Under the pieces are notes generated by a model, which was given only the letters and a program-made list of their open reading frames with translations, was not told the DNA's origin and made no database searches. From Citromicrobium bathyomarinum (GTDB taxonomy: Bacteria; Pseudomonadota; Alphaproteobacteria; Sphingomonadales; Sphingomonadaceae), in NCBI RefSeq assembly GCF_021021475.1, contig NZ_JAINWL010000003.1:62001-126000 (forward strand): a stretch of DNA of 64,000 bases, read 5' to 3'. Shown piece by piece: positions 1 to 64,000 of the stretch. The stretch's first letter is position 1. Every line of letters begins with the position of its first letter. The position numbers and the translations under genes are program-made.

Positions 1-613
1 CGTCGGCGGCCATGATGTTGCAGCCCAGCGCTTCGGCATCGGCCAGGCGTTCCTCGCTAGGGTCGATCACGACGATGCATTCCGGCTCGACCCCGCGATC
101 GATCAGTTCGGCAACCGATTCCGAACCCGACACGCCGTAGCCGAGCACCACGATGTGGTCGGACAATTGCTCCTGAATGCGGTTCATGCGGAATTTCTCC
201 CAGCTGCGCTGAATGAGGAAGTTGTAGGCGGTGCCGACGAAAATGAAGAGCACGGCGAAGCGTACCGGGGTCACGATCACCGCCTCCACCAGCCGCGCGC
301 GGTCGGTAATCGGCGCGATGTCGCCGAACCCGGTCGTGGTGATCGAGATCATCGTGAAATAAACGACGTCGAGGAAGCTGACCTCGCCATCCAGATTGTC
401 GACCAGCCCCTCGCGGTCCCACCAGTGGATCATCACCACCAGGAAGATGAGGCCCAGCGCCAGCCCCAGCCGGATCGACAGGTCGCCCCATACGGGCACC
501 TTCACCGCGCGCCGCAGCGGCTGGAAGCGCGGGCCGCGTACCTCGCGTGCGCTCGCACCGCTGCCGACCCGTTCGACCTGCTGGCGTCCCCGTTTCCCCC
601 GGTCGCTGCTCAA
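1..613 (-). CDS. Ion (potassium) channel protein with RCK/TrkA-N domain, partial
   Basis: The 3' end lies beyond base 1, so only about 204 residues are visible. The N-terminus is basic and soluble. Two hydrophobic segments follow, around residues 45-62 and 105-130. Between them lies a selectivity-filter-like TTTGFGD at about residues 92-98, where the family consensus is TVGYGD. After the second membrane segment comes HIVVLGYGVSG, a Rossmann-type GxGxxG start of an RCK/TrkA-N regulatory domain, followed by the acidic VVIDPSEE strand end expected for nucleotide binding. This is the layout of bacterial two-TM potassium channels gated by a cytoplasmic RCK ring. The start is taken as TTG at 613 with GAGAAAG upstream; an ATG slightly further upstream runs into a stop. 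Potassium specificity is inferred from the filter. A general voltage-independent cation channel is the alternative. Confidence 0.85.
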   Translation of the reverse strand, partial: MSSDRGKRGRQQVERVGSGASAREVRGPRFQPLRRAVKVPVWGDLSIRLGLALGLIFLVVMIHWWDREGLVDNLDGEVSFLDVVYFTMISITTTGFGDIAPITDRARLVEAVIVTPVRFAVLFIFVGTAYNFLIQRSWEKFRMNRIQEQLSDHIVVLGYGVSGSESVAELIDRGVEPECIVVIDPSEERLADAEALGCNIMAAD

Positions 614-679
614 GGCTGATGCTTTCTCATTGGAAACGAAGGGTTAGACTCGTGCTGCGCGCGCGGCAACCGAATCGCG

Positions 680-1441
680 TCAGCCGTAACGCTCGCCCAG
701 CTCGCCGAGCGAGGCGTGGTGCGTCAGATCGAGCTGCAGCGGGGTGACCGAGACGAAGCCTTCGTTGATCGCTTCCAGATCGGTGCCGTGGTCCAGCGTG
801 TGCTCGATCGCCTGCAGGCCGAACCAGTAATATTTGAAGCCGCGCGGGTCGCGCCCCTCGACCACGGTGCCCCGCGAATAGTCGTGGAAGCCCTGACGGA
901 CCGCGCGGATGCCCCTGATCTGATCGGCGGGCAGGGCGGGGAAGTTGACATTGACCAGCGTGCGCTTGGGCAGCGGCGTGTCGAGCAGCGGGCCCATCAC
1001 CTTCTCGCCCCAGGCGCGCGCGGCCTCGAAGGTGTCATCGGTCGCCGCGCCTTCCTTGCTGGTCACCTGGCTTAGTGCGATCGAGCGGATGCCCGCCAGC
1101 GCACCCTCGATCGCGGCGGACACGGTGCCCGAATAGGTGATGTCGTCGGCCAGGTTCGCCCCGCGATTGACGCCGGAGAGGATCACATCGGGCGGGCCGT
1201 CCATCACCTGCCGCAGACCCATGGTGACCGCGTCGGTCGGGGTGCCAGTGACGGAATAGCGCCGCTCGCCATGCTTGCGCAGGCGGACGGGGCGGGTGAG
1301 GGTGAGGGCGTGGCCCATCCCCGACTGCTCTTCATCCGGGGCGCAGATCCAGATGTCGTCGGAGAAAGCACGGGCGATCTCCTCCAGCACTTCGAGGCCG
1401 GGGGCGTGGATGCCATCGTCGTTGGTGAGGAGGATTTTCAT
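680..1441 (-). CDS. surE: 5'-nucleotidase SurE
   Basis: This 253-residue protein begins MKILLTNDDG and matches SurE along its length. SurE is a metal-dependent phosphatase of nucleoside 5'- and 3'-monophosphates and short polyphosphate. The metal- and substrate-binding residues are visible: D8, D9, S40 (EEQSGMGHA) and N92 in the SGVNRGAN segment. The GTPTDAV loop near residue 66 is also typical. The length is normal for the family. It lies 120 bp downstream of serS on the same strand, separated by a dispersed inverted repeat, so co-transcription with serS is likely but not certain. No peptidoglycan peptidase or pcm gene follows, unlike the arrangement in many proteobacteria. Confidence 0.96.
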   Translation of the reverse strand: MKILLTNDDGIHAPGLEVLEEIARAFSDDIWICAPDEEQSGMGHALTLTRPVRLRKHGERRYSVTGTPTDAVTMGLRQVMDGPPDVILSGVNRGANLADDITYSGTVSAAIEGALAGIRSIALSQVTSKEGAATDDTFEAARAWGEKVMGPLLDTPLPKRTLVNVNFPALPADQIRGIRAVRQGFHDYSRGTVVEGRDPRGFKYYWFGLQAIEHTLDHGTDLEAINEGFVSVTPLQLDLTHHASLGELGERYG

Positions 1442-1459
1442 CTGTATTCCTTCTCTAAT

Positions 1460-1556
1460 TCGTCATGCCGAACTCGTTTCAGCATCCAGGTTCCCTTCCG
1501 CTGCGAACTTCAGCGCAGATGAGAACTGGACCCTGAAACAAGTTCAGGGTGACGAC
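1460..1556. repeat. Imperfect inverted repeat, dispersed intergenic element
   Basis: About 29 bp at 1461-1489 (CGTCATGCCGAACTCGTTTC and onward) reappear as a reverse complement at 1526-1554, whose complement begins CGTCACCCTGAACTTGTTTC. By eye about 22 of 29 positions match, with a 36-bp spacer. This looks like a REP/MITE-type palindromic unit that I recall as frequent between genes in sphingomonads. The RNA could fold into a long hairpin between serS and surE. Family membership is from memory, not from a search. Confidence 0.6.
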
Positions 1557-1561
1557 TAAGA

Positions 1562-2845
1562 TTACTCCGGGCTGATCCGCGTCAGACCGCCCATGTAGGG
1601 ATGCAGCGCTTCGGGCACGTCGATGCTGCCGTCTTCGTTCTGGTAGTTCTCCAGCACCGCCACCAGCGTGCGGCCCACGGCGAGGCCCGATCCGTTGAGC
1701 GTGTGGACGAACTCGGTCTTCTTGTCGCCGCTTTCCGGGCGATAGCGCGCGCTCATCCGGCGGGCCTGGAAATCGCCCACGTTGGAGCAGCTTGAAATCT
1801 CGCGATAGGCACCCTGGCCGGGCAGCCACACTTCCAGATCGTAGGTCTTGCGCGCGCCGAAGCCCATGTCGCCGGTGCACAGCAGCATCTTGCGATAGGG
1901 CAGGCCGAGCGCCTGCAGCACGCCTTCGGCACACTGCGTCATCCGCTCATGCTCGGCCTCGCTGTCTTCGGCGCGCACGATGCTGACCAGCTCGACCTTT
2001 TCGAACTGGTGCTGGCGGATGAAGCCGCGCGTATCCTTGCCCGCCGCGCCCGCTTCGGAACGGAAGCATGGGGTCAGCGCGGTCATCCGTAGCGGCAGAT
2101 GCGCTTCCTCGATGATGTGCCCGCGCACCGCATTGGTCAGGCTGACTTCGGCGGTGGGGATCAGCCAGCGGCCGTCGGTGGTGTGGAACAGGTCGTCGGC
2201 GAACTTGGGCAATTGCCCGGTGCCGAACACCGCATCGTCGCGCACGAGCAGCGGCGGGTTGCATTCAAGATAGCCGTTTTCGGTCGTCTGCCGGTCGAGC
2301 ATGAACTGGCCGAGCGCGCGGTGCAGCCGGGCGACGCCGCCGCGCAGGAAGGTGAAGCGTGCGCCGGCGATATTGGCACCGATCTCGAAATCGAGGCCCA
2401 GCATCGGGCCGATATCGGCATGTTCGCGCGGCTCGAAGTCGAACTCGCGCTTCTCGCCCCAAGTCGACAGCTCGACGTTCTCTTCCTCGCCCGCGCCCTC
2501 GGGCACGTCGTCGGCGGGGAGGTTGGGAATCGCGGCGAGCATGTCGTCCATCTCGGCGCCGAGCACGCGCGCGTCTTCCTCCAGCCGGGGCAGGGTGGTC
2601 GCCTTGAGCTCGGTCACCTCGGCCTTCAGCCGCTCGGCTTCGTCTGTATTGCCGCTGCCCATTGCCTGGCCGATCGCCTTGGAGGCGGCGTTGCGGCGGT
2701 TCTGCGCGTCCTGCAATTCGGTTAGGACGGTGCGGCGGCGGGTGTCGAGGTCGAGCAGACGCGCGGTGACCGGCTCTGCCCCGCGACGGGCGAGCGCGGC
2801 GTCGAAAGCTTCGGGCTCGCGGCGGATGGTGGCGATGTCGTGCAT
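1562..2845 (-). CDS. serS: Seryl-tRNA synthetase
   Basis: The 427-residue class II synthetase charges tRNA-Ser (and tRNA-Sec where present) with serine. It starts [20 protein letters not shown]. The N-terminal coiled-coil arm that grips the long variable arm of tRNA-Ser spans roughly residues 30-100 and contains the expected LxxxRN pattern. The catalytic domain shows motif 2 around [12 protein letters not shown], followed by [13 protein letters not shown]. Motif 3 lies near the C-terminus ([17 protein letters not shown]). Length and order are normal. It is the first gene of a probable serS-surE transcript. Its start is about 320 bp from the divergent lipoprotein gene at 3162, so the shared intergenic region holds both promoters. 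Confidence 0.97.
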
Positions 2846-3161
2846 GGCTCGCGCCTATACGAGCCTGACCGCGCTTGGCCAGTATCAAGTTGGTCAGCGA
2901 TCCCTGTTTGAGGGCACCGGAGCGATTCGGAAGCTGGATGCGGCATCGGCCCACCGATTCAAGGCAGACGAAGACGCTCGGGTGCCTCCAGCCGATCGAA
3001 ACTGTGACCTAAATGGCCCAGGGTAACGCGTATGCGTCCGTGAAACCGAACGGTCACAAATGCTCCCCGAAAGTGTCACGTCGCGTCTCTAGCGCCCCTC
3101 TCGCGATCACTATTCGCGTCCACATATTCGAATCTTCGGTTTTTTGAGGGGACCGCTCGCT
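2846..3161. promoter_or_regulatory. Divergent intergenic region with spaced GTCAC motifs
   Basis: This gene-free stretch of about 315 bases separates serS from the lipoprotein/TonB receptor operon. It contains GTCAC at 3053-3057 and again at 3075-3079, exactly 22 bp (two helical turns) apart, and an inverted copy (GTGAC) at 3004-3008. GTCA-type half-sites repeated at multiples of 11 bp are the signature of PhoB-family binding. The same GTCAC motif occurs at 11-bp spacing in front of the regulator gene at 8444. A purine-rich GAGGGGA at 3146-3152 is the ribosome binding site of the downstream gene. Regulation is inferred. Confidence 0.4.
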
Positions 3162-4742
3162 GTGAAAAATCTCCATCGCTCGCTCGTAATCGGTTGTAGC
3201 GCGCTGGCTCTTGCCGGCTGTGGTGCCGATGAAATCGTCTCGCCCGGCACGGGCGGCAATGTGACGATCAACAACCCGGCCCCCACGCCGGCCCCGGCAC
3301 CGGCTCCGACGCCGACCAGCACGCTGGCAACCCCGGCGGCCAGCTGCCCGCAGATCGCCAACCCGACGCAGCTGCTCGACCTCGGCACGATCTCCGGCCC
3401 GACCGGCACCTATCGCCGTTGCCGTCTGCCCGAGAGCTTCACGGCATCGTCGACCCTGCCGCGGGTTGCCGGCACGCTCTATGAACTCAACGGCCAGACC
3501 GACGTCGGCGTCGACCAGGGCTTCGGCTCGACCAACACTGCCGTGACGCTCGACATCGAACCGGGCGTGATCATCTTCGCGTCGGGTAACGACTTCCTCA
3601 ACGTCAATCGCGGTAATAAGCTGAACGCGGTCGGCACGGCAGCCAAGCCGATCATCTTCACCAGCCGCCAGAACGTGGAAGGCAGCACCAGCACCGACAC
3701 CTCGGGCCAGTGGGGCGGGATCATCCTGTCGGGCCGCGCGCCGGTCGTCGATTGCTTCGTCGGTTCGGAAGCGGCGGGCACCTGCGAACGCCGTGTGGAA
3801 GGCGCGACCAACCAGATCCTCTATGGCGGCGCGCAGAGCAACGACAGCTCGGGCACGCTCAGCTACGTCCAGATCCGCTTCTCGGGCTTTGCTCTTTCCA
3901 ATGGTGACGAGCTCCAGTCGCTGACCACCGGCGGTATCGGTTCGGGCACGGTCATCAACAACATTCAGAGCTACAACAGCTCTGACGATGGTGCCGAGTT
4001 CTTCGGCGGCAGCGTGCGCGCGTCGCGCCTCGCGATCATCGGTGCGGAAGACGACTCGCTCGACACGGATACCGGCCTCAAGGGCCTGTTCGACCAGGTG
4101 CTGATCGTGCAGCGCCCGACCGCGTCGGATACTGCGATCGAGCAGGATTCGGACGGCAACGAAGAAGCCGCCCCGCGGACCAATGTGCGTGTGAACAACG
4201 CCACCATGGTGGTCCAGAGTGCGACCGGCGACCGCGGCATTCGTATCCGCGGCAGCTCGGACTTCTCGCTGTTCAACTCGCTGGTCTGGGATCGCCTGGG
4301 CACCAATGGCGGCTGTCTGAACGTGCAGGGAGCATCGGTCGATCGTGCGGCAGGTGCCAACGACGAATCGGGCCCGGTGGTGTTCAACTCGGTGGCGCTG
4401 CAGTGCGCGACCAACTTCCGTGGCGGCAGCGGCTCGACCGCGGCGCAGGTCGAAGCGCGCTTCGATGCCGGCGCGGCCAACACCAAGGCCTTCACCAACA
4501 CGCTTGCCCGCCTGACCGGGATCACCACCGGTGCTCCGTTCATCAACGGCAGCGCGGAAAACACCTACAACCCGATCTTCGATGCGAACGCCGTGTCGAG
4601 CTTCTTCCCGACCGGCCGCAGCTACATCGGCGCCGTGCCGAGCGAAGCGGCGAACTGGGCCGAAGGCTGGACCTGTAACTCGGCGACGGTGACGCTGGGT
4701 CTGAACAATACCGGCAGCTGCGACACGCTGCCGCAGATCTGA
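3162..4742 (+). CDS. Surface lipoprotein with predicted beta-helix fold, TonB-receptor partner
   Basis: I do not recognise a named family with certainty. The GTG at 3162 is chosen because GAGGGGA sits 9 bases upstream and because it yields a compact lipoprotein signal ending LALAGCG, with lipidation at Cys. A Pro/Ala/Thr-rich linker follows (residues about 30-55). The rest is a long Ser/Thr/Asn/Gly-rich region with repeated short strands and turns, such as LDIEPGVIIFASGND, GTAAKPIIFTS and GQWGGIILSGRAP, characteristic of right-handed parallel beta-helices. Few Cys residues occur. It is 134 bp upstream of a TonB-dependent receptor on the same strand, so the two probably form a surface capture and uptake pair. 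The substrate is unknown; phosphate is one guess because a PhoB-type regulator is adjacent. Confidence 0.8.
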   Translation: MKNLHRSLVIGCSALALAGCGADEIVSPGTGGNVTINNPAPTPAPAPAPTPTSTLATPAASCPQIANPTQLLDLGTISGPTGTYRRCRLPESFTASSTLPRVAGTLYELNGQTDVGVDQGFGSTNTAVTLDIEPGVIIFASGNDFLNVNRGNKLNAVGTAAKPIIFTSRQNVEGSTSTDTSGQWGGIILSGRAPVVDCFVGSEAAGTCERRVEGATNQILYGGAQSNDSSGTLSYVQIRFSGFALSNGDELQSLTTGGIGSGTVINNIQSYNSSDDGAEFFGGSVRASRLAIIGAEDDSLDTDTGLKGLFDQVLIVQRPTASDTAIEQDSDGNEEAAPRTNVRVNNATMVVQSATGDRGIRIRGSSDFSLFNSLVWDRLGTNGGCLNVQGASVDRAAGANDESGPVVFNSVALQCATNFRGGSGSTAAQVEARFDAGAANTKAFTNTLARLTGITTGAPFINGSAENTYNPIFDANAVSSFFPTGRSYIGAVPSEAANWAEGWTCNSATVTLGLNNTGSCDTLPQI

Positions 4743-4876
4743 TCGAGCCAACAGGAGGAGGGGCCGGGCGCTGGTGCGCCGGGCACCTCCCTTGCTCGAT
4801 TTTTCGATGACGCCCCGGCCATTGCGGCCCGGGTGCACCAGTCTTTCAAGACCTTAGCATGAGGGGGTCTCATACC

Positions 4877-7666
4877 ATGTCCACCGGCAAGCAGTTGGCA
4901 GGGCTGCTATTGCTCTCCACCGCGCTCACCTTCCCGGGTGTCGCATTCGCTCAAGGCACGGGTACGGCCCAGTCCGGCAACGCGGCTGCCCAGCCCGCGG
5001 TCGAGACGCCCGCTGAGGAGCCCATCAACCCAGACGAAAACGATGCCGTGCAGGAAGGCGAGGGCGAGATCGACGTCTCCGTTCCCGGCGGCAACGTGAT
5101 CACCGTGACCGGCCGCCGTGGCCCGCGCGACATCACGCGCGGATCCAGCCAGGTTGTCTCGGTACTCAGCACGGAAGACATCGCGCGCACCGGTGAAGGG
5201 GATATCGCCGGCGCTCTGAGCCGTGTCACAGGCCTTTCCAACACCGGCAATGGCCGCGTCTTCGTGCGCGGCCTTGGCGACCGCTATTCGCTCGCGCTGC
5301 TCAACGGCCTTCCGCTGCCGTCGCCCGAGCCGCTGAGCCGCGTCGTCCCGCTCGACATCTTTCCGACCGACATCATCGCCTCCTCGCTGGTCCAGAAGAC
5401 CTATTCTGCGAACTTCCCCGGCGAATTCGGTGGCGGCGTGATCAACCTGACCACGCAGGCGATCCCCGACGAAAGCTTCCTCAAGGTCAGCCTCGGCGTC
5501 AGTGGCGACACCGAAACCACCTTCGAGAACGGGTTGCTGTACTACGGCAGCGATATGGACTGGTACGGCTTCGACGGCGGTCGCCGCGATCCGCAGCCCG
5601 CGCTGCAGGCCTATCTCGATGGCACGGTCGAGCTTGAAGAGCTGCCTCTGGCGGATCGTCAGACGATTGCCAGCACACTCTCCGTGCCCAACCTGATTGT
5701 GCTCCAGAAGGCCGACAAGCTGCGCCCCAACATGTCGGGCGGCCTGACCGGCGGAACCAGCTTCTTCGTCGGCGACGACGCGGAACTGGGCATCATCGCG
5801 ACCGCCAACCTGAGCAACTCGCTGCGCAACCGCAACGTCCTCAGCCAGACGCCGGTGCGCCAGGAAACCGTGACCCCGGCCGACGACTTCCGCCGCTTCG
5901 TGACCGATAACCGCATCCTGCTCAACGGGCTGCTCGGCTTCGGGCTGGAATATGGCGATCAGAAGATCCGCTGGACCAACGTGTATATTCGCGACGTGCT
6001 CAAGCAGGCGTCGCTCAGCCAGGGGCGGATCATCGTCGGTTCGGGCGATGACGGGTTCGACAAGCTGATCCAGCAGAACGGCTGGTTCGAACGCCAGCTG
6101 ATCGATTCGCAGGTGGTCGGCGAATTCCAGCTCGGCAACGACATCTCGCTCGACCTGCGTGGCGGCTATGCCCAGACCGATCGCGAGAGCCCGTACGAAT
6201 ATCGCTTCGACTATGTCCGGACGAACAACCCGAACGATCCGTTCGGCGATTATTTCGTCAACCCGCTCGACAACAACCTGCCCGGCGGCCAGGCGGCGGT
6301 CGCGTTCTCCGACCTGACCGAGAAGGTCTATTACGGCGGCGGCGACCTGACCGTTCCGGTGATGCCCGATGTGCTGTCGCTGACCGCCGGCGCCGCCTAC
6401 ACCGACACGCAGCGCTATTCGGAACGCCGTGCGTTCCAGTTCACCGCGCCGAGCAACTTCCCCAACGGCATCGCGCTGCTGCGTCCGGACCTGCTGATCG
6501 CACCCGCGATCATCGAGGCTTCTAACGTGCCCGGCTTCGCTGGGCCGGGAGTGTCCGCGCCGGTCGATCTGCGCGAACTGACCGAGGATACGCCTGCGTT
6601 CGACGCCCGGCTGAAGGTGATGGCCGGCTATCTGAAGGGCAATCTGACGCCGATCGAGGGGCTGACCATCGATGCGGGCGTGCGCTATGAGGATGGCAAG
6701 CAGACCGTCGCCCCGGCGCAGGTCTTCACCAACCAGCCCAACCTCGGCGCGGTGACCGCGATCGAGAACAGCTACTGGCTGCCTTCGGCCACGATCACCT
6801 ACGAGTTCGACAATGGGCTGCAGCTGCGTGCGAGCGCGTCGAAGACGATCGCCCGTCCCCAGTTCCGCGAACTGCTGCTGCAGGAATATACCGATCCGGA
6901 AAGCCTGCGCTCCTTCGTGGGTAACCCTGCCTTGCAGGACAGCACGCTGTTCAACGCGGAAGTGCGCGGCGAATACTATTTCGGGCAGGGCAGCCGCGTC
7001 TCGCTGGCGGGCTTCTACAAGTCGATCGACAACCCGATCGAGGCGTTCTCGCAGTTCACCGACAACTCGCAGTCGACCAGTTTCGCCAATGCTCCCAAGG
7101 CAGAGCTGTACGGGGCCGAGGCCGAGCTGGTGTGGAACTACGACCTCTACGATCTGGGCGGCTTCTTCGAAAGCAAGCGCGCTCTGCTGATCGCGAACTA
7201 CACCTACACCCAGTCCCAGATTCAGGTGAAACCGGGTGATCAGACCTTCATCTTCATCACCGGAGTGGGGGCGAGCCCGCGCGATGCGACCTCGCTGTTC
7301 CGCGATGGCGATCCGCTGACCGGCCAGTCCGATCATCTCGCCAACATCCAGGTCGGGTTCGAGGATATCGACCGGCTGAGCCAGGTGACGCTGCTGTTCT
7401 CCTACGCCAGCAACCGCGTGACCAGCCGGCTGGGCCAGAACGCAGGCGGGCTGCCCGACGTGATCGAGAAGCCGGGCGCCAGGCTCGACCTCGTGATCCG
7501 GCAGGGTGTCGAGCTGGGCGGTGTGCCGCTGGAACTGAAGTTCGAGGCGCGCAACCTCACGGGGACGGACAATTACGAATACGTCGCCAATGACAGCGGC
7601 CGGGTCGATGTGAACAGCTATCAGGTCGGCCAGAGCTTCGCGCTGTCGCTCTCCGCCGAGTTCTGA
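4877..7666 (+). CDS. TonB-dependent outer-membrane receptor
   Basis: The product (929 residues) is an outer-membrane active transporter. Start ATG 4877 is preferred over ATG 4859 because GAGGGGG at 4861-4867 fits as its ribosome binding site and gives a clean signal peptide MSTGKQLAGLLLLSTALTF with cleavage near AFAQ. An acidic, Pro-rich stretch leads to a TonB-box-like VITVTGRR. The plug domain follows (about residues 85-200), with VRGLGDRYSLALLNGLPLP and SANFPGEFGGGVINLTT. The remainder is a 22-strand-type barrel with many alternating aromatic strands. The protein ends LSLSAEF, with the aromatic C-terminal residue needed for BAM insertion. It follows the surface lipoprotein gene and ends at a strong terminator shared with the convergent regulator. 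The substrate cannot be read from the sequence. Confidence 0.93.
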   Translation: MSTGKQLAGLLLLSTALTFPGVAFAQGTGTAQSGNAAAQPAVETPAEEPINPDENDAVQEGEGEIDVSVPGGNVITVTGRRGPRDITRGSSQVVSVLSTEDIARTGEGDIAGALSRVTGLSNTGNGRVFVRGLGDRYSLALLNGLPLPSPEPLSRVVPLDIFPTDIIASSLVQKTYSANFPGEFGGGVINLTTQAIPDESFLKVSLGVSGDTETTFENGLLYYGSDMDWYGFDGGRRDPQPALQAYLDGTVELEELPLADRQTIASTLSVPNLIVLQKADKLRPNMSGGLTGGTSFFVGDDAELGIIATANLSNSLRNRNVLSQTPVRQETVTPADDFRRFVTDNRILLNGLLGFGLEYGDQKIRWTNVYIRDVLKQASLSQGRIIVGSGDDGFDKLIQQNGWFERQLIDSQVVGEFQLGNDISLDLRGGYAQTDRESPYEYRFDYVRTNNPNDPFGDYFVNPLDNNLPGGQAAVAFSDLTEKVYYGGGDLTVPVMPDVLSLTAGAAYTDTQRYSERRAFQFTAPSNFPNGIALLRPDLLIAPAIIEASNVPGFAGPGVSAPVDLRELTEDTPAFDARLKVMAGYLKGNLTPIEGLTIDAGVRYEDGKQTVAPAQVFTNQPNLGAVTAIENSYWLPSATITYEFDNGLQLRASASKTIARPQFRELLLQEYTDPESLRSFVGNPALQDSTLFNAEVRGEYYFGQGSRVSLAGFYKSIDNPIEAFSQFTDNSQSTSFANAPKAELYGAEAELVWNYDLYDLGGFFESKRALLIANYTYTQSQIQVKPGDQTFIFITGVGASPRDATSLFRDGDPLTGQSDHLANIQVGFEDIDRLSQVTLLFSYASNRVTSRLGQNAGGLPDVIEKPGARLDLVIRQGVELGGVPLELKFEARNLTGTDNYEYVANDSGRVDVNSYQVGQSFALSLSAEF

Positions 7667-7690
7667 TCCGACCTTCAGGCATCAAGACCG

Positions 7691-7721
7691 AAAAGGCCCG
7701 CGGCGATCCCGCGGGCCTTTT
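7691..7721. terminator. Bidirectional Rho-independent terminator
   Basis: A perfect 13-bp stem, AAAAGGCCCGCGG at 7691-7703 and its complement at 7709-7721, with a 5-base loop, is followed by TCTTTTT. The A-run before the stem provides the U-tract for the opposite strand. It therefore serves both the TonB receptor (plus) and the response regulator (minus). Confidence 0.93.
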
Positions 7722-7769
7722 CTTTTTGAGTGCTGGAGTGAAAGCTCGCGGTCCTGCGACGATCCGACG

Positions 7770-8444
7770 TCAGCCTTCCAGATCGAACGCGTAGCCCTGC
7801 TTGCGCACCGTCCGGATCGCCTCGGGCCCATCCGCTGCCCGGAATGCCCGCCGCAGCCGCCCGATCCACACATCGACCGTGCGTTCGTCGATCGGTGGCT
7901 CCAGCTTGCCGAGCCCTTCGATGATCCGCTGGCGGGAGAGCACCTCGTCGCGATGTTCGACGAGGAAGCGCAACAGGCGGAACTCGTTCGGGCTGAGCTT
8001 CAGCGGCGTGCCATCCCACCGCGCCTGCTGCGCGGCGGGAACGACTTCCAGCAGGCCGACCCGCGTGCGCGGCGGTGAGCGCTGGATTCCATGCTGCGAT
8101 TGCAGCGTCAAAATGCGGTCGAGCACGCCGTTGCGATCGAGCGGGCCGACCACGTAATCATCGGCACCCGCCTTGATCGCCCGGCGGCGATCCTCGTCGT
8201 CGTCCTGCTCCAGCACGATGGTGATGTGGGCATCGGCCAGCCGATCGTCGGCGCGCAGGCGGCGGACCATTTCCAGCCCGGAGATTTCGGGCATGATCCA
8301 GTCGACGAATATCCAGGTCGGCCCGTCGACCAGCGCGGACGGGCCGCCAGGGCCGATCTTCTGGAAATCGAACATCTCCCCCGCCGCACTCTGCGGGCTG
8401 GGGCCGGGCAGTTCCCCGGTCAGCAGGATATTGACCTTGCGCAT
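7770..8444 (-). CDS. OmpR/PhoB-type winged-helix regulator with degenerate receiver
   Basis: The protein has 224 residues from ATG 8444, which has GAGG 11 bases upstream; earlier in-frame ATGs lack a ribosome binding site. The C-terminal winged helix is intact: LSPNEFRLLRFLVEH, then RTVDVWIGRLRRAF recognition helix, then IRTVRKQGYAF wing. The N-terminal half has receiver layout and keeps the phosphoacceptor aspartate (D48, in FVDWIMPEISG). However, the acidic pair after strand 1 is absent (ILLTGEL), the conserved Thr/Ser position reads IVLEQ, and the invariant Lys is replaced in DDYVVGPL. It is probably an atypical receiver that does not use ordinary phosphorylation. No sensor kinase is adjacent. 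It converges on the TonB receptor operon, and GTCAC repeats occur in front of both, so it may control that uptake system. Confidence 0.88.
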   Translation of the reverse strand: MRKVNILLTGELPGPSPQSAAGEMFDFQKIGPGGPSALVDGPTWIFVDWIMPEISGLEMVRRLRADDRLADAHITIVLEQDDDEDRRRAIKAGADDYVVGPLDRNGVLDRILTLQSQHGIQRSPPRTRVGLLEVVPAAQQARWDGTPLKLSPNEFRLLRFLVEHRDEVLSRQRIIEGLGKLEPPIDERTVDVWIGRLRRAFRAADGPEAIRTVRKQGYAFDLEG

Positions 8445-8486
8445 GGCTGGATCGACCTCTTCGCCGCGCAGCCGTGCCGTCATCAT

Positions 8487-8502
8487 GTGACCGGTTCGTG
8501 AC
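8487..8502 (-). promoter_or_regulatory. GTCAC direct repeat at 11-bp period (PhoB-like box)
   Basis: On the minus strand GTCAC occurs twice with starts exactly 11 bp apart (GTCACGAACCGGTCAC), 43 bp upstream of the regulator start. The 11-bp repeat of a GTCA core is the arrangement used by PhoB/OmpR-family proteins. Autoregulation is inferred. Confidence 0.45.
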
Positions 8503-8640
8503 GACTTCAGACCCGTGCGAAAAGGGGCCGATCCATCTACGCGAGCCATCGCGACCCGCCACATCTGCAAGCTTGCGGGCAGCGCGGCAAGGGCGCCGGA
8601 ACGTGCTTACCTACCGGGCGCAAAGAACCACGTTCAATTC

Positions 8641-8660
8641 GAGCCGTTTCGAATCGGCTC
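8641..8660. promoter_or_regulatory. 20-bp near-perfect palindrome before the efflux operon
   Basis: GAGCCGTTTCGAATCGGCTC is symmetric except for one T/T pair. It ends 94 bp before the membrane-fusion gene, inside a gene-free stretch of about 310 bases (8445-8753) in which I see no other gene. It has no U-tract, so an operator for a local repressor is more likely than a terminator. No TetR/MarR gene is adjacent. Confidence 0.4.
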
Positions 8661-8753
8661 TTTCGCACCCTGTGCCGTGTCCGGCGTTGGAAGCAGGGCC
8701 GCGAACCCGAAAAGCCTTTCGCCGACACACCTACTCCCATAGACAGGAAGGCG

Positions 8754-9845
8754 ATGCCCCGGCTTGATCTCAGAATATTCGTCCTCGTCAGCATCGGCCT
8801 GCTGCTCGCTGCCTGCGCCGGTGCGGAGGACGAGCGAACGGCCGAGGAAGTGCCGGTCGTTGCGCAGGAGGTGCGCTTTGTTCCCGAGATGTCGCAGGTG
8901 GAAGCCATCGGCACGGCCCGCGCGGCAACTTCTGCCGAGCTTTTTCCTGAGACCGCGGGCCGCGTCACCCGCGTGCTGTTCAGCGCCGGCGACTACGTGC
9001 GGCAAGGCGCGCCGCTGCTGCAGCTGGACGACCGGGCGGAACGGCTGGATGTCGAAGCGGCGCAGGTCTCGGTGCGCGAGGCGAGCCAGCTGCTGGGCCG
9101 CTATCGCCGGATCGAGGACACGGGTGCCATCTCCGAAAGTCAGATTGAGGCGGGCGAAACTGCGCTCGCCGCGGCGCGTGTGCAATTGCGCCAGGCGCAG
9201 ACAGCGCTCGCCGATCGCACGGTGCGCGCGCCGTTCTCCGGCCATGTTGGACTGACCGACGTCGATGCGGGTGACCGCGTCAACGACTCTACCCCGATCA
9301 CGCAGATCGACCAGCGCGGCACGCTCTATGTCGATTTCCCCGCGCCCGAAGAGGTCTTCGCGAACCTGAGCCCGGGCGACACGGTGGAGGTGACGCCATT
9401 CTCCGAACCCGGACGCACGATCGAGGCAGAGGTGGTCGCGACCGACAACCGGGTTTCGCAGGACAGCCGCGATTTCATCGTGCGCACCGCCATCCCCAAT
9501 CGCGACGACAGGCTGCGCCCCGGAATGAGCTTCCGCGTCCAGTTCACCCAGCGCGGCACGATGCGCGCCGCCGTGCCCGAAGAGGCGATCGTGTGGGGTG
9601 GGGAGGGATCGCACCTGTTCCTCGTGCGCGAGGGCAAGGCGGTGCGCGTGCCCGTCACCATTACCTCGCGCCGCGATGGCCGGGTGTTCGTCGACGGGCG
9701 GATCGCCCGCAACGACCGGGTGATCGTGGAAGGCGTACAGAAGGTGCGCGACGGGCAGGAGATCCGCCTCGTCCGCCAGGCACGCCAGGCCGAACAGGAT
9801 GTCCGCGTCGAGCAGGCCCCGACGCGCGGCAGCGATGACGACTAG
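8754..9845 (+). CDS. RND efflux periplasmic adaptor (membrane fusion protein), lipoprotein
   Basis: This is a 363-residue adaptor that links an inner-membrane RND pump to an outer-membrane channel. The N-terminus MPRLDLRIFVLVSIGLLLAA ends at a lipobox (LLAAC). The two biotinyl-lipoyl half-motifs flank a short helical hairpin: AGRVTRVLFSAGDYVRQGAPLLQL near residues 75-100 and DRTVRAPFSGHVGL near residues 155-170. The hairpin between them is of roughly MexA/AcrA length. Beta-barrel and membrane-proximal domains follow. The start has GACAGGAAGGCG upstream. Its stop overlaps the permease start by 11 bases, so the two are translationally coupled. The substrate is unknown. Confidence 0.95.
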   Translation: MPRLDLRIFVLVSIGLLLAACAGAEDERTAEEVPVVAQEVRFVPEMSQVEAIGTARAATSAELFPETAGRVTRVLFSAGDYVRQGAPLLQLDDRAERLDVEAAQVSVREASQLLGRYRRIEDTGAISESQIEAGETALAAARVQLRQAQTALADRTVRAPFSGHVGLTDVDAGDRVNDSTPITQIDQRGTLYVDFPAPEEVFANLSPGDTVEVTPFSEPGRTIEAEVVATDNRVSQDSRDFIVRTAIPNRDDRLRPGMSFRVQFTQRGTMRAAVPEEAIVWGGEGSHLFLVREGKAVRVPVTITSRRDGRVFVDGRIARNDRVIVEGVQKVRDGQEIRLVRQARQAEQDVRVEQAPTRGSDDD

Positions 9846-12800
9846 GTTCGACCTGCCCATGCTGGCGGTCAAGCGACCGCTGCTGATCGGTGTGCTCAAT
9901 CTGCTGATCGTGATCGCGGGGATCGCCGCGCTGATCGGTGTGGAGGTGCGCGAGCTGCCCAATGTCGACCGGCCGATCGTCTCGGTCACCGCCAGCCTGC
10001 CCGGCGCCGCACCCGAAACGATGGACGCCGAGGTTACCAGCATCCTTGAAGATGCGGTCGCGCGCGTTTCGGGCGTGCGCCAGATCAGCTCGTCGAGCGA
10101 GGAGAACAATTCGCGCATCCGGGTCGAGTTCAACCCCGGCGTCGACCTCGACACTGCGGCAACCGACGTGCGCGAGGCGGTCAGCCGGACTCAGCGCGAC
10201 CTGCCCGAGCGGGTCGAGCAGGTGACGGTGGTGAAGGCCGATCAGGACGCGCAGCCGATCATGACGCTCGCGGTGCTGAGCGACGCCTACGACCAGGCCG
10301 AACTGACCCGGCTGGTCGACAACGACATCATTCCCGAACTGCTGACTGCCGAGGGCGTGGCCAGCATCGACCCGTTCGGCGCGCGCGAGCGGCAGATGCG
10401 CGTCGCGGTCGATCCGCTGCGCCTCAACCGCTTCGGCCTGACGCTGACCGATGTTGCCGATGCGCTGGAGAATGCGCCGTTCGATGTGCCGGTCGGCTCG
10501 TTCCGCTCCGACGCGCAGAGCCTCGTCGTGCGCGCCGATGCCAGCGCGACCGAGCCCGAGCGGATCGAGAATGTGATCGTCAGCGGCAATGTGCGCATCG
10601 GCGACGTCGCGCAGGCCGGCTTCGCGCCCGCCAATGCCAGCAATTTCGTGCGGCTGGACGGGCGGCCGATCATCGGCCTGGGCGTGGTGCGGCAGGCCAG
10701 TTCCAACACGATCGAGATTTCAGACTCGATCCGGCATGCTGTTGAGCGGGTCAACCGGCGGTTCGACGATGTCGAGGTCCAGATCGTGTCCGACGACGCC
10801 GAGTTCATCCGCATTTCGGTGCGCGAGGTGCTGATCACGCTCGGATTCACGATTTTGGTCGTGGTCGCGACCATGCTGATCTTCTTCCGCGCGTGGCGGC
10901 CCACGATGGTCCCCAGCACGACCATTCCCGTCGCACTGGTCGGCGTGATCGCGGGCATCTGGCTGATGGGCTTTTCGATCAACCTGCTCACCCTGTTAGC
11001 GCTGGTGCTGGCAACGGGGCTGATCGTCGACGACGCGATCGTGGTGCTGGAGAACTGCCAGAGGTTGCAGAACAAGGGTCTTGGCAGGCGCGCTGCGGCG
11101 GTCGTCGGCACGCGGCAGGTGTTCTTTGCCGTCGTTGCGACCACCGCCGTGCTCGTCTCGGTCTTCGTGCCGATCAGCTTTCTGCCGTCGGAGACCGGGC
11201 GGCTGTTCCGTGAATTCGGCTTCGTGCTGGCAGTTGCGGTGATCCTGTCCAGCTTCGTCGCGCTGTCGCTGGTGCCCGCGCTCGCCGCGAAGTTCGATCT
11301 GACCAGTGATGAAGCGGACGGCGATGAAGCGAGCAAGAGCCGCCTGTCGCGCTTCGGCACCGCCGTCACCGGGCGCTATGACCGCCTCTTGAAGCGCGCG
11401 CTCGACGCGCCGCGTGCGACGATCATCGGCTCGGTCCTGGTCGCGGGGCTCGCGGGGTTCCTCTATACCCAGCTCGATAACGAACTGGTGCCGGACGAGG
11501 ATCGCGGGGTCGTCACGGTCGACGCGACGGGCCCCGACGGCGTCGGCCTCGCCTTCATGGACCGCGAGCTGGACGAGATCGAGCAGGTGCTCCAGCCTTA
11601 TTTCGACAGCGGCGAGATCGAGAGCACCTTTTCCATTGTCGGTCGCTACGATCCCAACAGGGTGCGGGTGACCGCGCAGCTGGCCGACTGGGGCGAGCGG
11701 GACCGCAGCCAGACCGAGATCGTGGAAGAATTGAACGGCCCGCTGGCGGAGATCCCCGGATCGCGCACCAGCGCCCGCGGCCGAGGTACGCTCAGCTTCG
11801 GCGGCGGGGGCGAAGGGCTGGAGGTTGCGCTGACCGGCCCCGAGTACGACCGGATCTACGCAAGCGCCGATGCGCTGGCGACCGCGATCGACACGCAATC
11901 GGACATCCTCTCGAACGCCGAAATTTCCTATCAGCCGACCCAACCGCAGCTTTCGGTCCGGATCGATCGCCAGCGCGCGTCGGACCTGGGCGTCGATCTC
12001 GACGACCTGTCGCAGACGCTGCGGGCGATGGTTGGCGGAGAGGAACTGGTCGATTTGAACGTAGGCGATCAGGCGGTGCCGATCTTCCTTACCGCGCAGG
12101 CGGTCAGCGTGACCAACCCCAACGACCTGCGCAATCTCTATGTTCGCGGATCGGGCGGTGCGGCGGGCGGCAACACTCTGGTGCCGCTGTCGGCGCTTAC
12201 CACGATCGTCGAGGAGGGGATTGCCGCCGAACTCGACCGGACCGAACAGCGCCGTGCGATCGAGGTCGATGCCGACATCGCGGCGGGCACTCCCCTGCGC
12301 GACGCGGTCGACGAGATTGAGCGACTGGCCGAAGAGACGGTGGCCGAGGATATCGACATGCTGCTGCAAGGCGATGCGGAAAGCCTTGAGGAAAGCTCCA
12401 ACGCGCTGGCGCTGACCTATGGCTTTGCCCTTGCCATCGTGTTCCTGGTGCTGGTCGCGCAGTTCGAAAGCCTCACGAGCGCGCTTGTGGTGCTGCTCAC
12501 AGTGCCCTTTGCGCTGGCGGCAGCTGTGTTCGCGCTGTTCCTGTCGGGCGTATCGCTCAACATCTATTCGCAGATCGGGCTGGTGATGCTGATCGGCCTT
12601 ATGGCCAAGAACGGGGTGCTGATCGTCGAGTTCGCGGACCAGCTGCGCCATCAGGGCCGCAGCGTGCGCGAAGCGGTGGAGGAAGCCGCCGCGATCCGCC
12701 TGCGTCCGATCACCATGACGCTGATCTCGACGGTAATCGGCGCACTGCCCCTGATCCTTGCCAGCGGAGCGGGGGCCGAGGCACGCCAGTCGATCGGCTG

Positions 12801-12966
12801 GGTAATCTTCGGCGGACTCGGCATTGCGAGCATCTTCACGCTGTTCCTGACGCCGGTACTCTATCTCGCCATCGCCCGCTTCGGCCAGCCGCGCAGCGTC
12901 GACCTCGACAAGCTGCGCGAGGAGATCGATTCGCTGGACGAGGACATGACGGTGGCGCCCGCATGA
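9835..12966 (+). CDS. RND (HAE1-type) multidrug efflux permease
   Basis: The product has 1043 residues, normal for the HAE1 family. It starts MTTRFDLPMLAVKRPLLIG, with TM1 immediately after. Proton-relay residues are present: the Asp pair in GLIVDDAIVVLEN (TM4) and the Lys of LMAKNGVLIVEF (TM10). Porter-domain loops with VDLDTAATDVREAV lie in the first periplasmic half, and a second large loop precedes TM8. The first TM bundle covers roughly residues 340-540 and the second roughly 860-1025. Start ATG 9835 overlaps the adaptor gene, and the stop overlaps the outer-membrane factor start (ATGA at 12963). Together these form a complete tripartite pump operon. Confidence 0.96.
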   Translation: MTTRFDLPMLAVKRPLLIGVLNLLIVIAGIAALIGVEVRELPNVDRPIVSVTASLPGAAPETMDAEVTSILEDAVARVSGVRQISSSSEENNSRIRVEFNPGVDLDTAATDVREAVSRTQRDLPERVEQVTVVKADQDAQPIMTLAVLSDAYDQAELTRLVDNDIIPELLTAEGVASIDPFGARERQMRVAVDPLRLNRFGLTLTDVADALENAPFDVPVGSFRSDAQSLVVRADASATEPERIENVIVSGNVRIGDVAQAGFAPANASNFVRLDGRPIIGLGVVRQASSNTIEISDSIRHAVERVNRRFDDVEVQIVSDDAEFIRISVREVLITLGFTILVVVATMLIFFRAWRPTMVPSTTIPVALVGVIAGIWLMGFSINLLTLLALVLATGLIVDDAIVVLENCQRLQNKGLGRRAAAVVGTRQVFFAVVATTAVLVSVFVPISFLPSETGRLFREFGFVLAVAVILSSFVALSLVPALAAKFDLTSDEADGDEASKSRLSRFGTAVTGRYDRLLKRALDAPRATIIGSVLVAGLAGFLYTQLDNELVPDEDRGVVTVDATGPDGVGLAFMDRELDEIEQVLQPYFDSGEIESTFSIVGRYDPNRVRVTAQLADWGERDRSQTEIVEELNGPLAEIPGSRTSARGRGTLSFGGGGEGLEVALTGPEYDRIYASADALATAIDTQSDILSNAEISYQPTQPQLSVRIDRQRASDLGVDLDDLSQTLRAMVGGEELVDLNVGDQAVPIFLTAQAVSVTNPNDLRNLYVRGSGGAAGGNTLVPLSALTTIVEEGIAAELDRTEQRRAIEVDADIAAGTPLRDAVDEIERLAEETVAEDIDMLLQGDAESLEESSNALALTYGFALAIVFLVLVAQFESLTSALVVLLTVPFALAAAVFALFLSGVSLNIYSQIGLVMLIGLMAKNGVLIVEFADQLRHQGRSVREAVEEAAAIRLRPITMTLISTVIGALPLILASGAGAEARQSIGWVIFGGLGIASIFTLFLTPVLYLAIARFGQPRSVDLDKLREEIDSLDEDMTVAPA

Positions 12967-14324
12967 TCCGCAGCCTCACTCTCCTGTCGGCGGCCACGGC
13001 GCTGTCGGCCTGTGCCTCGCTCGATCCCTATCCGGTCGACCGCCCGGTTATCGCGCCGCAGGCCTATGCGGGAGATTTGCCGCCCAGCGGGGTGGCGGAG
13101 AACTGGTGGCAGGGGTTCGAGGATTCTGTGCTCAACGATCTGGTCGAGCAGGGCCTCGCCGCCAATCTCGACATCGCCATCGCGCGCGACCGGTTGCGCG
13201 CGGCGGATGCGCTGCTGCAGGCGGAGCGTGCGGATCGCTTGCCGCGCCTCGACGGAGCAGCAGACGCGGCGATCGGCCTCGGCACCTCGGACAGCGATTC
13301 TGCCAGCATCGGCCTGCTGGGCACGTTCGATCCGGATATTTCGGGGCGGCTCTCGGCGCAGATCCGCGCCGCCGCCGCCGACTATGCGCAGGCGGAGTAT
13401 ATCCTCGCCGACCAGCGCAGGCTCGTCGCCGCCGCGATCGCCGCGCAATATATCGAATATCGCCGCACCGGCGCGCAGCTAGAACTGCTGGCGCAATCGA
13501 CCGAGTTGCAGGAACGCACGCTCAGGATCGTGACCCTTCGGTTCGAGGCGGGGCTGGCCGCCAATCTCGATGTGCGCCGCGCGGCGGCCGACCTCGCGCA
13601 GACGCGCGCGCGGCGCGGCCTGATCGAGATTGCGCGCGCGGGCGCCGCCAACCGTCTGGCGATCCTGCTGGGGCAGTCGCCGGGGCTGTTCACTCCGGCG
13701 CCTGCACCGGGTCAACACACGATTCCCGACTATGCTGGCGGGCCGCCAGCGGGCACTCCTGCGGACTTGCTCCGCCGCCGGGCCGACGTGCTCGCCGCCG
13801 AGGCGGCGCTTCTGCGCGCTTCTGCAATCGTCGGGGTCGAGCAGGCCGATCTGCGACCATCGCTGACCATTCCGGCGAGCGTGACGCTGGGCGATGGCAG
13901 TATCGGCGGCATCCTCGACGAATTCATCGCCAGCATCGGCGCCGCGCTCGATCTGCCGCTGTTCGACGGAGGCCGCAGGCGCGCCGAAGTGGATGCGGCG
14001 CGGGCCGAGGCCGACGCGCGCTTCGGCGAATACCGCCTGACATTTCTCGAAGCGCTGGGTGAGGTCGAGAATGCGCTCGTCGCGCTGGACGCCAATGGCC
14101 AGCGGATCGATGCGCTCAGCGAGGCGATCGAACAGAGCGAAGCCGCGCTGGAACAGTCGGACGCGCTTTACCGCGAAGGCCTGGCGACCTTGTTCGACGT
14201 GCTCGATGCCCAACGCCAGCTGATCGCGAGCCGGCAGTCGCTTATCGACAGTCAGGCTGCGCTGGCAACGTCCTTCATATCGTTCCACGCGGCGATTGGC
14301 GCGCCGGATGGTGGGCTGCGTTAG
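12963..14324 (+). CDS. Outer-membrane efflux channel lipoprotein (NodT/OprM family)
   Basis: The 453-residue TolC-like exit duct of the RND pump has a lipoprotein signal MIRSLTLLSAATALSACASL (lipobox LSAC). Two structural repeats follow. NWWQGFEDSVLNDLVEQGLA near residue 45 is typical of the family, and the coiled-coil segments contain ARAEADARFGEYRLTFLEALGEVENAL. It is coupled to the permease by an ATGA overlap. The protein ends cleanly at TAG 14322-14324. Immediately after this stop the same reading frame stays open for another 590 bases, which marks the edge of an accessory insertion (see next entry). Confidence 0.95.
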   Translation: MIRSLTLLSAATALSACASLDPYPVDRPVIAPQAYAGDLPPSGVAENWWQGFEDSVLNDLVEQGLAANLDIAIARDRLRAADALLQAERADRLPRLDGAADAAIGLGTSDSDSASIGLLGTFDPDISGRLSAQIRAAAADYAQAEYILADQRRLVAAAIAAQYIEYRRTGAQLELLAQSTELQERTLRIVTLRFEAGLAANLDVRRAAADLAQTRARRGLIEIARAGAANRLAILLGQSPGLFTPAPAPGQHTIPDYAGGPPAGTPADLLRRRADVLAAEAALLRASAIVGVEQADLRPSLTIPASVTLGDGSIGGILDEFIASIGAALDLPLFDGGRRRAEVDAARAEADARFGEYRLTFLEALGEVENALVALDANGQRIDALSEAIEQSEAALEQSDALYREGLATLFDVLDAQRQLIASRQSLIDSQAALATSFISFHAAIGAPDGGLR

Positions 14325-14369
14325 GCACTGAGACCCTATCTGGACACGATCGACAGCTACTTCTGCCAC

Positions 14370-14918
14370 TTGAGAGATAAGTGGGCGGCCGATCCGATAA
14401 AACTGCAGAATCTCGAGGACAAGCGAATCGAGCTGGAATTCCTCATCCAGGACTGGTTCGATCCCAATGTCTGGCAGATCGAGAACCGTAGCGAACGACA
14501 GCGCGTCAGAAGCGAAATCTTGGCGGCGGAGAGAGGCGCGGCGTTCAACTCGAGCGAGGTGAGCGCGGCGCTGCCCGAGTATAACTTCGATACTGTGATG
14601 TTGACCGAACTCGTCGCGTCGGTCGACATTCCCAACATTGTCGGGATCGATGCCTGCGCGAGCATGCTAAGAGCGTCCGTGAGGGCGGTAGAGCCGGAAC
14701 TGCTCGTTTCCCTCCAAGGCGTTCGGGGAGCGCTCGTGCAGTATCTCGGAAGAAGCGAGCGGACCGGACAGCTTTATATGTGGCGAGCGATAACAAGCCA
14801 CATGAGCGATCAGTTGAGCCGCGCGTCCGGACGACGCGGCGCGCTTCGGACCGCCGAGAACGCGCGGCTGGCGAAGCGCTCGCGGCGTTACGACGAGCAC
14901 ATGGAGAGCGCGCGGTGA
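14370..14918 (+). CDS. Hypothetical protein, possibly 5'-truncated, edge of accessory island
   Basis: No family is recognised. The frame is open from the TAG that ends the efflux channel gene and is in the same register. Translation of 14325-14369 reads like a continuation of the same protein (YLDTIDSYFCHL). No ATG/GTG with a ribosome binding site starts it; TTG 14370 is the first standard start and lacks a good Shine-Dalgarno sequence. The product would be 182 residues, soluble, charged and mostly helical (KLQNLEDKRIELEFLIQDWF, then a basic C-terminus). Base composition is lower in GC than the genes on its left. The simplest reading is the 3' part of a larger gene joined to the efflux operon by recombination. 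It overlaps the next gene by GTGA. Confidence 0.5.
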   Translation: MRDKWAADPIKLQNLEDKRIELEFLIQDWFDPNVWQIENRSERQRVRSEILAAERGAAFNSSEVSAALPEYNFDTVMLTELVASVDIPNIVGIDACASMLRASVRAVEPELLVSLQGVRGALVQYLGRSERTGQLYMWRAITSHMSDQLSRASGRRGALRTAENARLAKRSRRYDEHMESAR

Positions 14919-15244
14919 GCCGGGCCGACGACCGCATCCGGGACGGCGCGGGAGCGCTCTTCGACGACCTCATGCTCGACGCGCGCCTCGCCGTCCTCCT
15001 CCACGCCCGCGCGACTTCGCCCGACGGGATGCCGACGGTCGAGAGCGTCAACGACTTCGCCCGTCTTTACAGCGTCGACCGCCTCGAGTTCGGCGCGTCC
15101 TTCGGGCTGCTCGCGTGGCGCGGGGCTCGCCGGGAGGTTTGGACCGATACCCTCCGAGGGAGCGGGCTCGTCCGCGAGGCGGTCGAGCAGATGTCCGACC
15201 GGCAGGCGGCGGCCTACGGCTACTTCAAGGCAACGGTGAACTAG
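14915..15244 (+). CDS. Hypothetical protein, 109 residues
   Basis: The GTG at 14915 overlaps the stop of the preceding frame, which suggests translational coupling. The product is soluble and Arg/Ala/Asp-rich with predicted helices (LFDDLMLDARLAVLLHARA) and ends YGYFKATVN. I recognise no motif. Its very high GC contrasts with the previous and following genes. It is 4 bases upstream of the zinc-ribbon miniprotein and probably in the same transcript. The start could also be at ATG 14780, in frame, but that segment overlaps the upstream gene and is Arg-rich, as expected of an out-of-frame reading. Confidence 0.5.
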   Translation: MSRADDRIRDGAGALFDDLMLDARLAVLLHARATSPDGMPTVESVNDFARLYSVDRLEFGASFGLLAWRGARREVWTDTLRGSGLVREAVEQMSDRQAAAYGYFKATVN

Positions 15245-15248
15245 GGCG

Positions 15249-15422
15249 ATGCCCCGCGAGACCGACTACCGGGTGCTGTGCGAGACCGAGGCCGAGCGGG
15301 TCGCGCACCCGGTCGTCGAGCGGGCCTGCCTCGCCTGCCGCAAGCCCTTCGCGAGCGAGGGGCCGCACAACCGGCTGTGTAAGGACTGCCGGAAGCGCGA
15401 CGACAATCCGTACGCGCTTTGA
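15249..15422 (+). CDS. Zinc-ribbon miniprotein, 57 residues
   Basis: Below the usual ORF length cut-off. It starts ATG 15249, with GGG a few bases upstream, and ends TGA 15420-15422. The core reads CLACRKPFASEGPHNRLCKDC: two CxxC knuckles, the second preceded by an HNRLC segment, typical of a small treble-clef or zinc-ribbon domain. Such short proteins are common in mobile alphaproteobacterial DNA and may bind nucleic acid. Function is unknown. It closes the plus-strand trio of the island. Confidence 0.65.
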   Translation: MPRETDYRVLCETEAERVAHPVVERACLACRKPFASEGPHNRLCKDCRKRDDNPYAL

Positions 15423-15445
15423 AGAAGTGTAGCTACAAATGTCGA

Positions 15446-15874
15446 TCAGCTGCCATCTTGGTCATCCTCCTCTTCAAACTCGGCATCGGCGTCGTTCCAC
15501 GTGGCAAGCTGCTCTTCTGTGATCCAGTGATGCTCTCCGTCGAAAGCCCCGTAACTGATATACTTCCGATACCGATTGTTGAACGCGGCTAAGCCAGCCT
15601 CGAACTGAACCATCATCATTAGTGCATCGCTGACTTGGGGAAGCTCCTCGTCCTCCAGAGGTGAGAGGTATTTCCCCTCGGGTTCGTTCTCAAGAAAGGT
15701 CAGGATGTCCGTGAGGACGGCGTTGACCAGTTTGACCTTGTTTGCGCTCAACGTCGCGTCGGGCTTCTTCTTCGAGAGCTCGCGAACTTCTTTCAGCAGC
15801 GCTTTGAACACCTCAATGGCGGTTTCATAAGTAGCCACCGCTGCGTCGGTCGTTACGTGTTCGTAGTCGCTCAT
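15446..15874 (-). CDS. Hypothetical acidic helical protein, paralogue A
   Basis: The product has 142 residues and is strongly acidic at the C-terminus (FEEEDDQDG). The central part aligns by eye with the next gene: KE(V/I)..L(S/A)KK.P, then K(V/L)..(V/I)N, KY(L/A).PL(E/D)D, SD...(M/V), and a final R-rich helix before a short beta-like segment. It is lower in GC than the surrounding genome. Start ATG 15874 overlaps the stop of paralogue B by four bases (ATGA). No signal peptide, membrane segment or catalytic motif is visible. A role as a partner or immunity-like protein for the nuclease-like gene upstream is speculation from context only. Confidence 0.7.
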   Translation of the reverse strand: MSDYEHVTTDAAVATYETAIEVFKALLKEVRELSKKKPDATLSANKVKLVNAVLTDILTFLENEPEGKYLSPLEDEELPQVSDALMMMVQFEAGLAAFNNRYRKYISYGAFDGEHHWITEEQLATWNDADAEFEEEDDQDGS

Positions 15875-16254
15875 TTTCGTCCCACTTTCAAAGGTGCACC
15901 GGTCCTTACGGTACTGACGTTCCCGTCCAATACGTAGAACCAGCCAGCGTGTGTCGACTTAATGTTGTCGGCACGATAGCGCTCCGCCTCCTCGAGGTAT
16001 TGTGCGAGCACGAGAGTCACATCGCTCGTGGATGGCGCGTCGTCTGCGTCGAAGCCTTCAAAGTCGTCAAGTGGCGCATACTTCGCGCCCAGCACGTCAT
16101 TTGCGACCGCAATGGTCTTGTTGATCAAACCGAGCTTGAAGTTATTTACTCCGTCGCTGGGTGCTTTCTTTGCGAGAAGGCTAATCTCTTTGTGGAAACC
16201 CTGAAGCTGGCCGGTAATTTTTTCGAGAGCTTCGATTTCGTTATGGTTGTTCAT
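15871..16254 (-). CDS. Hypothetical helical protein, paralogue B
   Basis: The product has 127 residues. It starts MNNHNEIEALEKITGQLQGF with GGGGTGA close upstream. It is related to paralogue A, sharing the KKAP..., KLGLIN, KYAPLDD and SDV..VL positions and the same spacing, but the sequences have diverged widely. It has low GC and no recognised domain. It lies four bases downstream of the nuclease-like fragment and overlaps paralogue A, so all three were one minus-strand transcript. Tandem diverged duplicates beside a nuclease domain recall partner-gene arrangements in restriction, toxin or conflict modules. That is an inference, not a match. Confidence 0.7.
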   Translation of the reverse strand: MNNHNEIEALEKITGQLQGFHKEISLLAKKAPSDGVNNFKLGLINKTIAVANDVLGAKYAPLDDFEGFDADDAPSTSDVTLVLAQYLEEAERYRADNIKSTHAGWFYVLDGNVSTVRTGAPLKVGRK

Positions 16255-16258
16255 TAGG

Positions 16259-16645
16259 TCACCCCGGGCAAGCCCTACGAAATTCGACGTATTTCTTTTT
16301 TAAAACGTCGAGAGGGTCTCTTTGCTTGCTGTCGAAGACTTCGACCATTTGTTCGATGTCGGTATCAGTTAATGCGATTAGCGCCCGTCGCTGTCCAGAC
16401 CACAGGTCGATTGTCCGCTTAAAAATCGCCTTTTTGAGAGGATTACGAGTCACGAAGACACCGAACTTTCCGAGCTCGTCCGTGAGATACCGGTTGAGTT
16501 GGTCTACGTGCCCTCGCTCAACGGCGGCTACGTTCTTCATCTCGAACGTGATCTGCCTCGCAAGATGACGCCTCCTACCATCATTGGACCGGAAGCCGTC
16601 ATTCCGGTTGCGACGGTTGTGGGCCGCCTTGCAGGCGCCAGTCAA
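16259..16645 (-). pseudogene. 3' fragment of a PD-(D/E)XK nuclease-like gene
   Basis: The last 95 or so residues look genuine. ITFEMKNV is an E-x-K strand, the second half of a PD-(D/E)XK active site. VDQLNRYLTDELGKFGVFVT is a helix then a strand, as in restriction-type and Mrr-like folds. A C-terminal LDVLKKKYVEFRRACPG helix ends the protein. The first 33 residues (Arg/Asn-rich) look like random translation and overlap the hydrolase gene that follows at 16599. The N-terminal half with the catalytic Asp is missing. The gene therefore appears cut at about 16560-16600 by the event that joined the island to the TonB/hydrolase operon. Not expected to be active. Confidence 0.6.
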
Positions 16646-17555
16646 TCGGACGCAGAAGGCCCCTCGCGGACAGCCATCCTAGAAATTGATCGAACCAGGC
16701 ATCGCTGGTCGCGCCCTTAGGCCGGAGATTGAAACCGTGCCTGCCGTGATCGTAGATGTGCAGTTCCGCGGGCACGCCGGAAGCGCGCCAAGCGACAAAG
16801 GCGCGAACGCTGTCTTCGGGCAGAAGCTCGTCGTCCGCCGCAGCTGCGATGAACGCAGGTGGCGCATCGGCTGGCACTGGATTTCGCAGTCCGCCGTAGA
16901 GCATGCCGACAAAATCGGGGCGGCTCGCCTCAGGCCAGGTGGCCAGGTCGGAAGCGATAAAGGCTCCTGCCGATAGACCGAGCATGCCAATGCGCTCCGG
17001 ATCGATGCCCCATCGCGCAGCGTGGTCTCGAACGAAGCGCACGGCACGGGCGCCATCCTCCACACCGGCTGCCTCGCCCGCAAATGCCGGGATCGCCTCC
17101 GGAGTGCCGGTTCCTGCGCGTGCCATAAGCGCGCTCATCTCATCGAGATGGACTTGCGGAATGTCTGCCGGATCGCCTGAGCTCTGAATGGTGCGATATT
17201 TCAGGACCAGCGCGGCGACCCCGTTCTCTGCCAATCTGCGAGCGATCACTGTCCCGCCCTGTTCATATCCGATGGCGACGAAGCCGCCGCCGGGCGCAAC
17301 AATCACCGCGGCGCCGTTGGCCGTCCCCTGCGCCGGGCGAAACAGCTCCAGCGTCGGATTGCTGACATTGAAGATCAGCGTTTCGTCCATTTCTTCGACG
17401 TGCACCTGCGTTTCGGGCACGCTGAGCGGGGTTATCTCTCCCTCTTCGTAGAGGGGAATCACCAATCCAGGCTCTTGTGCTGATAGGGCCGTCGAACTCG
17501 CCACTGCCATGGCGACGAACATCGCCATCGCTGCGTTTATCCTGCCGACCATCAT
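16599..17555 (-). CDS. Secreted alpha/beta-hydrolase (esterase-like)
   Basis: The product has 318 residues with a signal peptide ending near ALSAQEP. Alpha/beta-hydrolase landmarks are in order: the oxyanion loop VAPGGGFVAIG (about residue 80), nucleophile elbow GLSAGA (about 195), acid in AADDELLPEDS (about 245) and catalytic His in HGRHGFNLR (about 280). The closest families are the acetylxylan/feruloyl-esterase-like secreted hydrolases. Its ATG overlaps the stop of the upstream TonB receptor by one base (TGATG), so it is coupled to that gene. It might open or deacylate the ligand the receptor imports, for example a siderophore ester; this is inferred. The extreme C-terminus (after LLRPID) may be altered by the island junction. 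Confidence 0.85.
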   Translation of the reverse strand: MMVGRINAAMAMFVAMAVASSTALSAQEPGLVIPLYEEGEITPLSVPETQVHVEEMDETLIFNVSNPTLELFRPAQGTANGAAVIVAPGGGFVAIGYEQGGTVIARRLAENGVAALVLKYRTIQSSGDPADIPQVHLDEMSALMARAGTGTPEAIPAFAGEAAGVEDGARAVRFVRDHAARWGIDPERIGMLGLSAGAFIASDLATWPEASRPDFVGMLYGGLRNPVPADAPPAFIAAAADDELLPEDSVRAFVAWRASGVPAELHIYDHGRHGFNLRPKGATSDAWFDQFLGWLSARGLLRPIDWRLQGGPQPSQPE

Positions 17556-19670
17556 CAGATCTCCGCCTTGAGGGTGACGAAGGCCGAGCGCGGCTGATTA
17601 GGAGCGACGATGGCATCGCCAAAATAGGAGAAGGGATCGAATGCTTCGCGTCCGCCGAGATTGATGACCGACACGCCGATCGAGAAGCGACCCAGATCGT
17701 AGGACGCCTGCGCATCGATCACGGCATAGCCCGGCACCGCGATGGTGTTGGGCAAGGTGAGTTCGCGTGATGTGAAGGCGGTGATCCCGGCACCGAACGA
17801 AAGTCCGAAGAGCGGTCCATCGAGCACGCGGTAGCGAGCCGCGATGCGTCCGCTGCTTGCGGGCACGCGGGTCAGTTCATCGCCCGGAGCCGCGGCATCG
17901 TCGCGCGTGTCGGTGTAGGCGTAGCTCGCAAGTAGCGAGAATGCCCGGCTCGGCTCCCAGACCAGATCGACCTCCAGGCCGCTGGCGCGCTGCCGTCCGC
18001 TCTGGATGAAGAAACCGAGATTGTCGGGATCGGAAATGGTTACGTTCTCGCGAACCTGGCGGAAGGCGGCGATGGTGCCGGACACGCCTGCATCGGGAAG
18101 CGCCAGTTTGACCCCACCTTCGATATTGTTCGAGGTTTCGGGCCGCGGGCTGTCGAAGCCGAGGAACCCGAATGGTGCCCGGAAGGCGGTGACATAGCCG
18201 GCGTAAAGGGCGACGCCCGGAACGACATCGAGCGTCGCGCCGATACGCGGAGAGAGGCGCGTATAGGTGGAATTATTGTCCACCCCGATATTGCTGTCCT
18301 CGATGAACTTGAGCGACGTGAGCCGCACGCCGCCTGTGAGGTTCAGCGGGCCGTAGGTCGCCTGGTCCTGCAGATAGACCGCGAATGTCTCGAACCGGTC
18401 GTCGGTGAAGGAATTTACCGGAACCTGCGGCGTATAAGTCAATTCGTAGGCCGGATCGGCTAGGTTGATCGTCCCCGAAGGCGTGTTGCTGACGAACAGG
18501 CCCATCGCACTGTAGAAGCTCGTCCAGTCATAGCTCGCGCCCAGCAGGAGCGTGTGTTCTCCGCCGAGAGCTTGGGTGCGCAGCATCAGGTTCGCGTCGA
18601 AAGTCGCTTCCTTCGTGCGTGTATCCATCGTTACCGGGGCGACTGGGTAGACCGTGGGGGTCGCCGGATCGGCCGGAAAGAAGGAGGGCGAGACGAAGCT
18701 GCCGAACTCGTCGATCTCGCCGGAGTAATAGCGTCCGGTCACATTCAGGACGAGACCATCCGAAAAGGCGTGCCGCAGGCTGGCGGTGCCCATCCGGTTG
18801 TCGTTCTCGGTCCGCGGCTGCCCTATGGGCGCGCCGGGAAAGGCATGGCGATGGATCTCGCCCGCGAGGGCCTGACCTGCGGGAATGCCGGAATATTCCA
18901 GACTGCTTCGATGGTTCAACTGGCCTTGCAACAGCAGCTCGGTGTTTGGTCCGGGCCGGAACGCAATGCTGGGCTGCACCGACCAGCGCTCTCCATCGGC
19001 AAGATCGATCCAGCTGTCATTGCTCTGGTATTCACCGACGATCCGCGCGGCGACATCACCGCCGAGCGGCAGATTGAGTTCGCCATAGGGATTGATCGTA
19101 GAAAAGCTGCCGGCTCGCAGCGCGACATATCCGCCCATCTCGCCGTCAGGTCGCGCGGTGACGACATTGATCAGCCCGCCGAGCGGCGTTCCCAGGCCGC
19201 CTCCATACAAGGTCGCCGTCGGCCCCTTGAGCACTTCGATCCGGCGGACACCGACCAGGCTGCTGGGGTCATAGGCCTGCTGGTTTCCGGCAAAGATCGG
19301 CAAGCCGTCGAGATAGACTTCCGCCGGGAAGCCGCGCACGATCGGCGGGATGAACACGTTCTCTTCGGACCGGGTCGGTGTCACCCCGGACACGTTGACC
19401 AGCGCCTCGTTCAATTGGCGGCGATCCTGCTCCTTCAGCAACGTGTCGGTTATGACTTGAACCGATTGCGGAACCTTGATGAGCGGTGTGTCGGCGCGCG
19501 GATGCGGACGACGAAGGCGCGGCATATCCCTCTCGCTCTCCCGTTACGACGATGGTCTCGGCAAGCCAGCTGCCGGTCTGTCCCTTGCTGTCTTCCGCGA
19601 CATCCTGCGCAAACGCAGGCGCAGCCAGAACGCTGGTGGCGAGAAGCGATGCGGCGATGGTGATTCTCAT
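17555..19670 (-). pseudogene. TonB-dependent siderophore-type receptor, frameshifted near N-terminus
   Basis: The gene starts at ATG 19670 with signal peptide MRITIAASLLATSVLAAPAF and a TonB box (ETIVVTGERE). It then loses frame at about 19494-19506. The rest continues in another frame from ADTPLIKVPQSVQVITDTLL and is complete: plug domain (PPIVRGFPAEVYLDGLPIF, RIEVLKGPTATLYGGG), barrel, and final strand VTLKAEI. Total length 2116 nt is one more than a multiple of three, so one extra or two missing bases explain it. An ATG at 19525 opens the downstream frame but would give a protein without export signal or TonB box. The intact version would be about 705 residues of the FhuA/FpvA-like class. 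Within a copper-related operon its ligand is unclear. Either a true inactivation or a sequence error. Confidence 0.8.
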
Positions 19671-19689
19671 CTGAACTTGTCTTTCCTGT

Positions 19690-20346
19690 TCAGCCGACCA
19701 GCCGCTCGAGCTTGGCGAGCGAGGTTTCCGGGCTTTCGTGGTAATCGATGATGGACTGGAGCTTGCCGTCGGCATCCATCAGGTAGACGGCGGCGGTGTG
19801 GTCGATGGTGTAGTCGCCGCCTTCGACCGGCACCTTCTGGTAGAAGGCGTGGTAGGCGTCTGTGGCCTTGGCGATGGCCTCGCCCGATCCGGTCAGGCCG
19901 ATGATCGGCGTGCCGAAAAGATCGACATAGCGCCCGATGTCCTCGGGGCTGTCGTATCCGGGATCGACCGAGACAAAGACGATTTGGAACTTGTCGCCGT
20001 CCTCGCCCATCCGCGTGCGCAGCTGGGCCAGGCGCGACAGGGTTGTCGGGCACACGTCCGGACAGCGGGTGAAGCCGAAGAAGATCGCGAACGGCTTTCC
20101 CGAAAGCGTTTGGTCGGTGACCGTGGAGCCGTCCGGCGCCGTCAGCGAGAATGCGCCACCGACCGTGTCGCCGTAGTCGGTCGGCTCGCCAGGACCATTG
20201 TGCCGGTCTGGGCCGAAGAACGCGAACAAGCCGACCCCTGCGACAAGCGCGACCAGCATCCAAACGACCATCCGGAAGGTCTTCAAACCTGCTGCGCGCT
20301 CTTGCGGGGTCTGCTCTTCCTCGAGTTCGGGAAACGGATCAGTCAT
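19690..20346 (-). CDS. SCO1/SenC-family copper chaperone / thiol reductase
   Basis: The product has 218 residues from ATG 20346, which has GGGAGG 5-6 bases upstream. One N-terminal membrane anchor (MVVWMLVALVAGVGLFAFF, about residues 26-44) is followed by a periplasmic thioredoxin fold. The copper site is complete: CPDVC in GFTRCPDVCPTTL, and the distal His in YTIDHTAAVYLMD. SCO proteins deliver copper to the CuA centre of cytochrome oxidase or handle periplasmic copper redox. The start overlaps the PCuAC stop by 8 bases, and the TonB receptor starts 20 bases downstream. All lie in one minus-strand operon. Confidence 0.94.
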   Translation of the reverse strand: MTDPFPELEEEQTPQERAAGLKTFRMVVWMLVALVAGVGLFAFFGPDRHNGPGEPTDYGDTVGGAFSLTAPDGSTVTDQTLSGKPFAIFFGFTRCPDVCPTTLSRLAQLRTRMGEDGDKFQIVFVSVDPGYDSPEDIGRYVDLFGTPIIGLTGSGEAIAKATDAYHAFYQKVPVEGGDYTIDHTAAVYLMDADGKLQSIIDYHESPETSLAKLERLVG

Positions 20347-20854
20347 TGCTGCCTCCCGCCGCGTCCGGCCCCTGCGACCCAACCGGCTCGACAACGAGTT
20401 CCACCTCGACCGGACCAGCCTTCTCGAAGTTGAACGTCAGCGGAACGGTCTCACCCTGCCCCAGCGGCTGCGAGAGCTGCATCAGCATGATGTGAAAGCT
20501 GCCCGGCTTGAGCGTGACGGAGCCGCCAGCGGGCACTTCCAGTCCGTCCTCGAGCTGGCGCATGCGCATCACGCCATCGGTCATGTCGACCGTGTGGACC
20601 TGCACCTCGCCCGCCACCGGGGTCGATCCGCCGGTCAGGCGGTCGGCACCCGTGCCGCTGTTGTTAATGGTCATGAAGGCACCGCCTGCGTCCTGGCCAA
20701 AGGCGGTTTCGCGCGACCATTGACCGGTGATGGCAATCTGGCTGGTGGCAGTTTCAGCCTCTGTCGGCGCTTCCGTTTCGGGTGCGGAATTGCAGGCCGA
20801 CAGCAGGACTGAGCCGGCGAGGGCCGTGGCGGCGAGAATGATCCGGATAGTCAT
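20339..20854 (-). CDS. PCu(A)C-type periplasmic copper chaperone lipoprotein
   Basis: The product has 171 residues. ATG 20854 is chosen because it gives a clean lipoprotein signal (MTIRIILAATALAGSVLLSA then Cys) and has GGAG 9 bases upstream. The copper(I) motif of the family is present: VHTVDMTDGVMRM supplies the His and Met ligands, and SFHIMLMQL supplies the second His-x-Met. PCuAC passes copper to SCO or CuA-type oxidases, and the gene overlaps the SCO gene directly downstream. The stop of a short upstream coding frame overlaps its ATG. A longer in-frame reading back to 21022 exists but is better explained as a frameshifted separate gene. Confidence 0.92.
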   Translation of the reverse strand: MTIRIILAATALAGSVLLSACNSAPETEAPTEAETATSQIAITGQWSRETAFGQDAGGAFMTINNSGTGADRLTGGSTPVAGEVQVHTVDMTDGVMRMRQLEDGLEVPAGGSVTLKPGSFHIMLMQLSQPLGQGETVPLTFNFEKAGPVEVELVVEPVGSQGPDAAGGSND

Positions 20855-21022
20855 CAGGTAGTCTCCGTATTGCGTGTGCAGCCGCAGCCCCCGCCGGCAC
20901 GGGTGGCGGTCTGCTCGTGCGGCAAAATCGGCGGCGATCAGGATCGCAATCGCTCCCCATGCCAGCCAGCGGATACGCATCAGCAATCGTGCCTGGCGAT
21001 TGTTCAGGGTCGCATGCATCAT
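20854..21022 (-). pseudogene. Small membrane/Cys-rich protein, apparent frameshift
   Basis: ATG 21022 has an excellent ribosome binding site (GGGGAGG, 7 bases away) and overlaps the upstream stop (ATGA). The first 36 residues hold one membrane helix (IRWLAWGAIAILIAADFA). In the starting frame the sequence then runs into the PCuAC gene. In the +1 frame the end reads HEQTATRAGGGCGCTRNTET and stops exactly on the PCuAC start (TGATG). The Cys-rich end and the coupling at both ends argue that the second frame is the true C-terminus and that one base is gained or two lost near 20940. The intact protein would be about 56 residues, perhaps metal-binding. No family recognised. Confidence 0.45.
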
Positions 21023-21527
21023 GTGTGAACCTCCCCGAGCCGGCGGGCGATCAGCGGGGCGATCGCGCGCTTCTCTTCGAGGCTAAGGCAGCGCCCGATC
21101 TCGATCCGGTGCCACTGGGTCTCCAGAAAAGCCGCAGGCGGGACGGGACGGCCTCATCCTGAACAAGGCGCGTTACCCGTGCAGGCAGATCGACAGGATC
21201 GCCGCGATTGCTGGTCCAGAGCAGCCGGTTGTCCTCAATCGCCAGCCATTCTGCAGCGGGCTGCGAACGCTGATGCCATTCGATGGCGCCGACCAGCAGC
21301 GCCATGGTGCCGAGCGCGAACATTGGAAGCAGCATGTTGCCCTTGATTACGGGCAGGATCGCCATGGCGATGAACAGGCCGATGAGCACAGTGAAAGTGA
21401 CGCGCGCTTCATGGGAAAGCTGCGATCGGTTTTCCCGCAAATGCAGGAACAGCCCCGCCTTGGGCGCGGACCGGACGGATTCCTCCGCCACAAGCTGCCC
21501 GCTAGGGCAGCTGAGAATCGAATACAT
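21019..21527 (-). pseudogene. DUF2244 membrane protein, frameshifted near C-terminus
   Basis: Starting at ATG 21527, the protein carries two membrane helices (about residues 46-85) and a conserved cytoplasmic end typical of DUF2244 proteins, which often sit near cytochrome oxidase assembly genes. The reading frame breaks at about 21125: the open frame gives RLFWRPSGTGSRSGAA, while the next frame gives LETQWHRIEIGRCLSLEEKR, the expected family C-terminus, ending TGA 21019-21021. Restoring one base (TTCTGG to TTCCTGG) rejoins them. Total length 509 nt fits a 1-nt deletion. The restored stop overlaps the next ATG (ATGA), which supports the repaired frame as ancestral. Confidence 0.7.
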
Positions 21528-21600
21528 GGTGAAACTCCGACAGACCGGAGCGCGCGACTAGGGCGCGAGCCGGTGGGGCCGACAAATCAGGGTTGGATTG

Positions 21601-22011
21601 TCAGGCTACTGCCGGTGGCCCGCGCAATGGCGGGCGGAGGTGGGAAAACTGCCGGCACGGCAGGCGGCGCACAGGCGCAAGGCCGAGCACGAGGATGAAG
21701 GCAACAGCCAGCGCCAGCAGGAATGCATCGGCACCACCCACAGCGACCTTGGCGAGACCCGAAAAGGCGCAGTGTTCGCCGTTTTTCGCCCCATCGTGAT
21801 GTTCGCTGCCCCGTTCCTTGGCGGGGATTACTATCTCCATGGTCTTGAGACCATCGGACGCATCGGAGCAGACCGTCACAGTCAGCACGGTATCTGGCGA
21901 TGCCGAGACCATGAAGCCGGACGGGATTGCTGCCTTGATGCAGAATGCCAGCACGAGCAGCGCCAGCGCAAAGTGGCGGTGATCTCGAATCAAGGCGCGC
22001 AAGGGTTGCAT
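21601..22011 (-). CDS. DUF2946-family membrane protein, copper-operon associated
   Basis: The product has 136 residues from ATG 22011. A helix (HFALALLVLAFCIKAAIP) leads into the conserved PSGFMVS segment. A strand follows with TVCSD, then a polar loop with GEHCAFSG. A second helix (ADAFLLALAVAFILVLGL) is followed by RRLPCRQFSHLRPPLRGPPA at the C-terminus. This layout of two helices, paired Cys and a terminal RPPLRGPP is the DUF2946 pattern, found in copper and TonB clusters of proteobacteria. It probably heads the minus-strand copper operon. Function is not established. The start is uncertain, because the frame is open upstream and no strong ribosome binding site is seen. Confidence 0.75.
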   Translation of the reverse strand: MQPLRALIRDHRHFALALLVLAFCIKAAIPSGFMVSASPDTVLTVTVCSDASDGLKTMEIVIPAKERGSEHHDGAKNGEHCAFSGLAKVAVGGADAFLLALAVAFILVLGLAPVRRLPCRQFSHLRPPLRGPPAVA

Positions 22012-22249
22012 TTCTGCGAGCGCCTTAGACACGAGCTTCGCGTTTGTCAGCCGGCTATGCGTGGAGCTTATTCCGGCGTCATGCACCGGCCGCCAGTGAA
22101 TGTCCGCTTTCGGCGCGAGCAAGAGCTGTTCGAAGACCGCTATGGGGCACCATGCTGACCGGCAGAGAATGGGCTGCTAGCGGAATGTCTGTTTTGAAGC
22201 GTGGATCCCTACGAAGCAGACTTTCTGCACAAGCCGCCTCCGACATTCG
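22012..22249. repeat. Intergenic region with AATGTCCGCTTTC-type repeat units
   Basis: Between DUF2946 and arsH lies 238 bp without a convincing gene. It contains AATGTCCGCTTTCGG at about 22097 and a second, degenerate unit AATGTCTGTTTTGAAGCG at about 22183. I recall AATGTCCGCTTT...GCGGACATT elements as frequent intergenic repeats in sphingomonads. The unit may be a decayed mobile or REP-like element at the boundary between the copper and arsenic operons. Confidence 0.35.
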
Positions 22250-22990
22250 TCAGTCTGCTGCTAATCCGGCTTTCTCGACGTGCGTTTCTACTGGCAAACC
22301 CTTGTCCACGCGTTCGGAATACCGATCGACCAGTTGATCTGCATGCGGCCGCAGGAGGACGGTGAAGCGGACCAGTTCCTCCATCACGTCGACGATGCGG
22401 TCATAATAGGCAGACGGCTTCATCCGCCCGGCTTCGTCGAATTCCTCGTAGGCCTCGGCTACCGAGGATTGGTTGGGGATGGTGAACATGCGCATCCAGC
22501 GCCCCAGCACGCGCAGCGTATTGATCGTGTTGAAGCTCTGCGAACCGGCACATACCTGCATCACGGCCAGCGTGCGTCCCTGTGTCGGGCGCAGGCCTTT
22601 GTAGGCCAGTGGCAGGTGGTCGATCTGCGCCTTCATGATCCCGGTCATCTGGCCGTGCCGCTCGGGACTGCACCACACCTGCGCTTCCGACCACAGCGAA
22701 TGCTCGCGCAGCTCATGAACGGCGGGATGATCGTCGTCTTTCACCTGATCCGGTAGCGGCAGGTCGGATGGGTCGAAGATCCGCGTCTCACAGCCGAGCA
22801 ACTGCAACAGGCGCGCCGCTTCCTCCACCGCCAACCGCGAAAAGGATCGCTCCCGCAGCGAGCCATAGAGCAGCAGGATGCGCGGCGGCGGGTCCATGGT
22901 GCCGAGACCCAGTGCTGGATTGCGATGGAGATACTCGGCACGCAGCGCGGGCAGATGATCGGGATCGGACAGGGTGCGAAGGCGGGACAT
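22250..22990 (-). CDS. arsH: ArsH NADPH-dependent FMN reductase (organoarsenical oxidase)
   Basis: The product has 246 residues, normal for ArsH. It has a flavodoxin-like fold with the FMN phosphate loop [20 protein letters not shown] at about residues 42-60. The ArsH-specific segments [20 protein letters not shown] and [19 protein letters not shown] follow. ArsH oxidises trivalent methylated arsenicals and also reduces dyes and quinones. It is the last gene of the minus-strand arsenic operon, 15 bases after acr3. Confidence 0.96.
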
Positions 22991-23005
22991 AAGGCTCGGT
23001 TTGTC

Positions 23006-24076
23006 TCAGGACTGGGGGAAGCGATCGCGCGTGCGGTTGGCGAAGGCCACCAGCGACAGCATCACCGGGACTTCCACCAGCACTCCGACGACGGTCGCCA
23101 GTGCTGCGCCGCTCGTCAGCCCGAACAGGCCGATGGCAACGGCCACCGCCAGCTCGAAGAAGTTGGATGTGCCGATTAGCGCGCAGGGCGCGGCTATGTC
23201 GTGCGGCACTTTCCACGCCTTGGCAGCAGCATAGGCGAAGGCGAAAATCCCGTAGGACTGGATGATGATCGGAATGGCGATGAGCAAGATCAGCAGCGGG
23301 TTGGACAGGATGGTGCTTGCCTGGAAGGCGAACAACAGCACGACGGTCGCCAGCAGGCCGATGATCGACCAAGGCTTGAGCCGCGCAGTGAAGGCATCGA
23401 CCGCCGCCTCGTCCCCATCGTGCGAGCGAATGACCTGCCGTCTGGCGATCGCCCCTGCCACCAGCGGAATGACGACATAGAGCACGACCGAGAGGAGCAG
23501 CGTCTCCCACGGCACAACGATATCGGTCACGCCCAGCAGCAGCGCCACGATGGGCGCAAAGGCGAAGATCATGACGAGGTCGTTCACCGACACTTGCACC
23601 AGCGTGTAGGCCGGATCGCCCCGCGTCAGCTGCGACCAGACGAACACCGTGGCGGTGCAAGGTGCTGCGCCCAGGATGATGAGCCCGGCGATATACTGGT
23701 CTGCATCGCTTTCCGACATCAGCCCGGCATAGAGGAAATCGAAGAACAGCACCGCCAGCGCCGCCATCGTGAACGGCTTGACCAGCCAGTTGACGACCAG
23801 CGTGATGATAAGCCCTTTGGGCTTGCGACCGACGTCCTTGATGCTCGAAAAGTCGACGCCAACCATCATCGGGAAGATCATCGCCCAGATCAGCACCGCG
23901 ACCACCAGGTTGACCGAGGCGTATTCCAGGCCGGCCAGGACACCGACCGCCTCCGGGGCGATCAGGCCCAGGCCGAGGCCCGCCAGGATTGCGAGAAGCA
24001 CCCATAGCGACAGGAACCGCTCGAAAGTGCCGAGCGGGGATGCCGCCGGAGCGGGGTCTGCGGTAGTCTGGTTCAT
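23006..24076 (-). CDS. acr3: Arsenite efflux permease, ACR3 family
   Basis: The product is 356 residues with about ten membrane helices, the BART-superfamily fold of ACR3. The signature around the conserved Cys is present: [36 protein letters not shown], near the C-terminus, is the second conserved half. It exports arsenite produced by the two upstream reductases. It sits between arsC (21-base gap) and arsH. It is often annotated arsB, but it is unrelated to the E. coli ArsB family. Confidence 0.96.
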
Positions 24077-24097
24077 CCTGCCTGTCCTGTTACCCGG

Positions 24098-24526
24098 TCA
24101 GCGCACGCGCGCGCCGTCGGCGTCGACCACCTGTTCGCCGTATTCCTTGGCGAACGCCCCTCGCTGCTCGGCAGGGATCAGATCGAGCACCTCTTCCGAC
24201 GGGCGGCAAAGCTTGACGCCGAGCGGCGAAACCACCAGCGGCCGGTTGATCAGGATCGGATGCTCCATCATCGCGTCGATCAGTTGCTCGTCCGACAGGG
24301 CCGGATTGTCGAGACCGAGTTCGGCGAACGGCGTGCCTTTCTCACGCAGCAGCTCGCGAGGGGTGATGCCGGCCCGCGCGATCAGGCTTTCGAGCATTCC
24401 GCGCGATGGTGGCGTCTTGAGGTATTCGACCACGTGCGGTTCGATCCCGGCATTGCGGATCATGGCGAGCGCGTTGCGCGAGGTCCCGCACTCGGGATTG
24501 TGGTAGATGACGATGTCGGAGGTCAT
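24098..24526 (-). CDS. arsC: Arsenate reductase, glutaredoxin-coupled type
   Basis: The product has 142 residues. It starts MTSDIVIYHNPECGTSRN, with the catalytic Cys in CGTSRN, and carries the substrate-binding Arg residues in the INRPLVVSPLGVKLCRPSEEV region. This is the E. coli plasmid R773-type ArsC, which uses glutathione and glutaredoxin to reduce arsenate. Its start overlaps the stop of the upstream low-molecular-weight-phosphatase-type reductase by four bases (ATGA). Two unrelated arsenate reductases therefore stand in series in one operon. Confidence 0.95.
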   Translation of the reverse strand: MTSDIVIYHNPECGTSRNALAMIRNAGIEPHVVEYLKTPPSRGMLESLIARAGITPRELLREKGTPFAELGLDNPALSDEQLIDAMMEHPILINRPLVVSPLGVKLCRPSEEVLDLIPAEQRGAFAKEYGEQVVDADGARVR

Positions 24527-25056
24527 TGGGCGTCCGCGTCTTTGGCCTGTGCCTTGATGCTGGCGCCTTCCTCGCGCCCGATCTCGGCGAGTTTGCTGCG
24601 CATTGACATCTCGTCGATAGTCTTGATCGGCAGCATCAGGAACAGTTCGATCCGGCGCTTGAGATAGCTCAAGGCATCGAGGAACGCCTTACGCTGTCCC
24701 TCTCCTTCGACGGCCGCAGGGTCTTCGACACCCCAGTGGGCGGTGATAGGCTTGCCTGGAAAGACGGGGCAGCTCTCGCCAGCGGCATTGTCGCACACCG
24801 TGAAGATGAAATCGAACTCGGGCGCGCCGGGCTTCGTGAATTCATCCCAGCTTTTCGAGTGCAGGCCATCGGCCGGATAGCCGAAATTGCCCAGCACTTC
24901 GATCGCCATCGGATGCACATCGCCCTTTGGCTGACTACCGGCGCTGCAAGCGGCAAACCGGCCTTCGCCCATCTTGTTCATCAGCGCTTCGCCCAGAATC
25001 GAACGCGCCGAATTCCCGGTGCAGAGAAACAGGACGTTGTAGACCTTGTCAGACAT
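24523..25056 (-). CDS. arsC: Arsenate reductase, low-molecular-weight phosphatase type
   Basis: The product has 177 residues. The phosphatase P-loop CTGNSARS lies near residue 12. FDFIFTVCDNAAGESCPVFP carries the second and third redox Cys typical of thioredoxin-coupled ArsC enzymes. HWGVEDPAA follows, with the general-acid Asp. The C-terminal extension (about 35 residues, Lys/Ala-rich) is longer than in the S. aureus enzyme and resembles proteobacterial ArsC/Arr2-like proteins. It is the first structural gene after arsR. Confidence 0.94.
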   Translation of the reverse strand: MSDKVYNVLFLCTGNSARSILGEALMNKMGEGRFAACSAGSQPKGDVHPMAIEVLGNFGYPADGLHSKSWDEFTKPGAPEFDFIFTVCDNAAGESCPVFPGKPITAHWGVEDPAAVEGEGQRKAFLDALSYLKRRIELFLMLPIKTIDEMSMRSKLAEIGREEGASIKAQAKDADAQ

Positions 25057-25086
25057 CGGAACCTCGAAATGAGCTGTGGTTGACGA

Positions 25087-25428
25087 TCAGGGCATACAGG
25101 CAGAAATTTCGGAGAAATCGGCGCAGAGCAGCGGATCCCCCTGGCAGCAATCTTCCATCAGAAAGGCGAGCAGCTGCCGCATGCCGGCGTAATCTGCGCG
25201 GTAGCGGATCACCCGGCTCTCGCGCTGCGATGTCGCAAGGCCTGCTCGCTCGAGATTTGCAAGGTGATGCGACATCGTGGAGGCGGGAACCCCGCAACCC
25301 TGTGCAATCTCGCCCGCCATCAAACCGTCGGGCCCCACCTTCACGAGCATGCGGAAGACCGACAATCGCGTTTCGTGCCCGAGGGCCTGCAGAGCATCGA
25401 CGGCCCAGATCTGATCGCCCTGTGTGAT
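25087..25428 (-). CDS. arsR: ArsR-family arsenic repressor, start codon uncertain
   Basis: A winged-helix repressor of about 113 residues. Conserved parts are WAVDALQALGHETRLSVFRM (helix 1-2), a recognition helix in GVPASTMSHHLANLERAGL, and a wing with RESRVIRYRAD. The metalloid-binding site is at the C-terminus, CCQGDPLLC, as in the Acidithiobacillus type rather than the helix-3 CxC type. No ATG, GTG or TTG lies upstream of helix 1. The first standard start (TTG 25365) would remove helix 1. GGAG stands 6 bases before ATC at 25428, where an ATG would be expected. I place the start there as the likeliest ancestral position; a mutated or non-canonical start is possible. It heads the ars operon. 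Confidence 0.75.
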   Translation of the reverse strand: MTQGDQIWAVDALQALGHETRLSVFRMLVKVGPDGLMAGEIAQGCGVPASTMSHHLANLERAGLATSQRESRVIRYRADYAGMRQLLAFLMEDCCQGDPLLCADFSEISACMP

Positions 25429-25607
25429 ACGAATCTCCGGTTGCTTTGAACGTGTTCTAAAGCGCCTGCGAACCAGCGCAATCGATAATTCGAGAATAAT
25501 CGAATTTACGGATTTCTGGTCGGTATCCTGTCCGGTAGAAAAACAGTTGCTTGCCGGAATTTGCGTGTATTTAGGGCGGCAGCCTCGTCCTTTAAGGTTG
25601 ATAGATT

Positions 25608-28600
25608 TTGCAAGAACTGAAGACGAAACAGGGCATCCGTCTCTCCTCCACCCGGTGGTCGATCATCGGGTTGCTGGTGGGCGTCGGGTTCTTCCTCGTC
25701 ACGGCATTCGCCGCCTACACCAACGTGATCGATATGCGGGAGAACGAGGCGCGTATCCGCAACACCCACGAGGTGCTCACGGCGCTCGACGAGCTGCTGA
25801 TCGCGACCCTCGATGTGGAGAGCGGCCAGCGTGGTTTCGCCATTACGGGTGAGGACGAATATCTTGAACCCTATCGAACGGGAATGGAAGATGTTCGCCG
25901 TAGCCTCTCCTCACTTGAAACGCTGACGCAGGCCAACGAGGTTCAGGGCCAGAGCTTCGGCATACTTCGATCCGCAGTCGAAACCCGGCTCGGCCTCGCA
26001 GAACGTTCCATCCAGACTCGTCGTGATGAGGGCTTCGCAGCAGCCATAGAGATGATCGACGACGATCGGGGCCGGATCGCTATGGATGTGATCCGGCAGC
26101 AAATCGCGCAGATGAACGTCGAAGAAGCGCGGGAGCGCCAGCAGCGGGTCGCCGAGCTTGCAGCGGCTTCGCGTGCCGCGATCATCAGCGCCATCATCAC
26201 CAGCCTGATCGGCATCGCACTGACGATCGCCATCTTCATCATCATGGCAAGAGCCAGCCGAACTCGCGAGCGGCAGAGCTGGCTACAGGCTGCACAGGTG
26301 GAATTGAGCGAGGCCATGCGGGGCGAGAAGACGGTGCCCCAGGTGGCTGACGCCGTGCTGTCGTTTCTTGCCGAAAGAACCGGCGCGAATGCCGGGGCAC
26401 TCTTCAAGGGCGAGAGCGGCACGTTCAATCGCGCGGCCCTGCTCGGCGTTGCGGACAGCGCCTCCGTGCCGGAGACATTCGGCCTGAACGAAGGCCTCCT
26501 CGGCAAGGTGGCGGCGGATGCGCGCGCAACCACGTTGTCGGACATACCTGCTGGTTATCTGAAGATCGGATCGGCACTGGGCAGCGACGCACCGAGACAT
26601 CTCGTTTTGGCTCCGGTCTTCAACGAAGGTTCGGTGAACGCGATCGTCGAGCTGGGATATTTCGATGCCGTGGATGATCGCGTGCACGAATTGCTCGACA
26701 ATGTCTCTGGCTCGATTGGCGTCGCGCTCCGCTCGGCGCGCTTCCGCGAGCTATTGCAGGAAGCACTGGAGGAAACCCAGCGGCAGGCAGCCGAATTGCA
26801 GGCCCAAAGCGAGGAACTGCGGGTTTCCAACGAGGAGCTCGAGGAGCAGGGCAACGCGCTGAAGGAATCCCAAGCGCGCCTTGAACTCCAACAAGTGGAA
26901 CTGGAACAGACCAACAGCCAGCTCGAAGAGCAGGCGCAGGCCCTTGAAGGACAGCGCGACGAACTGAAGCGCGCGGCGGCCGCGCTGCAGCTCAAGGCGC
27001 GCGAGCTGGAACAGGCGAGCCAATATAAATCGGATTTCCTCGCCAACATGAGCCACGAGTTGCGCACGCCGCTCAATTCTTTGTTGATCCTGTCCAAGCT
27101 GCTCGGAGACAACAGCGACGGCAATCTCACCGCCGACCAAGTCAAGTTTGCCCGCACCATCGAATCCTCGGGCAACGATCTGCTGAACCTCATCAACGAC
27201 ATCCTCGACCTGTCGAAGATCGAGGCCGGCCATGTCGAAATCGAGGCTGGCACGGTTTCGACCGATCGGCTGACCTCCGATCTACGCAAGGTTTTCGAGC
27301 CGCTTGCACAGCAGCGCGGCCTGGAACTCAGCATCGCGCTGGAATCCGGTGCGCCGCGTTCGATCGAGACCGACCGGATGCGGCTGGAGCAAGTGCTGAA
27401 AAACCTGCTGTCCAACGCGATCAAGTTTACCGAGGACGGAAGCGTCACCCTGACCATATCGCCGGGCGAGAACGATATGGTCGACTTCGCCGTGGCCGAC
27501 ACCGGCATCGGCATCGACGAAGCACAACGCGAGGCGATCTTCGAAGCCTTCCGCCAGGCGGACGGCACGATCAGTCGCAAGTTCGGCGGCACGGGGCTGG
27601 GGCTGTCCATTTCGCGCGAGCTCGTCCGCCTGCTTGGCGGCACCATCCGTCTCGAAAGCGAAAAGGGCAAGGGCAGCACCTTTATCGTCAGTGTGCCCGC
27701 CACATATGACCCCGCAATGGTCGCACGGAGGCAGATTCCCTCTGCTGGCGAGGTAGCCACGGAGACGGCGCTCACCCCCTCGCGCGCAACAGCCAGGCCA
27801 AAATCCGCAAAAGCGACTGCGCCCGTGCTGGAAGACGACCGCAAGGACCTTTCGGAAGACAAGCGGCTCTTGCTGGTGATCGAGGACGACACGACCTTCG
27901 CCGGTATCGTGTGCGACCTGTCGCGCGAGCTGGGCTTTCAGTGCATCATTGCCGGAACGGCGACCGAAGCCATCGAGCTTGCCCGCGAATATCGCCCGAG
28001 CGCGATCGTGCTCGATATCGGATTACCCGACCAGTCCGGCCTGACCGTGCTCGACCGGCTCAAACACGAGGAAGAAACGCGCCATATCCCGATCCACGTC
28101 ATATCCGGGACCGACCAGAGCCAGACTGCGCTGGCGCTCGGCGCGATCGGCTTTCTCGAAAAGCCCGCCCCGCGCGAACGTCTGGCCGAAGTGCTCTCGG
28201 GCTTGCAGGAGAAACTGGCTTCGCGCGTGCGGCGCGTGCTGATCGTGGAGGATGACAAGGTCCAGCGCGAAGCGGTGGGCCGCCTGCTCGGTTCGCAGGA
28301 TGTCGAGACTGTGGGGGTCGGCACCGCCGCCGAATGCCTCGAGGAATTGCGCGAGGGGCAATACGACTGCATGGTTCTCGACCTCGCACTGCCCGATGCG
28401 TCGGGGTTCTCGCTGCTCGAAACGTTGAGCGAGGAGAAGGACGGGCCCCTTCCGCCGGTCATCGTCTATACCGGCCGCGACCTGTCGGCCGACGAGGAGC
28501 AGCGCCTGCGCCGCTATTCCAGTTCGATCATCATCAAGGGTGCCAAGTCGCCCGAGCGGCTGCTGGACGAGGTTTCGCTGTTCCTCCACCGGGTCGTATC

Positions 28601-29048
28601 GGACCTGCCGCCCGAACAACGCCAGATGATCGAGAAGGCGCGCCATCGCGACGCCGCGCTGGAAGGACGGCGCATACTGATTGTCGAAGACGACGTGCGC
28701 AATGTCTACTCGCTCACCAGCATCCTTGAGCCGCGCGGTGCGCTGACGCAGATCGCGCGCAACGGGCAGGAGGCGCTCGACGCGCTCGGCGAGGCTGCGG
28801 ACGATCCCGATAAGGCCATCGACCTCGTGCTGATGGACGTGATGATGCCGGTGATGGACGGCCTTACCGCCGCCCGCGCGATCCGCGCCGATGCGCGCTG
28901 GAAGAGGCTGCCGATCGTTATGCTTACGGCCAAGGCGATGCCCGACGATCAGCAAAAATGCATCGATGCAGGCGCGAACGATTACATGGCCAAGCCGATC
29001 GATGTGGACAAGCTGCTGTCACTGGTGCGCGTATGGATGCCGCGGTGA
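25608..29048 (+). CDS. Hybrid sensor histidine kinase: CHASE3-GAF-coiled coil-HisKA-HATPase-REC-REC-REC
   Basis: The product has 1146 residues. TM1 (about 17-36) and TM2 (about 190-212) enclose a CHASE3-type periplasmic domain with the family mark VESGQRGFAITGEDEYLEPY. A GAF domain (about 225-375) follows, then a long Glu/Gln-rich coiled coil (about 378-470). The H-box is FLANMSHELRTPLN, the N-box is LKNLLSNAIKFTEDG, and G-boxes DTGIGID and GGTGLGLS are intact. Three receivers follow, each with acidic pair, Asp (VLDIGLP, VLDLALP, LMDVMMP) and Lys. Start TTG 25608 has AAGG 10 bases upstream. The stop overlaps the CheR start (TGATG). It is the input kinase of a CheB/CheR-containing operon. Confidence 0.95.
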   Translation: MQELKTKQGIRLSSTRWSIIGLLVGVGFFLVTAFAAYTNVIDMRENEARIRNTHEVLTALDELLIATLDVESGQRGFAITGEDEYLEPYRTGMEDVRRSLSSLETLTQANEVQGQSFGILRSAVETRLGLAERSIQTRRDEGFAAAIEMIDDDRGRIAMDVIRQQIAQMNVEEARERQQRVAELAAASRAAIISAIITSLIGIALTIAIFIIMARASRTRERQSWLQAAQVELSEAMRGEKTVPQVADAVLSFLAERTGANAGALFKGESGTFNRAALLGVADSASVPETFGLNEGLLGKVAADARATTLSDIPAGYLKIGSALGSDAPRHLVLAPVFNEGSVNAIVELGYFDAVDDRVHELLDNVSGSIGVALRSARFRELLQEALEETQRQAAELQAQSEELRVSNEELEEQGNALKESQARLELQQVELEQTNSQLEEQAQALEGQRDELKRAAAALQLKARELEQASQYKSDFLANMSHELRTPLNSLLILSKLLGDNSDGNLTADQVKFARTIESSGNDLLNLINDILDLSKIEAGHVEIEAGTVSTDRLTSDLRKVFEPLAQQRGLELSIALESGAPRSIETDRMRLEQVLKNLLSNAIKFTEDGSVTLTISPGENDMVDFAVADTGIGIDEAQREAIFEAFRQADGTISRKFGGTGLGLSISRELVRLLGGTIRLESEKGKGSTFIVSVPATYDPAMVARRQIPSAGEVATETALTPSRATARPKSAKATAPVLEDDRKDLSEDKRLLLVIEDDTTFAGIVCDLSRELGFQCIIAGTATEAIELAREYRPSAIVLDIGLPDQSGLTVLDRLKHEEETRHIPIHVISGTDQSQTALALGAIGFLEKPAPRERLAEVLSGLQEKLASRVRRVLIVEDDKVQREAVGRLLGSQDVETVGVGTAAECLEELREGQYDCMVLDLALPDASGFSLLETLSEEKDGPLPPVIVYTGRDLSADEEQRLRRYSSSIIIKGAKSPERLLDEVSLFLHRVVSDLPPEQRQMIEKARHRDAALEGRRILIVEDDVRNVYSLTSILEPRGALTQIARNGQEALDALGEAADDPDKAIDLVLMDVMMPVMDGLTAARAIRADARWKRLPIVMLTAKAMPDDQQKCIDAGANDYMAKPIDVDKLLSLVRVWMPR

Positions 29049-29869
29049 TGAGCGAAAGTATCGAGGATATCGAGATCCAGCTGCTGCTGGATGCCGTCTA
29101 TCGCCATTATCACTACGATTTCCGTCATTATGCTCGGGCGTCGATCAAGCGGCGGCTGCTGCAGGCCCGCAGCCAGTGGGGATACGACAGCATCTCCGAT
29201 ATCCAGTCGGCCGTTCTCCACGACGAGAGCATCCTCCCGAAGCTGCTGAATTTCCTCACTGTGCAGGTCAGCGAGATGTTCCGCGACCCATCCTATTTTC
29301 GCGCGCTGCGCGAGAAGGTCGTGCCGCATTTGCGCACCTATCCCTCGCTCAAGGTATGGGTTGCAGGGTGCAGCCAAGGCGAGGAGTTGTATTCCCTGGC
29401 CGTTCTTTTCGCGGAAGAGGGGCTGTTCGAACGGACGATCTTCTATGCTACCGATATCAACCCCGCTGCCCTCCGTGCGGCGCAGGCGGGCGTATATCCG
29501 CTCGACCGCATCCAACTGTTCACCGAGAACCACCGCCTGTCGGGCGGGCATAGCTCGCTGTCGGACCATTACACCGCGGACTACGACCGGGCCGTGTTCA
29601 GCAAGTCGCTGCGAGAACGCACTGTCTTTGCGGACCACAGCCTGGTGACCGACGCAGCCTTTGGCGAGATGCACCTGATCTCCTGTCGCAACGTGCTCAT
29701 CTACTTCGATCGCGAGTTGCAGGACCGGGTCGTGGGCTTGTTCGGCGAGTCGCTCGTGCGCGGCGGGTTTCTCGGCATTGGATCGAAGGAAAGCCTGCGT
29801 TTTTCGGAACATGCGGACATGTTCGCCGAATTCGTGCGAGAGGAGAAAATCTACCGGAGGAGCGCGTGA
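29048..29869 (+). CDS. cheR: CheR-type protein-glutamate O-methyltransferase
   Basis: The product has 273 residues from ATG 29048, coupled to the kinase stop. The N-terminal helical domain includes YARASIKRRLLQAR. The SAM-binding motif is VWVAGCSQGEELYSLAVL, and the conserved HLISCRNVLIYFD motif lies near residue 215. The length is normal for free CheR. CheR methylates glutamates on chemoreceptor coiled coils, but no MCP gene is present here. The target is probably the Glu/Gln-rich coiled coil of the upstream kinase (inferred). Its stop overlaps the CheB start, with GGAGG 8 bases upstream of that ATG. Confidence 0.94.
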   Translation: MSESIEDIEIQLLLDAVYRHYHYDFRHYARASIKRRLLQARSQWGYDSISDIQSAVLHDESILPKLLNFLTVQVSEMFRDPSYFRALREKVVPHLRTYPSLKVWVAGCSQGEELYSLAVLFAEEGLFERTIFYATDINPAALRAAQAGVYPLDRIQLFTENHRLSGGHSSLSDHYTADYDRAVFSKSLRERTVFADHSLVTDAAFGEMHLISCRNVLIYFDRELQDRVVGLFGESLVRGGFLGIGSKESLRFSEHADMFAEFVREEKIYRRSA

Positions 29870-30435
29870 TGAGCGTCGAGGCCGTCGTAATCGGCACTTC
29901 CGCGGGCGGCGTCCAGGCGCTGTCGCAGGTGCTCCCCAGGCTGCCGGCGGATTTTCCCGCCCCGGTTCTCGTGGTCGTCCATGTCCCGCCACGGCAGAGC
30001 AATTCGCTCGTCGACCTGTTCGCCGCAAAGTGTCGGCTCCCGGTCAAGGAGGCGGAGGACAAGGAACCGCTCGCGCCCGGCACGATCTATTTCGCTCCGC
30101 CGGATTACCATCTGCTCGTCGAAGCCAGCGGGACCATTGCCCTGTCGTCCGACGAGCATGTGAATCACTCGCGCCCCGCGATCGATGTGCTGTTCGAAAG
30201 CGCAGCCGATGCCTTTGGTCCGGGATTGGCCGGCATCGTCATGACCGGGGCAAACAGCGATGGGGCCCAAGGCCTGCGGGCCGTATGTGCCGCCGGTGGA
30301 CAGGGGATCGTGCAAATCCCCGCCACGGCAGAAGTCGCGACCATGCCCGAGGCTGCCCTGGCCGCCTGTCCCAGCGCGCGGACCATGCAACTGGAAGAAA
30401 TCGAACCTGCTCTGGAGGCGATGATCGCGCGATGA
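29869..30435 (+). CDS. cheB: CheB-type methylesterase/deamidase without receiver domain
   Basis: The product has 188 residues and consists of the CheB catalytic domain only. Catalytic Ser is in IGTSAGGVQAL, His in VVVHVPPRQS and Asp in MTGANSDGAQGL. The classical N-terminal receiver is absent, so phosphorylation control must come from other operon members or not at all. ATG 29869 is chosen for its GGAGG. The stop overlaps the next start (ATGA). In this operon it would reverse CheR methylation of a non-chemoreceptor target. Confidence 0.94.
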   Translation: MSVEAVVIGTSAGGVQALSQVLPRLPADFPAPVLVVVHVPPRQSNSLVDLFAAKCRLPVKEAEDKEPLAPGTIYFAPPDYHLLVEASGTIALSSDEHVNHSRPAIDVLFESAADAFGPGLAGIVMTGANSDGAQGLRAVCAAGGQGIVQIPATAEVATMPEAALAACPSARTMQLEEIEPALEAMIAR

Positions 30436-31568
30436 CCATTACCGTGAAATTCCTGTTGGTCGACGATCTTGAGGAGAACCTGCTCGCGCTAGAGGCGCTG
30501 CTGGCACGTGAAGGCCTTGAATTGCACAAGGCCCACAGCGGCGAGGAAGCTCTCGAACTGATGCTGGGCAACGAATATGCGCTTGCCCTGCTCGACGTGC
30601 AGATGCCCGGAATGGATGGTTTCGAACTGGCCGAAATCATGCGTGCGAACGAGCGTTCGCGCCATATTCCAATCATCTTCCTCACTGCAGGCAGCGGGGA
30701 AGCGGCGCGCAAGTTCCGCGGATACGAGGCGGGCGCGGTCGATTTCATCCAGAAGCCGATCGAAGCCGACATCCTGCGATCCAAGTCGAGCGTCTTCTTC
30801 GATATGTTCGTCCAGCGTCATCAGATCATTTCGCAGCGGGACGAGTTGGCAACCCTGACCCAAGCGCTGCAAGCCGCCGACCAGCAGAAGAACCGGTTCC
30901 TGGCGGTCCTGGCCCATGAATTGCGCAACCCGCTGGCGGTGCTGGCAGCTGGTCTCAACATCCTCGAGCGTCCGAGAGAAGGCCTCGACCGCGGCACTGT
31001 GCACCAGTCAATACGACAAAGCCTGCGGCACATGACCCGGCTGGTTGACGATCTGCTCGACATTAACCGCATCGAGCGCGGCAAGATTTCGCTGCGATGG
31101 GAAACGCTCCTGCTCAGCGATCTCATTCCACCGGCTCTGGAAAGTATTAGTCCGGCGATCGAGGCGGGAAATCACCAACTTCTGGTGGAATTGCCGGATG
31201 ATCCGGTCACACTTGACGTCGATCCAGCGCGCTTCATCCAGATTGTCGGCAATATCGTCGGCAATGCGGCACGGTATACGCCGAACGGCGGCGAGATCGC
31301 GCTCGTCATTACAAAGTCGGATGATCGAGTGACCCTTACCGTATCCGACAATGGCGTAGGTATCCCGGCCGAGAGGCAATCGATGATATTCGGAATGTTC
31401 GAGCAATCGGACAATGGTTTCGGAATTGTCGGTGACGGACTGGGAATCGGTCTCGCCCTGGTCAAACAACTTGTGGAATTGCACGGCGGTGAAATATGCC
31501 TCGCCAAGAGCGCGCCGGGAGAAGGCAGCACGTTTGAGGTGTGGTTGCCGCTAGCTCAGCAAGATTGA
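30432..31568 (+). CDS. Receiver-histidine kinase (REC-HisKA-HATPase)
   Basis: The product has 378 residues. The N-terminal receiver is canonical: FLLVDDLEEN, Asp in LLDVQMPGMDG, Thr in IFLTAG, Lys in FIQKPIE. A short helix leads to the H-box FLAVLAHELRNPLAV, N-box IVGNIVGNAARYTPNG, DNGVGIP, and GDGLGIGLAL. It is soluble, with no membrane segment. It is the last gene of the four-gene operon and coupled to cheB by ATGA. Its receiver could accept phosphate from the upstream hybrid kinase, making a relay. No DNA-binding output regulator is encoded nearby, so the final output is unknown. Confidence 0.94.
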   Translation: MTITVKFLLVDDLEENLLALEALLAREGLELHKAHSGEEALELMLGNEYALALLDVQMPGMDGFELAEIMRANERSRHIPIIFLTAGSGEAARKFRGYEAGAVDFIQKPIEADILRSKSSVFFDMFVQRHQIISQRDELATLTQALQAADQQKNRFLAVLAHELRNPLAVLAAGLNILERPREGLDRGTVHQSIRQSLRHMTRLVDDLLDINRIERGKISLRWETLLLSDLIPPALESISPAIEAGNHQLLVELPDDPVTLDVDPARFIQIVGNIVGNAARYTPNGGEIALVITKSDDRVTLTVSDNGVGIPAERQSMIFGMFEQSDNGFGIVGDGLGIGLALVKQLVELHGGEICLAKSAPGEGSTFEVWLPLAQQD

Positions 31569-31819
31569 ACTCGAATACAGCCGTCTGCGAGCGATGGAGC
31601 TCCTTTCTCCGATCATCCAGGATGAAATGCTTCCGGAATAAGAGACGCCCGCGGCAGGTAGTCTAATGCATCCGGGCGAAGCTCTTTGAGCGCTCGGCGC
31701 CAAGGGCGCGAACTCAAAGGATCCGCATTGAGAGCGGCGGCTTTCAGGACAAAAACCCGAACCCTCGAATGACCGGAACTAGGGCGCAAAGCGGACTTTA
31801 AGACCTTCGTATTTGCTAA

Positions 31820-32470
31820 CTATCCGGCTACCTTCGCACCGACCAAACGCTCGATGCTTTCGACGCTAATTAGTGTTCGTCTGCCGACTTTCGTTCTAAC
31901 GAGCGTGCCATTTCGCATTAGCTTGTCGATGCTTGTTCGACCCAATCCGGTTGCCTGCATGGCCTGCGCGACAGACACAGTGAGAGCGCCCGGTTTTATA
32001 AGGTCCTCATACCTTTCCTCAGATTTGGAAAGGTTCGTGGACGGGGTGGCGCTCTCGATCTTCGTCGCCGCTTGGCAAATATTGGGTTGCTTCGCGACTC
32101 TGTCGGGTGATTTCGCACAGTATCGATCAAGGACCGTGAGAAGCGAGGTTTCGGAGAAACTAATGCCAGTAATCCGCACCGATGGCGTTCCTCCTTGAAG
32201 AGGCGATCCTTCGAGTCGGACAGTGGTTCCGCTCAAAGCCACATCAACTTTGTTGGATGAGACAATCCTCTCCCAATCCTCTGCCGGAATTTGGGCATCC
32301 CGGACCATTTTGGCTGGCCGACCTGCGGGCTTAACCTCCCGCATGAGCGCATACGTCTTGATGAGCCCAGCGGCAGCAAAATCGGCGAGGAGAGCATCGG
32401 CCCCATCAAGGTTTCTGGACTTGACGAGCTCGATGGCCTTGGCGGGCAGGATTGGTTGATGGGCGGTCAT
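31820..32470 (-). CDS. Excisionase/MerR-like helix-turn-helix protein of unknown role
   Basis: The product has 216 residues from ATG 32470, with GAGAG upstream. The N-terminal 140 residues are not recognised. The C-terminal 50 residues form an excisionase-type winged HTH: SVAQAMQATGLGRTSIDKLM then RTKVGRRTLISVESIERLVG. This is the pattern by which such proteins place a wing after the turn. Composition is lower in GC than neighbours. The gene lies between the kinase operon and the 3' end of tRNA-Val, a classic integration position, but no integrase is present. It may be a remnant of an integrated element. The 250 bases from 31569 to 31819 hold no convincing gene. Confidence 0.7.
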   Translation of the reverse strand: MTAHQPILPAKAIELVKSRNLDGADALLADFAAAGLIKTYALMREVKPAGRPAKMVRDAQIPAEDWERIVSSNKVDVALSGTTVRLEGSPLQGGTPSVRITGISFSETSLLTVLDRYCAKSPDRVAKQPNICQAATKIESATPSTNLSKSEERYEDLIKPGALTVSVAQAMQATGLGRTSIDKLMRNGTLVRTKVGRRTLISVESIERLVGAKVAG

Positions 32471-32683
32471 GCTTTCTCTCGATTTTGGACGGCCATTTTT
32501 GTCAGCCAATCGTGAAAATGCGGTAACCCTCTGGTTCGCTGCGAAAGTGCAGGCCGATTGAGCCGACGATAGCCCCAATTCTCATCGCGCCAACATCCCC
32601 GCCGACGTTCGCCGGTGTCCACCCAGGTTTTTCATGTTTTTTTCATGGAAACGCGGGCCATCTCTTCTAAGTCATTGGAAAGA

Positions 32684-32758
32684 TGGTGGGCGCGGCAAGG
32701 ATTGAACTTGCGACCCCACCCGTGTGAAGGGTGTGCTCTACCACTGAGCTACGCGCCC
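32684..32758 (-). tRNA. tRNA-Val (anticodon CAC)
   Basis: The 75-nt cloverleaf reads on the minus strand from GGGCGCG to CGCGCCC plus encoded CCA. Anticodon stem CACCC/GGGTG encloses loop TTCACAC, giving anticodon CAC (codon GUG). The T-arm is GCAAG-TTCAATC-CTTGC. Its 3' end faces the HTH gene at 31820-32470. Confidence 0.96.
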
Positions 32759-32764
32759 GGACGG

Positions 32765-32787
32765 CCCCTCGGGGCCATGCCGAGGGG
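32765..32787 (-). terminator. Stem-loop between sppA and tRNA-Val
   Basis: CCCCTCGG (32765-32772) pairs with CCGAGGGG (32780-32787) across a 7-base loop. It lies 37 bases after the sppA stop and just before the tRNA 5' end. There is no U-tract, so it may be a processing or weak termination structure rather than a full intrinsic terminator. Confidence 0.4.
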
Positions 32788-32823
32788 CGCATTTGCCAAT
32801 CCTGTCGCCTCAGCGCAAGCGCT

Positions 32824-34710
32824 TTAATCGCCGAAAAGACGGGCAAGCACGTTCAGCCAGTCGCCATTGCGTGCGTCCGGCTGGTTGCGGACCGCGCCCG
32901 AAGGCTCCGGACAGGCGAGGCAATAGGCGCGCATTCCGGGCGTTTCGATGATCTTCTGCAGATCCTGTGCGATTCGTGCCGGGGTCTGTGCCTCGCGCTG
33001 GGCGGTCATCGCGAACAGGTCGCCACCGCGTGCCCTGGCATCGCCGCCGCCGACCAGCTGACGCAGCAGCGTCTGGTATTCGCTGGATTCGCTGCCGAGG
33101 AAGCGCGCGTGGTAGGCGTCGTCTTCGAGCCCGGCCTTGCCTGCGACCCATGCCAGCGCATCGTCGAGATCGCCGAACTGGTCGACCAGGCCGTTCTGGC
33201 GGGCGGTGCCGCCGTCCCACACGCGGCCCTGGCCGATCGCATCGATCTGCGCGGGCGTCTTGCCGCGGGACTTGGCGACGATGCCAAGGAAGCGGTCATA
33301 GCCGTTCTCGATCGAGGCCTGCAGGATCTGCTCGGTCTCCGGATTGAAGCCGCCGACGAAATCGGGCTGGCCGGACAGCGGCGTGGTGCTGACGCCATCC
33401 GCGCTCACGCCGACCTTGCTGGCCAGCTTCTCGAAGGTGGGTAGCACTGCGAAGATGCCGATCGAGCCGGTGATCGTCTCGGGTTCGGCAAAGATGCGGT
33501 CGGCGGGGGTCGAAACCCAGTAGCCGCCGCTGGCCGCGACATTCGCCATGCTGACCGCGACGGGGATGCCCTTGGCCTTGTGCCGCAGGATCGCCTCGCG
33601 GATCGCTTCGGAGGCGAGCACGGAGCCGCCCGGCGAATCGACCCGCACGACCAGGCCTTTCAGATTGTCGTCCAGCGCATCGTCGAGCAGATCGGCGATC
33701 CGTTCGCCACCCGCGGTGCCGGGGCCGGCATCGCCATCGACGATCTCGCCCGCGATGGTGACGACGCCGATCGCATCGCCGCTATCATCGAACGGATTGT
33801 CCGCCAGCCAGGTGGCAAGATCGGTATGGGCGAAGGAGCCGGGCTTGCTGTCGCTTTTGTCCTTGCCCGCGATTTCCGCAACGCGATCACCGAAGGCGGT
33901 CCAACTGCCCAGCTTGTCGACCATGCCTGCTGCCACGGCTGCCTTGGCAATGTCGCCATTCGCGGATGCGACCCATTCGGCAGGGGTCTGTGCGACACGT
34001 TCGATGTCGATCTTGGGGCGGGCCTTCTTCACGCTCGCCTGCCATTCGCTCCACAGCTCGCCGTACAGCTCGCGCGCATTCTCGCGTGCGGGTTCGGACA
34101 TGGAATTGCCCAGATAGGGTTCGACCGCCGACTTGTAGGTGCCGACCTTGAACACGCGTGCATTGACGCCGAGCTTGTCGAGCAGGTCGCCGTAATACAG
34201 GCGCTTGCCGCCCGGCCCGGCGATCATCGCGCCGCCCAGCGGATCGAGCCACACCTCGCTGGCATGTGCGGCGAGGCGCAGGCCGTCGTCCGAATAGGCC
34301 ATGCCATAGGCGAGCACGGGCTTGTCCGCCGCGCGTACCCGGTCCAGCGCAGCGCCCACTTCGCGCAGGTGCACTGCGCCCGCGCCGAGGAACGTACGCA
34401 TGTCGAGCACGACCGCCTTGACCCGGTCATCTTCCGCCGCGGTGTCCAGCGCGTGGACCAGATCCTGCACGTCGTGCTCGCCGGTCGGGGCTTGGCCGGA
34501 GAGGAGTACGGAGAACGGGTCGATCGGGGCCTTCTCCTCGACGATGAAGCCATCGAGGTCGAGCAGCAGGGCACCATCCTTGACGCTGGCCGGGTTGGGC
34601 CGCGCGGTCAGGATTGCAAACAGCAGCGCGAAGAACAGCAGGAGGAACAGCAGCGAGAGGCCGTCCTTGATCCCAACCAGCAGTTTCCAGACGTTCTTCG
34701 CAAATTCCAT
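32824..34710 (-). CDS. sppA: Signal peptide peptidase SppA, 67-kDa type
   Basis: The product has 628 residues, the long tandem form of SppA that degrades cleaved signal peptides in the inner membrane. One N-terminal membrane helix (LSLLFLLLFFALLFAIL) is followed by two crotonase-like repeats. The catalytic Lys is in the first repeat (VFKVGTYKSAVEPYLG, about residue 190) and the nucleophilic Ser in the second (NVAASGGYWVS, about residue 393). This split Lys/Ser dyad is typical. It is divergent from pyrB, with promoters in the 110 bp between them. Confidence 0.95.
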   Translation of the reverse strand: MEFAKNVWKLLVGIKDGLSLLFLLLFFALLFAILTARPNPASVKDGALLLDLDGFIVEEKAPIDPFSVLLSGQAPTGEHDVQDLVHALDTAAEDDRVKAVVLDMRTFLGAGAVHLREVGAALDRVRAADKPVLAYGMAYSDDGLRLAAHASEVWLDPLGGAMIAGPGGKRLYYGDLLDKLGVNARVFKVGTYKSAVEPYLGNSMSEPARENARELYGELWSEWQASVKKARPKIDIERVAQTPAEWVASANGDIAKAAVAAGMVDKLGSWTAFGDRVAEIAGKDKSDSKPGSFAHTDLATWLADNPFDDSGDAIGVVTIAGEIVDGDAGPGTAGGERIADLLDDALDDNLKGLVVRVDSPGGSVLASEAIREAILRHKAKGIPVAVSMANVAASGGYWVSTPADRIFAEPETITGSIGIFAVLPTFEKLASKVGVSADGVSTTPLSGQPDFVGGFNPETEQILQASIENGYDRFLGIVAKSRGKTPAQIDAIGQGRVWDGGTARQNGLVDQFGDLDDALAWVAGKAGLEDDAYHARFLGSESSEYQTLLRQLVGGGDARARGGDLFAMTAQREAQTPARIAQDLQKIIETPGMRAYCLACPEPSGAVRNQPDARNGDWLNVLARLFGD

Positions 34711-34822
34711 GGTATCGAGAGCCCCGTAGCTTTTAGCTTCCCATACCTAAGGGGCGTTAACACGAACCTCCAGCCGAATGTGCTTGAGCGACATACATGC
34801 CTCGACTAGTGGCATTGCTTTA

Positions 34823-35866
34823 ATGGCATCTGCAGGCTCCCCCCCGAATTCCGACCGCTTCCCGGCGGGCGGACACGCATTCCCGCATCCCAGCCTGACC
34901 GGCATCGCGCAGCTAGAGCGGCACGAGATCCTCTATCTGCTCGCCGAGGCGGAGCAGTGGGTGGAATTCAACCGCCAGCCGGACAAGCATTGCGACCTGC
35001 TGGCCGGGATGACGATCATCAACGCCTTCTTCGAAAACAGCACGCGCACGCTGCTGAGCTTCGAGATTGCGGGCAAGCGGCTGGGCGCGGACGTGGTCAA
35101 CATGCATGCCGCGCAGTCGAGCGTGAAGAAGGGCGAGACCCTGCTCGACACGGCGATCACGCTCAATGCGATGCGCGCGGACGCCATTGTCATCCGCCAC
35201 GCGTCGAGCGGTGCGGTCGACCTGATCGACGGCAAGGTGGATTGCCCGGTGCTCAACGCGGGCGACGGGAGCCACGAACACCCTACGCAAGCGCTGCTCG
35301 ATGCGCTGGCCCTGCGCCATGCGCTGGACGAGCGGGGCGAGGGCGCGGAGGACTTTACCGGCCTCGTCGTCACCATCTGCGGCGATATCGCGCATAGCCG
35401 GGTCGCGCGGTCCAACATCCTGTGCCTGCAGGCGCTGGGGGCGAGCGTGCGGGTCTGTGCGCCGCCTGCGCTGATGCCGGCGGGAATCGAGATGATGGGC
35501 GCGAAGCCCTTCGTCGATTTCGACGCTGCGCTGGAAGGCGCGGATGTGGTCATGATGCTGCGCCTTCAGGCGGAGCGGATGAGCGGGCAGTTCATCCCCT
35601 CGACCCGCGAATACCACCACCTCTACGGGTTGACGCAGGAGCGCCTGCGCCGCGCGGCACCCGATGCGCTGGTGATGCATCCCGGCCCGATGAACCGCGG
35701 CGTGGAGATCGACAGCGACGTGGCCGACATGCTCGACCGGTCGATCATCACCCGGCAGGTAGAGATGGGCGTCGCGGTGCGGATGGCGTGCCTCGACGTG
35801 CTGACCCGCCGCGCGCGCGGGGTTCCCGGATGGGAACGCCCGCTGGGTCAAGGGCAGTGGAAGTGA
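34823..35866 (+). CDS. pyrB: Aspartate carbamoyltransferase catalytic subunit
   Basis: The product has 347 residues from ATG 34823. It carries out the first committed step of pyrimidine synthesis. The carbamoyl-phosphate motif is [25 protein letters not shown] is the second substrate motif, and [14 protein letters not shown] carries the aspartate-domain residues. The N-terminus has a 25-residue extension (Pro/Gly-rich) compared with E. coli. No pyrI is present. The next gene is a dihydroorotase-like protein 10 bases downstream, a pairing that in pseudomonads forms a structural ATCase complex. Confidence 0.96.
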
Positions 35867-35876
35867 GGGGGCGGCA

Positions 35877-37106
35877 ATGAAACAGACCAGACCCATCACC
35901 TTCGTCAACGGCAAGCTGGTGACGCCCGAGGGTGTCGTCGACGGCACGCTGCGGATCGCCGACGGCATGATCGCCTCGATCGGGGCAGGGCAGGCCCAGC
36001 CCGACGACGAGGTTGTCGACGCGAAAGGCAAGCTGGTCGTGCCGGGCCTCGTCGATCTCGGCGTATTCGCGGTCGACAAGCCTGCGTTCCATTTCGGCGG
36101 GATCAGCCGCGCGGCGCTGATGCCCGATCAGTCGCCGCCGCTCGATCTGCCGAGCCGGGTCAATTACATCGCCAAGAGCGGCAAGCCCGACTTCTGGGTC
36201 CACCCGCTGGCCGCCGCCACGCGCGGGCTGGCAGGGGAGGAACTGGGCGAGGTCGCACTGATGCGTGAGGCGGGTGCGCGCGGGATCGCCACCGGCAGGC
36301 GCTGGATCGTGGATAGCGGCGTGATGCTGCGCGTGCTGAGCTATGCCGCGATGCTCGACATGGTCGTGGTCGCGCATGCCGAGGATGGCGGGCTGGCGGT
36401 CGATGCCGTGGCAAGCGCGGGCGAGATGGCGACCCGGCTGGGCCTGCCCAGCGCACCGCCGCAAGCCGAGGCGCTGGCTGTCGCGCGCGACATCGCGCTC
36501 GCCGAGATGGCGGGTGCGCGCATTCATTTCCGTCAGCTGACGACAGCCGCCGCGCTCGATCTGGTACGCAGTGCCAAGGCACGCGGCGTGACGGTGACCG
36601 CAGGTGTGACGCCCGCGCATTTCATGCTCTCCGACCTCGCAATCGGCGACTTCCGCACCTTTGGCAGGCTCTCGCCGCCCTTGCGCAGCGAAGACGATCG
36701 CCACGCCGTGGTCGCCGCGATTGCCGACGGGACGATCGATGTGATTTCGAGCGGGCATGATCCGCGCGGGCCGGAGGACAAGCGGTTGCCCTTCGCAGAT
36801 GCGGAGCCCGGGATGGCGGGGGCCGAAACGTTGCTGTCGACCACGCTCACGCTGGTGCGCGACGGGGTTATCGCTCTGCCGCGCGCGTTCGATCTGCTGG
36901 CGGGTGCGCCCGCGCGGCTACTTGGCGTCGATGCGGGCGTGCTGCGCGAGGGCCATGAAGGCGACATCGCACTGGTCGATCCGGAGAAGCCGTGGATCGT
37001 GGACCGGCGCAAGATGGCCGCGACTGCCGACAACACGCCGTTCGACGGTCAGCCGATGCAGGGCCGGGTGCTGGGCCTGTGGAAGGGCGGCGTCAGGGTC
37101 GACTAG
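35877..37106 (+). CDS. Dihydroorotase-like protein, probably non-catalytic (PyrC' / PyrX type)
   Basis: The product has 409 residues with an amidohydrolase/dihydroorotase layout: N-terminal beta-sandwich (TPEGVVDGTLRIADGMIASI), TIM barrel, C-terminal sandwich (GDIALVDPEKPWIVDRRKM). The metal-binding HxH after strand 1, normally DxHxH, is replaced: PGLVDLGVFAVDKPAF has no histidine. The late catalytic Asp loop reads ISSGHDPRGPEDK instead of the usual SDHAPH. It is therefore unlikely to hydrolyse dihydroorotate. In Pseudomonas such inactive copies hold the PyrB assembly together. A separate active pyrC should exist elsewhere in the genome (inference). Confidence 0.9.
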   Translation: MKQTRPITFVNGKLVTPEGVVDGTLRIADGMIASIGAGQAQPDDEVVDAKGKLVVPGLVDLGVFAVDKPAFHFGGISRAALMPDQSPPLDLPSRVNYIAKSGKPDFWVHPLAAATRGLAGEELGEVALMREAGARGIATGRRWIVDSGVMLRVLSYAAMLDMVVVAHAEDGGLAVDAVASAGEMATRLGLPSAPPQAEALAVARDIALAEMAGARIHFRQLTTAAALDLVRSAKARGVTVTAGVTPAHFMLSDLAIGDFRTFGRLSPPLRSEDDRHAVVAAIADGTIDVISSGHDPRGPEDKRLPFADAEPGMAGAETLLSTTLTLVRDGVIALPRAFDLLAGAPARLLGVDAGVLREGHEGDIALVDPEKPWIVDRRKMAATADNTPFDGQPMQGRVLGLWKGGVRVD

Positions 37107-37143
37107 CCAGTCGACCGACGCCCCCGTTCAATCTGAGAGCCAC

Positions 37144-38514
37144 TTAGCGGGTCGCGACCCGGCGGCCCGCGTCGAGCGTGCCGGGCAGCGGCCTGCTCTG
37201 TTCCCACGCGATGCAACCGTGACCGGCGGCCTTGACCGTGCGGCACAGCGACTGCGCGCTCGATGCGGCAAGATTGCCGGCCGACAGGCGGTAATAGATC
37301 TGCCCGTTGACCTTGGCGCGGGTGATCACCTGCTCGCGGCTTGCGACCTGCGGGTGGCGTTTGACGAAGATCGCCCAGCCGCGCTTGGCATCGGCTTCGC
37401 TGCCATAGCTGCCCAGCTGCACCAGGTGCGTGCCGCCTGCGAGGTCTTCGCGCGCTGCGGAGGCCGATGTCTGGGCGGGCTTGGCTGCCGCAACCGGCGC
37501 GGGCGCAGGCGCGGCTCGCGCAGGGATCGACTGGACCACCGGTGCGCTGGCGAAACTTGCAGCGGGCGCAGGTTTGGGCGCGGGCTTCGACGTGGCCGGG
37601 GCCTTCGCATCCGCCTTGGCAAAGGTGCTGTCGAATTCGGTCGAGACCGTATCGCGCGCGCCCACCGCAGCGTCGAGCGGGGCGAGCGAACGTGCCGCTC
37701 CGCTGGAAGCAAGCAGATCGACCGGCGGAAGTTCGCCCGTGACCGGGCTCGCGGCAGCGGTTGCTGCGGCAGCCTTTGCGAGCATCTGATCCGCATTCGG
37801 AGCGCCGCCCAGCGCCAGTTGCGCGGGCATGCCGGAATCGGCCTGCGGCTGCACGCCGAGCAGGTTGGCGATGCGGGCGGTGTAGTCTTCCGGCCGGGCG
37901 ACGCGCGCCCATTCGGAAATGCGCGCATCCAGCTCACCCGGGGCGACGTCTTCTGCGGCGATGATCCGCGCGGCGGCCCAGTTGCCGCCCAGCGCGTAGG
38001 CATAGGCGAGGTTCTGGCGCATGGTCGGAGTATTCTCCCCGCCACGCAACGCGTTCTGCATGATCTGTGCGCCCAGTTCGGGATTGCCCGCCAGCGCGTA
38101 GGCGAGGCCCAGATCGGCCGGAGCGATCGCGTCACGCCATTCGCCCAGCGTCTCGATCGCGGCGCGGTTGTCACCCAGCGCGATCGAGGCGAGTGCATAG
38201 CGCAGCGCAGTGCGCGGGCTCACATCGCCGAGCACCAGCGCCTCTTCAAGCGCCTGCTGCGCGGATGCGAAGCGGCCCGCCGCGAGGTAGGAGGAGCCGA
38301 GCTCTGCCTTTGCCGCCGGATCATTCGGCGCGGCGAGCACGGCCTGTTCGGCCAGGGTGACTGCCCTGTCGGTATTGCCGTCGGCGCGGGCCGTGGCGGC
38401 GTCGCTGGCCGATGCGGTTTTCGCACCGCCGATACCGCCTGCGCAGCCAGTCAGGCCGAGCGTGGCCAGCGCGGTGGCAAGCATCAGGGTTTTGGAAAAG
38501 TTCTGGCGGATCAT
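37144..38514 (-). CDS. TPR and SPOR-domain lipoprotein
   Basis: The product has 456 residues. ATG 38514 has AAGGAGGG upstream and gives a lipoprotein signal (LATLGLTGCAGG). TPR-like helical repeats follow (about residues 30-180, with AVLAAPNDPAAKAELGSSYL and ALRYALASIALGDNRAAIET). A Pro/Ala linker leads to a C-terminal SPOR domain (about 375-445: HLVQLGSYGSEADAKRGWAI ... YYRLSAGNL). SPOR domains bind denuded septal peptidoglycan. It is the last gene of a ParA / RHH / SPOR operon, and its start lies 4 bases after the RHH stop. A role at the division site is inferred. Confidence 0.9.
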   Translation of the reverse strand: MIRQNFSKTLMLATALATLGLTGCAGGIGGAKTASASDAATARADGNTDRAVTLAEQAVLAAPNDPAAKAELGSSYLAAGRFASAQQALEEALVLGDVSPRTALRYALASIALGDNRAAIETLGEWRDAIAPADLGLAYALAGNPELGAQIMQNALRGGENTPTMRQNLAYAYALGGNWAAARIIAAEDVAPGELDARISEWARVARPEDYTARIANLLGVQPQADSGMPAQLALGGAPNADQMLAKAAAATAAASPVTGELPPVDLLASSGAARSLAPLDAAVGARDTVSTEFDSTFAKADAKAPATSKPAPKPAPAASFASAPVVQSIPARAAPAPAPVAAAKPAQTSASAAREDLAGGTHLVQLGSYGSEADAKRGWAIFVKRHPQVASREQVITRAKVNGQIYYRLSAGNLAASSAQSLCRTVKAAGHGCIAWEQSRPLPGTLDAGRRVATR

Positions 38515-38518
38515 CGGT

Positions 38519-39181
38519 TCATCCCTCCTTGTGGGGGCGCGATTGGACGCGGGCGACAAGCTGTTCGAGCTCGGGTGTGGCGGCGAACATGGCGTCCACC
38601 GCTTCGGTGACGAGCGCTTGCGCGCTCCGGTTGGCGAGCGTGCAGGCCAGCCGCAGCTTGAGATGACGCTCTGGGTCCAGGCGCAGCGTGAAGGCGGTGC
38701 GCTTGCCCTTCGTTGCGGCCTTTGCTCCGCCTCTGACCTGAGGTGCGCTGGCGACCGCAAGACTGGGACGCGGGAGGCGCGGGGCCTTGGTGCGAACGGC
38801 CGCGACCGGTTCGGCTACGTCCGGCTCGCTGGGAGTTTCGTCGGCGCGATCCTGCTCAGGTGCGGTCTCATACGTGGGCGCGGCTGTGCTGCGCGTGTGC
38901 TTGCCAAGCGGGGCGAACGCGCTGTCCGGCGCGTCTTCGGCGGCATCGTGATAGTCGGCTGGCTGAGCGGTCTCGCGCGCGACCGGCTGCGTATCGCCGG
39001 GTTCGCCCAGATCGTTCCAGCCCAGATCCTCTAGCGCACTCTCCGCCGTCAGCGGGTGCTGCATGTGCGCCCCCGCGACTGTGCCATCGACCATCGGCGA
39101 CTGACGGCGCATGGCCGGTTTCGCGCCGCCCTTGCGGGCAAGCAGGCCGGGGGAAAGCGAGGCAAAGCTCATGTCGGTCAT
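38519..39181 (-). CDS. Ribbon-helix-helix-like partner protein of ParA
   Basis: The product has 220 residues. The first 150 are acidic, low-complexity and probably disordered. The C-terminal 65 residues form a basic strand-helix-helix: KRTAFTLRLDPERHLKLRLA then NRSAQALVTEAVDAMFA. This resembles ribbon-helix-helix DNA-binding domains or the CopG/MetJ group. It lies between a ParA ATPase (11-base gap) and the SPOR lipoprotein. By analogy to ParA partner proteins it could bind DNA or stimulate the ATPase (inference). No ParB or parS is seen. Confidence 0.75.
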   Translation of the reverse strand: MTDMSFASLSPGLLARKGGAKPAMRRQSPMVDGTVAGAHMQHPLTAESALEDLGWNDLGEPGDTQPVARETAQPADYHDAAEDAPDSAFAPLGKHTRSTAAPTYETAPEQDRADETPSEPDVAEPVAAVRTKAPRLPRPSLAVASAPQVRGGAKAATKGKRTAFTLRLDPERHLKLRLACTLANRSAQALVTEAVDAMFAATPELEQLVARVQSRPHKEG

Positions 39182-39192
39182 GCCCGGTGCAC

Positions 39193-39906
39193 CTACTGCG
39201 CGACCCGGCGGCCGAACACGCCCTGGCGCGGGGCCTGCGGCAGGTGGGCCGCCGCGCCGGGTGCGGCGAAGACCGTCCGGCGGAAGTTCTTTTCCAGCCG
39301 GTCGGACACGTAATTCCACAGCGCGGCGATCTCCGTCGCGCTACGGCAATCGGGATCGATTTCCATGACCGTGCGGCCGTCGATCATCGATGCGGCGAAA
39401 TCGGTCCGGTGATGGACGGTCACCGGAGCGACGGTGCCGTGCTGGCTCAGCGCGACCGCCGCTTCCGAAGTGATGCGCGCCTTGGGTGTCGCGCCGTTGA
39501 CCACGAAGACCAGTGGCTTGCCCGCGCGTTCGCACAGGTCGACCGTCGCGCCGACCGCCCGCAGGTCGTGCGGGCTGGGACGGGTCGGCACGACGATCAG
39601 TTCTGCAACCGAAATGACCGACTGGATCGCCATCGTGATGGCGGGCGGGGTGTCGATGACGGCAAGCTTGAAGCCCTGTTCGCGCAAGGTGTGAAGATCA
39701 TGCGCGAGCCGCGCGACCGTGGTCTGCGCGAAGGCCGGATAATCCGCCTCGCGCTCGTTCCACCAGTCCGCCAGCGAGCCCTGCGGATCGATATCGATCA
39801 GCACCACCGGCCCCGCGCCTGCACGCTGGGCCTGGACTGAAAGATGGCCGGACAAGGTGGTCTTGCCCGATCCGCCCTTCTGTGAAGCCAATGCCAATAC
39901 CCGCAC
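39193..39906 (-). CDS. Orphan ParA/MinD-family ATPase
   Basis: The product has 237 residues from GTG 39906, with GGGGGAAC upstream. The deviant Walker A motif QKGGSGKTT is at about residues 9-17, VLIDIDPQGSLADWW carries A', and LAVIDTPPA is Walker B. It has no membrane-targeting amphipathic helix at the end. Together with the RHH and SPOR genes it forms a chromosomal set distinct from a ParABS locus. An alternative start, ATG 39969, adds 21 residues without a ribosome binding site. Likely role: positioning of an envelope or DNA-bound cargo. Confidence 0.88.
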   Translation of the reverse strand: MRVLALASQKGGSGKTTLSGHLSVQAQRAGAGPVVLIDIDPQGSLADWWNEREADYPAFAQTTVARLAHDLHTLREQGFKLAVIDTPPAITMAIQSVISVAELIVVPTRPSPHDLRAVGATVDLCERAGKPLVFVVNGATPKARITSEAAVALSQHGTVAPVTVHHRTDFAASMIDGRTVMEIDPDCRSATEIAALWNYVSDRLEKNFRRTVFAAPGAAAHLPQAPRQGVFGRRVAQ

Positions 39907-40125
39907 CGGGACTGTTCCCCCAATTGTTGCACGTCCCGCATCGTTCACCCGCAAACGGGTTCGATGCACGCGTATGGCTTCGCAGGATGTCCTTTATTTA
40001 GGGTTAAGGCAGGGAAGGCCGATCGCTCGGCATATCGAGAAAGGCGGACGGTAAAGTCGGGCTGCCAAAGCGTCGCACAACGGGGCGGGGCGTTGGTACG
40101 GCGTGGCGAGTGGTTCGCAAGGGTG

Positions 40126-40141
40126 GTAATGGCGGGTTAAC
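40126..40141 (+). promoter_or_regulatory. Near-consensus CtrA site
   Basis: GTAATGGCGGGTTAAC fits TTAA-N7-TTAAC with one mismatch in the first half. It lies 57 bp before the Sel1/SPOR gene and in the divergent region to the ParA operon. The call is motif-based only. Confidence 0.4.
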
Positions 40142-40197
40142 CATCTCCCGCTAGCGCGGAGGGTGAACACGTGCGATCGGCAATGAGGGGGAACACC

Positions 40198-41436
40198 ATG
40201 ACGACGCGAAACGGTCGCAAATTCGGCCTCCGGGCGTGCCTTGCAGGCGCATTGTTGACCCTGCCGGGGCTGGCGCTGGCCGACGTCAATGATGGCGTCG
40301 CCGCGTGGGAGCGGGGGGATTACGAGACCGCCGTTGCCGAGTGGCGCGGACCTGCCGGGCAGGGCGATGCCGACGCGCAGTTCAACCTGGGCCAGGCCTA
40401 TCGCCTCGGCCGCGGGGTCGAACAGAACACCCGCCAGGCCGAAGTCTATTACGCAAAGGCCGCGGCGCAGGGGCACCTGAAGGCGGCGGACAATCTGGGC
40501 CTGCTGCTGTTCCAGAACGGTCGCCGCGAAGAGGCGATGCCCTACGTCGTCGATGCGGCCGAGCGCGGCGATCCGCGCGCGCAATATCTGCTGGGGATCG
40601 CGCATTTCAACGGCGACCTGGTCGCGCGCGACTGGGTGCGTGCCTATGCGCTGATCACGCTCGCCAATGCGGCTGGCCTGCCGCAGGCGGCCAGCGCGAT
40701 GCAGCAGATGGACACGCATATCCCGCTCGACCAGCGCCAGCAGGCGCAGGCGCTGGTGCCGCAGTTGAAACGCAATGCCGATGCGCAGCGCGCGAGCCGC
40801 TTTGCCGCCGCCGATCTGGGCACGGGCGACGCCTCACCCTCGCGCTCCGCATCTACTCCTGCTGCCGCTCCGCCTGTGACCGCCACCGCGTCCGGCGCTT
40901 CGGCGGCGGGCCGCCCGGACCGTATCCCGCGGCCCATCGCTCAGACTCGCGTGGCGCCTTCCGTCGCCGCTGCACAGTCCGCCATTGCCGAGGCTAGCCG
41001 CGTGACCGGAACCGAAAGCCCGGCGGATGCGGGTGCGACTTTCGCGCGTCGCAGCACGCCCGCTGCCGATCCGCGCGCGGTCGAGCCGCAGCCGACCACG
41101 CCGGTCGTCGCGCGCGCCGCCCCGCAACCGCGACCCGAGCCTCGGCCCGAGCCGCGTGTCTCACCGCGCCCCGAACCGCAGCCCGCGCCCGTGCGGGCGG
41201 CTGCGGGCAGCGGGCCCTGGAAAATCCAGCTCGGCGCCTTTGCCGTCAATGGCAATGCGGAGCGTCTGTGGGCGCGCCTTTCGGGGCGGAGCGAGCTTGC
41301 CGGGGCGACCCGCGTGCTCGAACCTGCGGGCCGCGTGACCAAGCTGCTTGCTGGCGGCTATGCCAGCCGCGATGCGGCGCAGAGCGCGTGCAATGCGCTC
41401 AAGCGCAGCGGGCAGGACTGTCTCGTCACTCGCTAG
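40198..41436 (+). CDS. Secreted Sel1-repeat and SPOR-domain protein
   Basis: The product has 412 residues from ATG 40198, with GAGGGGGA 6 bases upstream. The signal peptide ends at LPGLALA. Sel1-like repeats follow (about residues 30-140: GDADAQFNLGQAYRLGRGVE, GDPRAQYLLGIAHFNGD). Next is a long Pro/Ala/Arg/Glu-rich linker (about 195-330), then a C-terminal SPOR domain (WKIQLGAFAVNGNAERLWAR ... LLAGGYASRDAA). It is divergent from the ParA/RHH/SPOR operon, so two SPOR proteins flank the same ParA. Septal or peptidoglycan localisation is expected for SPOR proteins. Confidence 0.9.
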   Translation: MTTRNGRKFGLRACLAGALLTLPGLALADVNDGVAAWERGDYETAVAEWRGPAGQGDADAQFNLGQAYRLGRGVEQNTRQAEVYYAKAAAQGHLKAADNLGLLLFQNGRREEAMPYVVDAAERGDPRAQYLLGIAHFNGDLVARDWVRAYALITLANAAGLPQAASAMQQMDTHIPLDQRQQAQALVPQLKRNADAQRASRFAAADLGTGDASPSRSASTPAAAPPVTATASGASAAGRPDRIPRPIAQTRVAPSVAAAQSAIAEASRVTGTESPADAGATFARRSTPAADPRAVEPQPTTPVVARAAPQPRPEPRPEPRVSPRPEPQPAPVRAAAGSGPWKIQLGAFAVNGNAERLWARLSGRSELAGATRVLEPAGRVTKLLAGGYASRDAAQSACNALKRSGQDCLVTR

Positions 41437-41529
41437 GCTTTTCATCGGGCGAGATCGCGCGCCCGTCGAAGGCAATTCCCCTAAGCCCGCCTCGCTGTTA
41501 GGTGCCGGGTAACAGGGGGAATCTTTTCA

Positions 41530-42885
41530 ATGACCGAAGCGGTAGCGGCGGCAACGCCGGATCAGGATACGCGGGCCTCAGGCGCTGCCGAAAAGGCTGC
41601 GCCGATTTCAGCCACCGGCGCCTCGCGTCTGCTGAGCCTCGATTTTACACGCGGGATAGCGGTGATGGGCATTCTGGCGGCCAATATCGTCGCCTTCGGT
41701 CAGCCGATGATCGCCTATATGTGGCCCGAAGGCTTCCTGACCCCGCATGATGCGAAGTCGGACTGGATGTGGGTCGCGCAGTTCGTGCTGATCGACGGCA
41801 AGATGCGCGGGCTTTTCACGCTGCTGTTCGGGGCGGGGATGTATCTCTTCCTGGAGAATGCGTGGGCGCGCAAGCAGGGGCGCTGGCTTCAGGCGCGGCG
41901 GCTGTTCTGGCTGCTGGCGTTCGGCATGGTCCATTTCTTCTTCATCTGGCGCGGGGACATCCTCACGCTCTATGCCACCTGCGGATTTATCTGCCTGCTA
42001 TTCGTGAAGTGGGGTCCGAAGACCCAGCTGGGCGTGGGGATATTCTTCTATCTTGTCGGTGCCGCGATCTTCAGCGCGCTGGCGGGCATGTTCTACTGGA
42101 TCATGGAGCTTGGCGGCGCAAAAGTGCTGGCCGAGGCAGGCGGACAGGGCGGTGGTCCTTCAACCCCGGCAGAGGTGCGCGAAAGCTTCGGGGTGATGAA
42201 GACGCAGGGCCTCGATATCGCGCAGGCCGACGTGTCGCTGATTCAGTCGGGCGATTATTTCGGCTGGGTCCACTACAACCTGACCGAGCACTGGGTTGAG
42301 CCGCTGACCGGTTTCCTGTTCTTCGGACTGGAGACCATCCCGCTGATCCTGATCGGCATGGCGCTGTATCGGTTCGGGCTGTTCGACGGGCGTCTGAATG
42401 CGAAAAAGCAGGCGATCTGGGGCGCGATCGGCGTAGCCGTCGGCCTCGCCGGATCGCTTGCCATCGGGCTGTGGACGCTGGAGCGGGGGCTGAGCTTCCA
42501 TTCGACCTTCCTCAGTTTCGTCGGCACCAGCGCCTTCGTCCGCCTGCCCTTCGTGATCGGGCTGGCCGCGCTGCTCGCGTTGTGGGGGCCGAAGGCGACC
42601 GGCTGGCTGGGATCGCGCGTCAGCGCGGCGGGCCGGATGGCGTTCTCCAACTATCTGGGCACGTCGATCCTGATGCTGTTCGTGTTCCACGGCTTCGCGC
42701 TGGGGCTGTATGGCGAGCTTACGCGGCCGCAGCTCTACATCGTGATGCTGGTTGCGTGGGCGATCATGCTGGCGTGGTCGAAGGCGTGGCTGTCGGTCTA
42801 TCGCTACGGCCCGCTGGAATGGCTGTGGCGCTGCCTGACCTACGGCAAGCTGTTCCCGATCCGGCGGACGCGCGAGGCAGGGTGA
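41530..42885 (+). CDS. DUF418-family integral membrane protein
   Basis: The product has 451 residues with about ten membrane helices. The N-terminal motif LLSLDFTRGIAVMGILAANI and the later MRGLFTLLFGAGMYLFLE are the DUF418/YeiB hallmarks. The C-terminal half carries GRMAFSNYLGTSILMLFVFH and PLEWLWRCLTYGK, the conserved DUF418 end. It belongs to the same broad class as acyltransferase-3-like proteins, but the function is not established. Its stop overlaps the next lipoprotein start (GTGA). Confidence 0.92.
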   Translation: MTEAVAAATPDQDTRASGAAEKAAPISATGASRLLSLDFTRGIAVMGILAANIVAFGQPMIAYMWPEGFLTPHDAKSDWMWVAQFVLIDGKMRGLFTLLFGAGMYLFLENAWARKQGRWLQARRLFWLLAFGMVHFFFIWRGDILTLYATCGFICLLFVKWGPKTQLGVGIFFYLVGAAIFSALAGMFYWIMELGGAKVLAEAGGQGGGPSTPAEVRESFGVMKTQGLDIAQADVSLIQSGDYFGWVHYNLTEHWVEPLTGFLFFGLETIPLILIGMALYRFGLFDGRLNAKKQAIWGAIGVAVGLAGSLAIGLWTLERGLSFHSTFLSFVGTSAFVRLPFVIGLAALLALWGPKATGWLGSRVSAAGRMAFSNYLGTSILMLFVFHGFALGLYGELTRPQLYIVMLVAWAIMLAWSKAWLSVYRYGPLEWLWRCLTYGKLFPIRRTREAG

Positions 42886-43262
42886 TCAGAGCGGCACTCG
42901 CGATCGGCCTCGCAGCCGTGCTGGGTGCGTGTTCCGAGCCGATCGAGACGCGCGATATCCCGGGCGTCTATACCGGAACGCTGGGCGAGGGCGCGGCCTA
43001 TCGCCTCGAGATGGGCGAGGATATGCGTTACCGCTTCTGCCGGGCGGAGGATGCAGACTGCACCCCGCCCGAAGATCGCGGAGGTTATCAGGTGGTGCGG
43101 CTGGGCTCGACATCCATCGTCCGCTTCAGCCTGTTATGCGCGCCGTTCGAAGGGGAATGCAGGAATTACGAGGCCGACGCAAAACTGCGCCGTCCGGGGT
43201 CGGTCGAGATCGCCTTCGTCGACGAGGCGGGCACCGCGCATGTGTTCGTGAAGCAGCGCTAG
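42882..43262 (+). CDS. Small lipoprotein, hypothetical
   Basis: The product has 126 residues from GTG 42882, overlapping the DUF418 stop. The signal MIRAALAIGLAAVLGA is followed by lipobox Cys (LGAC). The mature part contains DIPGVYTGTLGEGAAYRLEM and several Cys, and ends AHVFVKQR; it resembles small beta-barrel lipoproteins of the META/lipocalin size class. No function is assigned. Co-transcribed with the DUF418 gene. Confidence 0.75.
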   Translation: MIRAALAIGLAAVLGACSEPIETRDIPGVYTGTLGEGAAYRLEMGEDMRYRFCRAEDADCTPPEDRGGYQVVRLGSTSIVRFSLLCAPFEGECRNYEADAKLRRPGSVEIAFVDEAGTAHVFVKQR

Positions 43263-43280
43263 GAGGCGGGCGCACATTTT

Positions 43281-43302
43281 GACTTGTTTGTGAGAACAAG
43301 TC
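43281..43302. promoter_or_regulatory. 22-bp palindrome upstream of bfd
   Basis: GACTTGTT (43281-43288) is the exact reverse complement of AACAAGTC (43295-43302), with 6 bases between. It sits 48 bp before bfd. It could be the operator of an iron- or redox-responsive repressor, but it does not match the classic Fur or Irr boxes I know. Confidence 0.45.
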
Positions 43303-43349
43303 GCATTAACAATGTCCTTGCGAGTCGTTTGCAGGAGACTGTTCCGCCA

Positions 43350-43538
43350 ATGTACGTTTGCATCTGCAATGCCATCCGGGAGACGGATCTGCGCCGCGCC
43401 GCCGTGCACTGCTCGGGCGATGCAGAGGCGTGTTACGCGGCGCTCGGCAAGCGTCCGCAATGTGGCTCATGTCTGTGCGATGCCGATGCGATCGTGTTCG
43501 AGGAACGCGAGCTCGGGTGCTGCAAGGCTGCGGCCTAG
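43350..43538 (+). CDS. bfd: Bacterioferritin-associated ferredoxin
   Basis: The product has 62 residues. MYVCICNAIRETDLRRAAVH and CGSCLCD supply the four Cys (CxC ... CxxC) of the [2Fe-2S] Bfd fold. Bfd reduces bacterioferritin to release stored iron. ATG 43350 is chosen because the Bfd family begins exactly there; the frame is open upstream to a TTG. It is 140 bp before bfr on the same strand. Confidence 0.93.
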   Translation: MYVCICNAIRETDLRRAAVHCSGDAEACYAALGKRPQCGSCLCDADAIVFEERELGCCKAAA

Positions 43539-43559
43539 GCGCATTCGCAATAACGCGCC
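43538..43559. promoter_or_regulatory. Inverted repeat with TTGCGAAT core between bfd and bfr
   Basis: GGCGC (43538-43542) and GCGCC (43555-43559) flank ATTCGCAATAAC. The reverse-strand core TTATTGCGAAT resembles half of the TTGCGAA...TTCGCAA Fur box of alphaproteobacteria. It begins on the last base of the bfd stop. Candidate iron-regulated site, weak. Confidence 0.3.
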
Positions 43560-43680
43560 TGCCACTGCGAGGCGCTCTCAAAAGCCCAGAAATCTGCGAT
43601 TTTTTGCGCCTTCGCCCTTGCGGAGTTGCCTGATCGACGCCTAAGCGTGGGGCAATTCACATTCACAGGAGCATGCGGCC

Positions 43681-44184
43681 ATGAAGGGCGACGACAAGGT
43701 CATCGAATATCTCAACAAGGCGCTCACCAACGAGTTGACCGCGATCAATCAATACTGGCTGCACTACCGCGTGCTGGCCGACTGGGGCGTGACCAAGCTT
43801 GCCGAATACGAACGGCACGAGTCGATTGACGAGATGAAGCATGCCGACTGGCTGGCGGAGCGTATCCTGTTCCTGGCCGCGCTCCCCAACTTCCAGGCGA
43901 TCCACAAGCTGAAGGTGGGCGAGACGGTCGAGGAGATCCTCAAGGCCGACCTCGCGGTCGAGATGGAAGCGATCCCGCTGCTCAAGGAAGCCGCCGCCTA
44001 TTGCCAGGAAGTGCGCGACTACACATCGGGCCAGCTGTTCGAGAACATTCTGCGCAGCGAGGAAGAGCATGTCGACTTCCTCGAAACCCAGTTCGACATG
44101 ATCGAGCGCATGGGTCTGCAGAACTACGTCCAGCTGCAAAGCCACTCGGCGGGCGAGGGCGAGACCGGCGCAGGCGCGCCCTAG
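43681..44184 (+). CDS. bfr: Bacterioferritin
   Basis: The product has 167 residues and begins MKGDDKVIEYLNKALTNELT. Ferroxidase ligands are visible: E18 (TNELTAINQYW), E51 and H54 (IDEMKHAD), E94 (AVEMEAI), E127 and H130 (SEEEHVDF). M52 in DEMKH is the heme axial ligand. The last 12 residues are a short Gly/Ala tail. It forms a 24-mer for iron storage. Good ribosome binding site (AGGAG) just upstream. Confidence 0.97.
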   Translation: MKGDDKVIEYLNKALTNELTAINQYWLHYRVLADWGVTKLAEYERHESIDEMKHADWLAERILFLAALPNFQAIHKLKVGETVEEILKADLAVEMEAIPLLKEAAAYCQEVRDYTSGQLFENILRSEEEHVDFLETQFDMIERMGLQNYVQLQSHSAGEGETGAGAP

Positions 44185-44202
44185 GCCCTCCGGTCGCGCC
44201 GG

Positions 44203-44751
44203 CTAGAGCGACGCGCCGGAGTTATCGTCCTCCGCTACGCGCTCTGCCTTGCGGCGCATGATTTCGCGACTGCGACGGCGGCGATCTTTCGCGCTGCCCG
44301 TCGCCAGTCGCGTTTCCAGCAGGAACAGCACCAGTCCGGCGACCATCAGGCCCATGGTGGTGATCCACGCGACTGCGGTCAGCGTGCCAATCTGCGTCTC
44401 GATGAAGGCGCTGACGAACAGCAGACCGATGACGATGCAGATCGCCAGCGCGCTGGCGGTGCAGAACATCACCGCACCCTGCGCATAGACCCTGCGGCGC
44501 TCCAGTATCGGCAATTCTTCCGGCCTGCGGCCCGCTTCGCCGAGCTCGGCCGCTTCCTCGATCGCCTCGATCCGGGTGGCGATCCAGATCAACCGCTGGG
44601 TCATGGTGTTCATCACCGCACCGATCGCGGCGAGCAGGAACACCGGCGTCAGGCTGAGCTGCAGCACCTGCTGCACGCGCATCGTGTTGCTGGTGCGGTT
44701 GACCAGATCGCTCGCAAAATCGGCGCCGGAAGCAGCCAATAGGTCGATCAT
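44203..44751 (-). CDS. DUF2721 membrane protein
   Basis: The product has 182 residues from ATG 44751, which overlaps the der stop (ATGA). Three hydrophobic segments occur: LSLTPVFLLAAIGAVMNTMT, AVMFCTASALAICIVIGLLF and VAWITTMGLMVAGLVLFLLE. Between the first and second lies the RLIWIATRIEAIEEA segment characteristic of DUF2721. The basic C-terminus (KDRRRRSREIMRRKAE) is cytoplasmic. Function unknown; co-translated with der. Confidence 0.85.
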   Translation of the reverse strand: MIDLLAASGADFASDLVNRTSNTMRVQQVLQLSLTPVFLLAAIGAVMNTMTQRLIWIATRIEAIEEAAELGEAGRRPEELPILERRRVYAQGAVMFCTASALAICIVIGLLFVSAFIETQIGTLTAVAWITTMGLMVAGLVLFLLETRLATGSAKDRRRRSREIMRRKAERVAEDDNSGASL

Positions 44752-46142
44752 TGCTCGCTCGCGTAGGGGTTCTTCGATGTCTTCAGCACCACCCGCACGG
44801 GCACTGCGTCGAAGCCCAGTTCGCGCCGGATGCCGTTGACCAGATAGCGTTCGTAAGAGGTCGGCAGCATGTCCAGCCGGGTGCCGAACACCACGAAGCG
44901 GGGCGGGCGGGTGCCGGCCTGGGTGATGTAGCGCAGCTTGATCCGCTTGCCGCCCGGGGCGGGGGGCGGGTTCGCCTCCAGCGCATCGTCGAACCAGCGG
45001 TTGAGCGCGGAGGTGGACACGCGTTTGCTCCAGGTCTCGCGCAGCTGGAACGCGGCGGCGATCAGCTGATCGAGGCCCTTGCCGGTCTTCGCGCTGACCG
45101 CGATCAGCGGGAGGCCGCGTACCTGCGCCAGCCCCTCGTCGAGCGCGAAGCGGATGCCGTTGAACAGCTTGCTCGGCTCGGCGGCTACATCCCACTTGTT
45201 GATCGCGATCATCAGTGCGCGGCCTTCCTCGATCGCGAGGCTGGCGATCTTGAGATCCTGGTGTTCCAGACCCTTGGTCGCATCCAGCATCAGCACCACG
45301 ACCTCGGCGAAATCGACCGCGCGGCGCGCGTCCGCGACCGAGAGCTTTTCCAGCTTCTCGACCACGTTGCGCTTCTTGCGCATCCCGGCCGTGTCGATCA
45401 GGCGCACTTCGCGCGTGTCGCCGCTGTGGGGATCGGTCCATTCCCAGTCGATCGCGATCGAATCGCGGGTGATGCCTGCTTCCGGCCCAGTCAGCAGACG
45501 ATCCTCGCCCAGCATTCGGTTGATGAGGGTCGATTTGCCCGCATTGGGCCTCCCCACGATCGCGAGCTTCAGCGGCCCGGTGGGGACGCCGTCTTCGTCC
45601 TCTTCGCCCTCATCCATCGCCTCCAGCGCGTCGCCCGCTTCGGACTTCTCGCCAATGATTGGCCACAGCGCCTCGAACAGGTCGGCAGTGCCTTCGCCAT
45701 GTTCGGCGGAAATGCCGATCGGTTCGCCAAGGCCGAGCGAATAGGCTTCGAAAATGCCTGCGTCGCCGCTGCGCCCCTCGGCCTTGTTGGCGACCACGAT
45801 CACAGGGACGTCCGCGGTGCGAAGCCAGTTGCCGATCTCGTTGTCGAGCGGGGTGAGCCCGGCGCGCGCGTCGACCACGAACAGCACCGCGTCGGCATCG
45901 GCGATGCTGACTTCGGTCTGCATCCGCATCCGGCCCGGCAGTGTGCTGGGGTCTTCGTCTTCCCACCCGGCGGTATCGACGATGGTGAAGCGCATGCCCG
46001 CAAGCGTCACGTCACCGAATCGCCGGTCGCGCGTGACGCCCGGCTGATCGTCGACCAGCGCGAGCTTCTTGCCCACCAGCCGGTTGAACAAGGTGGATTT
46101 GCCCACATTGGGGCGCCCGATAATGATTACACGAGGCAGCAT
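44748..46142 (-). CDS. der: Ribosome biogenesis GTPase Der (EngA)
   Basis: The product has 464 residues with two tandem GTPase domains: G1 GRPNVGKST near residue 8 and GRPNAGKST near residue 197. DTAGWE and DTAGMRKKRNV are the G3 motifs, and NKAEG and NKWDV the G4 motifs. A C-terminal KH-like domain follows (RWFDDALEANPPPAPGGKRI ... RPPRFVVFGTR). It is essential for 50S assembly. Length and order are normal. Confidence 0.97.
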   Translation of the reverse strand: MLPRVIIIGRPNVGKSTLFNRLVGKKLALVDDQPGVTRDRRFGDVTLAGMRFTIVDTAGWEDEDPSTLPGRMRMQTEVSIADADAVLFVVDARAGLTPLDNEIGNWLRTADVPVIVVANKAEGRSGDAGIFEAYSLGLGEPIGISAEHGEGTADLFEALWPIIGEKSEAGDALEAMDEGEEDEDGVPTGPLKLAIVGRPNAGKSTLINRMLGEDRLLTGPEAGITRDSIAIDWEWTDPHSGDTREVRLIDTAGMRKKRNVVEKLEKLSVADARRAVDFAEVVVLMLDATKGLEHQDLKIASLAIEEGRALMIAINKWDVAAEPSKLFNGIRFALDEGLAQVRGLPLIAVSAKTGKGLDQLIAAAFQLRETWSKRVSTSALNRWFDDALEANPPPAPGGKRIKLRYITQAGTRPPRFVVFGTRLDMLPTSYERYLVNGIRRELGFDAVPVRVVLKTSKNPYASEQ

Positions 46143-46230
46143 AGGGACGGCAGTTGGGCCTTGCCCGCGCCGTTGGCAAGCGCCCTCGCGCTCCTGGTAG
46201 ACGAAAAGGCGAAGGAACGGGGCGCAAAGG

Positions 46231-46246
46231 TAAACGCGCTGTTAAC
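46231..46246 (+). promoter_or_regulatory. Near-consensus CtrA site before the CHAP gene
   Basis: TAAACGCGCTGTTAAC fits TTAA-N7-TTAAC with one changed base in the first half-site. It ends 49 bp before the CHAP-domain start. Inference from motif alone. Confidence 0.4.
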
Positions 46247-46294
46247 CAGTCTTCTGAGGCTGATGGAAAGGCACGACCGGCAAAACTTTGCCGT

Positions 46295-47122
46295 ATGAAT
46301 TGCCGCCCCCATCACTTCGTCCTCCCCCTCGCCGCAGTCGCTGCAAGTCTTGCAGTTCCGCCACTTGTCGCCGCTCAGGCACAGGTCGCCGCAGGTGTGA
46401 TTGCAGCCTCGAGCGGCAGCGAATTGCCGCCTTACCTGCAATGTGTGCCCTATGCGCGGCAGGTCAGCGGGATCGATATCTACGGCGATGCCCACACCTG
46501 GTGGGATCAGGCCGAAGGGCGCTTCGCGCGTGGCCACACGCCTCGTGAAGGCGCGGTTATGGCTTTCGTTCCCACCGGCAATATGCAGCTGGGCCATGTC
46601 GCGGCGGTCGCCAAGGTGATCGATTCGCGCACCGTGCTGCTCGACCATGCCAACTGGTCGCCGATCAATGGACGGCGCGGGCAGATCGAACGCAATGTGA
46701 AGGCGGTCGATGTCTCGCCGAACAACGACTGGAGCCAGGTGCGTGTGTGGTACTATCCGCTACAGGCGCTCGGCACCACGCCGTGGCCGGTGCAGGGCTT
46801 CATCTATCCCGATGGCAAGGCGAAGCCACGCACGCAGCAGCGCTTTGCGCAGGCGGCCCCCGCGCCGGTTCGGCCGCAGCCGACCCGCGAAGAGCCCTCG
46901 CGCGCCTTCCTCGCCGCCTTTGCCGATGCGCCCCCGGCGCGCGCACCGCAGACGCGGACAAGCCAGCCGCGCGTGACGCAGGCGGCATACAGGCCCGCAC
47001 AGGCCGCGTCCCAGGCGAGCTACGCGACCGCGCGACCGCTCACTCCGCGCCGGGTACAGGCGAGTGCAGGGCGGTCAGGCGGGGATGCTGTGGTCGAGCG
47101 CGCGGTCGCGCTCTACGATTAA
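46295..47122 (+). CDS. Secreted CHAP-domain peptidoglycan hydrolase
   Basis: The product has 275 residues from ATG 46295. The signal peptide ends near LVAAQAQ. The CHAP domain (about 40-160) has Cys in PPYLQCVPYARQVSGI, His in MQLGHVAAVAKV and the Asp/Asn position in VLLDHANWSP, the usual Cys-His-Asx order of NlpC/P60-CHAP amidases or endopeptidases. The C-terminal 100 residues are Pro/Ala/Gln/Arg-rich and unstructured. It stands alone between der and the DUF3297 gene. A CtrA-like site lies upstream, which would fit cell-cycle-timed wall remodelling. Confidence 0.9.
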   Translation: MNCRPHHFVLPLAAVAASLAVPPLVAAQAQVAAGVIAASSGSELPPYLQCVPYARQVSGIDIYGDAHTWWDQAEGRFARGHTPREGAVMAFVPTGNMQLGHVAAVAKVIDSRTVLLDHANWSPINGRRGQIERNVKAVDVSPNNDWSQVRVWYYPLQALGTTPWPVQGFIYPDGKAKPRTQQRFAQAAPAPVRPQPTREEPSRAFLAAFADAPPARAPQTRTSQPRVTQAAYRPAQAASQASYATARPLTPRRVQASAGRSGGDAVVERAVALYD

Positions 47123-47153
47123 ATACGATTAAAGGCGTAGAGCGGGGGAGGGC

Positions 47154-47477
47154 TCAGTCGTCCAGACGGGCGACCGGCGCATCCTCGCCCAGATCTTCGA
47201 ACCAGGCCTCGACGGGGCCCTTCAGCTTGAGCGTGAGCGGCTGGCCCTTGCGGTCCATCGTCCGCCCGGCCTGCACGCGCACCCAGCCTTCGCTGATCGA
47301 ATATTCCTCGATATCCGTGCGCTGACGGCCCTTGAAGCGGATGCCCACTCCGCGCTGCAGCACCGCCTGGTCGAAATGCGGGCTGCGCGGATTGACCGAC
47401 AAGTGCATCGGCGGGACGTCCGCACCCTTGGTTTCGGGGGCTTGCGCGGGGGTGTTCTCGGGGCTTTCTTCGGTCAT
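47154..47477 (-). CDS. DUF3297 family protein
   Basis: The product has 107 residues. After a Pro/Glu-rich start it shows HLSVNPRSPHFDQAVLQRGV, GIRFKGRQRTDIEEYSISEG and GRTMDRKGQPLTLKLKGPVE, the contiguous conserved blocks of DUF3297, a small cytosolic family. Function unknown. ATG 47477 fits the family start; no strong ribosome binding site is visible. Confidence 0.88.
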   Translation of the reverse strand: MTEESPENTPAQAPETKGADVPPMHLSVNPRSPHFDQAVLQRGVGIRFKGRQRTDIEEYSISEGWVRVQAGRTMDRKGQPLTLKLKGPVEAWFEDLGEDAPVARLDD

Positions 47478-47527
47478 GGCGCTGGCCGATAGACAGACCG
47501 GCGGGGCCTGACAATACGGCTCGCGTA

Positions 47528-47779
47528 TCAATCGGGCGTCAGGCTCGACCCGTAGAGCGAGAAACGGCGCGCGTGCGCAATCCGCAGTCCCGCATCGAGA
47601 CGCTCGCGATCGATCTCGCTGGTCCACGAACTGCGCTCCAGCAGCGGGTTGCCGCCGGGGCCGTCCTTTTCCAGTTCCTTGGACGAGAGACGCCCATTGG
47701 CCGGATTGACCGGCGGAACGATCAGCCTCCCGAGCGCTTTGGCGCGCTTTTTCAGATCCGATTTCATTTTTTCATCCAT
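47528..47779 (-). CDS. Hypothetical protein, 83 residues
   Basis: The product starts MDEKMKSDLKKRAKALGRLI and continues into VPPVNPANGRLSSKELEKDG. It is basic at the start and mixed afterwards, with no membrane segment or known motif. Codon-position GC bias fits a real gene. It lies 50 bases upstream of DUF3297 on the same strand. The upstream 60 bases are AT-rich, suggesting a promoter. An internal ATG (residue 5) is an alternative start. Confidence 0.55.
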   Translation of the reverse strand: MDEKMKSDLKKRAKALGRLIVPPVNPANGRLSSKELEKDGPGGNPLLERSSWTSEIDRERLDAGLRIAHARRFSLYGSSLTPD

Positions 47780-47958
47780 CCAAATTTGACATATTTGTTA
47801 CACTATCCATTGTGTATGTAACCTAAACGTCATAATCAAGTTTCCGCTCCCTTCCGGAAATGCCCGCAGGCGGAGCGCTTGCCCTTTGCGCGCAGACGCT
47901 CTAGACGCGCCGGTCTGTCGTGGATGGCTCCCGCCATTCGCGCGTCCTCGTTCGGATT

Positions 47959-48043
47959 GCGGGCGTGGCGGAACTGGTAGACGCGCTTGGTTTAGGTCCA
48001 AGTATCGCAAGATGTGGGGGTTCGAGTCCCTTCGCCCGCACCA
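47959..48043 (+). tRNA. tRNA-Leu (anticodon TAG)
   Basis: The 85-nt class II tRNA has acceptor GCGGGCG/CGCCCGC with encoded CCA. Anticodon stem CTTGG/CCAAG encloses TTTAGGT (anticodon TAG). A long variable arm and T-loop TTCGAGT are present. It ends 55 bases before trigger factor, on the same strand. Confidence 0.97.
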
Positions 48044-48098
48044 GCCTCGCCCCGCGATGCAATCAGCACTCTTTGTCGGAAAGCACGTAAGACCACTC

Positions 48099-49730
48099 AT
48101 GCAGATCACCGAGACCGCCAACGAAGGCCTCAAGCGCGCCTATCTCATCACGATCCCCGCGAGCGAGATCGACGACCGGATCAAGGCCGAGGTGAAACGC
48201 ATCGCGCCTCAGGTGCGCATGCCGGGCTTCCGCCCGGGCAAGGTGCCCGCCAACCTAGTGCGCAAGATGCACGGCGAGCAGCTGCACGCGCAGGTCGTCA
48301 ACGACACGATCCAGTCTTCGGTCGACGAGCTGATGAAGGACAAGGGCCTGCGCCCGGCGATGCAGCCGACCGTCTCGCTCAAGGACGGCTACGATCAGGG
48401 CAAGGATGCCGAGATCGACGTCAGCCTCGAAATCCTGCCTGAAATCGACACGCCCGACGTGGACGGCATCAAGCTGGAACGGCTGGTCGTGCCGGTGGAC
48501 CAGAGCGCGATCGACGAGACGCTGCAGCGCATCGCCGACCAGAACAAGACCTTCAAGGACGCCGCGAAGACCAAGAAGGCCGCCGAAGGCGACCAGGTCA
48601 TCATCGATTTCGTCGGCTCGATCGACGGTGTCGAATTCGAAGGCGGCAAGGCCGAAGACGCCCCGCTGGTGATCGGATCGGGCACCTTCATCCCCGGCTT
48701 CGAAGACCAGCTGACGGGTGTGAAGACGGGCGACGAAAAGGTCGTGAAGGTCACCTTCCCCGAAGAATACCAGGCAGAACACCTGGCGGGTAAGGACGCC
48801 GAATTCGCGGTCACCGTGAAGGCGGTGAAGACGCCTGAAGACAGCAAGATCGACGATGATTTCGCCAAGAACCTCGGCCTCGAAAGCGCGGACAAGCTGC
48901 GCGAGCTGGTCAAGGCGCAGATGGAGCAGGAAACTGCCGGGCTGACCCGCACCCAGATGAAGCGCCAGCTGCTCGACACGCTGGCCGCCGGTCACGATTT
49001 CGCGGTGCCCGAAGGCATGGTCGACGCCGAGTTCGAGCAGATCTGGCAGCAGCTGATGCAGGAAGCCTCGCGCGAGGAAGATTCCGAAGCGGCCGTCAAG
49101 GAAATCGAGAGCGAGCGCGACGATTACCGCCGCATCGCCGAGCGCCGCGTGCGTCTGGGCCTGCTCCTGTCCGAAATCGGTCAGGCCAATGGCGTGCAGA
49201 TTTCCAGCCAGGAAATGTCGATGCTGATGCAGCAGGCCGCGCAGCAGTATCGCCCGGAAGACCGTGAGCGGTTCATGCAGTTCATCCAGAACGAACCGAT
49301 GGCTGCCGCCCAGCTGCGCGCTCCGCTGTATGAAGACAAGGTCGTCGACTTCCTGTTCGAGAAGGCCGAAATCGAAGAACGCGAAGTGACCCGCGAAGAG
49401 CTGGAAGCCGCGATCGAAGCGGAAGAAAGCACCGAGGCCGAAGCCGCCAAGGCGAAGAAGGCCCCGGCCAAGAAGGCGGCTGCGAAGAAAGCTCCTGCCA
49501 AGAAGGCTGCTGCCAAGTCGGACGACAAGGCTGACGACAAGCCCGCAGCGAAGAAGGCGCCGGCCAAGAAGCCCGCAGCCAAGAAGGACGATGCTTCCGC
49601 CGAGAAGAAGCCCGCCGCCAAGAAGGCTCCGGCTAAGAAGGCTGCCGCTTCGGACGAGAAGAAGGCTCCCGCCAAGAAGCCTGCGGCCAAGAAGGCCCCG
49701 GCGAAGAAGCCTGCTGCCAAGAAGGACTAA
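48099..49730 (+). CDS. tig: Trigger factor with lysine/alanine-rich C-terminal tail
   Basis: The product has 543 residues, about 100 more than usual. The N-terminal ribosome-binding domain carries the signature MPGFRPGKVPANLVRK near residue 47. The FKBP-type PPIase domain (about 150-245) includes GDQVIIDFVGSIDGVEFEGG and IPGFEDQLTGV. The C-terminal helical arms end near residue 440. From about residue 447 to the end the sequence is a low-complexity KKAPAKKAAAKK repeat with a few acidic breaks, like histone H1 or the tail of some actinobacterial proteins. The tail is in frame and continues smoothly. ATG 48099 is the family start. Function of the tail is unknown; electrostatic binding to RNA or the ribosome is plausible. 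Confidence 0.95.
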   Translation: MQITETANEGLKRAYLITIPASEIDDRIKAEVKRIAPQVRMPGFRPGKVPANLVRKMHGEQLHAQVVNDTIQSSVDELMKDKGLRPAMQPTVSLKDGYDQGKDAEIDVSLEILPEIDTPDVDGIKLERLVVPVDQSAIDETLQRIADQNKTFKDAAKTKKAAEGDQVIIDFVGSIDGVEFEGGKAEDAPLVIGSGTFIPGFEDQLTGVKTGDEKVVKVTFPEEYQAEHLAGKDAEFAVTVKAVKTPEDSKIDDDFAKNLGLESADKLRELVKAQMEQETAGLTRTQMKRQLLDTLAAGHDFAVPEGMVDAEFEQIWQQLMQEASREEDSEAAVKEIESERDDYRRIAERRVRLGLLLSEIGQANGVQISSQEMSMLMQQAAQQYRPEDRERFMQFIQNEPMAAAQLRAPLYEDKVVDFLFEKAEIEEREVTREELEAAIEAEESTEAEAAKAKKAPAKKAAAKKAPAKKAAAKSDDKADDKPAAKKAPAKKPAAKKDDASAEKKPAAKKAPAKKAAASDEKKAPAKKPAAKKAPAKKPAAKKD

Positions 49731-49776
49731 GCGCGCAGGCGCTCGGTCTTGAGAGACAAACGCGCGGGGCGGTCGG

Positions 49777-51417
49777 CTAGTTGCCGGTCGCCCCGCTCGC
49801 GTTTTCGGCTGCCGGATTTCCCGCCTCTGGCATCCAGCGGGTGAAATCGGGTGTCGGGATGCTCGCGCTGCGCGCCCGTTCGTAGGCCGCGCCTGCCTTC
49901 AGCACCTCCCAGTCCTGCCATTTGCCGCCGATGATGGAGAGGCCCACGGGAAGCTCTTCGATCGCGCCCATCGGCACGGTCAGGTGCGGATAGCCCGCGA
50001 TCGCCGCCGGACTGCCAAAGCCGATGCTGCCGTTGAAATTGTCGCCGTTGACCAGATCGCTGACCCAGGCCGGGCCGCGCGTCGGTGCGACCAGGAATTG
50101 CACGTCGTACTCTGCCAGCAGCCGGTCGATCGTCTGCTCGCCCGCGAGGTGGATCGCGTTCTCGCGTGCCGCCTCGTAGGCTTTGCGATCGGTGGTGGTC
50201 TCCGCCAGTTCGAAGATGCCTTGACCGAACCAGCGCATCTCGGCGCGCTCATGCCGCTGGTTGAAGGCGATCAGATCGGCGAGGCTGCGCGGTGTCATCT
50301 TCTCGCGTCCACCGATCGGCGGGATCGAGGCGAGGTATTGGCCCATCCCTTCGCGCAGCTCGAACAGCAGCACCTGGAAACTGTCGCGCGACATTTCCTC
50401 GTTGGGCTCAAACTCGATATCGACCAGCGTCGCACCTGCCGCTTCCAAATCGGCCAGCGCGGTGTCGAACACTGCGCGAAGGTCGGCGCGGTCGCCTGCC
50501 TGCCCACGCATCACCCCGATCCGCACGCCCGCCAGTGAGGCATCGGGCAGCCCTTCGGCAAAGTCGCGCTTGTAGCGGTCCGCCTCGGCAGTCGCAGGGT
50601 CTGCCGGATCGCTGCCCGCGATTGCGGTCAGCAGCATGGCGGCATCCGTCACGCTGCGCGCCATCGGCCCGGCGGTGTCCTGCGTGGTGGAGATCGGCAC
50701 CACATGCGTGCGGCTGACGAGCCCCACGGTGGGTTTGAACCCGACCACGCCGTTGATGCTGGCAGGGCAGGTGATCGAACCATTGGTCTCGGTCCCGATT
50801 GCCGCCCAGGCAAAGCCTGCCGCAACCGCCGCCGCGCTGCCCGAGGACGATCCGCAGGTGTTGCGGTCTATCGCATGCGGATTGCGGGTGAGGCCGCCCA
50901 CTGCGCTCCACCCGCTGGTCGAGTTGAAGTCGCGAATATTGGCCCATTCGGAAAGGTTGGTCTTGCCCATGACCACGCCGCCGGCGGCGCGCAGATTGGC
51001 GATCAGCGGCGCGTCACGACGGGTGATATTACCCGCCAGCGCGAGGGAGCCTGCGGTGGTCGGCAGTTCGCGCGTTTCGATATTGTCCTTCACCAACACG
51101 GTGCGCCCGACCAGCGGGAGGTCTATCGTGGCACGAACCTGAGCGGTGATGTCGGGTGCGAGAGCGATGACCGCGTTCAGCCCGTCGGGGCCCCGGTCAT
51201 AATGGACAATTCGTGAGGCGAAGACGAGCGCGAAGGCCTCCGATATAGAAGCTGCCGGTTCGACCCCGGGCGGAGGCTCGACATCCGGCTTCTCGAAAGA
51301 TTCGCTATATCCGGTTGCAGGCAGACGGTCTTCGCTGGCGAAGTTCGTCTGCGCAAAAGCAGGATTTGCTGCGAGGGTGGCGAGCGCCAGTGCGGCGAGG
51401 GAAGGGCATGTTCGCAT
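49777..51417 (-). CDS. Secreted amidase (amidase-signature family)
   Basis: The product has 546 residues with signal peptide MRTCPSLAALALATLAANPA cleaved near AFAQ. The Ser-cisSer-Lys triad is in place: Lys in TVLVKDNIETREL, cis-Ser and Ser in NTCGSSSGSAAAVAAG, with GTETNGSITCPASINGVVGF in between and after. Enzymes of this family hydrolyse amides such as peptide amides. The export signal points to a periplasmic role on external amides or cell-wall peptides. Physiological substrate unknown. It is convergent with tig. Confidence 0.93.
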   Translation of the reverse strand: MRTCPSLAALALATLAANPAFAQTNFASEDRLPATGYSESFEKPDVEPPPGVEPAASISEAFALVFASRIVHYDRGPDGLNAVIALAPDITAQVRATIDLPLVGRTVLVKDNIETRELPTTAGSLALAGNITRRDAPLIANLRAAGGVVMGKTNLSEWANIRDFNSTSGWSAVGGLTRNPHAIDRNTCGSSSGSAAAVAAGFAWAAIGTETNGSITCPASINGVVGFKPTVGLVSRTHVVPISTTQDTAGPMARSVTDAAMLLTAIAGSDPADPATAEADRYKRDFAEGLPDASLAGVRIGVMRGQAGDRADLRAVFDTALADLEAAGATLVDIEFEPNEEMSRDSFQVLLFELREGMGQYLASIPPIGGREKMTPRSLADLIAFNQRHERAEMRWFGQGIFELAETTTDRKAYEAARENAIHLAGEQTIDRLLAEYDVQFLVAPTRGPAWVSDLVNGDNFNGSIGFGSPAAIAGYPHLTVPMGAIEELPVGLSIIGGKWQDWEVLKAGAAYERARSASIPTPDFTRWMPEAGNPAAENASGATGN

Positions 51418-51488
51418 GCCCGGAACGTGCGTTGGTTTGGCGGCGCGGTCAATTCACTTGCCGCGCCCCCGTCAATCAGTCTCGCAGC

Positions 51489-52112
51489 TTACCCGAAGGT
51501 CACGTCCTTCGCGCTGTCGATCACCGTACCCAGAATGCCGTAGTCCTTGGCTTCCTTGGTGTTCATCCAGAAATCGCGGTCGATGTCCTTCAGCACCTTT
51601 TCGTGCGGCTGGCCGGTCGCGTCGGCGATCTTCTGCGCGATGCGTTCGCGCATCTTGACGATTTCCTGCGCCTGGATCGCGATGTCGCTGGCCGGGCCAC
51701 GCGCGCCGCCCGAGGGCTGGTGGATCAGGAAGCGCGTGTTGGGCAGGCAGAAGCGGCGCTCTGCCGGAACGCTGAGGAAGATGTGCGTCGCGATGCTGGC
51801 GACCCAGCCGGTGCCGATCATGGCGACGGGGGAGGCGATGAAGCTGATGAGGTCGTGGATCGTGTCGCCCGATTCGACGTGGCCGCCCGGCGAATTGACG
51901 ATCACGCGGATCGGTTCGTGGCTGACATGGTCGAGATAGAGCAGCTGCATCGAAATGCGCTCCGCCATCTTCTGGTCCACGCCGCCGAAGATCAGCACGG
52001 TGCGTGCATCGAGGAACTTGTTCATCATCGCCGCGCCGGCGTTGGAGATGTCCTTGTCCGTCTCTTCCTCGTCATCGGCGCGGAAGGGGATGGGGTTGCT
52101 GGGCATCGTCAT
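51489..52112 (-). CDS. ClpP-like serine protease, second paralogue
   Basis: The product has 207 residues from ATG 52112, with AAGGAG 8 bases upstream. The ClpP fold is clear: VIVNSPGGHVESGDTIHDLI, then GTGWVASIATHIFL with the nucleophilic Ser, [11 protein letters not shown] with the His, and DIDRDFWMNTKEA with the Asp. The Ser context differs from the usual GQAASMG, and the hydrophobic N-terminal gate residues differ from ClpP1. The N-terminus is acidic (DDEEETDKD). It is divergent from canonical clpP 150 bp away. It may form mixed or separate rings. Confidence 0.9.
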   Translation of the reverse strand: MTMPSNPIPFRADDEEETDKDISNAGAAMMNKFLDARTVLIFGGVDQKMAERISMQLLYLDHVSHEPIRVIVNSPGGHVESGDTIHDLISFIASPVAMIGTGWVASIATHIFLSVPAERRFCLPNTRFLIHQPSGGARGPASDIAIQAQEIVKMRERIAQKIADATGQPHEKVLKDIDRDFWMNTKEAKDYGILGTVIDSAKDVTFG

Positions 52113-52205
52113 AAATCAGGCTCCTTGGGCGCATCGCCATCAAGAATTGGGCACCGCGCATGTTGTTGCGGCACAACTGGCGCGCGCGGGCTTTCCATTC
52201 AAGCC

Positions 52206-52234
52206 TTGATGATGAAAGGATGAGACCAGATATA
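52206..52234 (+). promoter_or_regulatory. Predicted sigma-70-type promoter of clpP
   Basis: TTGATG (52206-52211), 17-bp spacer, GATATA (52229-52234), placing the start of transcription near 52241, about 20 bases before the ATG. The leading CTTGAT could also serve sigma-32, but its -10 is a poor fit. Confidence 0.45.
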
Positions 52235-52261
52235 GGCGGCCAAGACAGATAAGGACCCTTC

Positions 52262-52948
52262 ATGCAATTCGACGAATCCGGCTATTTCCGCGACCCCGCA
52301 ACCGGCGCGCTGGTGCCCGTGGTGGTCGAACAGACCAGTCGCGGCGAACGCAGCTTCGATATTTTCAGCCGCCTGCTGCGCGAACGGATCGTGTTCCTCA
52401 CCGGTCCGGTGGAAGATGGCATGGCCAGCCTCGCAGTGGCGCAGCTGCTGTTTCTTGAATCCGAGAACCCGTCCAAGCCGATCAGCATGTACATCAACTC
52501 GCCCGGCGGGGTGGTGACGGCCGGCATGGCGATCCACGACACCATGCAGTACATTCAGCCGCGCATTTCCACGGTGTGCGTGGGCCAGGCCGCGTCGATG
52601 GGCAGCTTCCTGCTGGCTGCGGGCGAGCCAGGCATGCGGATCGCGCTGCCCAATGCGCGGATCATGATCCACCAGCCCTCGGGCGGCGCGCAGGGCATGG
52701 CCTCGGACATCGAGATCCAGGCGCGCGAAATCCTGCGCATTCGCAAGAACATGAACGAGCTCTACGCCAAGTACACCGGCCAGCCGCTGGAGAAGATCGA
52801 GGAAGCGATGGATCGCGATACCTTCCTCGATGCGCGTGAAGCCATGAAGTTCGGCCTCGTCGACAAGGTCTTCGAAAGCCGTCCGCAGGGCGATTCGGGC
52901 GACGACTCGAGCAGCGAACCCGAAGGATCGGGCGGCGCACCGGCCTGA
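52262..52948 (+). CDS. clpP: ATP-dependent Clp protease proteolytic subunit
   Basis: The product has 228 residues. The catalytic triad is intact: Ser in [16 protein letters not shown], His in [13 protein letters not shown] and Asp in [13 protein letters not shown]. The C-terminal tail of about 20 Ser/Asp/Glu/Gly residues exceeds the usual length. It is the barrel partner of ClpX, whose gene starts 200 bp downstream. Short N-terminal propeptide. No transit signal. Confidence 0.97.
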
Positions 52949-53010
52949 CGGGCCTCCCGCCGTCCCGGCGCCGGCGTGGCCACAAGGCCACAAGGCTCTG
53001 AAAAATGAGG

Positions 53011-53024
53011 GCGTAAATTTACGC
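53011..53024. promoter_or_regulatory. 14-bp perfect palindrome between clpP and clpX
   Basis: GCGTAAATTTACGC is fully self-complementary. It lies 63 bp after clpP and 124 bp before clpX. AT-rich centre with GC ends is typical of dimeric repressor sites. Regulator unknown. Confidence 0.35.
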
Positions 53025-53147
53025 GGGGGCTGTCTTCAGCCCTTCGCAAGGCGATTCGTGCGACACATGCCTAGGTTGCATTGGCGTGCGCGAAAGTTAC
53101 ATTCGTAAGGTTCTCCGCAGCTGCGGGGATTCGAGGATAGCAGGATT

Positions 53148-54422
<1,275 letters not shown>

Positions 54423-54436
54423 GATTGCAGGCCTAG

Positions 54437-54781
54437 ATGGGCGCGCTGATTGCTTCGGTTGTTTTCGCGCTTGTCTGCTGCCTTGCAACCTTCGTTCTGG
54501 CGCGCCGGGCGGATCGACGCCTGGCGCGCTTCGAGCGCATTCCCTGGCAATTTCCGCTTGCTGGCGAACCGACCTATTTTGGTCCGCGCCGGCTGTTTTT
54601 GTATTTTACGCCGTGGCTGGGAGTCCTGCTCCTCGCCCTGACGGGCCTTTCTCTCGCTTTCCTTCCTGCAAACGGAAACCCGGCGGTGGCTTTCCTTGCG
54701 ATCGGTGCGTTCTGTCCGGCGCTGCAGCTGCTGCTGATCTGGCTCGTCGAGCGCTGGGCGCGGACGCAGCACCGCCCGTAA
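54437..54781 (+). CDS. Small membrane protein, hypothetical
   Basis: The product has 114 residues with three predicted membrane helices ([58 protein letters not shown]). The Arg-rich loop after the first helix sits inside by the positive-inside rule. It starts 15 bases after the clpX stop and may be co-transcribed. No family recognised. Confidence 0.6.
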
Positions 54782-54810
54782 CGAAAACCGGCCCAGTAAC
54801 GGAAACCGGC

Positions 54811-54851
54811 AAAGAAAAACCCCGCCCGGCAGGAGGTAGTGCCGAGCGGGG
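54811..54851 (-). terminator. Rho-independent terminator of the fasciclin gene
   Basis: CCCCGCCCGGCA (54820-54831) pairs with TGCCGAGCGGGG (54840-54851) with an 8-base loop and one mismatch. On the minus strand it is followed by GTTTTTCTTT. It ends the fasciclin transcript and may also stop read-through from clpX. Confidence 0.85.
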
Positions 54852-54918
54852 CCCTGGTGCGACACCGGTGCTGGATAGCGGGGGTGCGCTTGCCGGTGCC
54901 GCTAGGGGAGGAAGAAGA

Positions 54919-55515
54919 TCAGTTCGGCATCGATACCGTGTCGGTCACATGGATCACGCCGTTGGACTGGAATACGTCGGCCTGCGTGACAGTGGCCATG
55001 CCGCCCTTTTCATCGACCAGCATCACCTTGCCGCCCATCATGTGCGCGGTCAGCGTGCCGCCCTCAACGGTGGTCAGCTTGGCCGTGCCGCCGCCCTGCT
55101 TGATCTTCATCATCAGATCGCTGGCCGACACACGGCCCGGGACCACGTGATAGGTCAGAATCTTGATCAGCATCGCCTTGTTCTCGGGCTTCAGCAGCGT
55201 GTCGACCGTGCCAGCAGGCAGCTTCGCAAAAGCAGCATTGGTGGGCGCGAACACGGTGAAGGGGCCGGGGCCGGACAGCGTATCAACCAGCCCGGCAGCC
55301 TTCACGGCGGCGACCAGCGTGGTGTGATCCTTCGAATTGACCGCGTTTTCGATGATATTGCGCGTGGGATACATCGCCGCACCGCCCACCATCACCGTCG
55401 TATCGGCACTGGCGCTGGCCATCTGGCCCTCGTCCATATCGTAGGAAGCGCATGCGCCCAGCAGGGCAGCACTGGCAGCAAGCATAAGGGCAGCTTGAGT
55501 TTTCTTGGCGAACAT
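54919..55515 (-). CDS. Fasciclin (FAS1) domain lipoprotein
   Basis: The product has 198 residues. ATG 55515 is chosen for its GAGGAG and gives a lipoprotein signal ending LLGAC. One FAS1 domain (about 60-195) shows the family motifs [46 protein letters not shown], and [13 protein letters not shown]1 proteins act in adhesion at the surface. Directly upstream is a predicted ECF-19/SigK-like promoter, and next is the anti-sigma/ECF pair, a common arrangement. Confidence 0.93.
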
Positions 55516-55552
55516 CGTCGATCTCCTCATTTCCGTTTTCCCGTCGGTGAGG

Positions 55553-55580
55553 AGTTACGAGGCGGCTCGCGCCACGGATG
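55553..55580 (-). promoter_or_regulatory. ECF sigma (SigK/ECF19-like) promoter before fasciclin
   Basis: On the minus strand CATCC (55576-55580), a 16-base spacer and CGTAACT (55553-55559) match the CATCC-N16-CGTA pattern of SigK/ECF19 promoters. It lies 38 bases from the ATG. It links the neighbouring sigma factor to fasciclin. Inference from motif. Confidence 0.55.
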
Positions 55581-55607
55581 CAGCGCGCGCCGGAAATCTT
55601 TTTGCGC

Positions 55608-56348
55608 TCAGGTTTTCGCCAGAGTTCCCTGGGCCACCACCGGCCCCGGCGCGGACTTGTCCGGCGCGCCGCCGAGCGGTTCCTGGCTGAGCAGGATCTG
55701 CGCACCCTGCCGCATCGCGCCTGCAAGCGAAGGGTCGAGCGACACGCGTTCCTGCGTGCCGGGCGCGACGACGCCCAACGATTGCGGTTGCGCGCCTTCG
55801 CCCGGCGGCATCAGCCAAAGCTCATGGTCATGGACCCCGTCGGCGGTCAGGCCATCGGCGGCGACCAGCAGTTCCTCGCGCTCGGGAAGGAAGGTCACGC
55901 CGATGCGCAGCGGAGTGTCGGCAATCGGGATCGAGGCGACCAGTGGCGGCGCATCGGTCGCAGGATCAGGCGCAGGCGTGTTGCCCAATGGCACGAACAG
56001 CAGGGCGACCGCAGCAACCGCCGCGACCGCGCTGCCGGCGGCGATTCGCTGCCACACCGCGACCCGGCGCTGGAGCAGAACCACGGGGCTGGGTGCCTCG
56101 TCCCGCTCCTCCAGCTCGCCTGCGATCCGGCTCCACACCTCGGGCGAAGGGGCGGCGCGCGCAGGTTCGTCCAGCAGCGGGGCCAGCCGCGATTCCCATT
56201 GCGCGACCAGCCCGGCAAACGCAGGTTCGCACGCCATGCGACCGCGCACTGCGAGCAGGTCTTCGCCTTCCAGCAGACCCATCGCGTATTCCGCAGCGAG
56301 CAGGTCGTCGCCGGAGAGTTCGGGCATATCGTGTCCGGGCGTGCTCAT
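55608..56348 (-). CDS. Anti-sigma factor, RskA-like
   Basis: The product has 246 residues. A cytosolic N-terminal sigma-binding part (LLAAEYAMGLLEGEDLLAVR, about residues 15-85) precedes one membrane helix (AAGSAVAAVAAVALLFVPL, about 101-121). The C-terminal periplasmic domain contains the VHDHELWLMPPGEG segment of RskA-type anti-sigma-K proteins. The start overlaps the sigma gene stop by four bases. Regulated proteolysis is the usual release mechanism. The SPSEVWSRIAGELEE helix is similar to zinc-less anti-sigma domains. Confidence 0.92.
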   Translation of the reverse strand: MSTPGHDMPELSGDDLLAAEYAMGLLEGEDLLAVRGRMACEPAFAGLVAQWESRLAPLLDEPARAAPSPEVWSRIAGELEERDEAPSPVVLLQRRVAVWQRIAAGSAVAAVAAVALLFVPLGNTPAPDPATDAPPLVASIPIADTPLRIGVTFLPEREELLVAADGLTADGVHDHELWLMPPGEGAQPQSLGVVAPGTQERVSLDPSLAGAMRQGAQILLSQEPLGGAPDKSAPGPVVAQGTLAKT

Positions 56349-56914
56349 TCACCGCCCTCCATGCAGGTGCGCAGCTTCAGCAGGCCGCGCCGGATCCAGC
56401 TTTTCATCGTTCCCAGCGGAACATTGTTGTGCTCCGCCAGCTCGGCATAGGTGCGCCCTTCGAGAAAGGCGGTGCGGATCGCCCCGCGCTGCGGCTCGTC
56501 GAGCGCGTCTAGGCAGGCGTGGACCCGCGCGGCTCTCTCCGCATCGATCAGCAGATCGTCGGCGGACGGGTCGCCATCGGGCAGCTCTGCCGCCGCTTCC
56601 ACCGGCACCGCGCCGCGCCGCACCTTGCCCGTGCGCAGCCGGTCGACCGCGCGGTTGCGCGCAAAGGTTGCCAGCCACGCGATCGGGCTCCCGCGCTTCG
56701 CGTCGTAGCGGGCGGCATTGCGCCAGAGGGTGATGTAAACGTCCTGCAAGGCGTCTTCGGCTTCTTTCCTGTCCCCCAAGATACGCAGGCAAATGCCGAA
56801 AAGCTTCACGCTGGTGAGGCGATAGACCACTTCGAGGGCATCGCGGTCGCCCTTCGACAGGCGGAGCATGGCCGCCTTCAGCTGCTCGCGGCGTTCTGGG
56901 CTGGCCGGTGTCAT
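56345..56914 (-). CDS. ECF-family RNA polymerase sigma factor, SigK-like
   Basis: The product has 189 residues. Region 2 shows DRKEAEDALQDVYITLWRNA then PIAWLATFARNRAVDRLR. Region 4 shows QRGAIRTAFLEGRTYAELAE with the recognition helix PLGTMKSWIRRGLLKLR. Adjacent anti-sigma and fasciclin genes place it in the SigK/ECF19 group. Its ATG overlaps the polysaccharide deacetylase stop, so it is expressed as part of a CDF-deacetylase-sigma-anti-sigma transcript. Confidence 0.94.
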   Translation of the reverse strand: MTPASPERREQLKAAMLRLSKGDRDALEVVYRLTSVKLFGICLRILGDRKEAEDALQDVYITLWRNAARYDAKRGSPIAWLATFARNRAVDRLRTGKVRRGAVPVEAAAELPDGDPSADDLLIDAERAARVHACLDALDEPQRGAIRTAFLEGRTYAELAEHNNVPLGTMKSWIRRGLLKLRTCMEGGE

Positions 56915-57636
56915 TGCGGCGACGCAGAGGACTGGTGGTTCAAAAGTTCGCTCACGGTGACGATGTCATATCCGCGATCGCGCAACTGGGCCAGATTCAT
57001 CGGCAGAGCTTCGCGCGCGGTCGCGTTGCCGCGATACATCGGGTGGATCAGGATGATCGATCCGGGGCGCGCCCGCTCCACGATGTCGCGGGCGTAGTCC
57101 GCCGGTTCGGGGAACTCTTCGGCCCGGTCCGCGACATCCCAGGTGATCGTCTTCAACCCCGCACGCTCCACTTCAAGCGGCAGGCCCACCAGCTTGCGGC
57201 CATAGGGCGGGCGAAACAGGTCGCTGTCCGATCCCACGGCACGCAGCAACTGCCGGGTCTTGCCGAGTTCCTCGCGATAGAACGCCCGGGACCGGCCGAC
57301 ATTGCGCTGGTGGCTGTAGGTGTGGTTGCCGAGTTCGTGACCCGCAGCAAGGATCTGGCGCGCGGCCTGCGGGTGACGTTTCAGGTCTTCGCCGATCAGG
57401 AAGAAGGTGGCCCTGGCATCGTACCGGTCGAGGATCGGCAACACGGCAGCAACTCCGCGCGGCGTCGGGCCATCGTCGAAGGTCAGGGCGACGATCTTGT
57501 CGTCGGTCTCGACCCGGCAGGTCAGATCGCCGACAAGTTGCAAGCACGGGGCTTTGGATAGGCTGTTGAGGCCGACCAGCAGGGCCAGGACGGCGACGAT
57601 TCCCAAACCGCCCCAGACAACAAGCTTTCTTCCCAT
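56911..57636 (-). CDS. Polysaccharide deacetylase, membrane-anchored
   Basis: The product has 241 residues from ATG 57636. An N-terminal anchor (LVVWGGLGIVAVLALLVGL) is followed by a NodB domain with ALTFDDGPTPRG, the metal-binding HELGNHTYSHQ, RPPYGRKL and the final LIHP motif. Enzymes of this family remove N- or O-acetyl groups from chitin, peptidoglycan or other polysaccharides. The start overlaps the CDF stop (TGATG), and the stop overlaps the sigma start. The true substrate is unknown. Confidence 0.93.
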   Translation of the reverse strand: MGRKLVVWGGLGIVAVLALLVGLNSLSKAPCLQLVGDLTCRVETDDKIVALTFDDGPTPRGVAAVLPILDRYDARATFFLIGEDLKRHPQAARQILAAGHELGNHTYSHQRNVGRSRAFYREELGKTRQLLRAVGSDSDLFRPPYGRKLVGLPLEVERAGLKTITWDVADRAEEFPEPADYARDIVERARPGSIILIHPMYRGNATAREALPMNLAQLRDRGYDIVTVSELLNHQSSASPQ

Positions 57637-58547
57637 CAACACCCACCCTCGCAGTTGCGCGTCCGCTCGATCTGCAAGGTGGTATGGCCGATCTTGTGCT
57701 CATGGGCGAGCCGCTGCGCGACCAGAGCGAGGAAGGCGTCGCCAGGATGGCCCTCGGGCATCACCAGATGCGCGGTCAGCGCGGTCTCGGTGGTCGACAT
57801 GGGCCAGATATGCAGGTCGTGCACCTCGGTGACGCCGGGCTCGCTTTCCAGCGTGGCGCGCACTGCGGATTCGTCCACCCCTTCGGGAACGGCGTTGAGG
57901 CCCAGCTTCAGGCTGTCGCGCGCGAGGCCCCAGGTGCCCCAGCCGATCACGGCGAGGATCACGAGGCTGGTGACGGGATCGAGCCACACCGCGCCGGTCA
58001 GCAGGATCGCGACGCCGGCAATGACCACGCCGACCGAAACCAGCGCGTCCGCCGCCATGTGCAGGAACGCGCCCTGGATGTTGAGATCGTCCTTGCGCCC
58101 GCTGACGAACAGCAGCGCGGTCGCGGTGTTGATGACGATGCCCACGCCGGCGACCCAGATCATCGTCCAGCCTTCTGGCTCGACCGGGTTCATCAGCCGG
58201 TCGACCGTCTCGAACAGGATCGCGCCGATGGCGATCATCAGCAGCGCGGCATTGGCCAGCGCGGCGAGGATCGTGGAGCTTTTAAGGCCGTAGGTGAAGC
58301 GCGGGGAGGGCGGCCGCTTGGCCGCCGCGCTCGCCCCCCAGGCGATCAGCAGGCCGAGCACATCGGACAGGTTATGGCCCGCATCCGCGACCAGCGCCAT
58401 CGAGCCGGAGATATAGCCGAAGCTCGCCTCGACCACGACGAACACGGTGTTGAGCGCAACCCCGATCGCAAAGGCGCGCCCGAAATCGGCTGGCGCGTGG
58501 GAATGCCCGTGCCCGTGCGCATGGTCGTGAGAATGATCGTGACCCAT
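57636..58547 (-). CDS. Cation diffusion facilitator (Zn/Co/Cd efflux)
   Basis: The product has 303 residues and six membrane helices. The N-terminus is His-rich (GHDHSHDHAHGHGHSH). Transport-site residues are in LVADAGHNLSDVLGLL (HxxxD) and FLHMAADALVSVGVV (HxxxD). The C-terminal cytoplasmic ferredoxin-like domain includes EVHDLHIWPMSTTETALTAH. It exports divalent cations to the periplasm by proton exchange. It is the first gene in a chain of overlaps to the deacetylase, ECF sigma and anti-sigma genes. Confidence 0.95.
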   Translation of the reverse strand: MGHDHSHDHAHGHGHSHAPADFGRAFAIGVALNTVFVVVEASFGYISGSMALVADAGHNLSDVLGLLIAWGASAAAKRPPSPRFTYGLKSSTILAALANAALLMIAIGAILFETVDRLMNPVEPEGWTMIWVAGVGIVINTATALLFVSGRKDDLNIQGAFLHMAADALVSVGVVIAGVAILLTGAVWLDPVTSLVILAVIGWGTWGLARDSLKLGLNAVPEGVDESAVRATLESEPGVTEVHDLHIWPMSTTETALTAHLVMPEGHPGDAFLALVAQRLAHEHKIGHTTLQIERTRNCEGGC

Positions 58548-58728
58548 CGATCGATTGCCCTTCTGCCGGCTCTCTCTGCCATCGGCGGACTAGGCGGAGC
58601 TTTCGCCTTCAAGCAAGAAAAATCTCGCAAAATCAGCTAGATATGGAATATCATTCGACAAGATCGAAGAACCCACAGCGACGCCGAAAGCGCCCAAGTC
58701 GCTGAAAGTGCCAGCTATTCGCGAACCG

Positions 58729-59400
<672 letters not shown>

Positions 59401-59537
59401 GATCGGCTATCTAGAGGGTGCGCCGCAAGGCGACAATCACCCGCGTACGCGTGGCCCGCAAATCCGCATCGCCCCCTCCCGCAGCCGCGCGCGCGACCTA
59501 CATGGCAGGTCTGCAATCCATGAAAGGCGATCGTGCT

Positions 59538-60281
59538 ATGAAACTATCGGGCAACACCATCCTCATCACCGGCGGCGGCAGCGGCATCGGGCGCGAGCTG
59601 GCGCGGCGGTGGCACGATCTGGGCAACACGGTGATCGTCGCCGGGCGCACGCGCGATGCTCTGGAGGAGACTGCGGAGGGCTACGACAACATCCACGCGA
59701 TGACGCTCGACGTGGCGCAGCCGGGCGAGGTGGAGCGCTTTGCGAAGGAAGTGGTCGAACGCTTCCCCCAGCTCAACGCGGTGTTCAACAATGCCGGGAT
59801 CATGAAGTACGAGGACATCACCGCCTCGCGCGATATCGGCGATGCCACTGCGGAAGTGACGATCAACCTGCTAGGTCCGATCCGGTTGACCGATGCGCTG
59901 GTCGACCATCTCAAGACCCGCGAGAACCCGGTCATCGTCAACGTCACCTCGGGCCTCGCCTTCGTGCCGCAGCCCAAGGCCGCGACCTATTCCGCGACCA
60001 AGGCGGCGCTGCACAGCTACACGCTGTCGCTGCGCCAGCAGCTCAAGGGCAGCATCGAGGTGATCGAGCTGGCCCCGCCGGGCGTGCAGACCGAGCTGAC
60101 CCCGGGCCAGTCGGAGCGCGAGGGGTACATGCCGCTCGACGCCTATATCGAAGAAGTGATGACGCTGTTCCAGCAGCAGCCGACGCCTGAGGAAGTATGC
60201 GTCGAGTTCGTCCGCCCGTTCCGTAATGCCGAGAAGGACGGCAAGGTCGGCGAGTTCATGGAGATGCTCGCCAACCGCTGA
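59538..60281 (+). CDS. Short-chain dehydrogenase/reductase (DltE-like)
   Basis: The product has 247 residues from ATG 59538. The Rossmann motif is LITGGGSGIGRELARRW, the Asp/Asn motif is VFNNAGIM, Ser is in VNVTSGLAFVP and the catalytic YxxxK is TYSATKAAL. The sequence class is close to the DltE-like SDRs. The cofactor is probably NADP(H), judged by AGRTR. Substrate unknown. Between mtgA (divergent) and a bidirectional terminator. Confidence 0.92.
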   Translation: MKLSGNTILITGGGSGIGRELARRWHDLGNTVIVAGRTRDALEETAEGYDNIHAMTLDVAQPGEVERFAKEVVERFPQLNAVFNNAGIMKYEDITASRDIGDATAEVTINLLGPIRLTDALVDHLKTRENPVIVNVTSGLAFVPQPKAATYSATKAALHSYTLSLRQQLKGSIEVIELAPPGVQTELTPGQSEREGYMPLDAYIEEVMTLFQQQPTPEEVCVEFVRPFRNAEKDGKVGEFMEMLANR

Positions 60282-60290
60282 CACGAAAAA

Positions 60291-60320
60291 CGCCGCCCTG
60301 CACGATGGCGGGGCGGCGTC
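60291..60320. terminator. Terminator between SDR and rpoH
   Basis: ACGCCGCCC (60291-60299) pairs with GGGCGGCGT (60312-60320) across 12 bases. Preceded by GAAAAA and followed by CTTGTT. It serves both convergent genes. Confidence 0.7.
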
Positions 60321-60347
60321 TTGTTCGGGTGCCGCAATGCGAGGGCG

Positions 60348-61253
60348 TCAGGCCGCGACGGGCATCAGCTTCTCGCTCGCGATGCGCTGCATCGCCTTCT
60401 GCAGCTTCTCGAACGCGCGCACCTCGATCTGGCGGATGCGTTCGCGCGACACGTCGTAGACCTTGCTCAGCTCTTCGAGCGTCTGCGGGTCTTCGGTCAG
60501 ACGGCGTTCGGTCAGGATGTGCTTCTCGCGATCATTGAGCGAATCCATCGCTTCCAGCAGCATGGCGTGGCGCACCTGCGCCTCCTGCGTGTCGGCGGTG
60601 GTTTCGTCCTGCAACGGGCGATCGTCGGTCAGCCAGTCCTGCCACTGGCTGGCGTTTTCCTCGTCCCCGCGCATCGACACGTTGAGCGAGCTGTCGCCGC
60701 CCATCAGCATCCGGCGGTTCATGTTGATCACTTCCTGCTCGGGCACGCCGAGATCGGTTGCGATCTTCTTCACATCGTCGGGATGCAGATCGGTGTCCTC
60801 GTACGCGTCGAGGTTCTTCTTCATCCGCCGCAGGTTGAAGAACAGCTTCTTCTGCGCGGCGGTTGTGCCCATTTTCACCAGGCTCCACGAACGCAGGATA
60901 TATTCCTGGATGCTCGCCTTGATCCACCACATCGCATAGGTTGCCAGGCGGAAACCACGATCGGGTTCGAATTTCTTGACGCCCTGCATCAGGCCGACGT
61001 TCCCTTCGGAAATCAGGTCGGACACGGGCAGGCCATAGCCGCGATACCCCATCGCGATCTTCGCGACGAGCCGCAGGTGGCTCGAGACCAGCTGGGCCGC
61101 AGCCTCAGGGTCTTCGTGCTCTTCGTAGCGTTTGGCGAGCATGTATTCCTGCTCCGCCGTCAGCACGGGGAATTTCTTGATTTCCGACAAATAGCGGTTG
61201 AGGCTTTGCTCGCCGCCGAGGGCCGGAATGGCTACTGCCTTGCTTTTACTCAC
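60348..61253 (-). CDS. rpoH: RNA polymerase sigma-32 (heat shock)
   Basis: The product has 301 residues. Region 2 shows LVAKIAMGYRGYGLPVSDLI and FEPDRGFRLATYAMWWIKAS. The RpoH box is AAQKKLFFNLRRMKK. Region 4 shows LTEDPQTLEELSKVYDVSRE then RIRQIEVRAFEKLQK. Length normal. Directs the heat-shock regulon, including clp genes. It is convergent with the SDR gene and 134 bp downstream of rluD on the same strand. Confidence 0.97.
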   Translation of the reverse strand: MSKSKAVAIPALGGEQSLNRYLSEIKKFPVLTAEQEYMLAKRYEEHEDPEAAAQLVSSHLRLVAKIAMGYRGYGLPVSDLISEGNVGLMQGVKKFEPDRGFRLATYAMWWIKASIQEYILRSWSLVKMGTTAAQKKLFFNLRRMKKNLDAYEDTDLHPDDVKKIATDLGVPEQEVINMNRRMLMGGDSSLNVSMRGDEENASQWQDWLTDDRPLQDETTADTQEAQVRHAMLLEAMDSLNDREKHILTERRLTEDPQTLEELSKVYDVSRERIRQIEVRAFEKLQKAMQRIASEKLMPVAA

Positions 61254-61387
61254 TTCGTCCCTAACCTTTCTGTGTCAGCCCATCCCCCCGTTTGGGCCCC
61301 GAACCCCTGCTGGGCATTCGGGATGCTTGGGCCACACCTCTTCATATAGGCCACTTCCCGGAATTTTTCGAGTTGTGTTCATCGATT

Positions 61388-62332
61388 TCAACGAGCGATT
61401 TCGTCGATCAGTTCCCCCATGTCCCGGGGCAGGTCGGCCTGAAATTCGAGCCGTTCGCCGGTTGCGGGATGGATGAAGCCGAGGCTGGCTGCGTGGAGCG
61501 CCTGCCGGCGGAACGCCAGTTTCTCGAGGATCGGCCGCAAGGCCTTGGGATCGCGTCCATATTGTGGGTCCCCCAATAGCGGATGACCGATTGACGCACA
61601 GTGAACGCGAACCTGGTGGGTGCGCCCGGTCTCCAGCCGGCATTCAAGAATGCTTGCTACACCGAAAGTTTTGGTTGTGCGATAATGCGTCACCGCGTGC
61701 TTCCCGCGGGTCGATTGGGGGTCGAGCACGGCCATTTTCTTGCGATCGCGGTCCGACCGGCCAAGGCGTGCGTCGATCGTCCCTTCGGCAGGCCGGGGCT
61801 GCCCTGCGCACACTGCGGTATAGCGGCGCGAGATGCTGTGATCGGCGAACTGCCGGGCCAGGCCTTCATGCGCGGCGTCGGTCTTGGCGACCACCAGCAG
61901 GCCGGAGGTATCCTTGTCGATCCGGTGGACGATTCCGGGCCGTTCGACCCCGTTGATCCCCGAAAGCTGCCCCCGGCAGTGATAGAGCAGCGCGTTGACC
62001 AGCGTGCCGTCGCGATTGCCCGCCGCCGGGTGCACGACCATGCCCGCAGGCTTGTCGACCACGATCAGATGTTCGTCCTCGTACGCGACGACCAGCGGGA
62101 TGTCCTGCGGCTCCGCCTCCAGCGGGGTGGGGGCGGGCAGGGCGATGGTGAAGGGCGTTCCCGCCGCAACCTTGGCGGAAGGCGATGTCGCGCGCTTGCC
62201 GCCCACGCTCACCTGCCCATCCGCGATCAGCCCCTTGATCCGCTCCCGCGAAAGATCGGTGGCGTCGGCCAGCGCCTTGTCGAGACGGGTGGGGGCGGGG
62301 ATGGTGCCGGTGAGGGTTTCGGGTGTGGACAC
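61388..62332 (-). CDS. rluD: RluD-family 23S rRNA pseudouridine synthase
   Basis: The product has 314 residues. An N-terminal S4-like RNA-binding part (TRLDKALADATDLSRERIKG) precedes the catalytic domain with HRIDKDTSGLLVVAKTD, including the conserved Asp. GRTHQVRVHCASIGHPLLGD and RQALHAASLGFIHPATGERL are further family motifs. RluD modifies helix 69 of 23S rRNA. The exact RluD versus RluC assignment is by overall resemblance. Confidence 0.93.
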   Translation of the reverse strand: MSTPETLTGTIPAPTRLDKALADATDLSRERIKGLIADGQVSVGGKRATSPSAKVAAGTPFTIALPAPTPLEAEPQDIPLVVAYEDEHLIVVDKPAGMVVHPAAGNRDGTLVNALLYHCRGQLSGINGVERPGIVHRIDKDTSGLLVVAKTDAAHEGLARQFADHSISRRYTAVCAGQPRPAEGTIDARLGRSDRDRKKMAVLDPQSTRGKHAVTHYRTTKTFGVASILECRLETGRTHQVRVHCASIGHPLLGDPQYGRDPKALRPILEKLAFRRQALHAASLGFIHPATGERLEFQADLPRDMGELIDEIAR

Positions 62333-62352
62333 CAGCGCCCCCTAGCTCATTT

Positions 62353-62428
62353 CGTCACCCCCGCGAAGGCGGGGGCCCCGCTAACCCTGCGCATATCGAC
62401 ACAAGCGGGATTCCCGCCTTCGCGGGAA
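62353..62428. repeat. Double-hairpin dispersed repeat (CGTCACCCCCGCGAAGGC type)
   Basis: CCCCCGCGAAGGCGGGGG (62358-62375) and TTCCCGCCTTCGCGGGAA (62411-62428) are each self-complementary and form the inverted halves of a larger element, with GGCCCCGCT and AGCGGGA further pairing. I recall this repeat type as frequent in alphaproteobacteria. It ends 19 bp before the JAMM gene. Confidence 0.65.
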
Positions 62429-62446
62429 AGACTGTATTGGGGCAAG

Positions 62447-62836
62447 GTGATCATCCAACGCCAGTGCCTCGACCACCTCCTCGCAGCTGCGAGCGATGCC
62501 CATCCGCACGAATGCTGCGGGCTGTTGCTAGGCGAAGGCACGACGATCACGCACGCCCAACCCACCGCCAATGTCCACCCCGATCCATCGCGCCATTTCG
62601 AGATCGATCCGCACGCGCTGATCGCCGCGCACAAGGCTGCGCGGGGCGCAGGGCCGCAGGTGATCGGCTATTATCACTCGCACCCCACGGGCGATCCGAC
62701 CCCGTCCGCCACCGACCGTGCCAGCGCCGCGCATGACGGGCGGGTCTGGGCGATCGTCGCGGGCCGCGAAGTCCGCTTTTTCAGGGATGGGGAAGAGGGA
62801 TTCGTGGCGCTTTCCTACGCAGTCGCACCGCGCTAG
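62447..62836 (+). CDS. JAMM/Mov34 (M67-type) metallopeptidase
   Basis: The product has 129 residues from GTG 62447. The JAMM zinc site is complete: Glu in PHECCGLLLGEG and HSHPTGDPTPSATD (HxH...SxxD). Prokaryotic JAMM proteins process ubiquitin-like sulfur carriers or work in cofactor pathways. No ThiS/MoaD, ThiF/MoeB or CysM homologue is adjacent. It stands alone between a dispersed repeat and chpT. A longer open frame upstream overlaps rluD antisense and is not used. Confidence 0.88.
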   Translation: MIIQRQCLDHLLAAASDAHPHECCGLLLGEGTTITHAQPTANVHPDPSRHFEIDPHALIAAHKAARGAGPQVIGYYHSHPTGDPTPSATDRASAAHDGRVWAIVAGREVRFFRDGEEGFVALSYAVAPR

Positions 62837-62965
62837 GCAGGCGGCGATGACCAATCGCGCACCCACCGATCCGACGCCGCTCTTTTCACCCGTGAAACAG
62901 GGCAGGTTTTCTCTCCCTGGACTGTGTGTCAGGTGTGTCAGGGCAATGCATGCGGGAGGCCGGGG

Positions 62966-63646
62966 ATGAGCGGTATCGACGAAACCGATCCGCTGCTGCT
63001 CGCCAGCCAGCTGTGTTCGCGCCTGTGCCACGACATGCTCAGCCCCGTAGGCGCGCTGACCAACGGGCTGGAGCTGCTCGCGGACGAGAAAGACCCGCAG
63101 ATGCGCCAGCGCTGTTTCGAGCTGCTGGAGCAGAGCGCGCGGACCAGCGCGGCCAAGCTCAAGTTCTTCCGCCTCGCCTTCGGGGCGGCGGGCGGGTTCG
63201 GCGAACAGGTGTCGATCGATGAACCCAAGGCGGTGATCGAGACGCTGGCCGCCGATGCCAAGCGGGTCGAGCTCAACTGGGCGATCGAGGCGGCGAGCGT
63301 GTCGAAATCCGCGGCCAAGGTGATGCTGAACCTCGCGAATATCGGGCTGGACGCGCTGGTGCGCGGCGGCACGCTGGATGTGGGCATCGAAGTCCGCGAC
63401 GACGCGACCGAGATCGTGGTGCGCGCGGCGGGCCCCAAGATCGCGTTCGATCCGGTGATCGGCGACGCGCTGGGCGGCCGGATGGACCCGGCCGAGCTGA
63501 CCGGGCGCACCGCGCCTGCACATCTGCTGGCGATGCTGGCCGACAAGGAGGGCGGGCTGATCCAGACACATGCCGAGGTAGGCACGCTGCTGATGGGCGC
63601 GACGCTTCCCAATGGGGGCTCCAATACTCCGGCGTATGCGGGATGA
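62966..63646 (+). CDS. chpT: Histidine phosphotransferase ChpT
   Basis: The product has 226 residues. The N-terminal helical hairpin has the phosphorylated His in LCSRLCHDMLSPVGAL (about residue 22). A degenerate ATPase-like C-terminal domain follows (SKSAAKVMLNLANIGLDAL). ChpT relays phosphate from CckA to CtrA and CpdR in alphaproteobacteria. The length is normal. Start ATG 66 bases inside the open frame, with GGGAGG upstream. The stop overlaps the amidase start (ATGA). No cckA is in the window. Confidence 0.93.
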   Translation: MSGIDETDPLLLASQLCSRLCHDMLSPVGALTNGLELLADEKDPQMRQRCFELLEQSARTSAAKLKFFRLAFGAAGGFGEQVSIDEPKAVIETLAADAKRVELNWAIEAASVSKSAAKVMLNLANIGLDALVRGGTLDVGIEVRDDATEIVVRAAGPKIAFDPVIGDALGGRMDPAELTGRTAPAHLLAMLADKEGGLIQTHAEVGTLLMGATLPNGGSNTPAYAG

Positions 63647-64000
63647 GCGGGGCGGAGCACGACGAGGGGGGGATGGACGAACTGGTCCATGCCGAGCGGC
63701 TCTCGCCCAATTACGACGAGCGTAATGCGCCCGTCTCGATGGTCGTGCTCCACTATACCGAGATGGAAGGTGCGGACGCCGCGATCGAGCGGCTGACCGA
63801 CCCGGAGGCCAAGGTTTCCGCGCACTACATCATCAGCGAAGCGGGCGAGGTGACCCGGCTGGTGCCCGAGGAGAAGCGCGCATGGCACGCGGGCGTCTCC
63901 TACTGGCGGGGCGAGACCGATGTGAACACGGTCAGCGTCGGGATCGAGCTCGATCATCCGGGCCACGCCTATGGCTACCGCGAATTCGCCGATGCGCAGA
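63643..64000 (+). CDS. N-acetylmuramoyl-L-alanine amidase (Amidase_2), partial
   Basis: About 119 residues are visible; the 3' end is beyond the window. ATG 63643 overlaps the chpT stop. The Amidase_2 fold begins with MVVLHYTEMEG (zinc His) and AHYIISEAGEVTRLVPEEKR, then AWHAGVSYW (second conserved His), then VSVGIELDHPG. This is the AmiD/AmpD-type. No signal peptide is visible, so it is probably a cytosolic recycling amidase (AmpD-like), though an anchor further on cannot be excluded. Confidence 0.9.
   Translation, partial: MSGAEHDEGGMDELVHAERLSPNYDERNAPVSMVVLHYTEMEGADAAIERLTDPEAKVSAHYIISEAGEVTRLVPEEKRAWHAGVSYWRGETDVNTVSVGIELDHPGHAYGYREFADAQ

Follow-up and report, generated by a model that had tools for sequence, protein, structure and literature searches.

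A short N-terminal tag beside ParA heads ribbon-helix-helix and membrane SPOR proteins of Alphaproteobacteria, and may dock cargo on the ATPase

In Citromicrobium bathyomarinum a ribbon-helix-helix (RHH) protein encoded next to a ParA ATPase begins with a short tag, of consensus ASLxxxLLARKGxAxPA, which an earlier sequence-only reading of the same DNA had overlooked. Read from sequence, this tag is most likely a ParA-docking peptide that has been reused on DNA-binding and on wall-binding adaptors. The ParA-RHH pair itself resembles the type Ib (ParF/ParG-like) partition modules, and it is on balance probable that it is such a module, fixed on most sampled chromosomes of the Sphingomonadaceae, with the tag as a movable cargo-adaptor. 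The window, that is the whole 64 kb stretch of DNA that was analysed, carries the following genes, and the four of them were confirmed between positions 37144 and 41436.

37144 to 38514, minus strand: TPR-SPOR lipoprotein, 456 residues, third gene of the operon (Pfam matches and lipobox).
38519 to 39181, minus strand: tagged RHH protein, 220 residues, putative ParA partner and DNA-binding adaptor (conserved motifs and fold).
39110 to 39163, minus strand: coding DNA of the N-terminal tag of the RHH protein, ASLSPGLLARKGGAKPAM, residues 7 to 24 (profile A4).
39193 to 39906, minus strand: ParA ATPase, ParF-like, 237 residues from a GTG at 39906 (PDB profile match).
40198 to 41436, plus strand: Sel1-SPOR protein, 412 residues, divergent (Pfam matches and translation).

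Because only 11 bp separate parA from the RHH gene, and 4 bp the latter from the TPR-SPOR gene, the three are likely co-transcribed as a single operon, as the sequence-only reading had proposed; the Sel1-SPOR gene, which it described as facing them, stands back to back with parA, divergent and not convergent. The GTG at 39906 is the likely start of parA, since several relatives start at the same residue. The protein is small, has the deviant Walker A motif KGGSGKTT and no N-terminal HTH, as in type Ib systems, and is 83-90% identical to 29 family members. Its best PDB match is the plasmid ParF (4dzz, E 1.3e-14), which argues for the type Ib reading; its score against the NCBIfam model NF041546 ParA_partition, 163.6 bits for a curated cut-off of 180, weighs against it. 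It had been called an orphan ParA with no ParB. This has to be corrected, because the RHH protein, adjacent and downstream, occupies the place of the partner and replaces ParB as it does in type Ib systems, while a canonical parB is found elsewhere in the genome, on a separate contig (C1:1507225).

The RHH-like nature of this partner, also suggested earlier, is borne out by its predicted fold. The Pfam RHH match is below threshold (16.2 bits for a cut-off of 27.2), and in the AlphaFold model the C-terminal domain, at about residues 160-200, is confident and the remainder disordered. Structures that match this domain are mostly RHH proteins, with modest Z scores (5.3 at best), and they include antitoxins, CopG, Arc, PutA, ParB/ParG and the pCXC100 ParB, a comparison that concerns the RHH domain only and does not separate these classes. 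Chains that are not RHH, such as McdB, were also returned. ParG is among the weak PDB profile matches (E 0.41); the same search gave an unrelated RAP80 chain (E 0.53). The ParG and pCXC100 ParB matches speak for the type Ib reading. An RHH antitoxin of a type II toxin-antitoxin pair was considered and rejected: no cognate toxin adjoins the gene, its neighbours being parA and the TPR-SPOR gene. Invariant motifs run through 30 relatives. A second conserved motif is DLGWNDMG, whose pattern is present in 64 of the 76 named loci having a tag frame.

Compared with the TP228 system, ParF-ParG-parH, and with type Ib modules at large, the likeness thus lies in a small ParA lacking the N-terminal HTH and a downstream RHH partner with a disordered N-terminus. 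The window system differs in being chromosomal, at one place in the family and with a SPOR gene in its operon; its partner is longer, with two additional conserved motifs; a centromere array was not found here, and membrane SPOR proteins share the tag.

The tag was followed with a profile, A4, made of 25 rows, the window's own tag among them. On its own genome the profile finds the RHH protein at E 5.9e-13 and its next best match at 0.87; beyond the RHH protein the search gave two matches at chance level, and no other tagged protein was found in this genome. The lysine of the tag is invariant in the 25 aligned tags, and the region is disordered in the AlphaFold model. A search of papers for the literal string LLARKG found nothing relevant. 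Across the Alphaproteobacteria a tag-only profile placed the tagged protein beside a ParA in 52 of the 53 places examined; since 15 of these places had supplied rows to the profile, all of them chosen beside ParA, the proper comparison is with the places outside profile construction, where 37 of 38 have a ParA. By script the 53 tagged proteins comprise 34 RHH, 10 SPOR, 3 other and 6 without class, local RHH and SPOR profiles partly built from proteins later classified being used, with RHH accepted up to E 1; by eye, one protein without class (G520) joins the tag to a transmembrane segment and SPOR, and two (G526, G581) to RHH. Eleven tagged proteins are single-pass membrane proteins ending in SPOR, none of them in the tag profile, and Pfam confirmed the SPOR domain in nine of the nine tested; for P0007, which belongs to a separate locus (L112), Pfam gave no such confirmation. 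Three genomes (G448, G386, G462) have both a tag-RHH place and a tag-TM-SPOR place, and the tag was also found on a receiver protein and, by eye, on an HTH-like one. In the search for plasmid relatives 537 records matched, and in each of the five relatives opened, out of 25 among the matches listed, ParA has next to it a reading frame that by eye looks tag-like and RHH-like. The 37 places of 38 and these plasmid partners support both the type Ib and the tag reading; the 336 of 389 sampled class genomes that gave no tag match stand against them.

How such a module would operate can be proposed as follows. ParA bound to ATP would coat the nucleoid, and the disordered tag of the RHH protein would dock on it and trigger ATP hydrolysis, the lysine of its KG being a candidate for the residue that activates the ATPase. 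Cargo, most simply DNA, would be held by the C-terminal RHH dimer, and the tag would be a movable adaptor module which, in other Alphaproteobacteria, heads TM-SPOR proteins; a related ParA would there act on cargo bound to septal peptidoglycan. What the analysis shows is which genes are present, their conservation, the tag, the predicted folds, the architectures of the partners and the plasmid relatives; we infer that the tag docks and activates the ATPase, that the RHH protein binds DNA, that anything is moved, and that there is a connection with division. According to PMC10241942, the partners of ParA/MinD ATPases bind the ATPase with their N-terminus and the cargo with the remainder, and the present tag would make an adaptor of the same kind as those of McdA, ParC and PpfA, with an N-terminal ATPase peptide. 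Each of those ATPases is described in that paper with one dedicated partner, whereas here a single tag recurs, next to related ParAs, across proteins of RHH, TM-SPOR, receiver and HTH-like type.

Conservation of the cluster, asked for by the sequence-only reading, exceeds what chance would give. Of 20 family regions, the window's included, 19 contain the four genes together, the twentieth being cut by a contig end. All four genes are matched at 67 of the 80 named loci, two of them with one SPOR match oddly placed, perhaps a SPOR-domain cross-match, and 65 have the standard order; of the rest, three loci, one of which lies at a contig end, are a gene short, and ten come from other groups. The ParA of one locus (L219) was missed by the regular expression and detected with tblastn. 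The order is also kept with other flanking genes, all four genes are present in Kordiimonas, and parA-RHH-TPR-SPOR in an Emcibacteraceae genome. Where no RHH match was obtained, in 20 genomes of the family, a gene pattern could be assigned in 15. Seven keep the SPOR pair, adjacent, without a ParA orthologue, so that the SPOR proteins do not always depend on ParA; a 58-residue remnant of parA remains in G229. Seven others have Sel1-SPOR beside pyrC, with parA, RHH and TPR-SPOR undetected, a pattern compatible with gain or loss of the operon as a whole. No ParA at orthologue strength was found in 19 of the 20, a point for the type Ib and tag reading; G125 keeps a ParA without detectable RHH and, like the SPOR pairs that persist alone, counts against it. 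ParA relatives of lower score, 113-130 bits, occur in five of the 20 genomes.

A different explanation, which we regard as rather unlikely, is a domesticated plasmid partition locus that would lie between the SPOR pair and, functionally unconnected to it, be carried by shared transcription. The plasmid relatives with tag-like, RHH-like partners, the seven adjacent SPOR pairs without parA-RHH and the parA remnant speak for it. Against it stand an order kept in 65 of 80 loci and also with other flanks, the four genes of Kordiimonas and the three of the Emcibacteraceae genome, the seven genomes that retain Sel1-SPOR and pyrC with parA, RHH and TPR-SPOR all undetected, and the joining of the tag to SPOR domains in other families.

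The region between parA and the Sel1-SPOR gene contains these elements.

39914 to 40194, no strand: region between the divergent genes, with GGGKGAAC in four copies, a possible lineage-specific operator (motif count).
39914 to 39921 and 39943 to 39950, minus strand, 40161 to 40168 and 40187 to 40194, plus strand: the GGGKGAAC copies, symmetrically placed.
39993 to 40007, minus strand: TTAACCCTAAATAAA, degenerate TTAA-N7-TTAG upstream element (family element comparison).
40126 to 40140, minus strand: TTAACCCGCCATTAC, second degenerate TTAA-N7-TTAG copy (family element comparison).

Four symmetric GGGKGAAC copies, together with the antitoxin and repressor structures matched by the RHH fold, would suit an RHH protein that is mainly a repressor of the divergent promoters and controls the SPOR genes, with ParA tuning the repressor. 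We hold this to be improbable. The motif was found after the fact; four of its six copies in the window lie here, 12 of 100 whole-window shuffles reach six (mean 3.25), and the outer copies overlap ribosome-binding-site positions. As a conserved operator it is rejected, the motif being restricted in the family to the window lineage. The tag, moreover, is also carried by membrane SPOR, receiver and HTH-like (by eye) proteins. Of 87 upstream regions from the family, 71 contain the second element in its exact form, TTAA-N7-TTAG, against 0-1 in ten shuffles. It is retained in four of the seven SPOR-pair genomes without parA-RHH, two of which have the fuller TTAAC-N6-TTAG, so that it need not serve the RHH protein and is ruled out as its operator; outliving the RHH gene, it argues against the repressor and fits the domesticated locus. 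In the window one mismatch separates the element from TTAA-N7-TTAA, a CtrA consensus, and the element is a possible CtrA site. Across six genomes the strict form, TTAACC-N5-TTAGG, was found seven times, five times upstream of this parA, against two for the reversed control; no CtrA regulon is therefore demonstrated. Nor did we find a centromere-like array, with no tandem repeat upstream of the window parA and with repeated 7- and 8-mers only slightly in excess in the upstream regions of 87 relatives; this stands against the type Ib and tag readings.

The locus departs from canonical ParABS in that its partner is RHH rather than an HTH-type ParB and in that it does not lie near the origin. In 25 single-contig genomes its distance from parB ranges from 0.23 to 1.0 of half the chromosome (median 0.53), with genome lengths rounded or approximate in 17 of the 25 and a near value for G273. 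An address fixed at the origin or terminus is rejected on this spread, and the want of a fixed place relative to parB weighs against the favoured reading. The distances are not uniform (KS p 0.012, for genomes that are related), because no locus is origin-proximal. A link of the MatP/ZapT kind, in which the RHH protein would bind scattered sites that ParA or another partner ties to division, is very improbable. The want of a fixed place counts against it, though a gene may lie away from the sites that its product binds; the RHH fold with SPOR neighbours, and DLGWNDMG, would agree with it. The notion of a DNA-binding protein linked to division is shared with MatP-ZapB and ZapT (PMC7188993); that description has no ParA, and the window locus has no fixed location at the terminus.

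There remain the two SPOR proteins, which make up two of the six SPOR matches of the genome. The TPR-SPOR lipoprotein has Pfam matches to SPOR (E 5.6e-6) and TPR_19 (1.3e-6) and, by eye, a lipobox, LTGC; the Sel1-SPOR protein matches SPOR (7.8e-15) and Sel1 (3e-12) and has, by eye, a cleavable signal peptide. Judged in this way, neither has the FtsN-like topology of a cytoplasmic N-terminus and one transmembrane segment. Both seem exported from their translations, both are untagged, and with the tag on the RHH protein only, no physical bridge from nucleoid to septum is visible in the window. The tag-TM-SPOR proteins of other genomes have the predicted topology of FtsN and of RgsS-type proteins (cytoplasmic N-terminus, one transmembrane segment, periplasmic linker, SPOR); they differ in beginning with the tag and in adjoining parA, and the FtsN-like SPOR protein that the window's genome encodes lacks this tag. 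The coupling of DNA or nucleoid to the septum that the sequence-only reading had imagined is upheld in part, by the conserved module in a SPOR operon and by the tag-TM-SPOR proteins elsewhere, with no support for a bridge in this stretch. That it knew no characterised system with this exact make-up agrees with our finding none in the portions of the open-licence literature that were searched.

With the RHH module and a SPOR lipoprotein in one transcription unit, positioning of cargo or DNA would be deployed together with septal-wall proteins. A bolder reading, which we offer tentatively, takes ASLxxxLLARKGxAxPA as a plug-in code that makes proteins into ParA cargo, the RHH proteins carrying DNA and the TM-SPOR proteins reaching septal peptidoglycan, with the Sphingomonadaceae branch devoted to coordination of nucleoid and septum; reaching through the membrane, a TM-SPOR protein would let the gradient of nucleoid-bound ParA position the division wall, or be positioned by it. 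If the tag is a docking code, a single peptide would predict the cargo of many chromosomal ParAs that have no assigned role, and would open these to a single assay of binding and ATPase activity. A ParA with a transmembrane SPOR partner would be, to our knowledge, the first of these motors with a link to septal peptidoglycan; if true, it would bear on nucleoid-septum coupling in bacteria. The presumed docking tag built into wall-binding membrane proteins suggests that this family of motors may be wireable to the dividing cell wall.

The cluster in which the sequence-only reading saw a possible positioning system coupling DNA or the nucleoid to the septal wall consists of the operon parA, RHH, TPR-SPOR, with spacers of 11 bp (parA/RHH) and 4 bp (RHH/TPR-SPOR), and of a divergent Sel1-SPOR gene.

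Genes of the cluster in the window
37144-38514, minus strand: TPR-SPOR lipoprotein (Pfam: SPOR, TPR)
38519-39181, minus strand: RHH protein (Pfam match below threshold; predicted structure)
39193-39906, minus strand: ParA (Pfam: ParA-type ATPase)
40198-41436, plus strand: Sel1-SPOR protein, divergent from the operon (Pfam: SPOR, Sel1)

The window covers bases 62001-126000 of contig 7 in a 3.2 Mb genome of 13 contigs, which displays six SPOR matches and carries a canonical parB elsewhere. The solved structure nearest to its ParA is that of plasmid ParF. Residues 1-155 of the RHH protein are mostly modelled with low confidence, while the C-terminal domain has a confident AlphaFold model, matched in the PDB for the most part by RHH proteins (Z ≤5.3). 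A profile search against PDB sequences returned three matches, all weak: entry 2kel, an RHH protein (E 0.19), plasmid ParG (0.41) and an unrelated chain (0.53).

Within the Sphingomonadales, the RHH sequence is present in 220 of 296 genomes sampled, and the four genes stand together in 19 of 20 Sphingomonadaceae regions extracted (the window's own counted), the twentieth being interrupted by a contig end. Among 80 named loci, 67 have all four genes (two of these include a SPOR match that might be due to cross-hitting), and 65 have the standard order; of the remainder, three are short of a single gene, in one case at a contig end, and ten come from other groups. ParA shares 83-90% identity with 29 members of the family, and the RHH protein is conserved in three blocks only: an N-terminal tag (ASLxxxLLARKGxAxPA), DLGWNDMG and the RHH domain. 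Further away, Kordiimonas groups parA-RHH, Sel1-SPOR and TPR-SPOR at one locus, and an Emcibacteraceae genome has parA-RHH-TPR-SPOR.

Across Alphaproteobacteria, an RHH profile matched 35 of 389 genomes; ParA was present in 22 of the 23 distant loci then inspected, many of which share an N-terminal LLARKGxAxPA motif. In many distant tagged RHH proteins the C-terminus is formed by a C-x-C motif (CACL, CPCL, CVCL, CQCL, CNC, CGC; loci L064, L065, L066, L067, L070, L077, L084, L204 and L223), absent from the Sphingomonadaceae sequences inspected. A profile of the tag itself (27 positions, 25 rows, K-G-x-A-x-P invariant) matched 53 of 389 genomes at E ≤0.02, in 61 places. We examined 53 of these; of the other eight, seven are weak (E ≥0.003) and one (genome G402) scores like G302. 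ParA lies in the locus at 52 of the 53, a count that includes 15 places chosen beside ParA as rows of the profile (37 of 38 without them) and that rests on ParA queries partly drawn from the same loci. The match on contig C5 of G030, where there is no ParA, is due to chance.

The partners carrying this tag are diverse. A script classed 34 of the 53 as RHH, ten as SPOR and three as other, leaving six without class; by eye, G520 among the latter is tag-TM-SPOR and G526 and G581 are tag-RHH, while G464 is interrupted by a contig end, no tag was found in G392, and the sixth is the chance match in G030. Eleven SPOR-type proteins, none of them a row of the profile, are spread over six families (f9, f15, f67, f81, f91, f99), with the layout tag, disordered-looking stretch, one hydrophobic helix, linker and SPOR domain, the last confirmed by Pfam in all nine of the eleven that were tested. 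Named locus L109 has this architecture too (SPOR 4e-14), with a Sel1-SPOR gene adjoining on the opposite strand, and three genomes (G448, G386, G462) combine RHH with TM-SPOR partners. At L112, in a Rhodospirillaceae MAG, Pfam finds no SPOR domain in the tag-TM protein; beside it and ParA is a CheY-type receiver protein (7574-8134; Pfam 5e-17), whose N-terminal part carries the tag as SLLARKGDAAP. At L086 the tagged protein resembles an HTH by eye. At L192 and L107:8742-9278 (G540, a Kiloniellaceae genome) the ParA-adjacent partner joins the tag to a different, probably helical, domain.

Relatives of the ParA occur on 537 plasmid records (E ≤1e-20). In all five plasmids opened, of 25 listed, parA is followed by a reading frame that is tag-like and RHH-like by eye, two of the five frames being without a gene entry in an incomplete annotation table; on account of these partners, the module belongs among type Ib partition systems, which suggests that the chromosomal form may be a domesticated one. 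Plasmid partners with a tag-like start and RHH-like end are annotated merely as hypothetical at L239:2156-2500, L241:2153-2410 and L243:2223-2486. In a 45-row ParA tree, Sphingomonadaceae-type ParAs form a single clade (98/90). Those with a SPOR partner, of which eight were included, fall into two groups, with weak deep support.

Several further genes recur near parA. In several families a PAS_5-like gene adjoins parA-RHH (L093:8309-9421, L090:7748-8398, L095:6371-7147, L101:6580-7272, L113:8692-9525, L108:6036-6929; Pfam match weak in three, none in three), and several of its products have a related N-terminal motif, ASLxxIxVRRP, which may be another peptide that docks on ParA. Outside the sphingomonads, several families repeatedly encode a DUF2336 protein at a distance of up to about 6 kb from parA (L103:9830-10978, L089:3430-4893, L091:8495-9652, L100:1628-2725, L101:11433-12542; two by Pfam, the others grouped by BLAST). 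At L110:5361-6035 a second parA-like gene, with the variant Walker region CQKGAAGKTT, lies immediately upstream of parA.

How far the module is tied to the SPOR genes may be judged from 20 family genomes without an RHH match, in which the RHH profile found none either. ParA of orthologue strength is absent from 19, five of which have weaker relatives; G125 keeps ParA with no detectable RHH. In seven (G132, G183, G210, G213, G222, G225, G229) the two SPOR genes are directly adjacent, and a parA fragment in G229 (58 residues, 69% identity) indicates that parA was lost there. That the pair persists without the module weakens direct coupling in the family. Seven others (G105, G121, G133, G193, G233, G245, G247) point the opposite way, towards coupling: a Sel1-SPOR relative adjoins pyrC, and neither parA, RHH nor TPR-SPOR was detected at these loci, as if the operon behaved like one unit. 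Five (G155, G201, G238, G239, G241) were counted in none of these groups. Upstream of parA, TTAA-N7-TTAG occurs in 71 of 87 family regions, which are related sequences (0-1 in ten shuffles), and 55 of 57 TTAAC-N6-TTA[GA] sites in 1.05 Mb from 70 loci lie ≤260 bp upstream of parA. As TTAA-N7-TTAG is retained in four of seven genomes without parA-RHH, a role for the operon or SPOR promoter is more likely than one for RHH. In the window this element occurs in degenerate copies; the intergenic region there holds four copies of GGGKGAAC, which show no conservation.

In several ParA/MinD ATPases, according to one published account (PMC10241942), the partner's N-terminal charged peptide addresses the ATPase and the remainder the cargo. 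The tag fits such a role: it is N-terminal, on disordered sequence, keeps its lysine in the aligned set, nearly always has ParA adjacent and is common to partners differing in their other domains. From these traits we infer that it would dock on ParA and activate the ATPase, with DNA presumably held by the RHH domain; where the partner is tag-TM-SPOR, a septal-wall protein would be the cargo. The proposed nucleoid-to-wall coupling is supported in part, favoured by the shared operon and neighbourhood and by tag-TM-SPOR proteins elsewhere, and set back by the seven genomes keeping the SPOR pair alone. What couples the module to the wall in the window is operon and neighbourhood only, and the genome's FtsN-like SPOR protein is without the tag. 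The view that no characterised system has this make-up agrees with searches of open-licence literature, preprints excluded, which showed none among the papers listed. We take the system for a form of type Ib ParA/RHH partition with a putative adaptor tag that transmembrane SPOR proteins also carry.
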